This document shows, piece after piece, positions 1 to 64,000 of a DNA stretch of 64,000 nucleotides. A program made the translations under genes and the position numbers. The stretch's first letter is position 1, and each line of letters starts with the position of its first letter. The notes beneath the pieces are model-generated. The model was not told the origin of the DNA. It saw nothing but the letters and a program-made list of their open reading frames with translations, and ran no database searches. Source of the stretch: Yponomeuta sedellus (lineage: Eukaryota; Arthropoda; Insecta; Lepidoptera; Yponomeutidae); contig OW203732.1 of assembly GCA_934045075.1 (NCBI GenBank), forward strand, positions 7,155,001 through 7,219,000, given 5' to 3'.

Positions 1-2331
1 GGGTGTCAAACGGCTTTGTTACGGTGGGACGTTTTTTTATGTCTCCGACTAAGGTAATGCAAATTTGCCTATGAAACTTGTTTAAGGGCTCTTCTACAAT
101 GGGCACCTCTAATATAGGGTTCTCTCTACTTGTGTGAGCTGATGCTGTGCAAGAGTTGTGAACAGATGGGGGTGTCTCAGAGGGGTTCGCTAACAACGAG
201 CTGAGCTCTTCTATGATGGAATCAAGTTCCTCGTTGTGGATCTCTACTCTGGAAAGGGCATCGGCATTGGTATTACTAGATCCTTTTTTATAGATGACAG
301 AGAAGTCAAACTCACTCAGCTTCAGCTTCCATCTGGTTAGCCTCGAGTTTGGCTCCTTAAGACTCATAACCCATTGAAGTGGTTTATGGTCCGTTAGGAT
401 TTTGAACTTTCGGCCATACAAGTAGGGCCTAAAGTACTTTGTCGCCCATACAATAGCGAGTAATTCTTTTTCGATCGTACTATAGTTCTGCTCGCTATCG
501 TTTAGTGTGCGAGATGCATAACAGACTGGCTTATCGCTGCCTACAGGGCCTTGCGATAATACAGCGCCTATAGCGATATTCGATGCGTCAGTTGTTAGCA
601 AGAAGTCCTTTGTAAAATCAGGGTACTGTAAGATCGGATCGTTGGTTAAGAGGGTCTTACATTTTTCAAAACACTCGATGTACTCAGCGTTAAGGGTTAC
701 TTTCCTACCTTTTTTCAGGCACTGTGTCAGGGGCTTGGTTAAGCGTGCAAAGTCGGGGATGAATTTTCTATAGTAGCCTATAAGGCCTAAAAACTGTTTA
801 ATTTCCTTGGGGGTTCTCGGAATGGGGTACTTTTCTATGGCGGAAATTTTGTCAGGGTTTGGTTTAATGCCTTCCCTAGTGATAACATGACCTAGGTACG
901 CAGTTTCTAATTTCAGGAATTCGGACTTGTCTATCTGAATCTTGAAATTAGACTCTCGTAGTCTCTTAAATACTTTTTCCAGGTTAATGATGTGTTCCTG
1001 AAGGGATGTACTGAACACTATTATATCGTCAAGATAGACCAGACAGATGACATTCTGTAGGCCTTGGAGAACGTTGTCCATTACGCGTTGGAAGGTGGAC
1101 GGGGAGTTCTTTAAACCCATGGGCATACGTAAAAATTCGTAATGCCCGTTCTCTACATTAAATGCCGTCTTTGGAATGTCAGTAGGGTCCATTTCTACTT
1201 GGTAGAACCCGCTGGCAAGATCCAAGGTGGTAAAGTACTGACAGTTGCCAAGCTTGTCTAATACGTCACTTATGTTTGGAATTGGGTACTTGTCGTCATA
1301 AGTTTTCTCATTAACCTTCCGAAAATCTACGACTAAGCGCCATTTTGTTTTTCCAGAGGCATCTGTTTTTTTCGGCACCACCCAGATTGGTGAGCTCCAA
1401 GCCGACTCAGATGGCTGTATGATACCCTGGTCTAACATCTTCCCTATTTGATTTTTAACTTCGTCCCTATGGACGTAGGGGTAGCGGTAGCTCTTTGTAT
1501 AGACTGGCAATTCGTCCGTAGTGCGAATACGATGTTTTATTTTATTCGTGAATGTTAAGTTCTCGCCTTCGATGTAGAATACATCGGCGTATTTTTGGCA
1601 TAAGGCCTCTAAGTTAGCCTTTTCTTCCGCATTTAGGTGATCTGTGCGCAAGCGAGATAACACTTCGTTAGAGCGCGCGGACGGATGCTCGGGACGTGTG
1701 CACTCGATAGTGTACGTCTCCGCTAGGACGGCACGGTCCATTGAGAATATTAGGTCGTTTGAGGTGGGGTTCGATATCTCTACAAAACCTCGGCTGTTAG
1801 TGACGGTTGTGAGACATTCGTTGATGACGCAATTTGACATAATCTGCTCACTAATAAAAGCATCGCCATCATGTACGTTAACAGGAATTCTAACCAATTT
1901 AGAGGAATTGGCGGGAATCACGTACTCGTAAAGGTTGACGTTACGCGAGTTGTACATGTGGATGGGATTGGTGGAAAATTGCGTTATCAGCTGCTTATCT
2001 TTAAGATCGATTTCGGCCTCCCATTTCTCTAAAAGGTCGAGTCCTATTAGGCCATCAAAGTACTCATGAAACTTGTATATAAAGAGCTTTATAGTTTCAG
2101 AGTCTCGGAATTCGTCGAAGCACGGCACGGTTATTGAATAGTTATTACGTGACGTTGCATGGACGTTGGTTACTTCGAAGGGGTCAAAATTTAGGGGTAA
2201 GTGAGCGTAAAATCTGTCTACAGCCTCCGGACTGATAAAAGATTGGTTCGCACCCGTATCTATCAGTAGTCTCAAAGGTGGATTAGAGATCTGTATGAAA
2301 GGGAGTTGTCTTTGGGTCTGTAGGTTTAGTT
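1..2331 (-). CDS. pol: Ty3/gypsy pol (protease, reverse transcriptase, RNase H), 3' end beyond the window
   Basis: Polyprotein of an LTR retrotransposon, read right to left. Seen: one open frame from the gag overlap to base 1. An aspartic protease motif DTGAN is at 2246-2260. The RT core includes LDLASGFYQVEMDP near 1190-1230 and the catalytic YLDD box at 1025-1036. RNase H follows, with TDAS near 581-592, TDHKPLQW near 370-394 and NADALSR at 248-268. All these motifs share one frame, so no break is visible. Integrase and the 3' LTR must lie left of the window. The frame is -1 relative to gag, as in gypsy-type elements. Known: Ty3/gypsy order is PR-RT-RH-IN. Inferred: a fairly young copy; whether it is active cannot be judged without the other half. 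Confidence 0.93.
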
Positions 2332-2345
2332 CTATTTTAACTTGT
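2332..2345 (-). promoter_or_regulatory. gag-pol overlap, probable -1 frameshift site
   Basis: Gag ends ...GAC AAG TTA AAA TAG. The pol frame is one base back and runs straight through this point (CAA GTT AAA ATA GAA). The A/T-rich GTTAAAAT just before the gag stop is the likely slip point, though it is not a perfect X XXY YYZ heptamer. The exact site is inferred. Confidence 0.5.
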
Positions 2346-3546
2346 CTGATTTCGTACGCTTCGGAAAATCCTGCTGTTCTTCAGCGGTGCTGGAGGACGG
2401 AGTGGGCTCTTCATAAGGAAGGATGGTACACTCGCCAGATGATTCATACACTTCGCTATCTACGTAATAGGGTGTTTCGACGGTGTCTGAATAGCAATAA
2501 CCGTCAGAGTCAACATAATATGGATAGTACTCGGGGCACTGATAATAATTGCCATACTCAGCACATTCGTTCATATTCATTTCTCGCGTCTTGAAATAGT
2601 TGGAAGGTGGGGGGTTACCATGGACGCGCCAATCACGACCGGTAGGTGGTAAAGGCCTAGCTTGAAAATTGCTAACGCCGCTCATCGGCTTCGGGCCTTG
2701 AAATGAATTTCTTGGCTGGACACGAAAATTATTTTGATGGGGGTTGTAATTAGGTGGCGGCGCACGGAACATCTGCTGTGTGCGCGTGGGCATATTTACT
2801 GGTCTTAGAGAATGATTATGCTGGAAGTTAGGTTTCCAGGCTTGCTGTGGGGGTTGCCAGATGGGCACAGGTGCTGGCATTTGTGCAGGTGAGTTGAATG
2901 GTTTGATAAGAGGCATGGCAGGAGCCATGGCAGTGACCTTGGGTAAGAGTGGTCTTTTATCTGTGACTGACTCATTACGATTTTGCAGATAAATCACATT
3001 CAGCTCCTCTTGTACAAATTCGAGCGCCTTCTCGACACTATCAGGTCGCATACAGCGTACGCGTGAACCTAAGGGTTCCTTTAGACCGCGTACATACGCT
3101 TGCATAGTAAGCCTTTTGTACAGCGTGCGTTTGGCCTCGATGGTGGTTTGTACAGTCTCATGTAGGGTTACATATGTCATTATGGTACTGAATAAATTGA
3201 CGCAACGATCATAGAATTCTTGCGGGGTGTTTTGGCCTTGTGTGGCTAGCATGAGGTCATTATAAAGAGCGGTCTCGTCTCTTTGGTCTGAGAAATTGTT
3301 AACTAAAGCACTTCTTATGTCAATCCAATTTTCTGGTATGCCATTAGAGTTTATGATACGCGCGGCTTGCCCAGTGATCTTATTAAGAATGCCATTTACT
3401 AGGCAAAGCTGGCTCAGTGCGTTTTCAGTGGCATATTCAGCTACAATTTGGTTACACAGGTTAATGAACCTTGGCAAGATGTGAGGATTGCCGTCAAATT
3501 CGGGTACCAGGCGTAAGGCCTTGAATATGGTATCTACGTCTGCCAT
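2332..3546 (-). CDS. gag: Ty3/gypsy gag-like protein, 404 aa
   Basis: Structural protein of the same retrotransposon. Seen: intact 404-residue frame starting MADVDTIFKALRLVPEFDG and ending just before the pol frame. The N-terminal half (about residues 1-190) is helical and charged, like insect gypsy capsids (for example LCLVNGILNKITGQAARII). A Pro/Gln/Asn/Arg-rich linker follows (about 200-310), then an acidic Tyr-rich tail with repeated YYVDS. No CCHC zinc knuckle is present; the Arg-rich linker may bind RNA instead, as in gags of the 17.6/297 group. The start is the first Met after the leader and lies 388 bp from the primer-binding site. Calling it gag rests on position and layout more than on a diagnostic motif. 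Confidence 0.85.
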   Translation of the reverse strand: MADVDTIFKALRLVPEFDGNPHILPRFINLCNQIVAEYATENALSQLCLVNGILNKITGQAARIINSNGIPENWIDIRSALVNNFSDQRDETALYNDLMLATQGQNTPQEFYDRCVNLFSTIMTYVTLHETVQTTIEAKRTLYKRLTMQAYVRGLKEPLGSRVRCMRPDSVEKALEFVQEELNVIYLQNRNESVTDKRPLLPKVTAMAPAMPLIKPFNSPAQMPAPVPIWQPPQQAWKPNFQHNHSLRPVNMPTRTQQMFRAPPPNYNPHQNNFRVQPRNSFQGPKPMSGVSNFQARPLPPTGRDWRVHGNPPPSNYFKTREMNMNECAEYGNYYQCPEYYPYYVDSDGYCYSDTVETPYYVDSEVYESSGECTILPYEEPTPSSSTAEEQQDFPKRTKSDKLK

Positions 3547-3547
3547 T

Positions 3548-3934
3548 TTTGGGGTATTGGGGCTCTTAAAGGTATCGAAACCTTCAAGGGTCTCAACTGT
3601 GCTATCTAAATCTACACTTATCTCTCTATTACTATCTAAATCTAATCTACGGGCTATTCTAGATTGAGCAGGCTCCGTAGGGGTAGTATTCTTAGGGTAG
3701 AAAATTTTGGAAATTTAAAGGAAAACTAGGATAACTTGAAAGCAACACAGGAATGATTCAAGTGCACTTACATATATTTCATCATGGTCTTTCTGGGGTC
3801 GATTTCTTGATTTTCCTCCGGGCCAGGTCTCCAGGTTCGATGATTGTCAGGATACTCGGTGTCCGAAGATGTAGCGATCAGCGGTGTTCGATATTAGAAT
3901 CCCTAGCTAATCCTCGAAACGCCTCGAGTATCCT
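3548..3934 (-). other. Retrotransposon 5' untranslated leader
   Basis: Sequence between the primer-binding site and the gag start; no long frame. The gag promoter is expected further upstream in the LTR. Confidence 0.6.
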
Positions 3935-3947
3935 ACCGGCTGCGCCA
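3935..3947 (-). promoter_or_regulatory. Primer-binding site, tRNA-Ser type
   Basis: The minus strand reads TGGCGCAGCCGGT. TGGCGCAGTCG is the complement of the 3' end of insect tRNA-Ser with CCA, so there is one mismatch in the first 11 bases. It directly follows AATT, a usual LTR end in this group. Confidence 0.7.
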
Positions 3948-4216
3948 ATTAGGTACGAAGGCCGTCGCCGGAGGATCCAAAAAAAACCAAAATGATTTTT
4001 ATAAAATATAATTAAAAATTAATATTACAATAAATTATAACCTAAGCGACGTCTAGTTAGCACGATGCTAAATTAGGAAGTCCCTGCTTAAAAACTAGGT
4101 AAAACTGGCGTGAGTTACACGAGGCGCCGACTCAGCGTTTCTGTGGGAAAACGGTGGCGCAATCGCGGTATAGCAACCCAACGTCAGCGGTTCGCTTGAG
4201 GGTGACGTACGTAATT
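3948..4216 (-). mobile_element. Probable 5' LTR and flank
   Basis: The inner LTR edge is placed at the ...AATT before the primer-binding site. The minus strand then has T-rich runs and an AT-rich stretch (3995-4045). The outer edge is not visible without the 3' LTR; it must lie before the SINE-B piece starting near 4217. Confidence 0.45.
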
Positions 4217-4310
4217 GGCACATACATTGCTTCTGGCCCCACAATAGGATACCCTGTGTCGTGGGAACCAGAAACAACGACATCACAAACATGTAAACAT
4301 TCTTGTAAAG
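4217..4310 (-). mobile_element. SINE-B body fragment
   Basis: The plus strand reads the reverse of SINE-B: ACATTGCTTCTGGCCCC, GGATACCCTGTGTCGTGG, then ACATCACAAACATG. The tRNA-like head is missing. Confidence 0.75.
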
Positions 4311-4406
4311 ATGTAACCTATCAAGCATTGATTTAGTCGGAAAGTGGTGTGCAAAGACATTGATTTCACTATAACGTAAGCCCTGCTCAGCAATTAGTTG
4401 CCAAAT

Positions 4407-4462
4407 CCATATTTTTTCAGCCTGTTACACTCTAATGAGTGTAACAGGCTGAAAAAATATGG
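4407..4462. repeat. Perfect 26-bp-arm palindrome
   Basis: Arms CCATATTTTTTCAGCCTGTT... and their exact reverse complement are separated by the 4-base loop TAAT. It would form a very stable hairpin. It could be a tiny fold-back insertion. Confidence 0.9.
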
Positions 4463-4807
4463 AAAAGTAATCTTTTAATGGCCACAGAGCGTACGGCCGC
4501 ATTCATAACGCCCTTTTAAGTGTGTGTTTATTGCGAATAAAAAAGGTCCTTCCACCCATGAAGTGCTGAAGACTCGGTTGCCTCCAATTAACACGAGCCA
4601 TTTAGCACCGCTGGTGAGCTTCTTTATAAACTAGCCTGGGGTATTAAGCGCTCCAGATTTAATGAGCACATTAACTTTTTTATGGCTTTATTATTTTTCA
4701 GGATGACCGTACTTGTCCGTCTTTTACGGAGCCTGAAGAGTTGTGTCTACATGTTAGTTGCTCTATCAAGTGTTATTTTGGTGACGTCATCATTATTAGT
4801 TACCTCG
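4463..4807. other. No feature recognised
   Basis: No coding or repeat signal that I can support. Confidence 0.5.
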
Positions 4808-4888
4808 TTATCAACCCTTGTATCTCCCACTGCTAGGGCACGGGACTCTTCCTGCATCGCAGGAAGGTTAGGCCATACTAGGCCATGA
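4808..4888 (-). mobile_element. SINE-5S, 3' fragment
   Basis: Reverse of the SINE-5S tail: TATCAACCCTTGTAT, CACTGCTAGGGCACGGG and CTGCATCGCAGGAAGG. The 5S-like head is absent. Confidence 0.8.
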
Positions 4889-5222
4889 TAGACAGATGGA
4901 AAAATAATTTATTTGTATGTGCGAGTATTTTTACTATATTTATAATGTGCAATTATTTTTGTATTGTATTGGTAGCGGGGAACAAAAAAAATAATAAAAA
5001 CGGTCCCAACTGAAAATCAGTTTTGCTGGTGATGTGTTATTCACAGCACACACAATGCAAGCTGAGTCGGTGACCTTTTTTTCTTGCCACGGAGGCACAA
5101 TAATTTGTAAAAAGATTTTACTGTTTTTTTTTATATACCTCAAATTGATGTTCATCTTTCTCATTGCTATTTTTTATATGTGTGCATTTGTGGCAATTTA
5201 AATAAATTATTTCTTTCTTTCT

Positions 5223-5258
5223 TATACTCCACCACGGGGGCCAAGTCCGGGTTGGTTT
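5223..5258 (-). mobile_element. SINE-5S, short internal fragment
   Basis: ACTCCACCACGGGGGCCAAG then TCCGGGTTGG, the central SINE-5S block, directly beside a SINE-C piece. The 334 bp before it are AT-rich with nothing recognised. Confidence 0.65.
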
Positions 5259-5267
5259 AATATATGT

Positions 5268-5448
5268 ATGTTAAGAACATTATTACCGGTGCAGGAAAAC
5301 ATCGTGAGGAAACCTAATGTGTTCAAATACCTCAGCACTTGAAATTGCTAATCCGTAGTGGGCACGTGTGGTAATTAAGCCCATACTCTCTCTTTGAGAG
5401 AAGGCATGCGCTCTGCATTGGTACGTTTATAGGCTACATGAGAAAAAC
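5268..5448 (+). mobile_element. SINE-C, 3' part
   Basis: SINE-C is the common lepidopteran family with a tRNA-like head and a body reading AAACATCGTGAGGAAACCT, AATACCTCAGC, TAATTAAGCCCATACTCTCT. Here the head is missing. Confidence 0.75.
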
Positions 5449-6011
5449 TATATTATATTAAACGGGTCAAATCGCAATTATTTATTATTATTTTATTCAT
5501 TATTATTATTACACATTATTAGTATTATTACCAACATTGTTTTGCCGAAACAAAAGTGGAATATGAACTGGAGATTCAAAGTCGCGTTTGCGTAATTTTG
5601 CAAAATGCATCTAGTATCGTTTACCTAAAATTTTTGCCTACAAAGAACCTAAACGGAATTTTCATGCGTTCTTTTGAAAAACTAATTTATATTTTAATGC
5701 TAGATGTAAACCGGGCGGGTGGGTAAACAGGATCTCAAATAAGCGAGGCGTAGTTCTGCCCTCCTATTACGTAGCATTCCCCTCTATCGAGTGAAGCATT
5801 TAGACGACTCCTAAGTGTCAAATATGTATGCATTTGACGGCCGGAGCAGCTTAAAAAAAATAAAAATCAACGTCACTCAACTCAGTGAATACTTACATAA
5901 TAATGCCCCTGGTTTATACTCACGCTCCAGCGTAGCATAAGAATGCTGAAAGTTTCGTTTTTTTGTAAATTTTTGTAGTTTTGGTACTTTTTTTCCAGCC
6001 AAATTCTATGA
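5449..6011. other. AT-rich, no gene
   Basis: Starts with a short piece of repeat F (AAACGGGTCAAATCGC). The rest shows nothing recognisable. Confidence 0.4.
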
Positions 6012-6179
6012 TAATTCTATGCCGATGAGTCGCCCATTAGCTCAGTTGGAAAGAGCGCTGGCACGGAAAACCAGAGGTCGCGGGTTCGAATCTCGGCATG
6101 GGTGGAATTTTTAGCCTCTAAATAGGTTTTTAAAAATGGTCCTTAGCACGGGTTAGTGCATTAAAAAAAAGGATTTAAT
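6012..6179 (+). mobile_element. SINE-A, full-length long-tail copy
   Basis: A tRNA-like unit: A box TAGCTCAGTTGG, B box GGTTCGAATC, and a 7-bp acceptor-like pairing CGCCCAT/ATGGGTG. It is followed by AGCCTCTAAATAGG and the tail TTAGTGCATTAAAA. Direct repeats CAAATTCTATGA at 6000-6011 and 6180-6191 are a 12-bp target duplication, showing insertion by target-primed reverse transcription. The anticodon arm is damaged, so it is not a working tRNA gene. Confidence 0.88.
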
Positions 6180-6275
6180 CAAATTCTATGAATCAAGTAT
6201 CTAGTTGGTTTTGTTTCCAAGTATTCTTAGCTTTCAAGTGGGAGTCAGCATTTTAAAGACCTTATTATATGTACA

Positions 6276-6425
6276 AAGCAGCGTAGGACGACCAGCCACA
6301 AAATGGACAGAAGATCTCATCCATTAGGCAGAACGACGCTGGACACAAGCCGCTTCCAACCGGTATTTTGGAAATCCATGGATGAGACCTATGTCCAGCA
6401 GTCGCTAAATGATGATGATAAGACC
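6276..6425 (+). pseudogene. RTE-type LINE, 3' terminal coding fragment
   Basis: Translates to the C-terminal signature SVGRPATKWTEDLI followed by remains of a Tyr-Val-Gln-Gln motif, with stops. It ends in a GATGATGAT tail, the usual 3' end of RTE LINEs. Simple (CTAT)n follows at 6495-6516. Confidence 0.75.
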
Positions 6426-6534
6426 GCCAATTGTATAACATTACTTAGATTTAAGAATCATGGTTGTAATATTTTTCTCGTTGTGCAATAAAGTTTTCTC
6501 TATCTATCTATCTATCATAGGTATATATGATATT

Positions 6535-6715
6535 GTTCGGGTTCGAATCCCGGCTGGGGACAAAAAAAACAGATCTTGGATGTTTACATGTTTGTGAACG
6601 ACATCACAAACATGTAAACATCCAAGATCTGGGTTTCTGATCTATTTCTGGCTCCCACGACACTGGGTATTCTAGTGGTGGGGCCAGGAGCAATGCATGT
6701 GCCTTTACGTATATG
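6535..6715 (+). mobile_element. SINE-B with internal inverted duplication
   Basis: Begins at the B box (GGTTCGAATCCC), then GGGGACAAAAAA, CTTGGATGTTTACATG. At about 6603 the sequence turns back: a 30-bp segment is repeated in reverse orientation before the body resumes (CTCCCACGACACTGGG...). Confidence 0.75.
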
Positions 6716-7196
6716 TTATGTTTTCGTGAGGAAACCCGCGGTTTGATTGGCCCCTCACCTATTGGCTTTTCTTTCATGTACATCAAATTGTATCCTGAAA
6801 AATTCTGATCGCTTAATTTTTGAGGAGGAAATACATCACAATGTTTTACCGTCCTAACCATCAAATGATATTATATTCTACCTGTCTGTAACACTCGTTA
6901 TTGTGTAATCATCTAAACAACTTCTATTTTAGTCAGATAATAGGGACCTTTCCTAGGGCTCTCCTGAAAAGGTTTGATATTAAATATTTTCGATAACTAT
7001 GCAAAGTTGAGTGAAAGGTCGGTTGGGTTTCCATGAAATATATAATAACGTATGTAGGTGGCAGGAGGCACACGGTGATTGTGAAATCGTTAGCAATATT
7101 TTAAGAGAATTTTCTGTTGTCTTGATAAACAAAACCCGTGGACATGTGACGTCGTTATGTGGGTGGAAGTGATATTAAGAGTGTACAAATATTGTA
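6716..7196. other. No feature recognised
   Basis: No frame or repeat that I can support. Confidence 0.4.
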
Positions 7197-7566
7197 TGTC
7201 ATCATCATCAACCCATTATGTCCCCACCGAGGGGCACAGGTATCTTCCCTAAGGAAGGTGTAGGCCATACTCCACCACGGGGGCCAAGACTGGGTTGATG
7301 AAGGATTGTAAGACAGCGGTGGGCCTTATATACTGTCAGAAGTTATCAAGCCGCGCATAAGGCCTCTGACATGGCTTAACGACTGCCATTACATGACAGC
7401 TGGCAGCAACGGCTTAACGTGCCTTGCGAAGCACGAAATTGCTCGCAAAAATGCCTCTAGCGGTATTCACAAGACGGTCACCCATTCTGCAACTGACCGG
7501 GCCTTTTGTTGCTTAACACAAGTGATTGATTTCAATCACTCGGTTCGAATAGGCCACGAGCGCTTT
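7197..7566 (-). mobile_element. SINE-5S, full length
   Basis: Complete copy read on the minus strand: 5S-like head at the right (GCGCTCGTGGCC...), the 5S-like block near 7480-7530, the middle with CACGGGGGCCAAG, and a (GAT)n tail at the left. A 9-bp duplication AATATTGTA lies at 7188-7196 and 7567-7575, so the ends are well defined. Confidence 0.88.
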
Positions 7567-7597
7567 AATATTGTAGGTACTAGTTTGTAAATATAGG

Positions 7598-7860
7598 TAG
7601 GTAAACGATTTTTAACATTAATTTGAAGAGTTTGTCTCAAATGAAAAGGGTAAGAAGTGATAAGATGTTTCCTATACGTTAAATATTTTGAAGTCTCTTG
7701 TAGGTGATTTTCAACATTAATTCGAAATTTTCGCCTCAAATGAAAAGTAGAAGTAAGTAGATCCGGACTAAAAGTCTAAAATGTGTGGTGCTTACGAAAG
7801 TTTTAGTTCAAAAAAAGATGGTTAGATGTTTCTTTTACGTTAAATAGTTTGAAGTCTCTT
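7598..7860. repeat. Two diverged direct repeat units
   Basis: Units at about 7598-7699 and 7700-7860 share AACATTAATT, CTCAAATGAAAAG, TACGTTAAATA and GAAGTCTCTT. The second carries about 50 extra bases. Nothing else is seen up to 8195. Confidence 0.65.
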
Positions 7861-8195
7861 TGTGATATGCGGAAAACATTGAAAGAACAACTTAGTTGGC
7901 AGGCGCCGTTCATAAGACAATCCAGTCAAATGTTGTTGGTTTTTTATTACGGTTTGTACCGTTTTGGATAACGTTTTGGTACCAAAAGACACTATTGCTA
8001 TGAAGTAGATTTGTGGTCCGATAGATTTCTTAAAATTTTTAATATATTATGCCATCCTGAGTGAAAATATACCTAAACAAATGTTTTGTATTAACCTAAT
8101 GAATCATAATAGTTTAATGTATCTAAATAATAAAAAAGCCAGGAGTCGACGTGAAATTGATTTATAATTCATGATCTTATTTTACTATTATTACA

Positions 8196-8478
8196 GGACC
8201 AGTGAAATACCGGTAGAATACCGGCTTCTCAATCGGGAGGTCGTAAGTTCGAAAACCGGCATATCTTTGTTTTCTAAGTGTTAGGTACATTTGTGTAGTT
8301 GTAGTAGCTCTACACTCGCTAACTGTAAGGAAAACACAGTGAGGAAATCTGAGTGTCTGTAGGTGTCTATCTATCTCAGCGCTTGAAATTGTCAATCCGT
8401 AGTGGGCACGTGTGGAAATGCCCACTCTTTCTCTCTTTCTCTCTGAGTAAAGGTCAGTGCCCTGAAGTGGGATGTAAA
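8196..8478 (+). mobile_element. SINE-C, nearly complete
   Basis: tRNA-like head with a worn B box (AAGTTCGAAAACC), then TTTGTTTTCTAAG, GAGGAAATCTGAGTGTCTG, GGGCACGTGTGG and TCTCTCTGAG, ending near GTGGGATGTAAAA. Confidence 0.8.
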
Positions 8479-9113
8479 ATCAGAAAAAGTAACAGTTACG
8501 AAAATAAATAAACGACGAACGGTTTAGGTTTTAAAACGCAGTGTAATTTCTTAGTACCCTACTGCCTATCGTGGGTAGAGATTTTCTAGAAGACGTGTCA
8601 ATTCAATTCAATTCTGTTTTATGGACTCAGTGCACTGATTGTCCAGTACAACTTCGCCAATATCACGTGTTAGACAAGACTATAGCCAATCACAAGCGAA
8701 CAAGGCTCGGTCAGATTTTTTTTTTTCTTTATTATTTTTGTAAAATTTTGAAAAAACTAAAGTTTGATATCATTGTCTGAAAGAAATTTACCTATAATAT
8801 AAACAATTTTACGGAACCAGCGTGGCGTCTGTTCGCAGAAATTGAATTTACCAGGAATCCTGGCAAGTTTGTTAAGCCGCGACTTCAGACACCTAGAGAA
8901 CCCTATAAAAAATTGTAGGTGCAACTGAACAGGACTGAAGAGGCATTTCGACGTTGATAATATGTCTTTGTTATTACAAAACATATCGAGCTAATGTGGG
9001 TGGAAGGACCGGTAAGGGACAGTCTAGACTTACAAACTTCAACCAAATAGGGGGTTGTATTGGCAAAGAGCAAGATAAAGGTACCCGAGATTAATGATTA
9101 ATGCTACGACTTA
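8479..9113. other. No feature recognised
   Basis: AT-rich; the short frames here have no recognisable features. Confidence 0.4.
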
Positions 9114-9205
9114 TTAATGTTTGTGATGTCGTTGTTTCTGGTTCCCACGACACAGGGTATTCTAGTGTGGGGCCAGAGGCAATGTATGTGCCTGTATGTA
9201 AAATG
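9114..9205 (+). mobile_element. SINE-B body, 5' truncated
   Basis: GTTTGTGATGTCGTTGTTTC, TCCCACGACACAGGG, GTGTGGGGCCAGAGGC, GTATGTAAAATG. Confidence 0.8.
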
Positions 9206-10493
9206 AAAAAAAAAGTTATAAAGTTATAAATAAAGTATTGAGTATTGAAAAATGTTTATGAAGCAAAAGTGATCTGTCAGGATCGTGACAAGTGGCAGAT
9301 CCTGGTCTCTGGTTAACCCTTTGGGTTGCACGTGTGAGGTTATGTTATGTCAATAAGGGCCAGTTTCTGAATTGAGAATTTTGCTTTGTAGATACTTATT
9401 TGTAGTGCTGTCTCTACGAATTTCTCAGCAAAGTACGTGAAAGAACGTTACTTAAGTATTTAATTAAAATAAAAAAATCGGCGTTCAGTCTTTTCGTCTA
9501 ATTAAAGCAGATTTTTCGATTGAAAAATCGGCCTTCAGCACGATAAAATTTGGCGATGGATACACTTGAATTGGGTTGACGCACCATTTTAAAAGGTTTA
9601 GGCATTTTAAAGGGATTAGGGCGTTGTTTCGTACATACTTTTGAACTGAAATACTATAGCTGCCAAGCATAAGAGCATCTCGCATTCAACAGTGAAACTT
9701 TAGTATCGCAACTGGATAAAAAGAAATCCTTTCAACATGAAAAATAAAGAAGACACAAAAAGTTTTTTCCGCTGTATATTCAAATAAAAAAGTATCAAGG
9801 TAAACAAACAGATACAAACCAATGGTAATAAGCAAGAATTTATTGTAACGTTTCCCTTCGAACACACAACAAATAAACGCCCAAAGCGGAGCCCGCAATC
9901 GTCACAGCAGCCTACAAGGAAACTCCGGAAATACATCAGTGGCGCCATCTATATTCATGACTTCCCCTCAAACTACGTCTCTACAGTTACCGGTCATACA
10001 AGCCTGCTCTGATGGACAAGGTAAACTCGACCTTATTTTCAAAAGCAAAGAGTCTCCAAAGCCGTCGATAATGACGTAGGTAAGTTTCCTGTTTTCTATT
10101 CTCTGAGGTACGAGTCGACGGTTGGACCAGCGAGTCGAATGCGATCAATTATTGTCATTCATCCCCAACGGGTATGTTCAAAATGCACTCGATTCTCTTG
10201 CGAAACTACCTTAGAGTGGCTTCCCTTCCGCTTTTGGTACGGGTTTTGCCCTAGCAGGCATTTGCCTTGAAACGTTTCCAAAGAAACCATTTCAGGGATG
10301 GTTGAAGCTCTTGTGCTGCGTGAATTTCGTACGTTTTCTCAAGCCAGTCAAGTGTAAAGATTTTCTTGCAGTCAGATTCGATTTTAATTTAGCTGGCTTA
10401 GAGTTATGTTTAATACATGTGTTTTTTCAGTTTATTTATTAGGTAAGATGTAATTACGCAATGCAAATCAGTTTGTAGTAAGTAACAAAAGAA
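9206..10493. other. Long stretch without recognised genes
   Basis: AT-rich, with short frames that look like chance. No repeat family recognised. Confidence 0.4.
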
Positions 10494-11303
10494 CAATCAT
10501 CATCATCATCGGCCTACGATTGTCCACTGCTGGACATAGGCCTCTCCCATTGCACGCCACTGAGCACGGTCGTCGGCTACTCTCATCCAGCTCTTGCCAG
10601 CCGCCCTGCGAAGATCATCTCTCCACCGAGTCTGAGGACGTCCTACACTACGTTTACCGATCCGCGGTCTCCACTCAAGAACTCTTCTACCCCATCGGTT
10701 ATCAGTTCTTCGGGTTATATGGCCGGCCCACTGCCACTTCAGCATGCTAATTCGGTGGGCTATGTCGGTAACTTTGGTTCTCTGTCGGATGACTTCGTTA
10801 CGAATTCGATCTTTCAGAGAAACCCCTAGCATAGCCCTTTCCATAGCACGCTGAGCGACTTTAAATTTGTGGATCAGCCCCACCGTGAGTGTCTACGTTT
10901 CGGCACCGTATGTCATGACCGGTAGGACGCACTGGTTGAAGACTTTCGTCTTTAGACTCTGTGGGATTGGCGATGTGAAAACTTGACGTAGTTTCCCATA
11001 CGCTGCCCAGCCCAGCTGTATTCTTCTATTGGCCTCTTTCTCAAAGTTGTTTTTACCTAATTGCATGGTTTGCCCGAGGTAAACATACTCCTTAACAACT
11101 TCGAGAATACTGCCTTGAACTGCAATTGGCTCCGGAGTTACGTGTTCATTGAACATAATCTTGGTTTTATCCAAGTTCATCCGAAGACCAATGCGTTGGG
11201 AAACATCAGCTAGGCTATTCAGCATATGTTGCAGATCTTGCAGCGTTTCCGCCATGATGACGACATCGTCTGCAAATCGCAAGTGTGAAAGGTACACGCC
11301 GCA
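10494..11303 (-). pseudogene. RTE-type LINE, RT C-terminal part, one nonsense codon
   Basis: The 3' fragment of a non-LTR retrotransposon. Seen: the RT catalytic box LRFADDVVIM opens the fragment. Next come a palm/thumb segment ending ...VMTYGAET and the RTE C-terminal signature (WAGHITRR, GRRVLEWRP, SVGRPQTRWRDDLRRAAGKS, YVQQW). Both halves are in one frame, divided by a TAG at 10890-10892 where this family normally has Trp. The 3' end is a (GAT)n run at 10494-10510. It is 5' truncated, as expected of LINE insertions. It may be the partner that mobilised the SINEs with GAT-rich tails (inference). Confidence 0.9.
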
Positions 11304-11315
11304 AAAGAACAATAA

Positions 11316-11510
11316 TGTAGCCTATATACCTCCTACTGCAGACCACAGGCTTTTTCTTAAAGAGTTAATGAGCCCGCTGCGGATTAGTAATTACTTGCAA
11401 ACTCTCAGGTACATAAACACCTCAACGACTCAGGTTTCCTCGCGACGGTTCTTTATGCACCATTTACTAATGGCATTGCTAGTAAAAATTCATAATGTAT
11501 GGCAAACTTC
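11316..11510 (-). mobile_element. SINE-C, 3' part, reverse
   Basis: Reads the reverse of SINE-C: CCTCCTACTGCAGACCACAGG, TTAATGAGCCC, AACACCTCAACGACTCAGG, TTTCCTCGCGACGG. It abuts the truncated LINE end. Confidence 0.65.
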
Positions 11511-12290
11511 ATAAACAAAGTCATTGGTACATGACGTCACTGGAGCCCTTAACCTTTCGAACGCGGGTTAAGTGCTTTACTGTCCGCTTTTGCACCTCTT
11601 TACAATTATTAATAGCACATATGTACCAGACTGCCTTAAAATTATTTGATATTTTCCTATAGTATCTGAAATGAAATGTTTGCATCAAATATATTTTGCT
11701 TTCTCTAGGAAGACTTTAGAATTAAAAGACTTGAAAATTGTGTTTTATGACTGTTTAAAGTGGTAGAAAATAAGTTTCACCTTTCTTATGATATGCATTA
11801 CTTACTTTTTACAACAAAGAGATTAATTGATGGGTAATCATTGGTCCCAATGTACTGCTACATAAACTTAGTGCGTTTCATGTTTGTTATCTAAGTTGAC
11901 AATAATATGATGATGCTTCTCAAATAAGGCATTTTCCCAGAACGCGTTTATCTAGAACGCGTTTGCCATTCATCGTTCATTTATATTCATGAGACACGCG
12001 CGAATTCTTGACAAGACTCTCGATGATTCCGTCAAACTTCGACCTATCGGTGGTAATTTAATTTTGTACATCCAACTCATCTTCCCAGCGTTGTTACAGG
12101 GAGACGTGACAAATCGACGCGCCATGACTAGAGCTTTTGAGAGCAGAGAAAAAATAATGGAAGATATTGGTAAAAGTTTCAAAAGAAAAAGTGCACCTCC
12201 GTCGACCACTGATTTTAGTATAATTGTTGAACAAAACTAATGATATCAGATATTAAAAAGGGTTTTAAAACTAAAACTTGATTTCGTCAT
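11511..12290. other. 3' flank of the oxidoreductase gene
   Basis: No gene recognised. The minus strand has no clear AATAAA in the first 100 bp after the stop codon. Confidence 0.4.
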
Positions 12291-13865
12291 TCAGATAACT
12301 TTATGGTCTTCCTTAATTAAATCGGCGCCACGCTCTCCAATCATAATCACAGGGCCATTTGTATTGGAACTTACTGGAGTAGGCATTACACTGGCATCTA
12401 TGACTCTCAAGTTTTTAACGCTATGAACCCTTAAACGACCGTCAACCACAGATGTATTAGGATCCTGGCCCATTCGTGCAGTGCCCATCGGGTGATAGAC
12501 AGTCGTCACAAAATTTTTAGCAATACATTTCCAATACTCCAAACTATCAAGCTTAAAGTCATTGCAAGGTTTGAATTCAATCCTGCCTAATTTACCCTCA
12601 ACAGATTTATAGAACTTGCTTTCAACCACTTTAGTAAGCATTTTTATTCCCTCAGCTGTTTTGATCAAATCTATTTCGTTTGCAAAATAATTTGCATAAA
12701 TTATTGGATATTCTCTGGCGTTGCTTGAGCTCAATGAGATATTGCCTTTTGATAACGGACGTAAAAGGTGAAATAAAAATAAATGTAAAGTTGCATCTAC
12801 GTTTTGTCTCAGTACCGAATCAAGCGGTTCTGGTTTGAAAATTGGAATATTTTCAAGAAATTTACGTGTTCTGGAAGAGTTTCTGTAAAATATCTGTAAA
12901 TGAATTTGAAAGTCAGGAATGGAGGCATATTTGTTCAATGAATAAAATGCAGCCACATCTGTAATACTATTTTGAGCTAATAAACCTGTTTGATTAAAAA
13001 TATATTTTACTGCTTCAAAATTAGTTTTACCCTCATCTTCATAACCTGGTTGTTTTGCATACACTGTTATTGGAATGCTTAAGTGATCTCTTAAGTTATT
13101 TCCCACTTCTGGTGAGTCAGCTATAACGTCAATGTTATGTTGCCTTAGGTGAGCCTGAGGTCCGATGCCTGATAACATCAAAAGCTGTGGTGTATTTATG
13201 GATCCAGTGCAGATGATTACTTCTTTGTTGGCGTAAAAATTTTGCTCCTTCCCATTCTTGTCAATTGTTATACCAACTGCCGTATTATTTTTACGATTTA
13301 TAATAACTTTTATTACCAGCGCATTTTTTATAATAAAAAGGTTCCTTCTATCTCGAATTGGAGATAGATACGATGAGGCAGTATCTGCTCTCCGACCGTT
13401 TGCAGCATTACCTCTAATTAAACCTGATCCTAGTAGGTTAGCAGCATTAAGATCTGGTACATTCTTGAAACCAATTTCATCATAAGCATCTAGTACACCA
13501 AGAGTAAGGTCTCTGTATGTACTATTGAACTGGTTAACTACCAATGGACCTTCATGTCCGTATTCGTTGCTTACTCTGTCATCGTTCAGTAAAGCCACGC
13601 TTTGCAAGCTCTCGGCCTTCTTAAAATATTTGCGCACTATATCTGGTCTCCACTCTGTATTGCCCTCGTTGTACCAACTTCTGTAGTCACAGTGACTTCC
13701 TTTGAAATACAGCATGTTATTGATATTGCTACAGCCACCCAGCATCTTTCCTCTCGGCCAATATACTCTGCCATTTTCGATGCCCTGGCTAGATTTACCA
13801 TCGTCCTGTGTGTAGTACTGCCAGTCATATTTTGTTAAGAAAACTCCTCTATCTAAGTTGGGTAC
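12291..13865 (-). CDS. GMC-family FAD oxidoreductase, last exon
   Basis: Insect glucose dehydrogenase/choline dehydrogenase-like flavoprotein; family members oxidise an alcohol group using FAD. Model: exons 14991-15127, 14022-14155 and 12291-13865 (minus strand), with GT-AG introns of phases 1 and 0 that join in frame into about 614 residues, close to the family's 600-650. This exon holds GMC signature 1 (WPRGKMLGGCSNINNMLY), signature 2 (GSINTPQLLMLSGIGP), and the C-terminal catalytic region YHPMGTARMG with NTNGPVIMIGERGADLI. All expected residues are present and there are no stops, so it looks functional. The exon starts at CAG|GTACCC; an in-frame Met 15 bases earlier belongs to the intron. 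A start codon or signal-peptide exon further right is not identified. Substrate unknown. Confidence 0.92.
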   Translation of the reverse strand, partial: VPNLDRGVFLTKYDWQYYTQDDGKSSQGIENGRVYWPRGKMLGGCSNINNMLYFKGSHCDYRSWYNEGNTEWRPDIVRKYFKKAESLQSVALLNDDRVSNEYGHEGPLVVNQFNSTYRDLTLGVLDAYDEIGFKNVPDLNAANLLGSGLIRGNAANGRRADTASSYLSPIRDRRNLFIIKNALVIKVIINRKNNTAVGITIDKNGKEQNFYANKEVIICTGSINTPQLLMLSGIGPQAHLRQHNIDVIADSPEVGNNLRDHLSIPITVYAKQPGYEDEGKTNFEAVKYIFNQTGLLAQNSITDVAAFYSLNKYASIPDFQIHLQIFYRNSSRTRKFLENIPIFKPEPLDSVLRQNVDATLHLFLFHLLRPLSKGNISLSSSNAREYPIIYANYFANEIDLIKTAEGIKMLTKVVESKFYKSVEGKLGRIEFKPCNDFKLDSLEYWKCIAKNFVTTVYHPMGTARMGQDPNTSVVDGRLRVHSVKNLRVIDASVMPTPVSSNTNGPVIMIGERGADLIKEDHKVI

Positions 13866-14021
13866 CTGAAACGTTTTCAATTCCTTTTAAATATTTATGC
13901 GTATTGAAGTGGCACCATATGAGACATTATGTCACCATATCACCTATTTGAGTAATGGATGTATGCCCGCTGCGGGCGTATGCCACGCAAAAAGGTTGTC
14001 CATGGATGCGAATATACTTAC

Positions 14022-14155
14022 GGTGCTTTCAATGGGTGGGTCATCACCTGCTTCCACGAGTAGGATATTCCAGTGGCTTATTTCACTGAGTCTATTAGCG
14101 ACTACGCAGCCAGCGCTGCCTCCTCCGACTATAATGAAATCGAACCGTTGTCCAT
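14022..14155 (-). CDS. GMC oxidoreductase, FAD-binding exon
   Basis: Encodes [18 protein letters not shown] and then [19 protein letters not shown]. This is the Rossmann dinucleotide-binding motif GxGxxG (here GGGSAG) and the acidic end of its second strand. Bounded by an acceptor (TTGCAG|AT) and a donor (ACC|GTAAGT). It joins the last exon at phase 0 through a 156-bp intron, 13866-14021. Supplies the FAD site missing from the large exon. Confidence 0.88.
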
Positions 14156-14351
14156 CTGCAATTAGTGATTTACTTTTATTATAAGTACTAGTGGGCTTCT
14201 TAAACGAATATTAATGATTATTAGTAGATAGAATGGAATAATAACTTTGTGTCTTTGTTATGTTTGGAGTGCTACGAAAGAATGGTTTTATAAAGCCACT
14301 CTTCTTTTATCTCTTCGTTATCTCTTGGTATAGTAACCAAAGTCATTCAGT

Positions 14352-14690
14352 AAAATTATAGAAGGTTATTTCAGGTTCACTCGCTCGCCAGGTCTTTATC
14401 GCTTGTAGGCCCGGCTGTCTGAGTGATCTTAAACGGTCACAAAGGTTAAGAACACAAACAACAGCAACGGGCGCGATTAGGCCATGGATGGGTGACCCAC
14501 TATAACTAACGCTAATGGCATTTTTCCGTGCGGACTGTGCTTTGGAAGGCACTTTAGCAGTTGGTGCCGACTGCCGTCGGTAGATGGCAGTCCTTAAGCC
14601 AAGTCAGAGGCCTTATACCTTCCCCAGGGAAAAGACCCGTGCCCCTCGGTGCGGACATAACGGGTTGTTGATGATTGATGATAAAAAAAT
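14352..14690 (+). mobile_element. SINE-5S (subfamily II) in the oxidoreductase intron
   Basis: Inserted in the 835-bp intron, opposite to the gene. The head is especially 5S-like: AACGGGCGCGATTAG and CATGGATGGGTGACC. The tail is CATAACGGGTTGTTGATGAT. Confidence 0.85.
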
Positions 14691-14735
14691 CGACTGTCAG
14701 TTTATCTATCGTATGTTATCTGTGATCACTTACTC

Positions 14736-14920
14736 GTAAGTACTTTACACCACATACTTAAGGCTTGAGGTGACTGAGGTGTTCAAATGCCTCGGCGCTT
14801 GAAAATGCCAATCCACGGTGGCCTTGGCGTTGGCCCCCGGGGTAGAGTATGGCCTAGACCATCCATATAGAAGAGACCCGTGCCCCTCGGTGGGGACATA
14901 ATAGGTTGATGATGATTCCA
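14736..14920 (+). mobile_element. SINE-C fragment joined to SINE-5S fragment
   Basis: 14736-14822 is SINE-C (GAGGTGTTCAAATGCCTCGG). 14824-14920 is the SINE-5S end (TTGGCCCCCGGGGTAGAG, ACCCGTGCCCCTCGGTGG). Both lie in the oxidoreductase intron. Confidence 0.7.
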
Positions 14921-14990
14921 GGTCTAACCAAAGACATTCCATTACATGACAGAAGGTAATTCTAGGACAAAGAGTAACAAGAAGACTTAC

Positions 14991-15127
14991 CAATAACGTC
15001 AGCTTCCGGAGGAATTTCTGCTCTTGGAATCAAGCATTGCAACGCTGCAAAGTACTGCAGCGCAGTTGCGAACGTATTACCCGCTTCGCCGCTTGTTGGT
15101 GCCAAGCATGATGAGTGGTTGTAGCTG
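14991..15127 (-). CDS. GMC oxidoreductase, upstream exon
   Basis: Reads from SYNHSSCLAPTSGEAGNTF, through ALQYFAALQCLIPRAEIPPE, to ADVI. It closes with G|GTAAGT at phase 1, completing an Asp codon with the next exon. Insect GMC proteins have a similar hydrophobic segment before the FAD motif. The acceptor TTTTTGTAG|C sits at 15128-15130. No Met is in frame, so at least one more 5' exon is expected. Confidence 0.75.
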
Positions 15128-15216
15128 CTACAAAAATAATTTATTGCCTTACTAGAAACACTATGTGAAGAAAGTAAAGTTCGTAATCACACCATCGTGA
15201 ATATGGTTAAGTTTAT

Positions 15217-15743
15217 CCTTTCGGCAACTAAATTTCGCAGGCGGTTGTGAAAAAAGAATTTTTATTCTTTGTCGGCAACTAGTTGCAAATAAAGTTCTTT
15301 TTTCTTTATTCGCAACTAGTCGCCAACAAACAATATTTTATCCGCCATGGCAACTGAGTTTCTTAACCAGTTGTGAAAAAGGAGTTTATATTCTTTCTTG
15401 ACAACTAGTTGTGACAGAATTAATGGGAGGCTTTATTCATTAGTTGACATAAAAAACCTTATAAAAAACCTTTTTCTAGAATTACTGGCCAGGGTTATTT
15501 TTAAGTAAACTTATAGACCAAGGACTGTTATATTATTGTATTCGATGAAAATTACTACATGGCTGCGTAAGAAGAAAATGGATTCTGCTACTGCAACTAG
15601 TGTTTTTGAAAAATTCCTTGTTGGCAACTTGTTGAGTATAAAGAAAAAAAAAATCTTTATTCGCAAGTAGTTGCCGCCAAATAATAAACATTCCTTTTAC
15701 AGAACCGGTTGCGAAGTTTAGTTGCCATGGCGACCGAAAGGAG
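15217..15743. mobile_element. Candidate DNA element with inverted ends and repeated GCAACTAGTTGC motifs
   Basis: The left end CCTTTCGGCAACTAAATTTCG and the right end, read in reverse (CCTTTCGGTCGCC, then GGCAACTAAACTTCG), match apart from a 9-bp insert. Inside, variants of the palindrome GCAACTAGTTGC recur at about 15270, 15315, 15400 and 15625. No coding capacity. Target duplication not seen. Confidence 0.45.
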
Positions 15744-15785
15744 TTTTGTTTGTCATATTATATTTATGATTATGAGCGTCGTTAG

Positions 15786-16245
15786 CTCGTTGAGTAGAAC
15801 AATGGACTCGGAAGCGAGAGAGCCAGTGCGGGCATGCACCAATGACTTTGTTTTCTAAGTAATGTTTATACTATTTTTATTTTTAATGCACTAACCCGTG
15901 CTAAGGAACAAATGTAAAAACCTATTTAGAGGCTAAACATTTTTCACCCGTGAGTCGCCCATTGGCTCAATTGGTAGAGCGCTGGCACGGATAGCCAGAG
16001 GTTGCGGGTTCGAATCCCGGCATGGGTGAAATTTTTAGCCTCTAAATAGGTTTTTAAATTCTAAGTAATGTGCCACTCGTTAACCGTCAAAGAGATTGAG
16101 AGGAAACCTGAAGGTCTGAGGTGTTCAAATACCTCAGAGCTTGAAATGGGAAATCCGCTGTGGGCGCGCGTGGTAATTAACCCCATACTCTCTGTCTGAG
16201 AGAACGCTTGTAAACAGAAGTATCACGTTTATGGGCTACAAAAAA
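15786..16245 (+). mobile_element. SINE-C split by a snap-back SINE
   Basis: Head at 15786-15865 (GTAGAACAATGGACTCGG, TGACTTTGTTTTCTAAG). The body resumes at 16059-16245 (GAGGAAACCTGAAGGTCTG, AAATACCTCAGAGC, CATACTCTCTGTCTGAG). The break is the insertion at 15866-16058. Confidence 0.85.
15866..16058 (+). mobile_element. Snap-back SINE-A, 193 bp
   Basis: The left arm is an inverted SINE-A long tail (TTTTTAATGCACTAACCCG, AACCTATTTAGAGGCT). The right arm is a sense tRNA-like unit (GGCTCAATTGGTAGAGC, GGTTCGAATCCCGG) ending TAGGTTTTTAAA. The 13-bp duplication TTCTAAGTAATGT at 15853-15865 and 16059-16071 proves the two arms inserted together into the SINE-C. Confidence 0.9.
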
Positions 16246-16257
16246 ACCTCTGCAAAT

Positions 16258-16465
16258 ATGAGTTGTGGCGAGCACATGTCAACTCTGCGCGCGCACTACA
16301 AACTGCAACATTCCTGCATCGCGCAATCAAAGTGTTTCAATGACATACCATAAATATAAATTCAGACTATCAATAGTTGGACCGGCCGTCCCCAAGCATA
16401 CGATCTGCCTGGCGGGAAATTTCCCTTTATAGTGAAAGCGCACGATCACCCGCTCTTCCCTATAG
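16258..16465 (+). repeat. Repeat G, copy 1
   Basis: About 200 bp shared with 56515-56710: TGTGGCGAGCACATGTCAAC, GCATCGCGCAATCAAAG, GACCGGCCGT, GCATACGATCTGCCTGGCGG. Function and class unknown. Confidence 0.75.
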
Positions 16466-16570
16466 AGTAAATACATTTTTGGAGTTACTGAAAAGCATCC
16501 AGTTAAAATTAAATTTTCGTTCCACCATTGAAGAAACAAATAAACAGTGCTATAACAGAGCATAACATAA

Positions 16571-16788
16571 CATTTACATACAGGCACATGCATTGCTTCC
16601 TCAGATCATCTGAGATTGCTTCTGACCCCACACTAAGATACCCTGCGTCTTCAGAACCAGAAACAACGACATCACGAACATATAAACATCCAAGACATGG
16701 GCTTTGTTTTCTTGTCCCCAGCAGGGATTTGAACCCGGGATCTCTTGAATGGTAGGCAGATACGCTACTGCGGTGCCACAGAGGTCGT
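16571..16788 (-). mobile_element. SINE-B, full length
   Basis: The head at the right reads on the minus strand ACCTCTGTGGCACCGCAGTA, with B box GGTTCAAATCC. The body follows leftward, containing an 18-bp local duplication near 16592-16615. Confidence 0.82.
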
Positions 16789-17218
16789 CATAATTATATC
16801 TTCTTATCAAATAGTGTTAGCGCAGACCAGCGTAGCTGACCAAATTAATTGACTGATAAAATAAAGCTGTTTCTTACTCACCACGACATGCCTGAAGCAC
16901 TCGATGTTTTTAACCTGTAGATACTTACTAATGAGTGAAATTCATTAACAACATAACAACGCTGCTTAATGTTGCTAACCGATTCGGTTTATCGCTTTAG
17001 CATTAAAAAGTTAAAAAGTTGAATTTAAAGTTATCGCTTTAGATAAGCGCGCGTCTTTCGCTAATGTAGAGTTGACAGAACATCAACATTGACATAAGTA
17101 TACTCTAATCAGTTACGTTAAGGGTGTCTTTACAAAGGTTGATCTCCTGTCGACTGTACAATATGTTAGGGTACGGCGGCTTTATTTACTGGCTAACTTT
17201 ATTAACTGTTAATATTTC
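16789..17218. other. No feature recognised
   Basis: AT-rich; nothing to annotate. Confidence 0.4.
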
Positions 17219-17566
17219 TACGCTCGTGACCTAGTGGAGCCGAGTGATTGGAATGAATCACTTGGGTTAAGCAATAACAGGCGCGGTTAGGTGCTGGATG
17301 GGTAGCCATCCCGTGACTACCGCTAGTGGCATTTTTTCCGATCGCTTCCATACTTCTTAAGGCACTTAAGCCACTAGTGCCAGCTGTCATGTAATGGCAG
17401 TCGTTGAGGCATGTCAGAGGCCCTATGGGCAGCTTGTAACTTCTAACAGTAGGGCCTGTCACGGTCCTCCACCAACCCGGACTTGGCCCCAGTGGTGGAG
17501 TAAGGCCTAACCTTCCTGCGATCCAGGAAGAGACCTGTGCCCCTGGGGACACACAAAGATGTCATC
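17219..17566 (+). mobile_element. SINE-5S, full length, plus strand
   Basis: Reads 5' to 3': GCTCGTGACCTAGTGGAGCC, then the 5S-like GGGTTAAGCAATAACAGGCG, CGGTTAGGTGCTGGATGGGT, then the middle and CCTGCGATCCAGGAAGAGAC. Confidence 0.85.
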
Positions 17567-17643
17567 ATGAATATTACTATGATGCCTATCTGTATATTAG
17601 GTTTCCTTTTGTTTCCTGATTTTGAATAAGTTACATGTTACGA

Positions 17644-17690
17644 TTTGGTTATTTCAAGTAAATGAAGTATGTTTACTTGAAATAACCAAA
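17644..17690. repeat. Palindrome, 19-bp arms
   Basis: TTTGGTTATTTCAAGTAAA and its exact reverse complement, 9 bp apart. A smaller ACGGACATA...TATGTCCGT follows near 17770-17790. Confidence 0.8.
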
Positions 17691-17929
17691 CCTAATATGT
17701 GATTTTTCAAAATAACACATAAACGTTGACAAGATCATCACTCAACAGGTTAGTGAAAATTAAATGTTTAACGGACATATTATGTCCGTTATCTCGATTT
17801 TGAATTTAATTTTGGAGAAAAAGTGGACAAAACAAAAACTCCAAAACAAGTATTTTCAGTTTTTTCAACTTAATTAACAGACTTTACATAATATTCGTTA
17901 GAAAACCTAAAATGCATGCAATGAACTGA

Positions 17930-18110
17930 CTTCAATTCAATAATCGTTAAACACCAAGGTGGTGATGGCGGGACCACCGCACGAACTTTCTGCCGAGGCG
18001 GCAGAGAATGGCCAATGACAGCGAATTGGTGAGAGAAAAACGGGGAGGCCTTTGCCCAGCAGTGGGACACTAAATTGGCAAATTAAAAAAATAATTAAAA
18101 CTGTTTTTAT
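17930..18110 (+). mobile_element. LINE 3' end fragment
   Basis: ACCAAGGTGGTGATGGCGGG ... GAGGCCTTTGCCCAGCAGTG, then GGGACACTAAATTGGC and an A-rich end. The CCCAGCAGTGGGAC ending is typical of lepidopteran LINE 3' ends. Confidence 0.5.
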
Positions 18111-18811
18111 ACGGATTTATGCTCGTTTATTACATTTTTTTACAATTTTCCAACGTTTCGGCACTTTTTCAGGTGCCGTGGTCCCGGATGACTGAGGTGA
18201 CAGGTGTCTTTTAGAAATCATTAACGGTTAGTTTACTACCCTCGGCAAAAATTACAAAAGTTAATTACAAACCAATTATTTTTTTTTATATAAAGTCAAC
18301 AATATTGATTATTAGTAATTGAAGTTAAAATTAAATTTATAAACTAATTACTTTTTATGAACTTAAAGATACTGATTATTAATTGAAATTAAATTTATCC
18401 GCCGGCATCCAAATTTTAATAGAGATCGTGGTTGGAACATACCGGTAGCATGGGAACCAGTGCTTAAGTGCATGAGACCCCATTGCTAGAAGTGTGACTG
18501 TAGAATAAATAATAAAAATTAATTTAACAGTTTCAATTATGTCTACTGCTCGTGTTAACCTTAGAAAAAACTACATTGAAAAAAGTAAAATAATAATCTT
18601 TAAAGTAAATAACTGCACATCCATCATCCACGTAATTCAGTAAGAACGTGACAACGGAATAAGACCCTGTAAACGGAACCACAACTTATTAACATAATTA
18701 CTATCGCCATGGTGTGAGGCTTCATTATACTATCTCTGAAAGTCACAAACAGACGGCGCAACACAATTTTATAGATACCTAATAACAGAAAGACCACATT
18801 TCAGCCAGGTT
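18111..18811. other. No gene
   Basis: Contains AACGTTTCGGCACTTTTTCA near 18150, similar in style to 45697 (GACGTTTCGGCCACGTTGC); probably old repeat. Confidence 0.35.
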
Positions 18812-18974
18812 TTCACGGTCTTAGTGCGCTCGGTCCGAGTGCGCCATCCGAGTAAACTGATGCTTCTGATTGGCTATTTTGGTGTATATTTGGTTGTCAA
18901 GTAAAACCGTCCAATCCGAAGCATTAGTTTACTCGGATGGCGCACTCGGTCCGTGCGTACTAAGACCGTAAAAC
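18812..18974. mobile_element. MITE with about 58-bp inverted repeats
   Basis: ACGGTCTTAGTGCGCTCGGT through GATGCTTCTGATTGG is repeated in reverse at the right end, with a handful of mismatches. Only about 45 bp separate the arms. No coding capacity. Confidence 0.8.
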
Positions 18975-19547
18975 GCGACTTTAAATAGAACCCTCATTGA
19001 ATGTTACTAGGTTTGTTACCTAAATATCCATGTCCTTTGCTAAACATTGGACCATGCAGGACTAATTTAGGAAAGTACGCTCCTCTGCAACGTATGTCTA
19101 ACCTATATAACACATCTTCAGTCAAAAACATACCTTGTATTTTGACTGAAGATTAAATTACGAAAGAAGACTGATTGATATGTATTACAGTTTGTTGATT
19201 TTTACATGCATGATGCGAAAGCCTATAACTGGGCGAGCAATTACCGTGCTATTTTTTTTTCTCTGTGACTGTTGTATCGGCTGTTAGATATCCTGTTTTA
19301 GTGGTCCTATTTTGTCCTATTATTAGTAAAGCGTCTAGCAATACTGAACAAGGTGGTAATTTTGTCAAATGAGAATTTTTATTATATTTTTTGGTTTTAT
19401 TAATATTTTTAAATACTCGTAGTAAACCAATACAAAAAGTAGAGCTTACACTAAACTATACGTAAAAATTTTATATACAACATCGAACTTGGGCAAATTC
19501 TACAGGGCAACATAAATTCCTGAATTAATTATAGGTTTTTTTTAAAT
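18975..19547. other. No gene; one small palindrome
   Basis: ATCTTCAGTCAAAA and its reverse complement lie at 19114-19127 and 19140-19153. Otherwise nothing recognised. Confidence 0.5.
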
Positions 19548-19608
19548 CACAGGATAGCCTAGTATGGGGCCAGAAGCAATGTACCTACTTACTTCATGTA
19601 TGTAAATG
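19548..19608 (+). mobile_element. SINE-B 3' fragment
   Basis: ATCACAGGATAGCCTAGTAT then GGGGCCAGAAGCAATGTACC and ATGTATGTAAATG. The next 320 bp are AT-rich with nothing recognised. Confidence 0.6.
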
Positions 19609-19929
19609 TAAAAATACTACTTTTGTTTATTACGAGTTTAGATTTGTTTTGCTGCCTTATTTTGGTTTCAACTATGCTTAGCCATATACCATGAAAACAA
19701 ACATATTTGTTCAATAGAATTAAATAGCATAAAAAATACCGTAAGCTGCAACATTGGCAACGTCCATAAAGCACGAGTTTACCAAATAAATATATATAAA
19801 CTCTGATTATTCGAAAAGTATATTGCTATCCCTCTGTAGTGCAACAATAAAATTATTATTAAAACCAGCCAAGCAATTAAGGAATATTAGTGATTTTGCA
19901 CTTTGCTCTATATAAATATTGGCAGGGTC

Positions 19930-20065
19930 GGTGAAAAGCTTACAGCCAGAGGAAGATTGCCGCCGCGATGACCGCCGCGTGGTACCCACTCCGTGGCAGT
20001 CCCGCCCACCTATTTGGGTGCATGCGGCTTACTTGGCCGGCCCAGTTCCACTTCAGTTTGGCACG
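19930..20065 (-). pseudogene. LINE C-terminal fragment
   Basis: The minus strand encodes KLKWNWAGQVSRMHPNRW, the WAGH-type signature seen also at 10.7 kb. It then loses frame over ARG/GLY-rich coding. Confidence 0.65.
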
Positions 20066-20159
20066 TGCAAATACACAGCACATGCTATGTACTATTAAGA
20101 TAAAAAAGGTAATAGTAGATTATGCATTAAGGGAATAAAACCATGTATTACGTCATGGG

Positions 20160-20295
20160 CGGTATATTGAACCCTGAGCGGAGCGAAGGACTCCGAGTTA
20201 ACTCCCGAGCGCAGCGAGGGAGTTAAATTTTAACTCCTGAGCAAAGCGAGGGAGTTATGTAGAGTCCTGAGTGAAGCCAGGGGTTCATACCGCCC
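20160..20295. repeat. Short repeated GAGCGAAGCGAGGGAGTTA-like motifs
   Basis: GAGCGGAGCGAAGGACTCC, CGAGCGCAGCGAGGGAGTTA, GAGCAAAGCGAGGGAGTTA and GAGTGAAGCCAGGGG follow each other about every 35 bp. Class unknown. Flanks 20066-20159 and 20296-20639 show no gene. Confidence 0.55.
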
Positions 20296-20639
20296 GAGAC
20301 TAAGACATGTTTTATTCCAGAGGTGAATACTCTACTTTTCACACCATCTGGGAGACAATAAAATTTTTCTTTTTTTTATTGGTGTTTCGCGCGGTCACAC
20401 GACACAGTAGTTTAGAAAAAAAAGAAAAAAGAGGTGAGTTTCGAACAACAATTCGAATTTCGAATTGCAATGCGGGGGGGCTTCTTCATAGTTTTCATGC
20501 GAATTTTGACATTCTAAATTCAAATCACTTTATTCCCTAGGGAAATTCTTCATTATTATTGCCCTCGAGAGACAAGGCTATGCTTTACGATGATATTTGA
20601 CGGTACGTAATAAGGCATTGTCGAGCAGGAGGTGTGAAA

Positions 20640-20870
20640 AAAAAATTATTGCCTCATCCAAAAACAAATTAAAGAAAATTAGACTTAAACCGGAGGGTGG
20701 GCAGCAGCGCTTCCTGCAGTACAATTCTACCAAACTGCGATCCCCAACCCGCATGCCCAGCGTGGGGATTGTGGGCACTACCCCCTAATGATGGCACTAC
20801 CTTGTGCTCATTAGGGGAGGGCTATGTCCAGCAGTGGACTAATATGGCCTGAAGAAGAAGAAGACTTAAA
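20640..20870 (+). mobile_element. Short element with an RTE LINE 3' tail, copy 1
   Basis: GGTGGGCAGCAGCGCTTCC, CGCATGCCCAGCGTGGGGAT, then CATTAGGGGAGGGCTATGTC, CAGCAGTGGAC, GCCTGAAGAAGAAG. The last 60 bp match the LINE 3' end at 48402-48470; the front does not encode RT. Confidence 0.7.
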
Positions 20871-21116
20871 CCTAGGTTGTGGTATTATAAAATAAGGCCA
20901 GAGGTAGCGGCTCAGCTGGTGCTGACCCGGGTCAGCCCCGGACAGCGCTGGTTTTCAACCACTGCCTTCTCCCATAGATGTCGTACGGGAGTAATGTTAT
21001 GAGGGCTATAACAATTAAGGTACCTACTTTGTTACTTTGACCATGCTGGCTCATGATCTCTCTTTTGTATAAAACAAGCCTCGGTGCTTAAATGTCTGAC
21101 GTCTGAATAGATTTAG

Positions 21117-21380
21117 GTGGTCGATCGTACTTCGCTACAATTTATAATTTACGATTTAAATATACATCAAAGTGACCCAACTCGTAAATTTGTAACTGCC
21201 CAACGCACGCAGGTTGTTTTGAATTATACTCACAGCGGGATGTCCAATATTCCTATGGCGACAGTTCAAAAACTCATTGAACTCAATTTGGAAGCGCAAA
21301 TTAAAATATATGTTAGATATTTTCGTGGAGATTTATCCGCAAATAAAGTGGAAAGGGATATGAAGATAATTATTTCATGA
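21117..21380 (+). CDS. Unrecognised 87-codon open frame
   Basis: I do not recognise this frame. It starts MVDRTSLQFIIYDLN and includes MATVQKLIELNLEAQIKIYV, which is coding-like in composition. No homologous family comes to mind, and there is no clear splice context or upstream promoter. It could be a transposon scrap or chance. Confidence 0.15.
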   Translation: MVDRTSLQFIIYDLNIHQSDPTRKFVTAQRTQVVLNYTHSGMSNIPMATVQKLIELNLEAQIKIYVRYFRGDLSANKVERDMKIIIS

Positions 21381-21684
21381 AACACACGTCATAAGACAAG
21401 TGCAGGAGAAACTATTATCTAATGACAATATATCTATACATGCTGAAATCTGTGTAGTTTGAAAGCCGCGGTTGTGGGATTAGTAGTTGAAAATGTCATC
21501 TTCCTAGACTTTTACTTTTAACTAATTTTAAAAAAGTTTTAAAAAATCGCATTTCGAGTTGAAAAACCTTGTTTCGACAATTCAAGAATAATTAGTTCTA
21601 CCTCTCCGCCTACCAGCACAATGTCCTGCGGACCCCTGGCATACACGCGCCACTCTGGCTGGCTGGCTACTAACGGTAGGTAGG
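21381..21684. other. No feature recognised
   Basis: Ends in GGCTGGCTGGCTACTAACGG, a short simple stretch before the SINE. Confidence 0.4.
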
Positions 21685-22046
21685 TATCAACCCTTGTATG
21701 CCCCACTGCTGGGGCACGGGTCTCTTCCTGCTTCGCAGAAAGGTTAGGTCATACTTCACCACGGGGGCCAAGTCTGCGTTTGTGTAGGATTGTATGACAG
21801 TGACGGGTATTACTGTCGGAAGTTATCGAGCCGCCCATTAGGCCTCTGACATGGCTTAACGACTGCCATTACATCACAGCCGGCACCAACGGCTTAACGT
21901 GCCTTACGAAGCACGGAAGCGCTCGGGAAAACGCCACTAACGGTAGTCGCGGGATGGTCACCCATCCTGCACCTGACCGCGCCTGCTGTTGCCTAAGTCA
22001 AGTGATTGATTCCAATCGCTTGGCTTGGCTAGGCCACGAGCGCTTC
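21685..22046 (-). mobile_element. SINE-5S, full length
   Basis: Left end TATCAACCCTTGTATGCCCC (tail). The centre is ACTTCACCACGGGGGCCAAG. The right end GGCCACGAGCGCTTC is the 5' start on the minus strand. The 5S-like block is at about 21955-22005. Confidence 0.88.
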
Positions 22047-22369
22047 AAGGACGAAGTCCAAGGCAAGGAAGGAAAGGCGCCTACCTTGGGGATGCCAGTC
22101 TAAAATTGCTTGGAAATGTGATCGGATCATAAAATTTACGGTGTATTTTTATTTAGCACGGGATTGTACTTTCGTCGTATTTAGTTTGCGCCGGGCTGAT
22201 GAAACAGTGCAATCGCCATGCAAATAGGGTGCCTATCGCTGTTTATTCAAATGTCTCTACCAAAACAGGTGGCGAGTGTGCGGATTGGCACACAAGTCTA
22301 TTTCAATTTATCCGTCGTCGGATTATTTCCGCTTTGAATAATAATAACTTCGACACAGCACAATCACTT
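22047..22369. other. No feature recognised
   Basis: No repeat or gene that I can support. Confidence 0.4.
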
Positions 22370-22545
22370 GACCTAACTAGGACACCCTTTACTATGGTAA
22401 CCAGAGAAGGAAGTCACAAACATGAAATACACGCAGATTGAGGACACTTGTACAAATGTACGGCGGCCCACATTGGGGATTAAACCCACAGCCTCTTTTT
22501 TGGTACCCAAGCGCCTTAACGGCTAGACCAACGAGGTAATCTTTG
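22370..22545 (-). mobile_element. SINE-B variant with a different tRNA-like head
   Basis: Body as in SINE-B (ACTAGGACACCC, GTCACAAACATG). The head on the minus strand is CTCGTTGGTCTAGCCGTTAA, GGCGCTTGGGTACC, B box GGGTTTAATCCCC. This differs from the usual CTCTGTGGCGTAGCGG head. Confidence 0.7.
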
Positions 22546-22647
22546 TGTAGTACAGACGTAAGAAAAACTTAAGTGTATCGAGAATGTTCATATTTAGTTC
22601 GGTTATTTTTACTATAAAAAATATCAAAGATAAGCTTAAGTTTTTTT

Positions 22648-22792
22648 TATGTAGCCTATTAAAGTCCCACTGCAGAGCACAGGCCTTCTTACAGAGAGAG
22701 TATGGGTTTAATTACTACGCGTGCCCATCGTGAATTGGCAATTTTAAGCGCTGAGGCATTTGAACACCTCAGACCTCTCTAGTCCTAAGTAC
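22648..22792 (-). mobile_element. SINE-C, 3' part, reverse
   Basis: ATGTAGCCTATTAAAGTCCC, ACTGCAGAGCACAGGCC, AGAGAGAGTATGGG, GGCATTTGAACACCTCAGAC. Confidence 0.8.
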
Positions 22793-22864
22793 CTATGTAT
22801 GTGGTGTAAAGTACTTAAATGATCCCAGATAACATACCATAGATAAACTGACAGTAAATTTTTT

Positions 22865-23240
22865 ATCATCATCATCAATCATAAACAACCCATTACTACC
22901 CCACCGAGGGGCACAGGTCTCTGCCCTAAGGAAGGTATAGGTGATTATGCACCACGGGGGCCAAGTCTGGATTGTGTAGAGGCTTCCAAGACTAGTGGCT
23001 GGTCTTACTGTCAGAAGTTTTCTAGCCGCCCTAAGGCCTCTGACTTGGCTTAACGACTGCCATCTATCGATGGCAGCCGGCACCAACTGCTTAACGTGAC
23101 TTGCGAAGCACGGAACCGCGCGGAAAAATGTCACTAGCGTTAGTCATAGACGATTAACGCACTGAACGCGCCCTGTATTGCTTAACCTTCGCGATGGTCT
23201 ATGATCACTCAGGCAGCCGGGGCTATGAGCGATTCTGATT
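22865..23240 (-). mobile_element. SINE-5S, subfamily II, full length
   Basis: Tail ATCATCATCAATC, then ACCCCACCGAGGGGCACAGG, TGACTTGGCTTAACGACTGC, and the head near CGCGATGGTCTATGATCACT. The head differs from subfamily I but sits in the same place. Confidence 0.82.
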
Positions 23241-23577
23241 TTTTAATCATTCTAATAATATTTTTCTACACTCCAAGTAACAGTTCACGAGTGCACAATT
23301 CTCAAGATAAAAGAGAAAGACTTTAACACGACAACAGCATATTACAAGTGCCAGATTTCCCGTCCTTCCCCGGAGACATCTTGAGTTAACTTCACCACTG
23401 CTACTCCCTAAGTGGCGTAAAACAGAAAAGCGTCACATTCTTAAAAATGTCTTGTTCACGTTTTAAAGCTGCAGTACAGTTGGTGACAAAACTGCTTCTG
23501 AGTAGAAAATTATTGCTAAAGAATTGTACCATTTCTTAAGTTTAAGTCTTAAGTTTGTGTTGGCAGTTGAATTGTTT
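23241..23577. other. No feature recognised
   Basis: Nothing to annotate. Confidence 0.4.
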
Positions 23578-23652
23578 TTTTTTTATGTAGGCTATAAATG
23601 TCCCTCTGCATGGCATAGACAGTCTTTCAGAGAGAGTATGGGCTTAATTAAG
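23578..23652 (-). mobile_element. SINE-C fragment, reverse
   Basis: TATGTAGGCTATAAATGTCC and AGAGAGAGTATGGGCTTAAT, joined directly to SINE-B. Confidence 0.7.
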
Positions 23653-23654
23653 CT

Positions 23655-23848
23655 TACATAACATTTACATACTGCCAAATACATTGCTTCTGACCCCACA
23701 CTAGGATACCCTGTGTCGTGGGTACCAGAAACAGACCAGAAACAGATCCAAGACCTGGGGTTTTTTTTTTGTTTCCACCCGGGATTCAAACCCGGGACCT
23801 CTTGCTTGGCAGGCAGATGCGCTACCGCTACGCCACAGAGGTCGTCAA
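23655..23848 (-). mobile_element. SINE-B, full length with intact head
   Basis: The minus strand begins GACGACCTCTGTGGCGTAGC, GGTAGCGCATCTGCC (A box), GGTTTGAATCCCGGG (B box). It continues into the shared body and ends near ATGTATTTGGCAGTATG. Best copy for defining the family. Confidence 0.88.
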
Positions 23849-23952
23849 ACCATGACATCACGAATAACTTAGAAAACATGTGAATGAATAATTAAAGACC
23901 AAATGTACCTACCTAAGCTACGTTTGAGAAGGTGGTGCAAATCAGCCTTCTA

Positions 23953-25241
23953 CATAGGCTGCTACTTATGTATGCGGAATCTGGGATTCCAATAATTTTA
24001 AACGCAATGTCTGACCTCCATGGTCAAATTCGTTCTTTTTTTAAATACTGGCCGCTAATATTTTTCTCTTATATACGTTAGTGTTTTGTTTTTGTTGGGT
24101 TTAAAATGTCATATCGCTGAAAAAATGGAACTCACTCGTGAAAATATTCGTGCTATGATTTATTACGATTTTCGACGTGGTTTAACGCAACAACAGTGCG
24201 TAGATCAATTAACTTCGACTTTTGGTGGTGAAGTTCCATCAAAAACGACTGTGTATCACTGGTTTAGTGAGTTTAATCGCGGGCGCAGTAAGCTCACGGA
24301 CGAAGTTAAAGAAGGTCTCCCGAAATCGGTGGATGTGCCACAAAATATTGAAGCTGTGCGAAAACTAATAATGCAAGACCGCCATGTTACGTATCGCGAG
24401 ATAGAGGCTATTCTGGGCATACGTATGACGAGCATTTATAGGATATGACATGAACATTTGTCTGTAAAAAAAATTTGTTCACGCTGGATCCCGCACAACT
24501 TAACTCAGGATCAAAAAGATGCTAGCGTCGAATGGTGCAAGAAAACCTTAAAAAAATTCAACGGAGGCGACTCACAATCTGTTTATAATATCTACACAGG
24601 TGACGAATCCTGGATCTACGCGTACGATCCCGAAACTAAACAACAATCAACAGTTTGCGTGTTTCAAAATGAGCCAAACCCTACGAAAGTGGCTCGTGCA
24701 AAAAGCACTGTGAAGCAAATGGTGGCCTGCTTTTTTGGTATTAATGGCCATATGGCTACAATACCACTGGAGAATCGCAGAACGGTTAATTCGGAGAGGT
24801 ACACGACTATTTGTTGCCGTAAATATTCGAAGAAATACGTCAAAACAACCAGCGACTCAGAATCATACTTCACCATGACAATGCCAGCTGGCATACATCT
24901 CAGGAAACAACTACATTTTTGGATGGTCAAAAAATAGAATTGATGGGTCATCCACCGTACAGCCCTGATTTGGCTCCCAATGATTTCTATTTATTCCCAA
25001 ATGTAAAGAATTAATTACGTGGTCAACGATTTTTGACCCGTGAAGATGCCGTAGATGCGTTCAAACAGCACGTTTTGGAGATACCTCAATCAGAGTGGAA
25101 AAAGTGTTTTACAAATTGGTTTCATCGAATGCAAAAGTGCATCGATCATAGTGGAGAATACTTTGAAAAACAATAAAAGCATATTTAGCCCTATACATTT
25201 GTTTATTTTTTCTATTCCGCATACATAAGTAGCAGCCCTCG
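23953..25241 (+). mobile_element. mariner transposon, 1289 bp
   Basis: The terminal inverted repeats are 28 bp each (23953-23980, 25214-25241), sharing GGCTGCTACTTATGTATGCG and AAT. TA dinucleotides flank at 23951-23952 and 25242-25243, the mariner target. The outer six bases of the left end have decayed (CATAGG against CGAGGG on the right). Contains a broken transposase. Confidence 0.92.
24125..25176 (+). pseudogene. mariner transposase, inactivated
   Basis: DD34D transposase that would cut and paste the element. Seen: start MELTRENIRAMIYYDFRRGL, and a helix-turn-helix region with TTVYHWFSEFNRG and HVTYREIEAILGI. An in-frame TGA lies at 24446-24448. Then come SVKKICSRW, WIPHNLT and the first catalytic Asp in TGDESW. 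The frame is lost near 24810-24850, where a shift puts the second Asp (HHDNA-like) out of phase. The third Asp region SPDLAPNDFYLFP appears in another frame near 24963-25000, followed by a TAA near 25012. About 345 codons long overall, the family's usual size. Several independent lesions: an old, dead copy. Confidence 0.92.
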
Positions 25242-25382
25242 TATGTCACTTCACACAGCTTGTTGCGATATTCAGTGAAACTTATATATGTAGCTTAGAC
25301 AAGTAGTGAATACACTAATACTTGTATTTAAAAAATGTTTTATGATATGGTAGCTGTTCTAACAAATGTATAAAATAGTTCA

Positions 25383-25690
25383 TAAATAGGTTTTTAAAAT
25401 TGTCCTTAGCACAAGTTAATGCATTAAAAAAGAATATAATCATGTGGGCACAGCGATATCATTCCGATGTAAAACCTAACTGCAAAGGGGCTGCAAGTGA
25501 TGCAAACAATTTCAGCCAGATGTTGCTGCCTGTACGTAAAACAGAGGGTGAAGGGGTTCGAAATTTCACTGATGAAACCGCTGGCTCGGTTAGCCAGAGG
25601 TCGCGGGTTTGAGTCTCGGCATAGGTGGAACTTTTAGCCTCTAAATAGGTTTTTAAAATTGTCCCTAGCACGGGTTAGTGTATTAAAAAG
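25383..25690 (+). mobile_element. SINE-A: an older tail with a long-form copy inserted in it
   Basis: 25383-25440 is an isolated SINE-A tail (TCCTTAGCACAAGTTAATGC). A long-form copy follows. It has a 5' extension of about 140 bp (GATATCATTCCGATGTAAAA, CTTCAGCC-like, CTGCCTGTACGTAA), then the damaged tRNA-like unit and tail. AAGAATATAA occurs on both sides (about 25430 and 25689), a probable target duplication. Confidence 0.75.
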
Positions 25691-26176
25691 AATATAAATT
25701 GGTGATTTACGTACAGAGTGCACTAAGCTCAGTTGTTTATTGGTTGTCTTGACGAGATCTCTTTTAGTGATAGGGCTGCTGTCCGTAATTAAGACTATTA
25801 AGACTATCTATCTAAGTAATAAACGTGCCCGCAGTATCGCCCTCCTCTACCTCCGAAGCCAGTTCAGTTAGCTATAGTACAGAAAACTTACGGATTGCGG
25901 TTCTCGAAACATAGCTCCCAATTAAATTGATTCTAAATACTTATACAACGCAAAAGTTGCACAAAACTGATTTACTATAATCGGAGAGATCACGTTAAAA
26001 CATCAATGATTGTGGTATTTCAAAGCATGAAGCTGGGCAGCACAATTAACTCCTTATGTGAAGAAAAACAATAAAATACAGTAACATAAACTCAGCCTGT
26101 GAGAGACCAGCCTGGGTTGACGACCCACGACCCTAGTCTGAAAATATTTAATTCAAACTAAGTATACTAATCTTTG
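25691..26176. other. No feature recognised
   Basis: Nothing to annotate. Confidence 0.4.
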
Positions 26177-26540
26177 AAGCGCTCGTGGCCTAGCCGAACC
26201 GAGTGACTGGAATCAATCTCTTGAGTTAAGCAACAACAGGCGCGGTCAGGTGCAGGATGGGTGACCGTCCCGTGACTACCGCCAGTGGCATTTTTTCCGA
26301 GCGCTTCCGTGCTTCGCAAGGCACGCTAAGCCGTTGGTGCCGGCTGCCATGTAATGGCAGTCGTTAAGCCATGTCAGAGGCCTTATGGGCGGCTTGATAA
26401 CGTCTGACAGTAAGGCCCGCCACTGTCTTACAATCCTCCACCAACCCGGACTTGGCCCCCGTGGTGGAGTATGGCCTAACCTTCCTGCGATGCAGGAAGA
26501 GACCCGTGCCCCAGCAGTGGGGACATACAAGGGTTGATAA
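26177..26540 (+). mobile_element. SINE-5S, full length, best-preserved plus-strand copy
   Basis: GCGCTCGTGGCCTAGCCG, then the 5S internal control region: GAGTTAAGCAACAACAGGCG at 26223-26242 and GGATGGGTGACCG at 26256-26268. The SINE body follows and ends CATACAAGGGTTGATAA. The 5S resemblance covers box A, the intermediate element and box C in the right order and spacing. Confidence 0.9.
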
Positions 26541-26544
26541 TTAA

Positions 26545-26850
26545 CGAATCATATGGGTACAACGATATCATTCCGATGTAAATACCTAACTGCAAAGTAG
26601 GTACGTGGGGCAGTAAGTGATGCAATTTACTTCAGTCAGATGTCGCTGCCTGTACGTAATACAGAGAATAGTGTAAAGATGTACGAAATTTCACTGATGC
26701 TGGTGAGTCGCCCATTAGCTCAGTGGGAAAGAGCGCTGGCATGGATAGCCAGAAGTCGCGGGTTCGAATCCCGGCATGGGTGGAGTTTTTAGCCTCTAAA
26801 TAGGTTTTTAAAATTGTCCTTAGCACGGGTTAGTGCATTAAAATAAAAAT
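26545..26850 (+). mobile_element. SINE-A long form
   Basis: 5' extension CGATATCATTCCGATGTAAA, GCAAAGTAGGTACG, CTGCCTGTACGTAATACAG, ATTTCACTGATGC. The tRNA-like unit is at 26705-26782 (TAGCTCAGTGGG, GGTTCGAATCCCGG), with the tail to TTAGTGCATTAAAATAAAAA. Confidence 0.85.
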
Positions 26851-27080
26851 AGTAAACGCACTTATGTAAATCGAATTATCATACTAGCCAGGAATTGTAG
26901 TTCTATGGGACTAGCCCCAGAGTTTGCCACTTGCCACGGTCCCTGACAGACCTCTTCCGCCTTATCAACTAGTTATTTTTTGAAAGTTTCAATTCCAAAT
27001 TACTGTTCAGTGACGCCTTAGACCACGCCATAGACATAAGATATAAAATCTATTATTTATCTATTCATTCTACAATCAAT

Positions 27081-27155
27081 AAGAATGCGGTGGTAGCGGA
27101 GCGGTAGAACAGGCTTACCGGTATGGTGAAATGTGCCGCATGTATGACTTTGTTT
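27081..27155 (+). mobile_element. SINE-C head fragment
   Basis: ATGCGGTGGTAGCGGAGCGG then TAGAACAGG, the tRNA-like start of SINE-C. Confidence 0.6.
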
Positions 27156-28497
27156 TTTAGGTCCTGTACATTTTCTGGAGTTATAGTAGCAATACCACTA
27201 CAAAATTTGTATGGGAAGTAAAAAAAATGTTGTCTATTTTTCTTGAAACTTAAAATCAATACTCTTCAACACAATTGATTGAACACGTATTTCACCGTTT
27301 TTTCAAAATTTAACCCTTAAGGAGTGAAAGGGATTGCAATGTTTTTTTCCTTGAATCTTTTCAAAAATTGGACCTAGGAAGCTGAGATTTTGCACAGAGG
27401 ATCTACATGTAATGTAGACAAGGAATAAGACCGGATTTTAGGAAATTCAACCCCTTAGGGGGCGAAAAGGGTTTGTATGGAAGGTATAAAGGATGTGGTC
27501 TAATTTCTTGAAACTTAAAATAAATGCTCTTCAACACAATTAATTGAACACGTGTTTCGCCGTTTTAAATTCTAAATTCAACCCTTAAGGGAGTGAACGG
27601 GGTTGCGAAATTTTGTTCTCCTGACTGACTCACTCATCAACGCCCAGCCCAAGTCCTTGGACCTAGGAAGCTGAAATTTTGCACAGAGGCTCTGTATATA
27701 ATGTAGGTAAGGAATAAAATAAGGTTGTTTGAAATGCCACCCCTAAAGGGGCGAATACGGTTGTCAAAAATTTGTATGGGAACTATAAAGAATGTTGTCT
27801 AATTTACTTAAACTTAAAATAAATGGTCTTTAACACAATCGATTGAACTCGTGTTTCGCCGTTTTTCAAAATTTAACTCTTAAGGGAGTGAAGGGGTTGC
27901 AAACCTATGTTCCTTGAATCTTTTCCAAAATTGGACCAGGAGACTGAATTTTGCACAGATCGTCTATATATAATGTAGTTAAGGAATAAGACAGGATTTT
28001 TTTAAATTCAATCCCTAAAGGGGCGAAAACAGTTGTCAAAATTTGTATGGGAACTATAAAGAATGTTGTTTAATTTACTTGAAACTTAAAATAAATGCTC
28101 TTTAACACAATCGATTGAACACATATTTCTTCGTTTTTCTAAATTAAACCCTTAAGTGAGTGAAAGGGGTTGCAAAATTTTGTTTTCCTGACTGACTCAC
28201 TCATCAACGCCCAGCCCAAGCCCTTGGACCTAGCAAGCTGAAATTTTGCAGAGGAAATCTGTATATAACGTAGGTAAGGAATAAAATAAGGTTGTTTGAA
28301 ATTCAACCCCTAAGGGGGCGAAAACAGATGCCGAAATTTCTATTGAGAGTGTAAAGAATGTTGTCCAATTTTCTTGAAACTTAAAATAAATATTCTTCAA
28401 GACAATTGATTAAACACGTTTTCGTCGTTTTTTCTAAATGTAACCCTAAGGCGTTGCAAAATTTTGTTCCTTGAATCTTTTCCAAAATTTACTTTTT
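27156..28497. repeat. Tandem array alternating about 268- and 297-bp units
   Basis: The anchor ACACAATYGATTGAACACG recurs at 27271, 27536, 27835, 28107 and 28402, giving spacings of 265, 299, 272 and 295. The long units carry CTGACTGACTCACTCATCAA, CGCCCAGCCCAAG; the short ones have CTTGAATCTTTTC instead. Thus the repeating unit is a dimer of about 566 bp. No coding capacity. Confidence 0.85.
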
Positions 28498-28889
28498 TTT
28501 TTCTTAATTTGTGCAAACGCCACTAGATGGCGGCCAGTTCATTCTACATCACGGTATGGTTGTGTTTAACTTCACTCCATATATAGACTGACCGTCAAAA
28601 TAGTTTGGTTTCATCATAAAAGCCATTCAGGCAGGTAATAACATTAGCAATTCGTTGGTTCTTGACGCTTTTACTTAACTGTGTATTCTTGGATGTTGTT
28701 GGGCAATATTACCTTTTGCAGTCGTCGTAGAAGCCATTCTATATTGGCATGGCATAATAATACTCTTCGTTGATTCACGGGGTTTTTATTTCTTGGTTGT
28801 TGAGTGGAACCTTTGATATTTACTTATTGTTTGTTATCCCTCACATAAAATAATAGATGAGTTATTAAAAATCTATGGATCTATGGTGC
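28498..28889. other. No gene recognised
   Basis: Probably decayed mobile-element sequence leading into the Helitron piece. CCACTAGATGGCGGCC near 28520 resembles motifs in the twin elements. Confidence 0.35.
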
Positions 28890-29605
28890 CCCACACCGTG
28901 TTCCTATTATCGGAGACGGAGCCTGTCTGCTTCGGGCCATATCATATATCTTGTATAACACACAGATTATGGCTAGGGAGGTACGTGAGCAAATCGTTAG
29001 CCATGTTGTAGCCAACTGGGAAAAGTTCTCTATTATGTCTCATACACGGATGTTATCCGTGGTCTCATAATAGAAAACTCTTCCCAGAACTCTTCATTAG
29101 TCTGTGGATTAGTACATATGGATGACGCAGTACACTATCCCGTGAAGTTCCTTAGTACTCTGAACCCACCTGGGCTACAGCCTCACACACTTATCCTTAA
29201 AGTGGGTGCTCCAGTAATACTACTGCGAAATTTTAATCCACCTAAGTTGTGCAATGGGACTAGGTTGCATGATGTGAAAGCTTTAAATATTATATAAAAA
29301 CGTAATAAAGGCCATTGTATTTACTGGCTGTGCTAGAGGTGAATCGATATATATAGGTACCCCTTATATCACTTATGCCATCGGAGTGCCCATTCGAATT
29401 TAAAAGGCTGCAATTCCCCCTTAAAGTCTGTTTTGCAATGATTGTAAATAAGTCGCATTGTCATTCACTGAAAATAGCAGGAATCGATCTTAGAGGAGAC
29501 TGCTTTTCGCACGGCCAGTTTTACGTGGACTGCTCGAGAGTGAGCTCCCCTAGCAGCCTGGTCATATTAGCAGCCGAGGGAAGAACATCGTTAGCCCTTT
29601 ACTAA
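28890..29605 (+). pseudogene. Helitron Rep/helicase remnant with OTU-like part
   Basis: Two coding pieces separated by decay. At 28896-29047 an OTU cysteine-protease start: IIGDGACLLRAISYILYNTQ then MAREVREQIVSHVV; the D-G-x-C motif includes the catalytic Cys. At 29120-29280 and 29375-29605 is the C-terminal part of a PIF1-type helicase: KFLSTLNPPGLQPHTLILKV, GAPVILLRNFNPPKL, CNGTR, then FPLKVCFAMIVNKSHCHSLK and GQFYVDCSRVSSP, the last helicase motifs. Stops and shifts break it (for example after KALNII near 29295). Known: insect Helitrons can carry OTU domains with the helicase. Rep and the element ends are not seen. Confidence 0.82.
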
Positions 29606-29717
29606 GTACAACTAAATGATTTGTGTTACCGGTGCTAACTCGACGATAGATTAAATACAATAAATACATAGATAATATCCAAGACCCGAGACAAACTAGA
29701 AAATTTCGTTACCTGGT

Positions 29718-29797
29718 TTGACCCGGCCGGGGATCGAACCCGAGACCTTCGGTTTTACAGGCGGCGTGCCAAACCGCTGCGCCACCGAGGCCGTCAA
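29718..29797 (-). mobile_element. tRNA-like SINE head of a further type
   Basis: The minus strand reads CGGCCTCGGTGGCGCAGCGG, TTTGGCACGCCGCC, TAAAACCGAAGGTC, GGGTTCGATCCCCGG. It is a clean tRNA-like unit with A and B boxes, but no body of its own family follows. Confidence 0.7.
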
Positions 29798-29915
29798 ATA
29801 CCTCAAGTAATCAAATACCTCACTGCTCGAAACTGCCAATCCGCGTTTGGCACGCGTGTTACTTCAGCTCTCTCTCTCTGAGAGAAGGCATGCCGTATAT
29901 ATGCTACACAAGAAA
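29798..29915 (+). mobile_element. SINE-C fragment
   Basis: AAATACCTCACTGCTCG, AACTGCCAATCCGCG, GCTCTCTCTCTCTGAGAGAA. Confidence 0.7.
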
Positions 29916-30136
29916 ATCAACAGAAATGTTAGAACATACGAGCGATAGGAAAGTAAAAGCTGCCGTAAAAAGCATTGAAAATCTTTTCGAAAGTAGCTGT
30001 TACGTCATTCGTGAACTGGTCAATATTGACATCAATTATCCCTTTCACAGCAACCCCTGCACACATACATACACATAGAGGTACGTGTAAACACAATGTG
30101 CAAAATTATTGGCACCCTTATAGAGGGAGTTCGCTG

Positions 30137-30735
30137 ATGCGCAGCCTTCAACCTGCCTCCGCATGATTAATATGAGGTCATGAGCAATGAATATGCAACA
30201 GAACAGAAGATAAAATATCAAGAGGTCTTCTAAACATAAAACATTCAAAAATATAACATACATAATAATTTCCTTACATTACAATAATGATGTAAACTCT
30301 GTTAATTAAGGACTTTGAAAAGACTTTTTAAAAGACGGTTTGGAGTGTTTTTGTCCATTTTTTCTCCACAAAACATCTAGATTTTGAAATGGAATTTTGA
30401 ATTTCAACGTTCATTAAGCCGCAGTTTCTGCGCTACGTTGAATAAAACTTTTTCGTATCATTTCATACATACATCATTTACATTATTCGTAAAAAGCATG
30501 AAGTTACTGTAGTAAGGGTTAAAGATTTTATAAAGCAGTATGCTTCCCAATATTGTAACGTATGATCATTTTAAACGAAAATTTAATAATGTATTACATT
30601 CAACAACAACAGCTTTTGAACTGCCTCCAAATGATTAATATGAGGCCATGAGCACTCAATAAGCGACAAAACGACGGTAAAATATCAAAAGCTCTTCTAA
30701 AATGAAGTCATTTATAAACATAACATACGGATAAA
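30137..30735. repeat. Direct repeat pair, about 130 bp each, 470 bp apart
   Basis: 30137-30265 and 30607-30735 share ATGATTAATATGAGG, CATGAGCA, AAAATATCAA, CTCTTCTAAA, ATAACATAC. The stretch between them (30266-30606) holds no gene. Confidence 0.65.
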
Positions 30736-30744
30736 GATACACAC

Positions 30745-30915
30745 ACACAACCTCATCAAGTTACCCAGGGCAAAATCGTGAGGAAACCTGAGTGTGTGAG
30801 GTGTTCACAAAGCGCTTGAGATTCTGCAGTGGGCACATATATGGTGATTGAGCCCAAACTCGCTCTCCAAGAAGAGGCCTGTGCCCTACAGTGGAACGTT
30901 TATTAGCTGCATTAT
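30745..30915 (+). mobile_element. SINE-C, 3' part
   Basis: AAATCGTGAGGAAACCTGAG, GTGTGTGAGGTGTTC, GGCCTGTGCCCTACAGTGG. Confidence 0.75.
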
Positions 30916-31744
30916 TTTATCATTATAACAGCGTCAACCGTCTGTACTTTGGTTTTTATGATCGGAAGTGACAGGATGCATGGTGTTGCGAGAGTGCTTG
31001 TCATCCCGTACTTACTAGATGTTTTCATGTCGGCTGCCGCCAAAAAACCGTAAATACTACAACTCGGCCATAATTCTTTAGAAATACTTTAATCAACTTT
31101 ATGACTTTTCGATATCAATCGATATATCCAACCGTTTTGTCCGCTGCTGGATAAATGCCTCTTCCGAGAACACCCCTCTTTTCTGTCCTCGCATATCCTA
31201 TTTGCTTTAGATAGTTGTTGCAAGGAGCTTCGACCCATTCCATAGCACGATGAGCGGTTCTAAAAATCACTATTAATAACACGATTGAGAGATTTGTCTG
31301 CCACTTTTTGCAAAGACGTTATATAATAAAAGATAAGATATTTTCCATTAGTAGCGCTATGGTTACTGCATGGAGCCCCTTAAGACTATAAACTGGTTAT
31401 TATTACCTAATTCTTTCCTACATGACTGCTTTCCAATGGTAACAATAAATGTACCAAAATCACGAGTGCTCTACGTAGTTGTACCATTCTAACTGTACTA
31501 ACTCTGGCTTGCGTTTGACTTACAACAATATTGCCTGACCACAGTAAAGTTGTACATACATTTTATTGTCACAGATGTCCGCAACCACTAACTGCTGCAG
31601 TAAATTTGAACAACTCTACACTGTTTTGACTATGAGTATCCTCGATCAGAAACAGACAACATACCTATACAATGTAATTTAAACACATAATTATGTTACA
31701 GGTTTCTTTTACCCTCGCACTTTATTTATTACACATACTAGAAA
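30916..31744. other. No clear gene; possible LINE scrap
   Basis: 31130-31290 (minus strand) ends near GTCCGCTGCTGGATAAATGC, and TTCCATAGCACGATGAGCGG echoes the RTE region at 10.85 kb. It is too decayed to call. Confidence 0.3.
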
Positions 31745-31965
31745 TCCCGATTCTTCCCGCGGGTGTCGTAAAAGGCGACTAAGGACACAAACCGGGGGGT
31801 GGGCAGCAGCGCCCCCCGCAGTACAATTTCACCGAACTGCGATCCTAACCCGCATGCCCAGCGTGGGGATTATAGGCCTTACCCCCTATGATAGCACTCT
31901 ATAGGGGAGGTCTATGTCCAGCAGTGGACTAGTATAGCCTGACGATGACGACGACAACTAGAAAT
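31745..31965 (+). mobile_element. Short element with RTE-like 3' tail, copy 2
   Basis: CCCGCGGGTGTCGTAAAAGG, CGACTAAGG, GGGGTGGGCAGCAGC, CGCATGCCCAGCGTGGGGAT, GTCCAGCAGTGGACTAGTAT, then a GAC-rich end. The longest copy at the 5' side. Confidence 0.72.
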
Positions 31966-32197
31966 CATCCAAAGTAATATTACAATATATCGTACCTATT
32001 GTAGTACAACTTTATTCCCTGACGTAGATAAAATAAAAAAATTAAAATTGCTTATCAAAATATTTGCCTATCAAGAAAATAAAGTTACATTTATATTTTC
32101 TACTTTATGTAATAGTCTTAAATTTCATTATTAATGGATTTAATTTATTGACCAATTATTCTACAATTAGTATTTAACAATGATGTAATTAATAATC

Positions 32198-32557
32198 GTT
32201 ATCAACCCTTGTTGTCCCCACTGCTGGGGCACGGGTCTCTTCCTGCATAGTAGGAAGGTTAGGCCATACTCCACCACGGGGGCCAGATCCGGGTTGGTGG
32301 AGGGTTGTAGGACAGTGGCGGGCCTTACTGTCAGAAGTTATCAAGCCGCCAATAAGGCTTCTGACATGGCTTAACGACTGCCATTATGTGACAGCTGGCA
32401 CCAACGGCTTGACGTGCCTTGCGAAGCACGGAAACGCTCGGATATGCCACTAGCGGTAGTCACGGCACGCTCACCATCCCGTACCTGACCGCGCCTGTTG
32501 TTGCTTAACCAAGTGATTGATTCCAATCACTCGATTCGCCTAGGCCACGAGCGCTTC
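32198..32557 (-). mobile_element. SINE-5S, full length
   Basis: TTATCAACCCTTGTTGTCCC at the tail side, CACCACGGGGGCCAGATCC, and GGCCACGAGCGCTTC at the head side. The flanks contain AATTAATA on both sides, a possible target duplication. The 230 bp before it are AT-rich. Confidence 0.87.
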
Positions 32558-32698
32558 TTTAATCGCTCAATTAATATTGTTATTTTTTATTATTATTATT
32601 GTTATTACAACAGGATTCCGGATAACAAAGTTGTATTCCGGATTCACGTGTTTTTTTTGTTTTTTCGAGTCCAAACAGGAAAACATAATTAGCATTTT

Positions 32699-32813
32699 TA
32701 CATTAACATACAGGCACATTCATTGCTTCTGATCCCACACTAGGATACCCTGTGTCGTGGGAACCAGAAATAGCGACATCACAAACATGTAAATATCCAA
32801 GACCTGCGGTTTG
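32699..32813 (-). mobile_element. SINE-B body
   Basis: CATACAGGCACATTCATTGC, ACACTAGGATACCCTGTG, ACATCACAAACATG, CCAAGACCTG. The head is missing. Confidence 0.78.
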
Positions 32814-32825
32814 AAATGAAAAGCT

Positions 32826-32933
32826 TTTATTCAAAGTAGCACTGTATAAAATGCTGCTTAATGAACGTTACAAGTCAAACTAGGCGAGTAAGGTTGGTAT
32901 CGCATTACAATCTAGCCGACTGTTTGCTTTATT
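32826..32933 (-). terminator. Two AATAAA poly(A) signals
   Basis: On the minus strand AATAAA lies at 32928-32933 and 32826-32831, 67 and about 170 bp after the stop of the open frame at 33000. The outer one sits in GAATAAAAGCTTTTCATTTC, similar to 51786-51810, so it may belong to a repeat. Confidence 0.4.
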
Positions 32934-32999
32934 TTAGGCAAAGCTCGTGTAAAGTTGCTAGGGTAGTTACTTAGGAATAAGGTCTCAAATGACAAAAGG

Positions 33000-33199
33000 C
33001 TATCTGAGATCTTCATTCGGTCGGCGGACACCAGCTTCATAGTCCGAAATGTTACGCAGTAGTTTCTCTGAATTATTACCAAAAGCCTTGTAAATTACGG
33101 CCTTTATTTCAGAGTGGTAAATAGGGTATCTTGTCTGACTTTGGGTAGTGAAATGTGTGAGGATTTCTTTTGATACACCTCCACCAACTTCGTGAAAGT
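33000..33199 (-). CDS. Terminal-exon-like open frame, unrecognised
   Basis: An open frame without its own start, ending in TAG at 33000-33002. It reads FHEVGGGVSKEILTHFTT ... YPIYHSEIKAVIYKAFGNN ... ISDYEAGVRRPNEDLR. The composition (many Glu, Lys, Asp, Gly, Asn) is protein-like. A possible splice acceptor, CAACTCTTCAG|A, is at 33200-33202. The frame also stays open upstream to about 33270, where a SINE-5S begins. AATAAA follows 67 bp after the stop. I do not recognise the family. It may be the last exon of a host gene on the minus strand, a retrocopy, or the end of an unknown mobile element. Confidence 0.35.
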
Positions 33200-33271
33200 C
33201 TGAAGAGTTGTGTGTTATTTCTATTAAATGAACACGATGAATTAATTTAATTGTATGTACGAGTATACGGT

Positions 33272-33428
33272 AACGACTTAACGTGCCTTGCGAAGCACGG
33301 AAGCGTTCGGAAAAAATCCACTAGCGGCAGTCACGGGACGCTCACCCATCCTGTACCTGACCGCGCCTGTTATTGCTTAACCAAGTGATTGATTCCATCA
33401 CTCGGTTCGCCTAGGCCACGAGCGCTTC
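33272..33428 (-). mobile_element. SINE-5S, 5' (head) half
   Basis: CGACTTAACGTGCCTTGCGA to GGCCACGAGCGCTTC, containing the 5S-like block. The tail half is absent. Confidence 0.8.
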
Positions 33429-33897
33429 ACATTTTAATGCTACATGGTAATCACAAACTCATGAGTATATTACGCCGAAGCTTAAAGCAGAGTTGTGGAA
33501 ACGGTATTAGTATAACCACAAAGATAAATATCAAGTTAATTCAGCTAGTTAAAAGTTCCTCGTACATTTTGTATGAATAAATCACAAACACGTGCTTGCG
33601 CCGCTGGCAACTTGAATATGTTTCACATTAATACAAATATATCGCCAAGTTTGCTTCAATTCAAAAGAACCTCTGTTCCTTAGTAACACGGTGTGATTTC
33701 CATTGTTCTGTTGGCAACACAAGATTGCCAGAGTCCCGTTTCAACTGCCTACTTGTCCCAAACAGATACAGGGGCAAATGCCCGGAAAGAATGACGATTT
33801 AATAGAAGGCTGTCTGTTTCCATAAAGTTTCTTTGGAATAAGTTCCTTTCTTTGTAACTTTTCGTCCAAGTTCTCTTTAAATATGTATTACTAATTA
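33429..33897. other. No feature recognised
   Basis: AT-rich; nothing to annotate. Confidence 0.4.
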
Positions 33898-34050
33898 TAA
33901 ACTACAATTCCTCCAAACTGCGATCCCCAAACCGCATGCCCAGCGTGAGGATTATGGGAATTACCCCCCAATGATGGCACAACCTTGCGCTATGGCACTC
34001 ATTAGGGGAGGGCTATAGACTAATATAGCCTGAAGAAGAAGAATTATAAA
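33898..34050 (+). mobile_element. Short element with RTE LINE 3' tail, copy 3
   Basis: ACTGCGATCCCCAAACCGCA, then CTATGGCACTCATTAGGGGA, GGGCTATAGACTAATATAGC, CTGAAGAAGAAG. The tail matches 48402-48470 closely. Confidence 0.72.
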
Positions 34051-34109
34051 CTAAATCTAAATACTAAAAAATCAAACTTAAGTATATTTAATTAAAACAC
34101 TACCTAAAA

Positions 34110-34290
34110 GTCAATTACTGCGCCCAAATCATCGCCGCCTCTGGGGAGGGTCCCCAGTATGCTGGCTACATTACCTCGTTAGGTGGCAAGACTTATCCTC
34201 TGCCCGAAATAAGCAGCCCTGGAGTCTCTGGTCGTATCGATAAGACGCGACGCAAGTTCTTTAAAGAACAGTCGCGCCTCGGGCTTTCTT
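34110..34290 (-). pseudogene. Degraded coding remnant, mobile-element-like
   Basis: The minus strand gives RLFFKELASRLIDTTRDSRA, AYFGQRISLAT, stop, RGNVASILGTLPRGGDDLGA in one frame. It is coding-like over about 57 codons with a single TAA. Family not named with confidence. Confidence 0.4.
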
Positions 34291-34459
34291 GTTATTGAAA
34301 TCTGAGCTATACGGAATCTTTTAAAAATACCTGACTACATTTATAACTTTTTAAAGCTTAATTGGCCTCAAATTCTAATTGAAATTTTGGGGTGCTCTCC
34401 GAGAGACACCAAATGGTGGAAAGTTTTTTGCATGTAATAAATAAATAATTCTAAGCCCG

Positions 34460-34570
34460 ATGCCCAGATTCGCTTTCCAGTGCGGGCCAATGATTTTTTT
34501 CTAAGTTAATTTATGATGTTTTAGTAGCAATCCCGTTTGCTAACAGTGAAGGAAACGTTGTCGACATTGT
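34460..34570 (+). mobile_element. SINE-C fragment, followed by a GC-rich patch
   Basis: GCCAATGATTTTTTTCTAAG, TTTGCTAACAGTGAAGGAAA. The next 100 bp (34615-34715) are unusually GC-rich (CGGCGGACCGCGCCGCGGCG), with no gene seen. Confidence 0.5.
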
Positions 34571-34720
34571 TTCGTGCAAAGAGTTAACTTTCAGTATGTA
34601 ACACTGTTGGAGCCCTACGTCACTGAGCGGAGCCCCGCGCTCCGCAGGCCAAGACCGGCCGGAAAACTTGCGAGCGTTTCGGCGGACCGCGCCGCGGCGT
34701 GCGGCACTTCACCCCATCTC

Positions 34721-34975
34721 TATATTATTTTTTTATTGCACTAACCCGTGCTAAGGACAATTTAAAAACCTATTTAGAGGCTTAAAGTTCAAACCCATGC
34801 TGGGAATCGACCCCGCGACCTCTGTCTATCCACGTAATACAGGGAATATTGTAAAGAGGTTCGAAATTTCACTGATGCCGGTGAGTCGCCCATTAGCTCA
34901 GTTGGAAAGAGCGCTAGCCAGAGGACGCGGGTTTGAATCCCGGTATGGGTGGAATTTTTTGCCTCTAAATAGGTT
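34721..34975 (+). mobile_element. Snap-back SINE-A, 255 bp
   Basis: The left arm is inverted (GCACTAACCCGTGCTAAGGA ... AAACCCATGCTGGG-ATCGACCCC). The centre has GTAATACAGGGAATATTG. The right arm is sense (TAGCTCAGTTGG, GGGTTTGAATCCCGG), ending AAATAGGTT. The flanks TTCACCCCATCTC (34708-34720) and TTCACACCATCTC (34976-34988) are a 13-bp target duplication with one mismatch. Confidence 0.85.
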
Positions 34976-34988
34976 TTCACACCATCTC

Positions 34989-35324
34989 ACTAACGTGTCG
35001 ATACACAACATTTTGAATTCTATTTCCAATAAAACCATCAATTTATACATACAGTCCACTCGCTTGTTTATCTAGACAATTCAGACCCTGAGCTAACAAA
35101 CACTATAGAAAAACTAATCTATAAACTAATGACATTGTTTTTTTATACATCCCAATGCAGGGTACAATCCTTGGGTCAGAGAGAGAGAGTACGAGCATAA
35201 TGGGGAGAAAAACTGTTTTTTTTTATCCCGGCAGAGGGCAAATGATCGACTAGGCCTAAATAAACTGTCCAAGCTGTCAAACGCCATACATTTTTTTTGT
35301 TTACTTATTTGTTTTCTCGTATAG
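34989..35324. other. No gene; SINE-C scrap
   Basis: 35145-35215 resembles reversed SINE-C (GGTCAGAGAGAGAGAGTACG). Otherwise nothing. Confidence 0.35.
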
Positions 35325-35530
35325 TTATAATTTTGTTTTCAAATGCTGACCTCGAATCAGAAGAGATCATGCTGCTTTACTTGAGGGACGAAATGATATA
35401 ACTTTATAAGCATTATTTGTTCAAACTGTTGCATTTATTTTTTATATAAAATGTTGCAGTCGGCACCCATTACTGTTTGTTTAAAATCCTCTAATGGGTC
35501 CCGACTGCATTATTTTATATAAAGTAATAA
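35325..35530. mobile_element. Relic terminus shared with the twin 3.46-kb elements
   Basis: TTTTCAAATGCTGACC, CATGCTGCTTTACTTGAGGG, AACTGTTGCATTTATT, ATGTTGCAGTCGGCACCCAT and the hairpin TAATGGGTCCCGACTGCA match the palindromic ends at 44.6 kb and 55.9 kb. Only one arm is long here. Confidence 0.75.
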
Positions 35531-35532
35531 AT

Positions 35533-35670
35533 GCACAAAATGCCGAACTGTGCTGCACGTGGTTGTAATAATAAAGGGATTCATATGTTTCCCAAGGATT
35601 CTAAAAGAAGAAAGTTGTGGGAAAAGGCCATAAATATTGACAAATATTGGAAAGCCTCTCAAAACAGCTT
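35533..35670 (+). pseudogene. THAP zinc-finger start, transposase-like
   Basis: From ATG: MPNCAARGCNNKGIHMFPKD, SKRRKLWEKAINIDKYWKAS. This is the C2CH THAP DNA-binding fold (two Cys at positions 4 and 9, His at 15 followed by FP, then W). THAP domains open the transposases of P-like and related elements. The frame breaks after about 45 residues, where a reversed SAP piece begins. It lies directly inside the shared terminus, where a transposase gene should start. Confidence 0.72.
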
Positions 35671-35743
35671 TTTTACCAACAACAGAAGCTCTCCGTTTTC
35701 TTAACTCTTCCTTTAGCTGCGGCGCGGTCATCATGGAGTACAT
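35640..35743 (-). pseudogene. SAP-domain-like fragment, reverse
   Basis: The minus strand reads MMTAPQLKEELRKRRASVVG, KKAVL: the helix-extended-helix pattern of a SAP nucleic-acid-binding motif (LKEELRKR...GKKA). It sits head-to-head with the THAP piece, so the element has been rearranged. Confidence 0.5.
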
Positions 35744-35877
35744 TTTGTTAGTAAATATTAAGAAAGAAAACTCAACACGAATATCAACAATAAGATAATG
35801 GCGGCGTATTGGGCCTACTCGCCGGTGGCGACATCTAGAATCAGCTTTGCGTTTTCCTCCCCGTTACCTCGCGTGCC

Positions 35878-36020
35878 CAACGCGGACTGACGATTTCTAG
35901 CGCTGACGTATTTGAACACCTCAGATACTCAGGTTTTCTCACAATGTTTTCCTTCACAGTCAGCGGGCGGCGGTAGCCCAGTGGGTAGAACAATGGACTC
36001 CGAAGCAAGAGATCCACGTG
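35878..36020. mobile_element. Two SINE-C pieces, tail-reverse then head-forward
   Basis: 35878-35957 is reversed (CGTATTTGAACACCTCAGAT, ACAATGTTTTCCTTCACAGT). 35955-36020 is forward (GGCGGCGGTAGCCCAGTGGG, TAGAACAATGGACTCCG). They overlap at CAGTCAGCG. Confidence 0.65.
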
Positions 36021-36044
36021 CGATAGTACTTTATTTTATAAGAT

Positions 36045-36236
36045 ACTAGCTGACCCAGCGAACTTCGTACCGCCTAACAGTCGATTCTTTATTTTTTTTT
36101 ATTTTTCCCTCGGTAAGAACCATCCTCGTACTTCAAGGAGTATTTTAAAAATAGAATTAGCGAAATCGGTTCAGCTGCTCTCGAGATTTGCGCTTACCAA
36201 CACATTCAGCGATTCATTTTTATATTATAGAGAAGA
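36045..36236 (+). repeat. Repeat E, copy 1
   Basis: ACTAGCTGACCCAGCGAACT, TCGTACCGCCTAACAGTCG, GAAATCGGTTCAG, CATTCAGCGATTCATTTTTA, TATTATAGA. Shared with 51221-51415; a dispersed repeat, probably a LINE 3' end. Confidence 0.72.
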
Positions 36237-36333
36237 TGTGCATTTGTGAAGTTAAAGTAGCAATACCCCCCAATTTTGTAACCCAATTTCTTTTTATTTC
36301 AATAAAAACTCTGATACTGGCATGCTTGTTTTA

Positions 36334-36661
36334 TGTGCCGACTGCTAGGGCACGGGTCTCTTCCAGCACCGTAGGAAGGTTAGGGCATACTCCACTACAG
36401 GGCCACGTCTGGGTTGGCGTAGGGTTGTAAAAAAGTTGCGGGCCTTACTGTCAGGAGTTAACAAAGCCTCTGACATGGCTTAACGACTGCCATTGCATGA
36501 CAACCGGCACCAACGGCTTAATGTGCCTTGCGAAGCATGGAAGCGCTCGCAAAAAAATGTCACTAGCGGTAGTCACGGGATGGTCCCCATCCAGTGCCTG
36601 ACCGCGCCTGTTGTTGCTTAACTCAATTGATTCATTCCAATCACTCGGTTCCATTAAGCCA
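36334..36661 (-). mobile_element. SINE-5S, nearly full length
   Basis: GCTAGGGCACGGGTCTCTTC, GGTTAGGGCATACTCCAC, GGCTTAATGTGCCTTGCGAA, and the 5S-like block near 36590-36620. The 445 bp after it hold no feature. Confidence 0.82.
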
Positions 36662-37107
36662 CAACTACTGGCATACTGGCATGCGACATGGTGGTTTTAC
36701 CTCAATTTCGGAAGCAAACATCGTCGTCGGTTTAAAGTTTAAATCACTCGCGTAGCGAGGCGAGCTCAGAGTTAAAACTAAAGAAAGTAAATATGCACTG
36801 TACCGAAGTTAATCTAGAACTTTGGACAGGGCGAGTAAAGCTATACCTACGCCAATCATTTTAGCATTAAGTGACAGATTATCTGGTCGAGAATTTTTTT
36901 GGTGGCTTCATGGTAGCGTTCAAAAAGAAATAGACATTTTGTCCCTACTTTGATTTTTTTTATCAGCTTGCTGCCGAGGCGAAGCTATTTATTAAATATA
37001 TTTTTTATCTTTTTTAAATTAAATCAAGTATTTATATTTCGGAACAAGTCCATAATATGGATATTACTGATATTTCTTAAAAAATAGGTTAGAAAATATT
37101 TTATTCG

Positions 37108-37353
37108 GTATCAACCATTTGCATGTCCCCACTTCTGGGGCACGGGTCTAGTAGGTTAGGCCACACTCCAAGACGGGGGCCAAGTCCGGGTTCGTAGAGG
37201 ATTGGAAGACAATGGCAGGCCTTACTGTCAGAAGTAATCAGGCCGCCCATAGAGCCTTTGACATGGCTTAACGACAGCCGGCACTGACTTCTTAGCGTGC
37301 CTTGCGAAATACGGAAGCGCTCGGAAAAAATACCACTAGTGGTAGTCACTAGA
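37108..37353 (-). mobile_element. SINE-5S, partial
   Basis: GGTATCAACCATTTGCATGT, CACTTCTGGGGCACGGG, GACGGGGGCCAAGTCCGGG. It stops before the 5S-like block. Confidence 0.8.
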
Positions 37354-37367
37354 GCACATTCTATTGT

Positions 37368-37446
37368 AAAAACCTATTTAAAGGCTAATAATTTCACCCA
37401 TGCCGGGATTCGAACCCGCAACCTCTGGCTATCCGTGCCAGCGCAT
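37368..37446 (-). mobile_element. SINE-A, 5' truncated, short-tail form
   Basis: The minus strand reads from CGCTGGCACGGATAGCCAG through GGTTCGAATCCCGG to AGGTTTTT. ATTCTATTGT at 37358-37367 and 37447-37456 is a 10-bp target duplication, so the 3' end at GGTTTTTA is genuine. Confidence 0.85.
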
Positions 37447-37456
37447 ATTCTATTGT

Positions 37457-37940
37457 TACATTTTATTTTTTATGGATTAGCGCTTACGCGCAAATATTTA
37501 GCGCAACATATTTTATCACCTTGACCAGAAAGTGTACTTATTCTGTATTCTTTTATCTCCTCTTAATGTATTAATGACCAAAAAAAAATTAAAGTCTTTA
37601 ACAATTAACAATTGCAAAACGTTGCAATTTTTTTTTTCTAGGATTGAAATTGATAGAATCAAGTCGTTAATCTGACTTAGACGAGTGAAAAATAGACGAG
37701 ACTACCAGGGCACAGCATGTCCATAGCTATTTTTAGAGTTACGAAGTCAACAAGGAACCTTTATAATTTCGCTACATCTGTCCGCCTGTCTGTCTATCCG
37801 TGGCTTAGCACAGCGACGCCGGGTACTAGAAAGCAGAAAATTGATAAAGATATCATTAACTGAGGGTTAGCTGGAAGAAATTACTATCTAGTATTAAGCT
37901 CGTCTTTGTACAAATTATGTTTTCAGTGCAATAACGAATG
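37457..37940. other. No feature recognised
   Basis: AT-rich flank of the microsatellite. Confidence 0.4.
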
Positions 37941-38997
37941 TTCATTCATTCATTCATTCATTCATTCATTCATTCATTCATTCATTCATTCATTCATTCA
38001 TTCATTCATTCATTCATTCATTCATTCATTCATTCATTCATTCATTCATTCATTCATTCATTCATTCATTCATTCATTCATTCATTCATTCATTCATTCA
38101 TTCATTCATTCATTCATTCATTCATTCATTCATTCATTCATTCATTCATTCATTCATTCATTCATTCATTCATTCATTCATTCATTCATTCATTCATTCA
38201 TTCATTCATTCATTCATTCATTCATTCATTCATTCATTCATTCATTCATTCATTCATTCATTCATTCATTCATTCATTCATTCATTCATTCATTCATTCA
38301 TTCATTCATTCATTCATTCATTCATTCATTCATTCATTCATTCATTCATTCATTCATTCATTCATTCATTCATTCATTCATTCATTCATTCATTCATTCA
38401 TTCATTCATTCATTCATTCATTCATTCATTCATTCATTCATTCATTCATTCATTCATTCATTCATTCATTCATTCATTCATTCATTCATTCATTCATTCA
38501 TTCATTCATTCATTCATTCATTCATTCATTCATTCATTCATTCATTCATTCATTCATTCATTCATTCATTCATTCATTCATTCATTCATTCATTCATTCA
38601 TTCATTCATTCATTCATTCATTCATTCATTCATTCATTCATTCATTCATTCATTCATTCATTCATTCATTCATTCATTCATTCATTCATTCATTCATTCA
38701 TTCATTCATTCATTCATTCATTCATTCATTCATTCATTCATTCATTCATTCATTCATTCATTCATTCATTCATTCATTCATTCATTCATTCATTCATTCA
38801 TTCATTCATTCATTCATTCATTCATTCATTCATTCATTCATTCATTCATTCATTCATTCATTCATTCATTCATTCATTCATTCATTCATTCATTCATTCA
38901 TTCATTCATTCATTCATTCATTCATTCATTCATTCATTCATTCATTCATTCATTCATTCATTCATTCATTCATTCATTCATTCATTCATTCATTCAT
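37941..38997. repeat. (TTCA)n microsatellite, about 264 perfect copies
   Basis: An uninterrupted tetranucleotide run of about 1,057 bp; I see no base out of phase. It creates false open frames of Phe-Ile-His-Ser in all three forward phases. Confidence 0.98.
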
Positions 38998-39825
38998 CAT
39001 TAATCAGATCAGACATTAATCAGAGCGACAAAAGAGTAGGATTGAATGTAAAAAAACACTTATGGTGCCTCCCCTACAACTAAACTAGGGATGCATATTT
39101 TATACCCCCTATACTACTGAGTGGAGTGTCGTTTGATTGGTAGATTAAAAATATTGTGAGTATAAAACCTTTTTTTGATTTAGGGACTGGCAGAAGGGAT
39201 TGAGCTTTCAAGCATAAAATTTTCCTCCCGGCTAAACGGTTGATTGCAGAAACAAATTGGGGCTTTTAGTTCAGTAAACACCTGATTGTACGGAACGCAC
39301 TCTGCACGTGGCCCGCCTTGCGTTTGGCCGGTTTTTTTAAACTAAAAAGTCGTAAGAAAGGCCATGAGCAGTCCATCTTGTAGAATTCTGCGGTCATAAA
39401 AATATTCGAAAGAATATTTTGCCGCGCCCGTGCCGCACCGCGCTGCTTCAGTGTGGTTTAAGCTTTAAGGTACCGTTTAACTTAGAAACAAGTTCTGTTT
39501 GAGCACAAAGAAACCAAGAGGAAAAGCTTCGTTTTTCCTACAAATATATTGAATCCACTTTCTTGTTAAGGTGTGACTTAAAGCAAACTTGTATTTCCGG
39601 GTAGTGGACAAACTTGTATTTCCGGGTAGTGGAAATCTTTTGTCAGTAACCAAATTATTATTGTCGCATCCCCGTGGTTGTTCAATTTATTCATGGATTG
39701 ATTTGAAAGAGTACGACTGTGGCATAAGGATGGGTGAGCTACTTGTGAATTGCTTGTTATACACCGATATGATACGTCATTGGTTTATGACAAGCATTTT
39801 TCATCCATTAAGCAACGAAAAAATA
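38998..39825. other. No gene; one 25-bp tandem duplication
   Basis: CAAACTTGTATTTCCGGGTA GTGGA occurs twice back to back at about 39582-39633. Frames here are not convincing. Confidence 0.5.
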
Positions 39826-39955
39826 TCCGTTAAGATGAATAGGGCTAGAATTTGTTTGATGAATTTCATCGCTAAGTCTGGCTCAAGTGGTCCTACGATA
39901 CGATGTCACGGAGAATTCGTGTTCAGTTACCAGTGAGAGCGTTAAGCGTGCAAGA
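39826..39955 (-). mobile_element. Fragment of the twin-element family
   Basis: GATGAATAGGGCTAGAATTT, CCTACGATACGATGTCACGG, AGTTACCAGTGAGAGCG matches the reverse complement of about 43340-43446, with clear divergence. An older copy in the opposite orientation. Confidence 0.7.
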
Positions 39956-40502
39956 GCGTGCTTGTGGGAGTTTTGGCGGAATTCAACAAAGTAATTTTCA
40001 CAATATTTTAATGCTATTGTGGATTTCCGCAAAGTAACACCTGATTCCATACAATAATCTCTATAAGCGGCATGGCTTTAGTAAAATCGTGTTTTTTTAT
40101 AAATAAGGTCGTTAACGTTTTAAGCCTGCTTTAAAAAGCTTTTATAACATTTAATAAATCGAAAGCCCTCGGTAAGTAGTGCTAATGTTTTAATTTTAAT
40201 ATTTCAAACAAGACCTAATGGCTTCGGCTTAGGTACTTAAAGTAAGTTTAATGCTGACTTTAAAATGTTTGTGTATTTAGTACAATTAATAGCAATATTT
40301 TTATTAAATCGTGTGAGGGCTCGATTGTACGTAGTGATTTATACAGGTAGAGACGTTTAAAGGCTGTATTATACGAGTAGTACAAATGCAACAATTTTAG
40401 TGTGAAAATTTTGAGTAATAAGATCTTTGATAAATCTATGTGGTGTATTTTTTAAGACAAAACAGGCGATAGTTTGATTAGAGAACAAAGTTAAAGCCGT
40501 TC
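39956..40502. other. No feature recognised
   Basis: AT-rich; nothing to annotate. Confidence 0.4.
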
Positions 40503-41207
40503 GTGGGCCGGCTGTCATATAATGATAGTAAGGCCCACCACTGTCTTACAATCCTTCACCAACCCGGACCTGGAGATCTATTTTTGAATCACTCGTATGA
40601 AATTGTATCGTCGAATGCGACATAAGTCACACTCGTCTTTTAAGTCGCATGATCTCGTTTTTCTGTATTTTCGAATCGTTTGCCTGAAGTGTTGCTAGTA
40701 CAATTTGAAGTATTGGTTTTTTATCCGTTCCACGCATAAATTACAAAAACTGGAAACTACCGCAACGGAAACGAAACGTAAATATTTCGTTTTATTGGCT
40801 GTTTAGATGAAAAATCATTGCCTTTAGTTGAAAAACAAACAAAACACTGTCATAGATCGTAAATAATAACACTTTGGTTTATTTTTGTTCGAAAATGTCG
40901 AAACAAAAAATCAATTCGGTACAAAAGCACAACCTCCTCGATTTGAAATTAACACAAATTTTGACAATTAATCTATCGATCGACATACGAGACGAGTGGT
41001 AGGGACCATTCGTTGCAGTCGAGTGATTCAAAAATACGGAATTTCGTATGTCGAACGAAAATCAGTAGAAATTGAGCGCTCGACGCGAGACGAGTGATTC
41101 AAAAATAGAGCTCCTGGCCCTGTGGGAGTATGGCGTAACTTTTTTTAGAAAGAGACTTCCAGGAAGAGACCCCTGCCTCAGTAGTGAGGACATACAGGGT
41201 TGATAAC
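40503..41207 (+). mobile_element. SINE-5S split by a TIR element
   Basis: The left part 40503-40573 ends ACCAACCCGGACCTGG. The right part from 41113 resumes CCTGGCCCTGTGGGAGTATG, AGGAAGAGACCCC, CATACAGGGTTGATAA. Removing the insertion and one CCTGG restores the SINE order. Confidence 0.85.
40574..41112. mobile_element. 539-bp element with 23-bp inverted repeats
   Basis: The left end AGATCTATTTTTGAATCACT CGT matches the reversed right end at 22 of 23 positions. The 5-bp target duplication CCTGG lies at 40569-40573 and 41113-41117. Extra inverted and direct copies of GAGTGATTCAAAAATA lie near the right end (about 41021). No coding capacity; superfamily not recognised. Confidence 0.85.
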
Positions 41208-41492
41208 GAAGATAAAGGGTTGATAATCGACGGTTTTATTATGCGTTACCTTTATTATCTTATGCGTTCTCATTTATTTATTTTATTATACGCGTTACCT
41301 TATAAATATTAACATATATTCTTGATACCATCAAGAGTTAGTCGTATATTTAGCAACGGAAATAAATAAAAATAAAGCTGCTATTTTTAAAGAATTCCGC
41401 TTATATAAAATATAGCTGTGTATAAAAGATATCCCTCCCACGTAACCTCAATCCAAAGATAATAACTTTGACAAACGACCGACCTTAAGACT

Positions 41493-41515
41493 AGGAGGGT
41501 AATGTGTTTAGTTCG

Positions 41516-41546
<31 letters not shown>

Positions 41547-44500
41547 GTATGTCCGATTCTATGTTCCCTCATAACTCCTTAACCAATGGTCAGATTTTGT
41601 TAAACAAGGTGTCATTCGATTCAGCATCCTTGCGCGGGTGCCATAGGCTATATAAAATCATAATTATGCGATCAGAACCGTGACGAAAAATAAAATTCGT
41701 TAAGAAGCTTCGTTAAAGTACAGCTAGGAGCTACTAGATGGCGCTGTTATATTTAGTTTATTGAATTCGAATACTAATTTTATTGAACTACCCCTAACAG
41801 GTGTGAAATATTTAAAACAGAATTTTGCGGATGACGTAGGTTACATAAAATCAGTATTAATAGAGAACCAACGGAACAAAAAATTACATTTACTTCTAAG
41901 CAATTAAAGTACCACTTTTAGCCACTTGATGGCGCTGCCATATTTTATTTATTCTATTACATGTGTATACATAATTTCGGCTTTGGTCTACATGTAAACA
42001 AACCATTTATAGAATCGGTACAAATGCGGAAAGAAATAATTCCTTTAAAGTGGTTTGATCCTTCTAGATCATTCATTTAATTAAAAAATATAATTTTGTT
42101 TAACTACGCCTAACACGTGCAAAGAGAATTAAAATATTTAAAAGAGAATTTTGCGGGTGTCGTTGATTACATAAAATCAGCATTAATAGAGAACAAACGC
42201 AACACAAATAATATTCACTTCTAAGTAATTAAAGTACTGTAGCATTAGTTCCTCTACCCAACCACAGATGGCGCTGTTTGTGTTCTAAATTGCGGTATGG
42301 TTTTGTCCGAAGGCCCTACATAATATTAAACAAAATTGGATAGTATTTGAGCGTTTGCGAATCACCCCGACCAATACTGACTAGGAGTGGGTCTTTGTCC
42401 GATTTTTGGACGACGAAACGCAACCGTTTTTTCTGGAACGAAAACAGGTCCTCGAAACGGTCCTCGTTCGCAACTGGAACTGGTTTCATTGTATGCGAAC
42501 GAGCAAGGCGCAGAGGACGGTCAAACGAGTGCGAACGAGACGAAATCACGAAACATCGGAAAAAATAAGTTGTTTTACACGATATTCGACTGCATACTCA
42601 TAGACATAAAGATTACTTTATTGTATCACAGACTAAAACGAACGGAACGAGCAAGGAGCCGACGACGACGTCGCAATGATCTCATTACGTTCTAGGCTCT
42701 ATTAATGTAGAACTAAAGGACATATCCGCGTCAAACAATCTAAGGACTGGTCTCGCGACGAACAAACGCTGGCACTGCTTTAGAATGAAACGTAAAACGG
42801 TCCTATCGTCGCGGAACACAAAACGGTCTTATAAAACGGTTCGTCTTTGCAACGATCACGCCTAATACTGACTGACCACTAATAATTGGCACGACTAGTG
42901 ACGTAGGTAATATACCTCGCTTTGCGCTGTGGTGCGAGTAGTACAGTTGCTGTAATCCTTAGTTTCATATTGCTACAATAAATAGATCCCTAAGTACGTG
43001 CTGTCGTGCTAAAACAACGTTTCTCTTCTTGTCTGCTGAAACCCTGTCCTGTCCTGTCCATGTAAACAAACCGTCTATAGAAACGGTATTATGTGCTGAA
43101 AGAAATAATGCCTATAAAGTGTTTATTTCTTTCTACGCCATTCGTTTATCTCATTAATTTAAGAAATATCAACCTCATAGGGGGTAAAAATAATTATTTT
43201 TTAACACTGATATTAATTTCCTACTGACACTTAGACCAAAAGTAACTGAACAAAATATATAAAGTGTAGCATGTAACTCCTTTTCCCCTGTGCGATTATA
43301 GTCAGACAAGCTGGGTTCAAAGAAGAAACAATAAATGATAAAAAAATATTTGAACGCTCTCACTGGTAACCGAAGACGGATCCTCCGTGACCTCGTATCG
43401 TTAGGACCCATGAAATTTTAAAAAATTCTAGCTCTATTCATCTTAACGAATTTTATCTCGTTTCCTCCGAAAATAAGATTATGATTTTGTGTTAGGTTTC
43501 CTGTTCACTTGTAAGACCAAAGATTGCTTATCTACACCTAAATATTCAGTGCTTTAGGGGGCCACCTCAAGATGAATTTGTTATAGTTTCATTTTAATAC
43601 CGGTAATATTTTGGCATTCAGAAAACCAAGATTTTGTGTGTCTCCACGCCGATGCTACAACTCTAAATAACTACGCCAGGCCGAAGGCCGAGCCCCATCA
43701 TGCGGGTGCGAGGAAACTTGCCGCGACGAGGTTGAAGGCCGAGCTCAATACACGTCGCGGCACGGCCGAAGGCTGTGAAGCGGGCTAGAGGAATACTCCC
43801 ACGGCGATTCCAAATGCTGAGCTCTATTTACGCTGATGCCAAATGGAGAGACTATTAGCGCGGCCGAAGGCCGCGACAGTTACTTAAAGTTGCTGTTAGG
43901 AGTAAACCTGTCGCGCCTTTGTACAGGCCGCGGCTGAAGGCTCAGACCATTTATGTTCCCATTTACAAGTCCTTATTCTAAGTAATTAGCGAGACCGAAG
44001 ACTGGGCCCAGCAATGCAAGCACGAAGAATTCTACTCTGGAGATGTCGAAAGCTGAGCGCCGTTCAGGTCGAGGACATAATTCGTGACTATTCCAGTCCC
44101 CACCTACAATCGTTAACATTAAATAACTAGGTGCAGTGGAACGCTTTTAGGCTACATAAAAAACAGACAATTTATGTAAGGATAATAAAGAAAAAAATCT
44201 GTCGTTTCCTTTGCAAATATTCTAGATAGTTTAACACCATTAGACCATATTCATTATACTAGCTAAAAAATATCATACGACATAAATTTTTAATGCAGGC
44301 ATGTGGTACCTATGACTATATCAAACAAGTATATCAGTAAAAATATTTATGATTTGCCGAGACATGTCCATTGTCGAACAAAAGAAAACAAAGCAATAAA
44401 CTAAAATTCATTTAGGAAATAAAATAATATAACGATTTAAAGCATGTAAGCAGAAAAGGATGGACCTTTAAATTTTATCGTTTTACTGAGTCACTAAAAG

Positions 44501-44963
44501 GTCAAAAATAAAAAAATATATTTAAAAAAATTAAAAGAACCCGACTGCAGTGATAAATCAACTGAAAGGGAAAAAATAAGATAATTTTATTTTCAAATGC
44601 TAATGTCGAATCAGAAGAGTTCATGCTGCTTTACTTGAGGGACCAAATAATATAACTTTATTAGCGTTATTTGCTCAAACTGTTGCATTTATTATTTTAT
44701 ATAAAATGTTGCAGTCGGGACCCATTACTGTTTGTTTAAAGTCCTCTAATGGGTCCCGACTGCAACATTTTATATAAAATAATAAATGCAACAGTTTGAG
44801 CAAATAACGCTAATAAAGTTATATTATTTGGTCCCTCAAGTAAAGCAGCATGAACTCTTCTGATTCGACATTAGCATTTGAAAATAAAATTATCTTATTT
44901 TTTCCCTTTCAGTTGATTTATCACTGCAGTCGGGTTCTTTTAATTTTTTTAAATATATTTTTT
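41493..44963. mobile_element. Twin element, copy 1 (about 3.47 kb)
   Basis: Nearly identical to 52763-56223: by eye about ten substitutions and a few small indels, including a 12-bp tandem duplication at about 42451-42474. It starts at GGAGGGTAATGTG and lacks the CCCGACTGCAG end present in copy 2. Contents in order: a (GTAT)n run at 41515-41550; diverged internal repeats (41700-42265); CG-rich GGCCGAAGGCCG motifs (43675-44050); a terminal palindrome. No convincing protein; the short frames are the same in both copies only because the DNA is. Confidence 0.92.
44512..44963. repeat. Terminal palindrome of twin copy 1, arms about 212 bp
   Basis: The arm runs from AAATATATTTAAAAAAATTA through CCCGACTGCAGTGATAA, CTTTACTTGAGGGACC and GTTGCAGTCGGGACCCATTA, then turns back after a 13-20-bp loop (CTGTTTGTTTAAAGTCCTC). 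Near-perfect. Confidence 0.95.
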
Positions 44964-44975
44964 TCATATTTCTAA

Positions 44976-45166
44976 GGGCCTGTTTCACAATCTGCAAATA
45001 ATTTTCCGGATAAGCTATCCGCAACCAGGGCTGCCGTTTGTTCTAAATTTGAAGCCATAAACAAACACATGCAATATAGGAATATTTATTTAAATTTAGA
45101 ACAAACGGCAGCCCTGGTTGCGGATAGCTTATCCGTAACTTTATTTGCAGATTGTGCAACAGGCCC
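44976..45166. mobile_element. Harbinger-like MITE, 191 bp
   Basis: Long inverted repeats starting GGGCCTGTTTCACAATCTGC, with GATAAGCTATCCG and CCAGGGCTGCCGTTTGTTC. TAA flanks both ends (44973-44975, 45167-45169), the 3-bp TWA target of PIF/Harbinger elements. It begins 12 bp after twin copy 1. Confidence 0.78.
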
Positions 45167-45323
45167 TAAGCTAGATAGATAACATTAATTAATACAATAA
45201 GGAACACGGTAAGAAAAACCTCATGGGGGCGCCTGAGAGTCTGAGATGTGTATTTGAACGTAGCGCTTAAAGTTGCCAATCCGTTTGAAAAAATACTATA
45301 ATGTTCCTCTTTTTATACTCTTA

Positions 45324-45425
45324 GGGCCTGTTTCACAATCTGCAAATAAAGTTCCGGATAAGCTATCCGCAACCAGGGCTGCCGTTAGTTCTAAATTTGA
45401 AGTCATAAACAAACACACGCAATAT
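45324..45425. mobile_element. Harbinger-like MITE, one arm only
   Basis: The same GGGCCTGTTTCACAATCTGC arm after TTA, cut at about 45425 by repeat F. Confidence 0.75.
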
Positions 45426-45720
45426 AGATTAGACCCGTTTAAGGTCTAATCGCGATTATTTATTAGGTAAAAAGATCGATGGTAAAATATTTTTAGAAAA
45501 AAATATGATAGAGAAGATCAATGACTATCAATGACCTGTCTACTGCAGGGACCTTATTAATTCCATAACCAAGAGGAAAATATCTATGATATGTTTTTGG
45601 GAATACAAAAGTCGCTACGTTACTTACACTGCTATTTACTTATTAAATACGTCTAATCGCGATAATTTATTAGGTAATACGTAATTACCTTAATCCCGAC
45701 GTTTCGGCCACGTTGCAGTT
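45426..45720. repeat. Repeat F pieces
   Basis: GGTCTAATCGCGATTATTTA at 45441 and a related CGTCTAATCGCGATAATTTA near 45645, then GACGTTTCGGCCACGTTGCA. Related sequence at 51008-51216. Confidence 0.55.
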
Positions 45721-46313
45721 GCACGGGTCACGGGTAAACTGAAGCGGCGAGTACAGTCAGTTATTTTGGGAAGTCACTTTTTGTTTTTCGTAGCCGGCCT
45801 AAACATAACTGTTTATGAATTTCTCGAATCCTTAAAAAACATTCAATAATTGCGTGACCTAAGTTTTCTTATCTAACATATTGTATTATAATACTACCTT
45901 GTCGTCTGCAATGGCACCATCTGGCATGAATATCTACAGGTATTGTATAACTGTCACAAACAGCGAACTTACTTACCCAACTCTCGCTCTCGCTACCTAG
46001 ATAGGTACCTGCAGTGTTACCAACTTTAATCCACGTCGCTACGTACTAGGAACTTACTTAAATATTCTCAAGTTATGTTACCGTGAAAACGTTGTTCAAA
46101 TAATTAGTTATTAATTTTTTAACAAAATGGTTATTCTATTTATCCTTGCTAGTCCATTTTAGTAAACAACATTCTACCATGTAATGTATGGCTTTTTAGT
46201 CGAAAACTTCCATATTCCCATAAATTAAGTAATCGGGGAGACTATTTTAGATAATATGCTGAGAATTGTTGTCTGGAAGAAATTTCTTTTAGTAATAAGT
46301 CCGCCACTTGTAC
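45721..46313. other. No feature recognised
   Basis: Nothing to annotate. Confidence 0.4.
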
Positions 46314-46443
46314 AGTACTATACTATTTTTATGTTTAATGCACTAACCCGTGCTAAGGACAAATTAATTTTAAAAACCTATTAAGAGGCTAAACATTTCA
46401 CCCATGCCGGGATTTTTAGCCTCTAAATAGGTTTTTAAAAAAA
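46314..46443 (+). mobile_element. Snap-back SINE-A, shortest form (130 bp)
   Basis: An inverted tail (TTTAATGCACTAACCCGTGC, AACCTATTAAGAGGCT, CACCCATGCCGGGA) is joined directly to a sense tail (TTTTTAGCCTCTAAATAGG). Both tRNA-like units are deleted. TTGTAC flanks at 46308-46313 and 46444-46449. Confidence 0.8.
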
Positions 46444-46655
46444 TTGTACTTTACTGTTATTTTTTAAGTTTATGTAATTCCTGGTGTACATGCAATGAAG
46501 AATATTCTATCTATCTAATTTTAAAACAAACTATTAGCAACGTTCATGAACTTGCAAGAAAATGTCTAGTTTTGGCATCAAATAACAATTTTGAGGTTAG
46601 AATCCCGTTTTCTAAATTGGACAAGTAAGAATAAATAGACTGTACGCTATTGCAT

Positions 46656-47065
46656 TAGGTTGTTAAGGTGGTAGTAAAGCGGTAGAACGCTGGTTTCAGA
46701 TTCTTGATGTTGTGGGTTCGAATTTCAGCTTGTTGCTCTTTTTTATAAGTCCCGTACCTACGTGATCTTTCAGTAGCAATATCACTCGCTGATAGTGATT
46801 GAAAAATCTTGAGGTAACCGAAGTGTTACAAACATCAGCTCTCTCTCTCTTTCTCTGAGAGAGGTCCAGTGCCATACAGTGATGTCACGTACATTTGACA
46901 TGTTGTATCAACAGCATTCGCTGACGGTGAAAGAAAAGATCGTGAGGAAAACTTAGTGTCTTAGGTTTACATACATCAGTGCTTGAAATGGCCAATCCGC
47001 GGTGTACGCGCATACTGTCGCTTTGAGAGGAGGCCTCTAACCTACAGTGTTACGTAAATAGGCTA
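46656..47065 (+). mobile_element. Two SINE-C copies in tandem
   Basis: The first, 46656-46880, has the head (GGTGGTAGTAAAGCGGTAGA, GGGTTCGAATTTC). The second, 46905-47065, has only the body (GATCGTGAGGAAAACTTAGT, CCAATCCGCGGTG). Confidence 0.75.
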
Positions 47066-47087
47066 CTTAAAAAGAAATAACGATATT

Positions 47088-47362
47088 AATTCTTGTATAT
47101 CCCCACTGCTGTGGCACGGGGTTCGGCCATGCTCCACTCCGGGGGCCAGGTCCGGCTTGATGGAGGATTGTAAGACAGTGGCAGGCCTTACTATCAGAAG
47201 TTATCAAGCCGACCCATAAGAGCTCTGAGCTTAACGACTGCCATTACATGACAACGGCTTAGCGTGCCTTGCGAAGCACGGAAGTGCTCTGAAAACTGTT
47301 GTTGCTTAACTGAAGTAAAAAAATGATTCCAATCACTCGGTTTTATTGGGCCACGGGCGTTT
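47088..47362 (-). mobile_element. SINE-5S with internal deletions
   Basis: TTCTTGTATATCCCCACTGC, GGGGGCCAGGTCCGGCTTGA, GCTTAGCGTGCCTTGCGAAG. Most of the 5S-like block is deleted. Confidence 0.78.
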
Positions 47363-47648
47363 CCAAAAGTCCTGAAAGGGGAATAAAAAAGATACAAAAA
47401 TTCAAAATGGTGGTCAAGCAATGTAAAATCTGAACACTTCTGTAACGCCTTATACAACCGGGCAAGTTAAGGGTCTCACTTCATCTGTATAGAGGGAAGA
47501 TATTAATCATACCTCCAGGCATTGCTGGGGACTAAACAAAGGAGTACTGATTCATTGAGCGGGCTCCGAGTGCCTACATATTATAGAAGTGTACAGATGT
47601 TTCACTTCCACTGAGGGAGCCGGGGTGCGTGGGACTTAGGGTAGATAA

Positions 47649-47811
47649 GTATGTATGTATGTATGTATGTATGTATGTATGTATGTATGTATGTATGTAT
47701 GTATGTATGTATGTATGTATGTATGTATGTATGTATGTATGTATGTATGTATGTATGTATGTATGTATGTATGTATGTATGTATGTATGTATGTATGTAT
47801 TGTATGTATGT
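47649..47811. repeat. (GTAT)n microsatellite
   Basis: About 38 copies up to 47800, then a phase slip and three more. The preceding 286 bp hold no gene. Confidence 0.95.
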
Positions 47812-47872
47812 TCAATTGTTACTACGCAACCTCTTAAGCAACCATAAAATTTAAATAAATAAGACCTCAATA

Positions 47873-47925
47873 ATCCTGCGATGCAAAAAGCGACCCTTGT
47901 CCCAGCAGTGGGGACATACAAATAT
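47873..47925 (+). mobile_element. SINE-5S 3' fragment
   Basis: TAATCCTGCGATGC, CCCAGCAGTGGGGACATACA. The remainder to 48401 has no recognised feature apart from (TCT)n at 48184-48204. Confidence 0.6.
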
Positions 47926-48401
47926 AATATCATCTAGACCTCAATTGTACGTCCGAAAAAAATCTAACAATAAATTTGGTGTACATACGATAAAAAATGT
48001 TTTTTCTATCTATTTAGCTTAGGCAATACGCTGGCATGAGTCACGCGTTTTGGGGCGCTAAAATATCGGTACTTGACAATTATTGTATACGAAAGTCGCG
48101 TCTTTTGACATTTTAAATGTGCGACTAGCGTCGTTGTACGCAGATTTATGAACTATGCAGATTTCCGAAAAAGTTTACGGAATCTTCTTCTTCTTCTTCT
48201 TCAAGCTTTTGTCGGTCGAGAATTAAGCAAATACAAAAGGTCGGGTCGTATCAATACGTTGATAGGTACTTCGTTACGTGCTAATACTTCGGGTGTAGAC
48301 GCCATTGACATAAGTACGAATGATTGAAAATGTCAGGGATTTATAAGAGCAAATAGGTGACATCTTACAACAAATATTCACCTTGAATTTTTATTTTCGC
48401 T

Positions 48402-48676
48402 TTCTTCTTCTTCAGGCTATATTATCACTGCTGGACATAGCCCTCCCCTAATGAGTGCCATAGCGTCCTGTCTTCAGCTTGCCGCATCCAGCATCTGCCG
48501 GCAGTTTTTCGCAGATCGTCATCCCACCTGGTCGGAGGCCGTCCTACACTACGTCCATACATATCCACATCCATACTATTGGGGATTAAAATGTTAGAAT
48601 TTTGTGAGGGTATAGATTTGCGTACCACTCTATCAATAAGAGCATAGATCTCGTAGGACAGACAAGCTATGTCCAC
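48402..48676 (-). pseudogene. RTE-type LINE 3' end
   Basis: The minus strand encodes GRSVGRPPTRWDDDLRKTAG, RCWMRQAEDRTLWHSLGEGY, VQQ, the RTE C-terminus. Its 3' end is CATTAGGGGAGGGCTATGTC, CAGCAGTG, GCCTGAAGAAGAAG. The upstream part of the same frame (SYEIYALIDRVVRKSIPSQN) is not recognised. Confidence 0.8.
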
Positions 48677-48934
48677 ACCACCAGCGTCGAACTAGCTATA
48701 GAGCCAGGGTGGCGTTTGCCAAACGGAACCCGGACTGTGCGGGCACTTGAAGCTTTTTTTTTGCCGTATTCGGACAATTCAACGAAATTAATATAGGTTC
48801 TCTATGATTTATTTCTCAACCTGTTCTTGGACAAAGCTACAATCAACCACTAGATTCATTATTTTCTTGATTTACTTGATGATATGTGTGCGGCGGGCCC
48901 CTAAAGTCAAAATTATATGTTCATCCATTTCAGC

Positions 48935-49112
48935 CTATTGCAGTCCACTGCTGGACATAAGCCTCCCCCAGGGTGCGCCACAAGACCCGATCTCCCGTTT
49001 TCGCCATCCAGTCACCACCAGCCACCTTTTTCAGGTCGTCGGTCCATCTGGCCGAAGGGGGTGTCCTACACTACGCTTGCCGAGTCGTGGTCTCCATTCG
49101 AGTTTATGTTCA
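48935..49112 (-). pseudogene. Second LINE 3' end fragment
   Basis: The minus strand encodes RWTDDLKKVAGGDWMAKTGD, RVLWRTLGEAYVQQWTAIG with one stop upstream. Same signature, different subfamily. Confidence 0.78.
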
Positions 49113-50160
49113 TGTGACGCTTAAACTTTCGAGTACCTGGTATCAAGCCTTAGCAAAATTGATTAGCTAAGTACGCATTTTATGCTGAAAATATATTTTA
49201 GCGTAAAGCGCAAGCGCTGTTGAACTAGTTTCACTGCTTGATCTGTGGCGCTTCAACTCTATGTATGCATCTGATGAAGAAACATGAAAGCGCACAGGAG
49301 GGCGAGTGTTAATAATGCATTGCTGTTCGTTTCAATAACGCTATTGGTAATCTACCCAATCGCATTCTAATGGCATAACCTGTGCAAGTCAACTGATGTC
49401 TATTTAATTTGCGCGGGTTACACCGTTGGAATGATATTGTAAGTACTGTCATTGTGTATCAAATAACATTCATTGTCGGGCTTCAATTATTATATTGAAC
49501 AACGATATATTTATAAGACACTAAACGACGGAGACACTATAAGACCCTGAAATAAAATTAAATGAAACTTATTTCGCAGAATAAGAAACCTTTTACATTG
49601 CTTTACACTGTTTCTTAAACTCTGGTGTGAACGTAGCTTCACGGATGTTCTCCTTTGTAAAACGGTCCTTTCACGCCTTCCCGTCAAGTGCCGCAAACAT
49701 GGGATTATGTCCCTAATTTATAACCTGTTGTAGCCCTTCGGAAGCCGCGAATTCCGGAGCGCTTAAATTACGACGTCACAGCGATTATGACTGTGTTATG
49801 AATTATTTCCTGCATAGAAAGGGCCCGAAGAGACAGATTTTGAGTGAGTACGCCCACTCTGGTTTCGTGAATAAACAGATAAAGTCTTTTGCAAACTTGG
49901 AGTTAATCTCACAAATGGTTCCTGAAATATTTACAGTATTTCAAACTAAAACTTTTGCTGTTAGTGAACTTGACTTGCAGAACCACTCTATGGCTTTAGT
50001 AAATGTACATATTTTGATTTGTAAGTTATGGTTTACTCTTACCTTACTGGTAAACAAATAATTTCCTCACAATACAAACACTTGACCTGGTTCCAAAATA
50101 GAATAGCTTGTGGTATGGTTACCAGGTAAGATGATTCCCAAAGTTGATAATACACGTGCA
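49113..50160. other. No recognised gene
   Basis: An 87-codon frame at 49798-50061 (MNYFLHRKGPKRQILSEYAH...) has no recognisable domain. Nothing else seen. Confidence 0.35.
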
Positions 50161-50590
50161 TTATACTATTATTATTTTTAATGCACTAACCCGTGCTAAG
50201 GACACTTTTAAAAAACCTATTTAGAGGCTAAAAATTCCACCCATGCCGGGATTCGAACCCGCGACCTCTGGCTATCCGTGCCAGCGCTCTATCCAACTGA
50301 GCTAATGGGCGAATCACCGGCATCAGTGAAATTTCGAACTTCTTTACACTATTTGATGTAAAAACCTAACTGCAAAGTAGGTAGTCGGGGCTGTTAGTGA
50401 TGCAATCTACTTCAGCCAGATGTCGCTGCCTGTACGTAATACAGAGAATAAAGTAAAGAGGTTCAAAATTTCACTGATGCCGTGAGTCGCCCATTGGCTC
50501 AATTGGTAGAGCGCTGGCACGGATAGCCAGAGGTTGCGAGTTCGAATCCCGGCATGGGTGAAATTTTTAGCCTCTAAATAGGTTTTTAAA
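50161..50590 (+). mobile_element. Snap-back SINE-A, complete form (430 bp)
   Basis: The left arm (about 50179-50355) is an entire inverted SINE-A: tail, CACCCATGCCGGGATTCGAA, GAGCTAATGGGCG, CATCAGTGAAATTTCGAAC. The centre holds the long-form extension (GTAAAAACCTAACTGCAAAG ... CTGCCTGTACGTAATACAG). The right arm (about 50450-50590) is sense: ATTTCACTGATGCC, GGCTCAATTGGTAGAGC, TTCGAATCCCGG, TAGGTTTTTAAA. Two tRNA-like units thus face away from each other. Confidence 0.88.
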
Positions 50591-51007
50591 TCTTTGCTTT
50601 ATTCTTTCTTTGCCTTTTTAATCTTTGCCCTGTAAGTGCAATCCGTATAGCAATAACTTGAAAAAATAGGTTCTGAACCCAGATGCACGTGATAATACAC
50701 CCAAACATTATCATCATTATACGTAAACAGCAGATTAACAAAAAAGTGAGGTCTTGCTGCGTTCAACCATCTAAAGTTGTTTTTAGCAAAGGGGGGTGCT
50801 TAGATTCTGGGGTATTTAGATTTTTCTGATGAGAAAGAAGTCTTTGTAGTTCTGTAGTCAAGATCCGATGAGTTTGGTTTTTACAACAAATACCTGTATA
50901 ATTCTTGATTTAACTTGCTTGTAAATGCACGGCCTCGTGCAAATACTTATTTACATTTAATAGAGCAATCAAAATATTAATGATTCGCGATACTCATACA
51001 TAGTTGT
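50591..51007. other. No feature recognised
   Basis: Nothing to annotate. Confidence 0.4.
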
Positions 51008-51216
51008 ATATTAAACGGGTCTAACCGCGATTATTTATTAGAAGATAAGATAACAATATTCTTATTTTATACCGAAAGACTGTTACAGAAACAGCAGATA
51101 TAGAAGATGAGATACAATTGGCGGCCTTATTGCAATTTCTTCCAGGCAACTTTAAATCGGAAATTAACGTTATTACGTTTTACCTAATAAATAATCTCGA
51201 TTAGACCATTATATAT
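51008..51216. mobile_element. Repeat F as an inverted-end unit
   Basis: The left end GGGTCTAACCGCGATTATTT ATTAG is mirrored by ACCTAATAAATAATCTCGAT TAGACC on the right. About 200 bp, no coding. Confidence 0.6.
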
Positions 51217-51220
51217 ATAA

Positions 51221-51415
51221 CTAGCTGACCCAGCGAACTTCGTTCCGCCTAACAGTCGGTTCTTTAATTTTTTTTTATTTTTCCCTCCGTAAGAACCATC
51301 CTCGTACTTCACGGAATATTCTAACAAAAGAATTAGCGAAATCGGTTCAGATGCTCTCGAGATTTGCGCTTACCAACATATTCAGCGATTCATTTTTATA
51401 TTATAGATAGTACGA
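51221..51415 (+). repeat. Repeat E, copy 2
   Basis: The same series as 36045-36236: CTAGCTGACCCAGCGAACTT to GATTCATTTTTATATTATAG. Confidence 0.72.
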
Positions 51416-51477
51416 TTTGAGGTTAAATAGTGCAATAAATAACTATAATACTATTGATAAATATAATACTTCACATT

Positions 51478-51670
51478 CAGGAGCGTGGGTTTGAATGCCG
51501 GCCAATGACTTCTTTGTAAACTGCTGTGAAGGAAAACAAACGTGGGGAAACCTGAGTGTCTGAGGTGTTAACACACATGGCGCTTGAAATAGACAATCCT
51601 CGGTGGGCACGCATCGCAACTAAGCCCATACTTTTTCTCTGAAAGAATCATATTCCTTACACAGCACTAC
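51478..51670 (+). mobile_element. SINE-C, partial head and body
   Basis: TGGGTTTGAATGCCGGCCAA (B box), AACCTGAGTGTCTGAGGTGT, GGGCACGCATCGC. Confidence 0.72.
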
Positions 51671-51809
51671 CTCTAACATAGACTAGATAAATTATAAAAA
51701 TATTGTCAGTAACACATCTAGTTTCGTATTTATGCTTGCCTGGAACAAATATTGCTTTAAGTTATAAGGCCGCCAATTTATTGAAATGAAATGAAAAGGT
51801 TTTATTCCA

Positions 51810-51840
51810 AGTAACGCAGACACTGCGTGTCTGCGTTACT
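51810..51840. repeat. Perfect palindrome, 14-bp arms
   Basis: AGTAACGCAGACAC and its reverse complement flank a 3-base loop. Confidence 0.9.
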
Positions 51841-51991
51841 AAATGAAAATTACAATTCAAACTAAATTACTATTGCACTATTTTTTATATATTAATCTCT
51901 GTCACTATAACTTCTATATACAATGAAGAAGGTTTAACCTGCAAAACTAAGTACTTCAGTGTTTTTTTTAATCCTAAATACCCACTATGTT

Positions 51992-52040
51992 AAATCTTCA
52001 TAGTAGGTAACCTATATAAGGTTACCTACTATGAAGATTT
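51992..52040. repeat. Perfect palindrome, 22-bp arms
   Basis: AAATCTTCATAGTAGGTAAC CT and its exact reverse complement, loop ATATA. Confidence 0.92.
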
Positions 52041-52740
52041 GATACACAAAATTAAACTCTTTTGCGAGTCCCTTTTATTTAAAAAGTCTTACTTTGTGTC
52101 CTACTTAAAAAATTATTGCAATTTTAAGTGAAATACTAAATTTCGCAGGCCAATGTAGTTTATTTTAAGTTATTTTTTGCATCATTTTGCGATAGCTAAA
52201 CCATTTTTCTTACCTGACCTAGTCGTGAAACCAATGCACAACCGATGAACCAGCGCTCCAGTTCTAAAATATTTAAGTGCTCCCGTCTTTCTTTGAACTT
52301 TTCAGCAGCAGAGATTTAGTTTTTTAAACTCCGTCGTATAAACAAGAGACGGAGCATGCTGGAGATTTAAGTTAGTGCAAGTTGTTAAAGTTAAAGGTTT
52401 CGAGCAGATCCACAGTCTTAAGATGCAACACTTTACATAATGGAGTACGGTTAAAATTGTTAGCAGAACTTCTGCGGCTCCTTGTGACGCTTGAGTGGAA
52501 TATCAATATTATCTGTTACAGCCATGAATTTTTAAGGGGGTAGAGAGGGAGAGGGGTTAGAAGGAGGGAGAGGGGATAGAATGAGGAAGAGGGGGGGGGG
52601 GACGGTTGGGGTCAGGGCAAAACATTGCGCCTTAAAACACATCCCGACATCGCAAAATATTTTTCCTACCCACAGAACTTTTGAATGATCCATCCAACGA
52701 TACCCCACACTATTACGTAAACGTAAGTTGTATTTTTTTA
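52041..52740. other. No gene; polypurine tract
   Basis: 52540-52615 is a G/A-rich run ending in ten Gs (near 52592-52601), capable of unusual DNA structure. Otherwise nothing. Confidence 0.5.
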
Positions 52741-52789
52741 CCCGACTGCAGCGAAGCCCAAAAGGAGGGTAATGTGTTTATTTAGTTCG

Positions 52790-52820
<31 letters not shown>

Positions 52821-55800
52821 GTATGTCCGATTCTATGTTCCCTCATAACTCCTTAACCAATGGTCAGATTTTGTTAAACAAGGTGTCATTCGATTCGGCA
52901 TCCTTGCGCGGGTGTCATAGGCTATATAAAATCATAATTATGCGATCAGAACCGTGAAGAAAAATAAAATTCGTTAAGAAGCTTCGTTAAAGTACAGCTA
53001 GGAGCTACTAGATGGCGCTGTTATATTTAGTTTATTGAATTCGAATACTAATTTTATTGAACTACCCCTAACAGGTGTGAAATATTTAAAACAGAATTTT
53101 GCGGATGACGTAGGTTACATAAAATCAGTATTAATAGAGAACCAACGGAACAAAAAATTACATTTACTTCTAAGCAATTAAAGTACCACTTTTAGCCACT
53201 TGATGGCGCTGCCATATTTTATTTATTCTATTACATGTGTATACATAATTTCGGCTTTGGTCTACATGTAAACAAACCATTTATAGAATCGGTACAAATG
53301 CGGAAAGAAATAATTCCTTTAAAGTGGTTTGATCCTTCTAGATCATTCATTTAATTAAAAAATATAATTTTGTTTAACTACGCCTAACACGTGCAAAGAG
53401 AATTAAAATATTTAAAAGAGAATTTTGCGGGTGTCGTTGATTACATAAAATCAGCATTAATAGAGAACAAACGCAACACAAATAATATTCACTTCTAAGT
53501 AATTAAAGTACTGTAGCATTAGTTCCTCTACCCAACCACAGATGGCGCTGTTTGTGTTCTAAATTGCGGTATGGTTTTGTCCGAAGGCCCTACATAATAT
53601 TAAACAAAATTGGATAGTATTTGAGCGTTTGCGAATCACCCCGACCAATACTGACTAGGAGTGGGTCGTTGTCCGATTTTTGGACGACGAAACGCAACCG
53701 TTTTTTCTGGAACGAAAACAGGTCCTCGTTCGCAACTGGAACTGGTTTCATTGTATGCGAACGAGCAAGGCGCAGAGGACGGTCAAACGAGTGCGAACGA
53801 GACGAAATCACGAAACATCGGAAAAAATAAGTTGTTTTACACGATATTCGACTGCATACTCATAGACATAAAGATTACTTTATTGTATCACAGACTAAAA
53901 CGAACGGAACGAGCAAGGAGCCGACGACGACGTCGCAATGATCTCATTACGTTCTAGGCTCTATTAATATAGAACTAAAGGACATATCCGCGTCAAACAA
54001 TCTAAGGACTGGTCTCGCGACGAACAAACGCTGGCACTGCTTTAGAATGAAACGTAAAACGGTCCTATCGTCGCGGAACACAAAACGGTCTTATAAAACG
54101 GTTCGTCTTTGCAACGATCACGCCTAATACTGACTGACCACTAATAATTGGCACGACTAGTGACGTAGGTAATATACCTCGCTTTGCGCTGTGGTGCGAG
54201 TAGTACAGTTGCTGTAATCCTTAGTTTCATATTGCTACAATAAATAGATCCCTAAGTACGTGCTGTCGTGCTAAAACAACGTTTCTCTTCTTGTCTGCTG
54301 AAACCCTGTCCTGTCCTGTCCATGTAAACAAACCGTCTATAGAAACGATATTATGTGCTGAAAGAAATAATGCCTATAAAGTGTTTATTTCTTTCTACGC
54401 CATTCGTTTATCTCATTAATTTAAGAAATATCAACCTCATAGGGGGTAAAAATAATTATTTTTTAACACTGATATTAATTTCCTACTGACACTTAGACCA
54501 AAAGTAACTGAACAAAATATATAAAGTGTAGCATGTAACTCCTTTTCCCCTGTGCGATTATAGTCAGACAAGCTGGGTTCAAAGAAGAAACAATAAATGA
54601 TAAAAAAATATTTGAACGCTCTCACTGGTAACCGAAGACGGATCCTCCGTGACCTCGTATCGTTAGGACCCATGAAATTTTAAAAAATTCTAGCTCTATT
54701 CATCTTAACGAATTTTATCTCGTTTCCTCCGAAATTAAGATTATGATTTTGTGTTAGGTTTCCTGTTCACTTGTAAGACCAAAGATTGCTTATCTACACC
54801 TAAATATTCAGTGCTTTAGGGGGCCACCTCAAGATGAATTTGTTATAGTTTCATTTTAATACCGGTAATATTTTGGCATTCAGAAAACCAAGATTTTGTG
54901 TGTCTCCACGCCGATGCTACAACTCTAAATAACTACGCCAGGCCGAAGGCCGAGCCCCATCATGCGGGTGCGAGGAAACTTGCCGCGACGAGGTTGAAGG
55001 CCGAGCTCAATACACGTCGCGGCACGGCCGAAGGCTGTGAAGCGGGCTAGAGGAATACTCCCACGGCGATTCCAAATGCTGAGCTCTATTTACGCTGATG
55101 CCAAATGGAGAGACTATTAGCGCGGCCGAAGGCCGCGACAGTTACTTAAAGTTGCTGTTAGGAGTAAACCTGTCGCGCCTTTGTACAGGCCGCGGCTGAA
55201 GGCTCAGACCATTTATGTTCCCATTTACAAGTCCTTATTCTAAGTAATTAGCGAGACCGAAGACTGGGCCCAGCAATGCAAGCACGAAGAATTCTACTCT
55301 GGAGATGTCGAAAGCTGAGCGCCGTTCAGGTCGAGGACATAATTCGTGACTATTCCAGTCCCCACCTACAATCGTTAACATTAAATAACTAGGTGCAGTG
55401 GAACGCTTTTAGGCTACATAAAAAACAGACAATTTATGTAAGGATAATAAAGAAAAAAATCTGTCGTTTCCTTTGCAAATATTCTAGATAGTTTAACACC
55501 ATTAGACCATATTCATTATACTAGCTAAAAAATATCATACGACATAAATTTTTAATGCAGGCATGTGGTACCTATGACTATATCAAACAAGTATATCAGT
55601 AAAAATATTTATGATTTGCCGAGACATGTCCATTGTCGAACAAAAGAAAACAAAGCAATAAACTAAAATTCATTTAGGAAATAAAATAATATAACGATTT
55701 AAAGCATGTAAGCAGAAAAGGATGGACCTTTAAATTTTATCGTTTTACTGAGTCACTAAAAGGTCAAAAATAAAAAAATATATTTAAAAAAATTAAAAGA

Positions 55801-56223
55801 ACCCGACTGCAGTGATAAATCAACTGAAAGGGAAAAAATAAGATAATTTTATTTTCAAATGCTAATGTCGAATCAGAAGAGTTCATGCTGCTTTACTTGA
55901 GGGACCAAATAATATAACTTTATTAGCGTTATTTGCTCAAACTGTTGCATTTATTATTTTATATAAAATGTTGCAGTCGGGACCCATTACTGTTTGTTTA
56001 AAGTCCTCTAATGGGTCCCGACTGCAACATATTATAAAATAATAAATGCAACAGTTTGAGCAAATAACGCTTATAAAGTTATATTATTTGGTCCCTCAAG
56101 TAAAGCAGCATGAACTCTTCTGATTCGACATTAGCATTTGAAAATAAAATTATCTTATTTTTTCCCTTTCAGTTGATTTATCACTGCAGTCGGGTTCTTT
56201 TAATTTTTTTAAATATATTTTTT
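52741..56223. mobile_element. Twin element, copy 2 (about 3.48 kb, intact left end)
   Basis: Begins CCCGACTGCAGCGAAGCC; the right side carries the matching CTGCAGTCGGG near 56184-56195, so CCCGACTGCAG appears to be the inverted end. The interior is as copy 1. Homology continues to AAATATATTTTTT at 56223, then stops. The differing flanks argue for transposition rather than tandem duplication. No target duplication was recognised. Confidence 0.9.
55772..56223. repeat. Terminal palindrome of twin copy 2
   Basis: As in copy 1, with two small changes (GCAACATATTATAAAAT, CGCTTATAAAG), so the arms are slightly less perfect. Confidence 0.94.
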
Positions 56224-56339
56224 GTACAATTATTCTATATTGTACCGTTTTGTCATGGTAATCAATATGTAAATGTATGCTAAATTTCAGCTTTATAATG
56301 CTTTGAGCTTATTCACAAATTAGAATTTCCACCTAACAC

Positions 56340-56495
56340 AATCACATGATCCCAAACTAGGATACCCTTTATTAACCAGGCAAGGACGTCACAAACATGT
56401 AAACATAAATGTTCGGTGACCCCCAATGGGAATCAAACCCTCGACCTCTGTCTTGGTACCCAAGCGCCTAAACGGTTGGACAAACAAAGTTTACA
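56340..56495 (-). mobile_element. SINE-B variant with alternative head, copy 2
   Basis: The minus strand reads TTTGTCCAACCGTTTAGGCG, CTTGGGTACCAAGACAGAGG, B box GGGTTTGATTCCC, then GTTTACATGTTTGTGACGTC. Same head type as 22370-22545. Confidence 0.72.
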
Positions 56496-56514
56496 TAGAC
56501 TTTCTTGCCACAAA

Positions 56515-56835
56515 CAAACAGAAACATGTGGCGAGCACATCTCAACTCTTCGCGCGCCCAACAAACTCCAATATTGGTGCATCGCGCAATCAAAGTTTTT
56601 CACATGACTTATCATAAATATAACACCTGACTACAAACAGTCGGACCGGCCGTTCCCAGGCATACGATCTGCCTGGCGGGAAATAATTTTCCTTCATAGT
56701 GGAAGAGCAATGATGAATGATCAATATGTCAATTTCAATTTCTAATTGTTGCATGTAATTAACTATTATTTTGAAAAATTAATAAAGGTTTTTATTATTA
56801 TAGTGGAAGAGCACTATCACCCGCTCTGCTCTATA
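56515..56835 (+). repeat. Repeat G, copy 2, interrupted
   Basis: Matches 16258-16465. After CTTCATAGTGGAAGAGCA an unrelated AT-rich 95 bp (to about 56800) intrudes, and ATAGTGGAAGAGCAC then repeats, like a target duplication of about 13 bp. Confidence 0.7.
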
Positions 56836-57033
56836 AACCCAGTGATTTGGTAGGCAAAATTATACACTAATCTTGTTCTACATGAGTGTTTTATTGTTCT
56901 TAAAATCGTCAAACCTGGTTTCATAGCTCTCAAAATACCTCTTCACTGGTCGCTCTCCTTTCATTGCCAGCACGTTTTTCTGCAACTGGTTCACCAGTTT
57001 GAGTGTACTTGCGCTGAAAGCGATAGGTCATTC

Positions 57034-57247
57034 ATTATCATCAACCCGTTATATCCCTACCGAGGGGCACGGGTCTCTTCCCTGAGGAAGGTATAGGCCA
57101 TACTCTACCACGGGCGCCAAGTGAGTCCGGATTGGTAGATGCTTGCAAGACTAGTGGCTGGTCTTACTGTCAGAAGCTTTCAAGACGCCCTAAGGCCTCT
57201 GACTTGGCTTAACGGCGTGCATGACTACTTAACATGCCTTGCGAATT
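57034..57247 (-). mobile_element. SINE-5S subfamily II, partial
   Basis: ATCATCAACCCGTTATATCC, ACCGAGGGGCACGGGTCTC, ACTAGTGGCTGGTCTTACTG, GACTTGGCTTAACGG. The 5S-like head is missing. Confidence 0.78.
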
Positions 57248-57535
57248 TGATTGATGTATGATTTGATTAATTATTACCTTATTTTAAGCACTTCCATGTC
57301 TCCAAAAAATGTTCTGGCTCTGTGTATTTCTACATCATTCTGTGAAGTTTGGCCGAAAATTCCTGTCTGGTATCCGTACTGAAACAAAATGCTTATCTTT
57401 CGTCTTCTATACAAACTTGCGCCAACTTAAATATTAAAGAACATTTCTATCCACAAATGCGAATGGGCGACTACCACGACGGTAAACTGATAGTTAATTT
57501 CAAGGTGCTTTCACAGCTTAGCCTATTATTGCAAA

Positions 57536-57680
57536 GCCATGTCAGAGGCCTTATAGCGGCTTGATAAATTCTGACAGTAAGGCCCGCCACTCTCTTACAA
57601 TCCTCGACAGGCCCCCGTGGTGGAGTATGGCCTAACCTTCCTGCGATGCAGGAAGAGACCCGTGCCCCAGCAGTGGCTGA
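57536..57680 (+). mobile_element. SINE-5S 3' half
   Basis: CATGTCAGAGGCCTTATAGC, ACAGTAAGGCCCGCCACTC, CCTGCGATGCAGGAAGAGAC, CAGCAGTGG. Confidence 0.82.
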
Positions 57681-57999
57681 TATCACCATCATCATCGTCA
57701 TACCAATATGAAAACTACTGGTTTTATAATGGGTCCCCTACGTAGTTTCGATAGCCGTTGTTGCGACAAACGTTGTATCGATTTTTTTTCCCGCTGCCTC
57801 ATAAGTTCGAAAGCTTATGGACTCGAATAATGTAGTCGCGAAAGACGCTGTTTCGAAAAACATTTTCACCGTTCGAACGCTTGTTATTTCGAATCATTCT
57901 AAATGTAAAATGAATCATTAAAAAGGCCAAAAATTATATATAAGTCTTTTTAAAAAAAATTCTATATATAACACAAAATCTACGATAAATCGATGACGC
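57681..57999. other. No gene
   Basis: No recognised feature. Confidence 0.35.
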
Positions 58000-58389
58000 G
58001 AGACTCACGTACTAAGTACCTATTTATGATAGGTATACGATTGTTCGCGCGAGAATCGATCGCGCGACGTAATCATGAGGTCATTCGTTCATTATTCTAG
58101 TCGTTCCGGTGCCGTCGCTCGTGCCGCTTGCTCGCTACTAATTTATCCATCCATCTGCACACACATTCGCACGGTGACATACGCGCGTGATAAGTGCTCG
58201 AATTCTCGTGAAGTGATAGACATTTGGTGACTAATTAAATTTATCAGCTCAAAGAACAATATATTGACAATATTAGACTATAAGTGAACAGTGCAGGAGT
58301 GTTCTCCGTACGCTGGACGCATCAGCTCATCCATCACCGCTCATCATCTGCCCAACAGCTAAAGCGAGCCATCATCCACCATCACCAAG
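58000..58389 (+). promoter_or_regulatory. Candidate promoter and non-coding first exon
   Basis: A CG-rich stretch in AT-rich DNA (CGCGCGAGAATCGATCGCGC, CCGGTGCCGTCGCTCGTGCC) is followed by insect 5'-UTR-like sequence (GTGATAAGTGCTCG, AAGTGAACAGTGCAGG, CATCATCCACCATCACCAA). It ends at a perfect donor GTAAGT at 58389-58394. No TATA box is evident. It could equally be the leader of an LTR element; weak call. Confidence 0.25.
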
Positions 58390-59011
58390 TAAGTCCATTC
58401 ACTTCACCTCCCATTCCGCTCTCTCAACCAGCCCATCGTGAGGTAGACCTAGCCGACACTGGCTAACTACCAACGATGTTAATATAACAAAAAAGGTTTT
58501 AATTAGATCGGAAATTTTATAGGCGTTTAGATTATGAATTGCTGGTAGTAATAATAATTTAGTAAGTTGTATAATATATGTGGAAGGTCCATAGTTTTTC
58601 ATGAAATCAAGCGTTCGGAATCCTGATATTTCGAATCGAGATTCCGAAATGGAACTCAGACTGTGAAGGCCCTAAGGCTTGTGTAGCTAAATGCGGTGGC
58701 AAATGACTGAAAAACTTAATCTAAAAGGGGGGATGGGGACTTTGCGCTGCATTTAAACACTAAATTTTTTGGAAACTAAATATAAAAAAGTGTTAGGTTT
58801 TGGTACGAATTTGATACTTTAGGGCCGGCTGTACACACTTGCCTGGGAGTCAGCGAATCCATCTTACATTGCGAGCTTCACAGGTCGTTCCCATAGTGCC
58901 GTAGGTTTAATTGTCTGCTAAGCACCATCACGGTATCAACCTAATAACTTTAAAGTTAAATACTTTTGTACGCCGTTACCAATCACATACGTTGAATGTT
59001 TAACGGCGAAT
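58390..59011. other. No feature recognised
   Basis: Nothing supported. Confidence 0.35.
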
Positions 59012-59349
59012 CTCGTTATCAACTCTTGCATGCCCCCACTGCTGGGGCACGGGTCTCTTCCTGCATCGCAGGAAGGTTAGGTCATACTCCACCACGGGGG
59101 CCAAGTCCGGGTTGGTGAAGGATTGTAAGACAGTGGCGGGCCTTACTGTCAGAAGTTATCAAGCCGCCCATAAGGCCTCTGACATGGCTTAACGACTGCC
59201 ATTATATGACAGCCGGCACCAACGGCTTAACGTGCCTTGCGAAGCACGGAAGCGGTAGTCACGGGACGCTCACCCATCCCGTACCTGACCGCGCCTGTTG
59301 TTGCTTAACCAAGTGATTGATTCCAATAGGCCACGAGCGCTGTGCGCGC
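59012..59349 (-). mobile_element. SINE-5S, full length with small head deletion
   Basis: Tail TATCAACTCTTGCATGCCCC, complete middle, 5S-like block near 59265-59310. TTAACGGCGAAT (59000-59011) and TTAACGGAGAAT (59350-59361) form a 12-bp target duplication with one mismatch. Confidence 0.9.
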
Positions 59350-59361
59350 TTAACGGAGAAT

Positions 59362-59944
59362 GTAGGTAAGGAATTGAGAGTAGTTTAGTTTCACATTTTT
59401 CCATCGCACTCAAATGAATAAAGAGGCTCGTTACATCGCCAGCGAAAGATACCAATGCGCTTTTTTGTTATCGGACAGAGGACCCGAATGTCTTTTGCGA
59501 TGCACAGCGTCTACTCGTAATTCATAAATAACTGAGTAAATATATTTGCTCGTATAAATTTATTGCATAGGCAATAAGAGCTGTGCCTCGGAAATATATA
59601 CAGTAAATATATTCGGCATTGTAACTAAAGTACACCAGTGTGCAATTAGCTGCCGATTTTCAGGCAAGGCCTTTCCTTTAACTAAATTATACATATTTGA
59701 GTATAATTACACTAATACTATGAGGATAAAGAACACACAGATGTCTTATCTTAAAGATGTCTTACTGGGGCCACCGGTTCTCGTACTATTGTGATCTTTT
59801 GTGGGTGTCCTTTGACCTTCAACCTTATCGAAGACATACTCTACGAGATCAGTCACGCCTTTTAGGGCTAGGTGCCGAAAATCTTTCGGTATAGTGTAAG
59901 CCATTCCCAGGCGATATTATACTTTCATATTATACTTTTCGGCT
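59362..59944. other. No feature recognised
   Basis: AT-rich; nothing to annotate. Confidence 0.4.
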
Positions 59945-60098
59945 TGATAGCTTGATGGCTTGACAGTAAGGCCTGCCACTGTCTTACAATCCTCCACCAA
60001 ACCGGATTTGGCCCCCGTGGTGGAGGATGGCCTAACCTTCCTGCGGTGCAGGAAGAGACCCGTGCCCCAGCAGTGGGGGCATACAAGGGTTGATACCA
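59945..60098 (+). mobile_element. SINE-5S 3' half
   Basis: TTGATGGCTTGACAGTAAGG, GGCCCCCGTGGTGGAGGATG, CCTGCGGTGCAGGAAGAGAC, CATACAAGGGTTGATA. Confidence 0.85.
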
Positions 60099-60344
60099 TA
60101 TTATACTTTCATACCCATATCTACCACTGTAGATATAGTTTTGATATGAAAGCCTGAGTAGAGGCCCAAGCTTGCACGATCTATCTGGTTTATAGGGAGC
60201 TTAACACGCAGCCGTGTTATTTATTATCCCTCATGAAAACCAGCGGCGAGAAAGTCACTGGTCTCAGCCCTCGGCCCTCGGCTTTCGGCTGTCGGTCCCC
60301 GCTTGTTTTGCCCGGCTTGTGGTGAAAAAACGCAATAAATATAA

Positions 60345-61165
60345 ATTTTCTGGAACTTACATGCAATTTATCACACTGGGAAAACACCGGGACAGGGTGT
60401 GGGTATTGTTGCTGTATTGGGTGGAGTGTTGTTATTTTAATGCGCTAGCTAAATTCTCCGGTAATGAGTAAAGTAGAATAGTATTTCACTAATGTCCTAT
60501 TATACAAGACGATGCAGCACACATATATAATTTGAGCGATTATGGCATTTAAATTCGAAGTCAGTAAGTATATTTAGCGATTTCAGAAGTATAATTTGAT
60601 TCCGGTGCCAAGTTACGTGACTAGTACCTACATATATTTTTTGTTGTCCTTTTAATATTATAAATGTGAAAGTTTCTGAAGATGTTTTGTTACTCAATCA
60701 CGCAACGTGGCGATCAGATAGACAAAAATGTGAATTGAAAATTGGGACGTAGGATATTTTATATCCCAGTAACGCGTTTCCATGAAATAATTTCTAGCGC
60801 GGGCAAAACTGAAAGCTAGAATTATATATATGTAATCCTTACAAATTTCCTGGAACTTACATACGAAATACCATTAGAGTGGTATGGGTGTTGTTATATG
60901 TGGCTCCTAATGAGGACTGCTGTAACTTTATATTATATGTCTTCCCAACAATATCACTCCAACCTTAGTGAGATGCAAATTTACTTTACTAAAGGGTAAA
61001 GTAGAATATTCTTTACGAATTTCCTAGCATGCCATTTATCACACTGGAAAAACACCGGAGCGTGGTTTGGACGTTGTACTGTGTGGCTTCTAAGTAGGAA
61101 TGTTATTATTTTAATGCACTGCCTGAATTATCTGCTAAAAAGTACACTAGGGTAGACTATTCCTT
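60345..61165. repeat. Three diverged local repeat units
   Basis: Units start with TTTCCTGGAACTTACATGC (60347), TTTCCTGGAACTTACATAC (60846) and TTTCCTAGCATGCC (61018). They share ATTTATCACACTGG, AAAACACCGG, GTTATTTTAATGC, and GGTAAAGTAGAATA or its variant. The latter two are about 172 bp apart. Unknown nature. Confidence 0.65.
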
Positions 61166-61182
61166 ATAGTATATACACCATG

Positions 61183-61320
61183 AATTTCTCTCTCACAGGC
61201 CTTCTCTCAGCGATAGAGACCGTCTTAGTTACGACGTGTGCCCGCGGATAGGCAATATCTAGTGGTGAGGTATTGGAACACTTTAGACACTCACAGGTTT
61301 TCTCACGATATTTTATCACG
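61183..61320 (-). mobile_element. SINE-C fragment, reverse
   Basis: TCTCTCTCACAGGCCTTCTC, GTGTGCCCGCGGATAGGCAA, GACACTCACAGGTTTTCTCA. 61321-61682 holds nothing recognised. Confidence 0.65.
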
Positions 61321-61682
61321 AGTAAATCTTCTAATATAAAAATACCCGTGTCACAGTGTTTGTTATTGAACTCTTATGAAACGGCGATTTATAAGCCATG
61401 GCAACAAAATATCAGGCAGAAGGCGGTGTTGCTTGATACAGCCCGGATAGTCCGAAGTCTTCTCTCGTTGTAGGCCCGACCTCGCCGCTTGGATTGCTTA
61501 GCCGGAGGGCGTGTGTCTGGCCACTTTGATTAGACGAGACTATGTTCTTTTTTGTCTCCATAATATTATTAATACTATCGAGGTAGTTAATTGAGATAGA
61601 AATTGGTGGCCTAAATAAGAAGAGTTTTCTTTAGCGTTGTAAAAATAAAAGAAAATCGTACGCGTGTAAACAAGAGTAATTG

Positions 61683-61925
61683 AAGAAGAAGAAGAAAAAA
61701 CATTTATTATAGCCACAGTACACACGCCACAATAACACAACAAACCCAAAACACATTACTAAATAACATTAAAAAAAACGCTATAGGTTACGGCGTGTCA
61801 CTGCCGCTATAAACGGCAACTGACTCAGCATAATGCTGATGGACAAGCCTTCAGCGCTGATTTTCAGCCAGTGCCAGGTGCTCCGCGAGCGTTACAGACT
61901 GCGGTGTGGTGCAAGCATGGGAAAT
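61683..61925 (-). mobile_element. Probable LINE 3' untranslated end
   Basis: The minus strand ends GCTATAATAAATGTTTTTTC then (TTC)n, a poly(A) signal followed by a simple tail, preceded by CG-richer sequence. Typical of a LINE 3' end; clade not assigned. Confidence 0.45.
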
Positions 61926-62484
61926 ACCATAATGAATAGAATACTTCTATGTAATATAGAGTAATAGTTATATTGAATATAACATGTAATATGCATACAT
62001 AATGAAACAGGTACTTAAATAGTTTTCACTAACTGACAAAATAAACTACGGTATACACAAATAAAAAACTTACACGAGTTAAATAATTAAATAATTGAAG
62101 CTGAATTGAATGTATGAATTTTGTCTGGCCTTAGTTCTTAATATCAGCAATATAAATAAGTAGTTTAGTACCCTACCAAGAGAGCATCAATGGCCTATAG
62201 AATGATCGAACGTCCTAAACACCACTGACCAACGGAAGCTCTTAATTCGTGTGACCGAAGCGCGAGAATAGAAGAGGAAACGCCGGAAATGGGGCGCACT
62301 GAATCTGTCTATCCTTACGTAGGGTTGTCAAACCTAAAACTAGATTTAAAGGAAAATATCGCTCATTTTTCTCTCTTATGAGCTGTCGGAGACCTGACTT
62401 AATGCCCTATGCACCCTGAGTAACAGGAGGCAACAAAATACGAAAATACACCCGTTTACGTATAATCTTAAATAATGTCATACA
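61926..62484. other. No feature recognised
   Basis: Nothing to annotate. Confidence 0.4.
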
Positions 62485-62575
62485 TCTACCTCTTCTGGAT
62501 AGCCAGTGGTCGCGGGTTCGAATCCCGGCATGGGTGGAATTTTTAGCCTCTAAATAGGTTTTAAAAATGTCATAC
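62485..62575 (+). mobile_element. SINE-A, 5' truncated, short-tail form
   Basis: Starts inside the anticodon arm (GGATAGCCAGTGGTCGCGGG) and ends CTAAATAGGTTTTAAA. AATGTCATACA at 62474-62484 and 62576-62586 is an 11-bp target duplication. Confidence 0.88.
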
Positions 62576-62614
62576 AGTTTGTCCAAAAATTTAAGAAACC
62601 GGAAGGGAAATTTT

Positions 62615-62670
62615 GTAGCAAATGATCTTAATTTTCGATAATACTATCGAAAACTAAGATCATTTGCTAC
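62615..62670. repeat. Palindrome, 26-bp arms, one mismatch
   Basis: GTAGCAAATGATCTTA[A/G]TTTTCGATA faces its reverse complement across the loop ATAC. Same 26+4+26 architecture as 4407-4462 but a different sequence. 62671-63068 holds nothing recognised. Confidence 0.9.
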
Positions 62671-63068
62671 CTTTAATCAAGAACAATATAGCTTTTTAAT
62701 GAAACTGCTGTAGTTTTTTTTTATAATGCTTGTAAGTGCACAAAATTAATTAACACAGACAAAACGTCTAAGCGAAACCTTACTCTTTAATTTCTACACT
62801 TTTTGGACAAAGAATATTGTAAGAACAAGATACAATATTCTTTATTATATACCGAAACTAAGGTAGTAGATATAACATAATTGCAATTAACATAATTTTG
62901 GAATCACTTCAACTTCTTCTTATTTCTAATTCAAATAATATTAGTTGGAAATTACTGTGCCTTATGTGGGTATTTTGTATAAGAAAAACTATGAATGTTT
63001 CATTAACTACATGTTTGCAATAAAGTCACGAATTATCAATTACTGGACATCTAGTCATAAGGTATTAT

Positions 63069-63346
63069 TCATCATCAACCCATTATGTCCCCACCGAGGG
63101 CCATGCCCCTCATGCCTCTCTCACCTAAGGAAGATATAGGCCATACTCCACCACGGGGGCCAAGTCCGGATTGGTGGAGGCTTGCAAAACTACTGGCTGG
63201 TCTTACTGCCAGAAGTTTTCAAGCCACCCTAAGGCCACTGACTTGGCTTAACGACCGCCATCTTTCGACGGCAGCCGGCCCCAACTGCGTATCGTGCCTA
63301 GCGAATTAGGAGCCGCTGGGAAAGATGCCATTAGCGTTAGTCATAA
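63069..63346 (-). mobile_element. SINE-5S subfamily II, partial
   Basis: ATCATCAACCCATTATGTCC, CACCACGGGGGCCAAGTCCG, ACTTGGCTTAACGACCGCC, GCCATTAGCGTTAGTCATA. The distal part of the 5S-like head is missing. Confidence 0.82.
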
Positions 63347-63844
63347 GTTTTTCTTACTCCAGTTCCACACATGATCGGAAAAATTATGGTAACTGTTAAC
63401 CCTAATACTTTTCGAAGACAAAGAAAACTTTTTACCACTGCAGCAAATGCAAATAGGAGGTATGCGTGCGTCATTTCGCCTTCGGCTTGTTTTTTAGTGT
63501 CGAATATACTTTATGTTCCATTTCCCGCTGACGTGCGCCGATAACATAATCGTATGTATTGAAAATTTTTTACGACTCCCTCTCCTTTACACCTTACATC
63601 CACACTATGCTATAAAATCTTCAGTGAAACGAAGACCCGCTTACACCATCCGAGACATTCAAGTATAAGATACAAAGGTTCCATTGGGTGCACAACAGAC
63701 TTGTTATGTTAAATTTCAATTTCGAATTCTATTTGTGTAGCCCTGTGAATCTTAATAAATAAATAATTTTTTTATCTTTATCTTACTTGCGTGGCCAAGA
63801 CACCATGTTCCTGGTTGAAGACAAAATAACAGTAAACGCTTTGG
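63347..63844. other. No recognised gene
   Basis: Contains AATAAATAAATAATTTTTTT near 63754, LINE-tail-like, but nothing firm. Confidence 0.35.
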
Positions 63845-64000
63845 TGCGTATTGTATTATATTATTGCCGTAGTATTTTTTTTTACATGTGCCCCCTTCTG
63901 TGACACATTTTGGTCCTATTTTATGCGTATTGTATTATATTATTGCCGTAGTATTTTTTTTTACATGTGCCCCCTTCTGTGACACATTTTGGTCCTATTT
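63845..64000. repeat. 79-bp tandem repeat, running off the window
   Basis: TGCGTATTGTATTATATTAT starts at 63845 and again at 63924; the second unit is identical as far as it is seen. The array may continue beyond the window. Confidence 0.95.

Follow-up and report, generated by a model that had tools for sequence, protein, structure and literature searches.

Hairpin insertions of a tRNA-derived SINE in Yponomeuta sedellus: probable products of twin priming

Introduction

How do four insertions of one SINE, each an inverted copy fused head to head with a sense copy, come to share both of their outer ends? The question is raised by a 64,000-nucleotide stretch of the genome of the lepidopteran Yponomeuta sedellus (assembly GCA_934045075.1, contig OW203732.1, positions 7,155,001 to 7,219,000), referred to as a whole as the window, in which four such hairpins (HP1 to HP4) are found. 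The initial annotation proposed that the hairpin form itself is copied and inserted, on the argument that independent 5' inversions would not give the same breakpoints. Another model is offered by the twin priming, or 5' inversion, of LINE-1, which was reportedly described by Ostertag and Kazazian in 2001. Twin priming produces an inverted segment through the joining of two cDNAs of opposite sense (PMC2912911, PMC12016303, PMC13174262). Here, we compare these models using the window and a survey of the genome.

Results

The window contains nine insertions of one tRNA-derived SINE, five plain and four in the form of head-to-head hairpins. The fullest single copy (26549..26856, plus strand) is our reference for the unit, numbered r1-r308 from its start, with a tRNA-like part near r158-231, a short 3' end site (S) at r264 and a long 3' end (L) near r306. 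The other plain insertions are a tandem pair arranged as a head-to-tail direct array and closed by L (25383..25697, plus strand) and three single copies with target duplications, one ending at L (6019..6182, plus strand) and two at S (37363..37444, minus strand; 62496..62568, plus strand). Both Rfam tRNA and ARAGORN match the tRNA-like part, in which putative A and B boxes can be recognised by eye; the target duplications are of variable length, as in other tRNA-derived SINEs. Some pattern scans of contigs from viruses and bacteria turned up four short matches (19-25 bp) and no more, and others turned up none; a phage search gave 61 records, with 19 of the 20 listed matches on annotated tRNA genes. 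Elsewhere in the window, a long microsatellite occupies 37906-39083 and its open frames read as FIHS repeats.

The four hairpins were recovered at the places and with the anatomy initially reported: the left arm is antisense with a TTTAATGCACTAACCCG tail, and the right arm is sense and ends in AAATAGGTTTTTAAA (TTTTC in HP2). HP1 consists of a left arm at 15866..15942 (minus strand, L end, with its inner boundary placed only to within some bases) and a right arm at 15943..16058 (plus strand, S end, tRNA-like region inside); HP2 of arms at 34721..34831 (minus strand, L end, unit positions 194-303) and 34832..34977 (plus strand, S end, positions 106-260); HP3 of arms at 46316..46414 (minus strand, L end, positions 219-306) and 46412..46440 (plus strand, S end, positions 238-265); and HP4 of arms at 50156..50353 (minus strand, L end, positions 119-306) and 50354..50590 (plus strand, S end, positions 27-264), the latter with subfamily markers unlike those of the left arm. 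When up to three mismatches are allowed, the window matches the S-end 19-mer 14 times (0.07 expected) and the tail 25-mer 8 times (0.00 expected), so far over expectation that chance is excluded. The RNA of HP4 is predicted to fold strongly (-268.8 kcal/mol, z -30). That each hairpin carries two outward-facing tRNA-like units is borne out for 50161-50590 and not for the others, ARAGORN finding one in HP1 and zero in HP2 and HP3.

The target duplications claimed for three of the hairpins are all present: 13/13 around HP1 (15853..15865 and 16059-16071), 12/13 around HP2 (34708..34720 and 34976-34988) and the 6-bp TTGTAC around HP3 (at 46308 and 46444). HP4 has a candidate duplication, TGATAATACAC, at 50145..50155 on the left and 50690-50700 on the right, separated from the S end by 99 bp of unassigned origin (50591..50689) with no second copy in the window; this duplication may be real if the 99 extra bases on the right are part of the insert, and it does not match the target motif of the other insertions (see below).

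A further inverted repeat lies inside the HP4 unit, in which the leader before the tRNA-like part (50457-50489) is partly complementary to the stretch after it (50543-50575; 22/26), perhaps as the relic of an inverted arm or as a stem in the RNA. In a shuffle test, an inverted repeat within the plain unit was supported in the HP4 copy (0/1000) and more weakly in the HP2 copy (11/1000), and unsupported in the reference copy at 26549-26856 (800/1000 shuffles; 379/1000 under another scoring).

We searched the whole assembly (657.5 Mb, 57 contigs) with each of the four hairpins and scored 40 candidates per query, a set that is biased as places were selected for likeness to the query. Many places match most of a hairpin: all of the best 40 places listed for HP2, HP1 and HP3 cover three quarters of the query or more, as do about ten places besides HP4 itself among the matches listed for HP4. 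To reduce the bias, we took a second sample from the window, from six 10-kb stretches whose positions had been preset and from the flanks of loci L006-L012, L014-L042 and L050-L060. Clusters shorter than 40 bp or cut by a locus edge do not enter its counts (among them four from the preset stretches, one of which is inverted), nor do the HP3-query loci L061-L068. Inverted forms make up 4/9 of the insertions in the window, 4/8 in the preset stretches and 11/18 in the flanks; of these, the sample least open to bias is that from the preset stretches, small as it is, because the window was chosen for its hairpins and the flanks may hold pieces of neighbouring inserts. The window and the preset 60 kb together give 8/17, a small sample; the 8 hairpins in these 124 kb, scaled to 657 Mb, extrapolate roughly to about 40,000 in the genome.

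The outer ends follow a simple rule. In all four window hairpins one arm ends at L (about r306) and the other at S (about r264, at TTTTTAAA), and among the 82 clusters parsed, 66 are inverted, comprising 57 L/S, 2 L/L, 1 S/S and 6 with an untyped end, so that 57 of the 60 typed at both ends are L/S. Outside the query matches the figure is 15 of 16 (window 4/4, preset 60 kb 4/4, flanks 7/8), the remaining insertion being S/S and three more, all in flanks, being untyped. Hairpins sharing both outer ends are thus a genome-wide class, as predicted, and most of them have target duplications. S ends fall at r257-272, inside the unit, as internal priming in a twin-primed insertion would have it; the S end of L019 is at r257, where AGGT occurs also in the target duplication. 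L and S are also the element's two usual 3' ends: of the single inserts, 8 close at L and 5 at S, including those with target duplications in the window (L at 6019, S at 37363 and 62496). Because each end also closes plain insertions, shared outer ends alone do not imply a copied hairpin, and the initial argument from breakpoints falls as a rule.

Most L/S hairpins lie whole within a target duplication. A duplication score of at least 8 was reached by 48 of the 57 L/S inverted insertions and by 43 of 2000 random pairs, and a score of at least 10 by 39 of 57 and 9 of 2000 (tandem repeats were masked in the random pairs, since the unmasked background was inflated); the modal length is 12 bp (17/48). 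The opposite-sense segments of most L/S insertions therefore lie within one target duplication, as in twin priming. SINEs are dense in this region, which might suggest two separate insertions that happen to adjoin; that a single duplication encloses both arms in 48 of 57 cases, at a rate far from that of random pairs, makes this hardly credible. Both cut sites of the L/S insertions have in common the motif AC|NA (n=48 for each side), with A at -2 in 35, C at -1 in 23 and A at +2 in 28 on the L side, and 27, 22 and 29, respectively, on the S side. Since the same motif stands at each cut, both target ends look enzyme-cut. The plain insertions with a duplication (n=10) are too few to judge the motif on their 5' side.

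If the hairpin itself were the mobile unit as a rule, with an RNA running from antisense S at its 5' end to L at its 3' end being copied and inserted and the centres losing bases later, outer ends would be identical genome-wide, as they are, and the one 5' and one 3' end of each RNA would likewise yield the L/S rule. The centres, in contrast, vary: the 15 L/S insertions that entered the sample without a hairpin query have 15 distinct junction pairs, so that, two recurrent classes excepted, the shared centre of a foldback unit is absent, and the eight HP4-query loci have eight different centres. What copying as a unit looks like is seen in an unrelated hairpin family of the same window (44510-44964, 55773-56223 and, partial, 35327-35535), with arms of up to 218 nt that are 98-100% complementary and a 19-nt loop, in which the three copies have one centre, with one base different in the partial copy. 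This family may belong to a larger element, as its copies also share sequence beyond the hairpin; immediately to the right of the partial copy, the DNA encodes MPNCAARGCN, which resembles the start of a THAP domain.

Two junctions do recur exactly, and their recurrence counts against twin priming and for a mobile hairpin. The junction of r202 with r102 (202/102), a centre similar to that of HP2 and with three shared bases (CTG), was found in 17 of 30 HP2-query loci and as an exact 18-mer in 13, the HP2 query itself favouring such centres. The HP3 junction 25-mer is exact at 90 places in the genome, its reversed control at none. The tail variant AATAGTGTA is shared by all 7 further loci fetched with this junction, compared with 19 of the 56 readable tails in the remaining fetched loci; this common tail likewise favours copying of the hairpin. 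We had read the window by itself as proof of independent events, and this was reweighed after the exact recurrence of some centres emerged in the genome loci. Yet L042 and L067 have L and S exchanged about the junction of their class, and the arms of HP3 (r219-306 and r238-265) lack the A box and most of the B box, both at odds with a mobile hairpin. Apparent microhomology at the junction amounts to 3 bp in both the 202/102 class and the HP3 class, and to about none in HP2 and HP4. Because the centres vary and each outer end is also found on plain single insertions, we reject copying of the hairpin as the rule and regard it as unlikely.

A mixture, in which twin priming makes most hairpins afresh and a few (the HP3 class and perhaps 202/102) are read through and copied as templates, would accommodate the two recurrent junctions. 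It would also suit the reversed order of HP3, where the L arm extends further 5' than the S arm, the S arm being the longer-reaching one in 44 of 48 two-arm inserts, a count to which the choice of queries contributes, and in 12 of the 15 inserts not chosen by a query, arrays being counted by their inner ends. However, 90 exact copies are few beside some 40,000 roughly extrapolated hairpins, so that a hot junction could explain the recurrence of HP3, and we hold this refinement of twin priming to be possible, if somewhat doubtful.

The same order of the arms bears on snap-back, in which the first cDNA would fold on itself and copy itself into a head-to-head form. As the S arm has unit positions missing from the L arm in those 44 of 48 inserts, and the S-primed cDNA has no L tail, neither arm could have been the template of the other. 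Snap-back is contradicted for most inserts and very improbable in general, and is possible for inserts like L042.

Whole units are repeated between the outer ends at several loci. Six loci (L006, L007, L043, L047, L063 and L067) have tandem units, and L064 runs off its locus; the HP3-junction loci vary by whole units on both sides of the junction. In the six arrays, units meet at r305/306|r1 and S occurs only at an outer end, for which reason S looks like a priming site and not an RNA end. The reading from the window alone that S is the end of a separate RNA at a Pol III terminator was given up when genome loci put S at the outer ends of arrays. The arrays fit cDNA chains begun at L and S that crossed units before joining; copying of a master with varied ends would also fit. 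Penelope-like elements and retrozymes resemble this SINE in their tandem and inverted arrangement. Unlike in retrozymes, a hammerhead ribozyme was not found in the one array searched (L047:2700-4100; Rfam, E up to 1).

Several inserts are complex. L011, the flanks of L022 and L051, L054 and L066 do not match the simple scheme, a misfit that counts against twin priming. At L010, L011, L023, L054 and L066 there are at least two inversions, S/S ends or neighbouring pieces, and no single simple event explains them.

Arm comparisons bear on whether one RNA or two served each insertion. We tabulated by hand the arms of 39 inserts (16 of class 202/102 and 23 others; L006, L007, L011, L035, L042, HP3 and the preset inserts stand outside the table), 36 of which overlap enough for comparison. 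Arms within one insertion are more alike than re-paired arms in class 202/102 (1/2000 shuffles; 8/5000 without L037, which is type a in both arms where the other members are type b), a pairing at odds with a mobile hairpin. The same holds for 20 other inserts (0/5000), but the signal weakens without the marker sites (146/5000) and is absent among the type-b others alone (1426/5000), which counts against twin priming. So do the mixed subfamily markers of the HP4 arms, since arms with different marker sets mean that this insert drew on two RNAs or on a multimer of mixed units. In a discordance test, HP1 and HP4 showed 1/109 differences between their right arms and 8/73 between their left arms (p 0.003), a signal that weakened to p 0.04 and 0.09 once bases near the junction and in the tail were removed.

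Discussion

We consider it probable that twin priming, or target-primed reverse transcription from both target strands, is as a rule the origin of these hairpin insertions of a tRNA-derived SINE. The two target strands would be cut at similar motifs, about 12 bp from each other; one of the resulting ends would prime on the 3' tail of the SINE RNA and give the L end, and the other would prime within the RNA, on a fixed A-tract, UUUUUAAAA, to give the S end. Each cDNA would then proceed toward the 5' end of the RNA, sometimes across several tandem units, and the two would end up joined head to head, with a few bases matching at the join in some classes. It is plausible that the target ends prime on A-rich RNA at L and at S. 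This proposal rests on the L/S rule, on target duplications with a motif in common, on centres that vary and on extension in tandem; from these we infer the RNA templates, the order of the cuts, a partner LINE and the use of one or two RNAs per insertion. It is tempting to go further and to suppose that two-ended integration is the normal mode for this SINE and a candidate partner enzyme, with both strands cut at one motif and each end priming at its own set site, L or S; this we put forward tentatively, at a little short of an even chance.

The likeness to LINE-1 twin priming lies in an inverted segment within one target duplication and in opposite-sense cDNAs that are joined, in LINE-1 often at short matches. 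This case differs in that the element is a SINE, with a fixed second priming site, widely overlapping arms and tandem units, and in that inverted forms make up about half of a small sample. In two surveys, 5' inversions affect 30.9% of 2068 L1 insertions and 1/5554 Alu insertions (PMC2912911), or 18-22% of L1 and 0.02% of 5936 germline Alu insertions (PMC12016303). A 5'-inverted Alu is likewise a SINE with an inverted 5' part, but on these accounts (PMC2912911, PMC12016303) the rate for human Alu is more than a thousandfold below the 8/17 of our small sample, and so high a rate itself argues against twin priming here. Inverted chimeras of small RNAs with L1 have been attributed to twin priming in PMC4476161 and PMC13174262. 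According to the former, in inverted U5 snRNA/L1 or SVA chimeras the second end of the target primes at an internal site of a small RNA, as we propose for S, and in four U5 cases priming took place in the same single-stranded region; unlike our hairpins, these chimeras join two unlike RNAs and amount, in that account, to a handful of cases (PMC4476161). The lepidopteran SINEs PxSE (PMC8010984) and HaSE (PMC3272025) also have a tRNA-like promoter part, and the portions of their descriptions at hand, unlike what we see here, contain no inverted class. In the open-licence literature we came across no SINE family in which inverted copies are common; as evidence that none exists, this is weak.

Of LINE integration, the half that involves second-strand cutting and synthesis is poorly understood. 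A SINE family in which about half of the sampled insertions seemingly record two priming events offers many natural examples of how the second end is handled, and its fixed priming sites and readable target motif on both strands aid such study. Two-ended insertions would, moreover, seed the genome with many hairpin-forming sequences.
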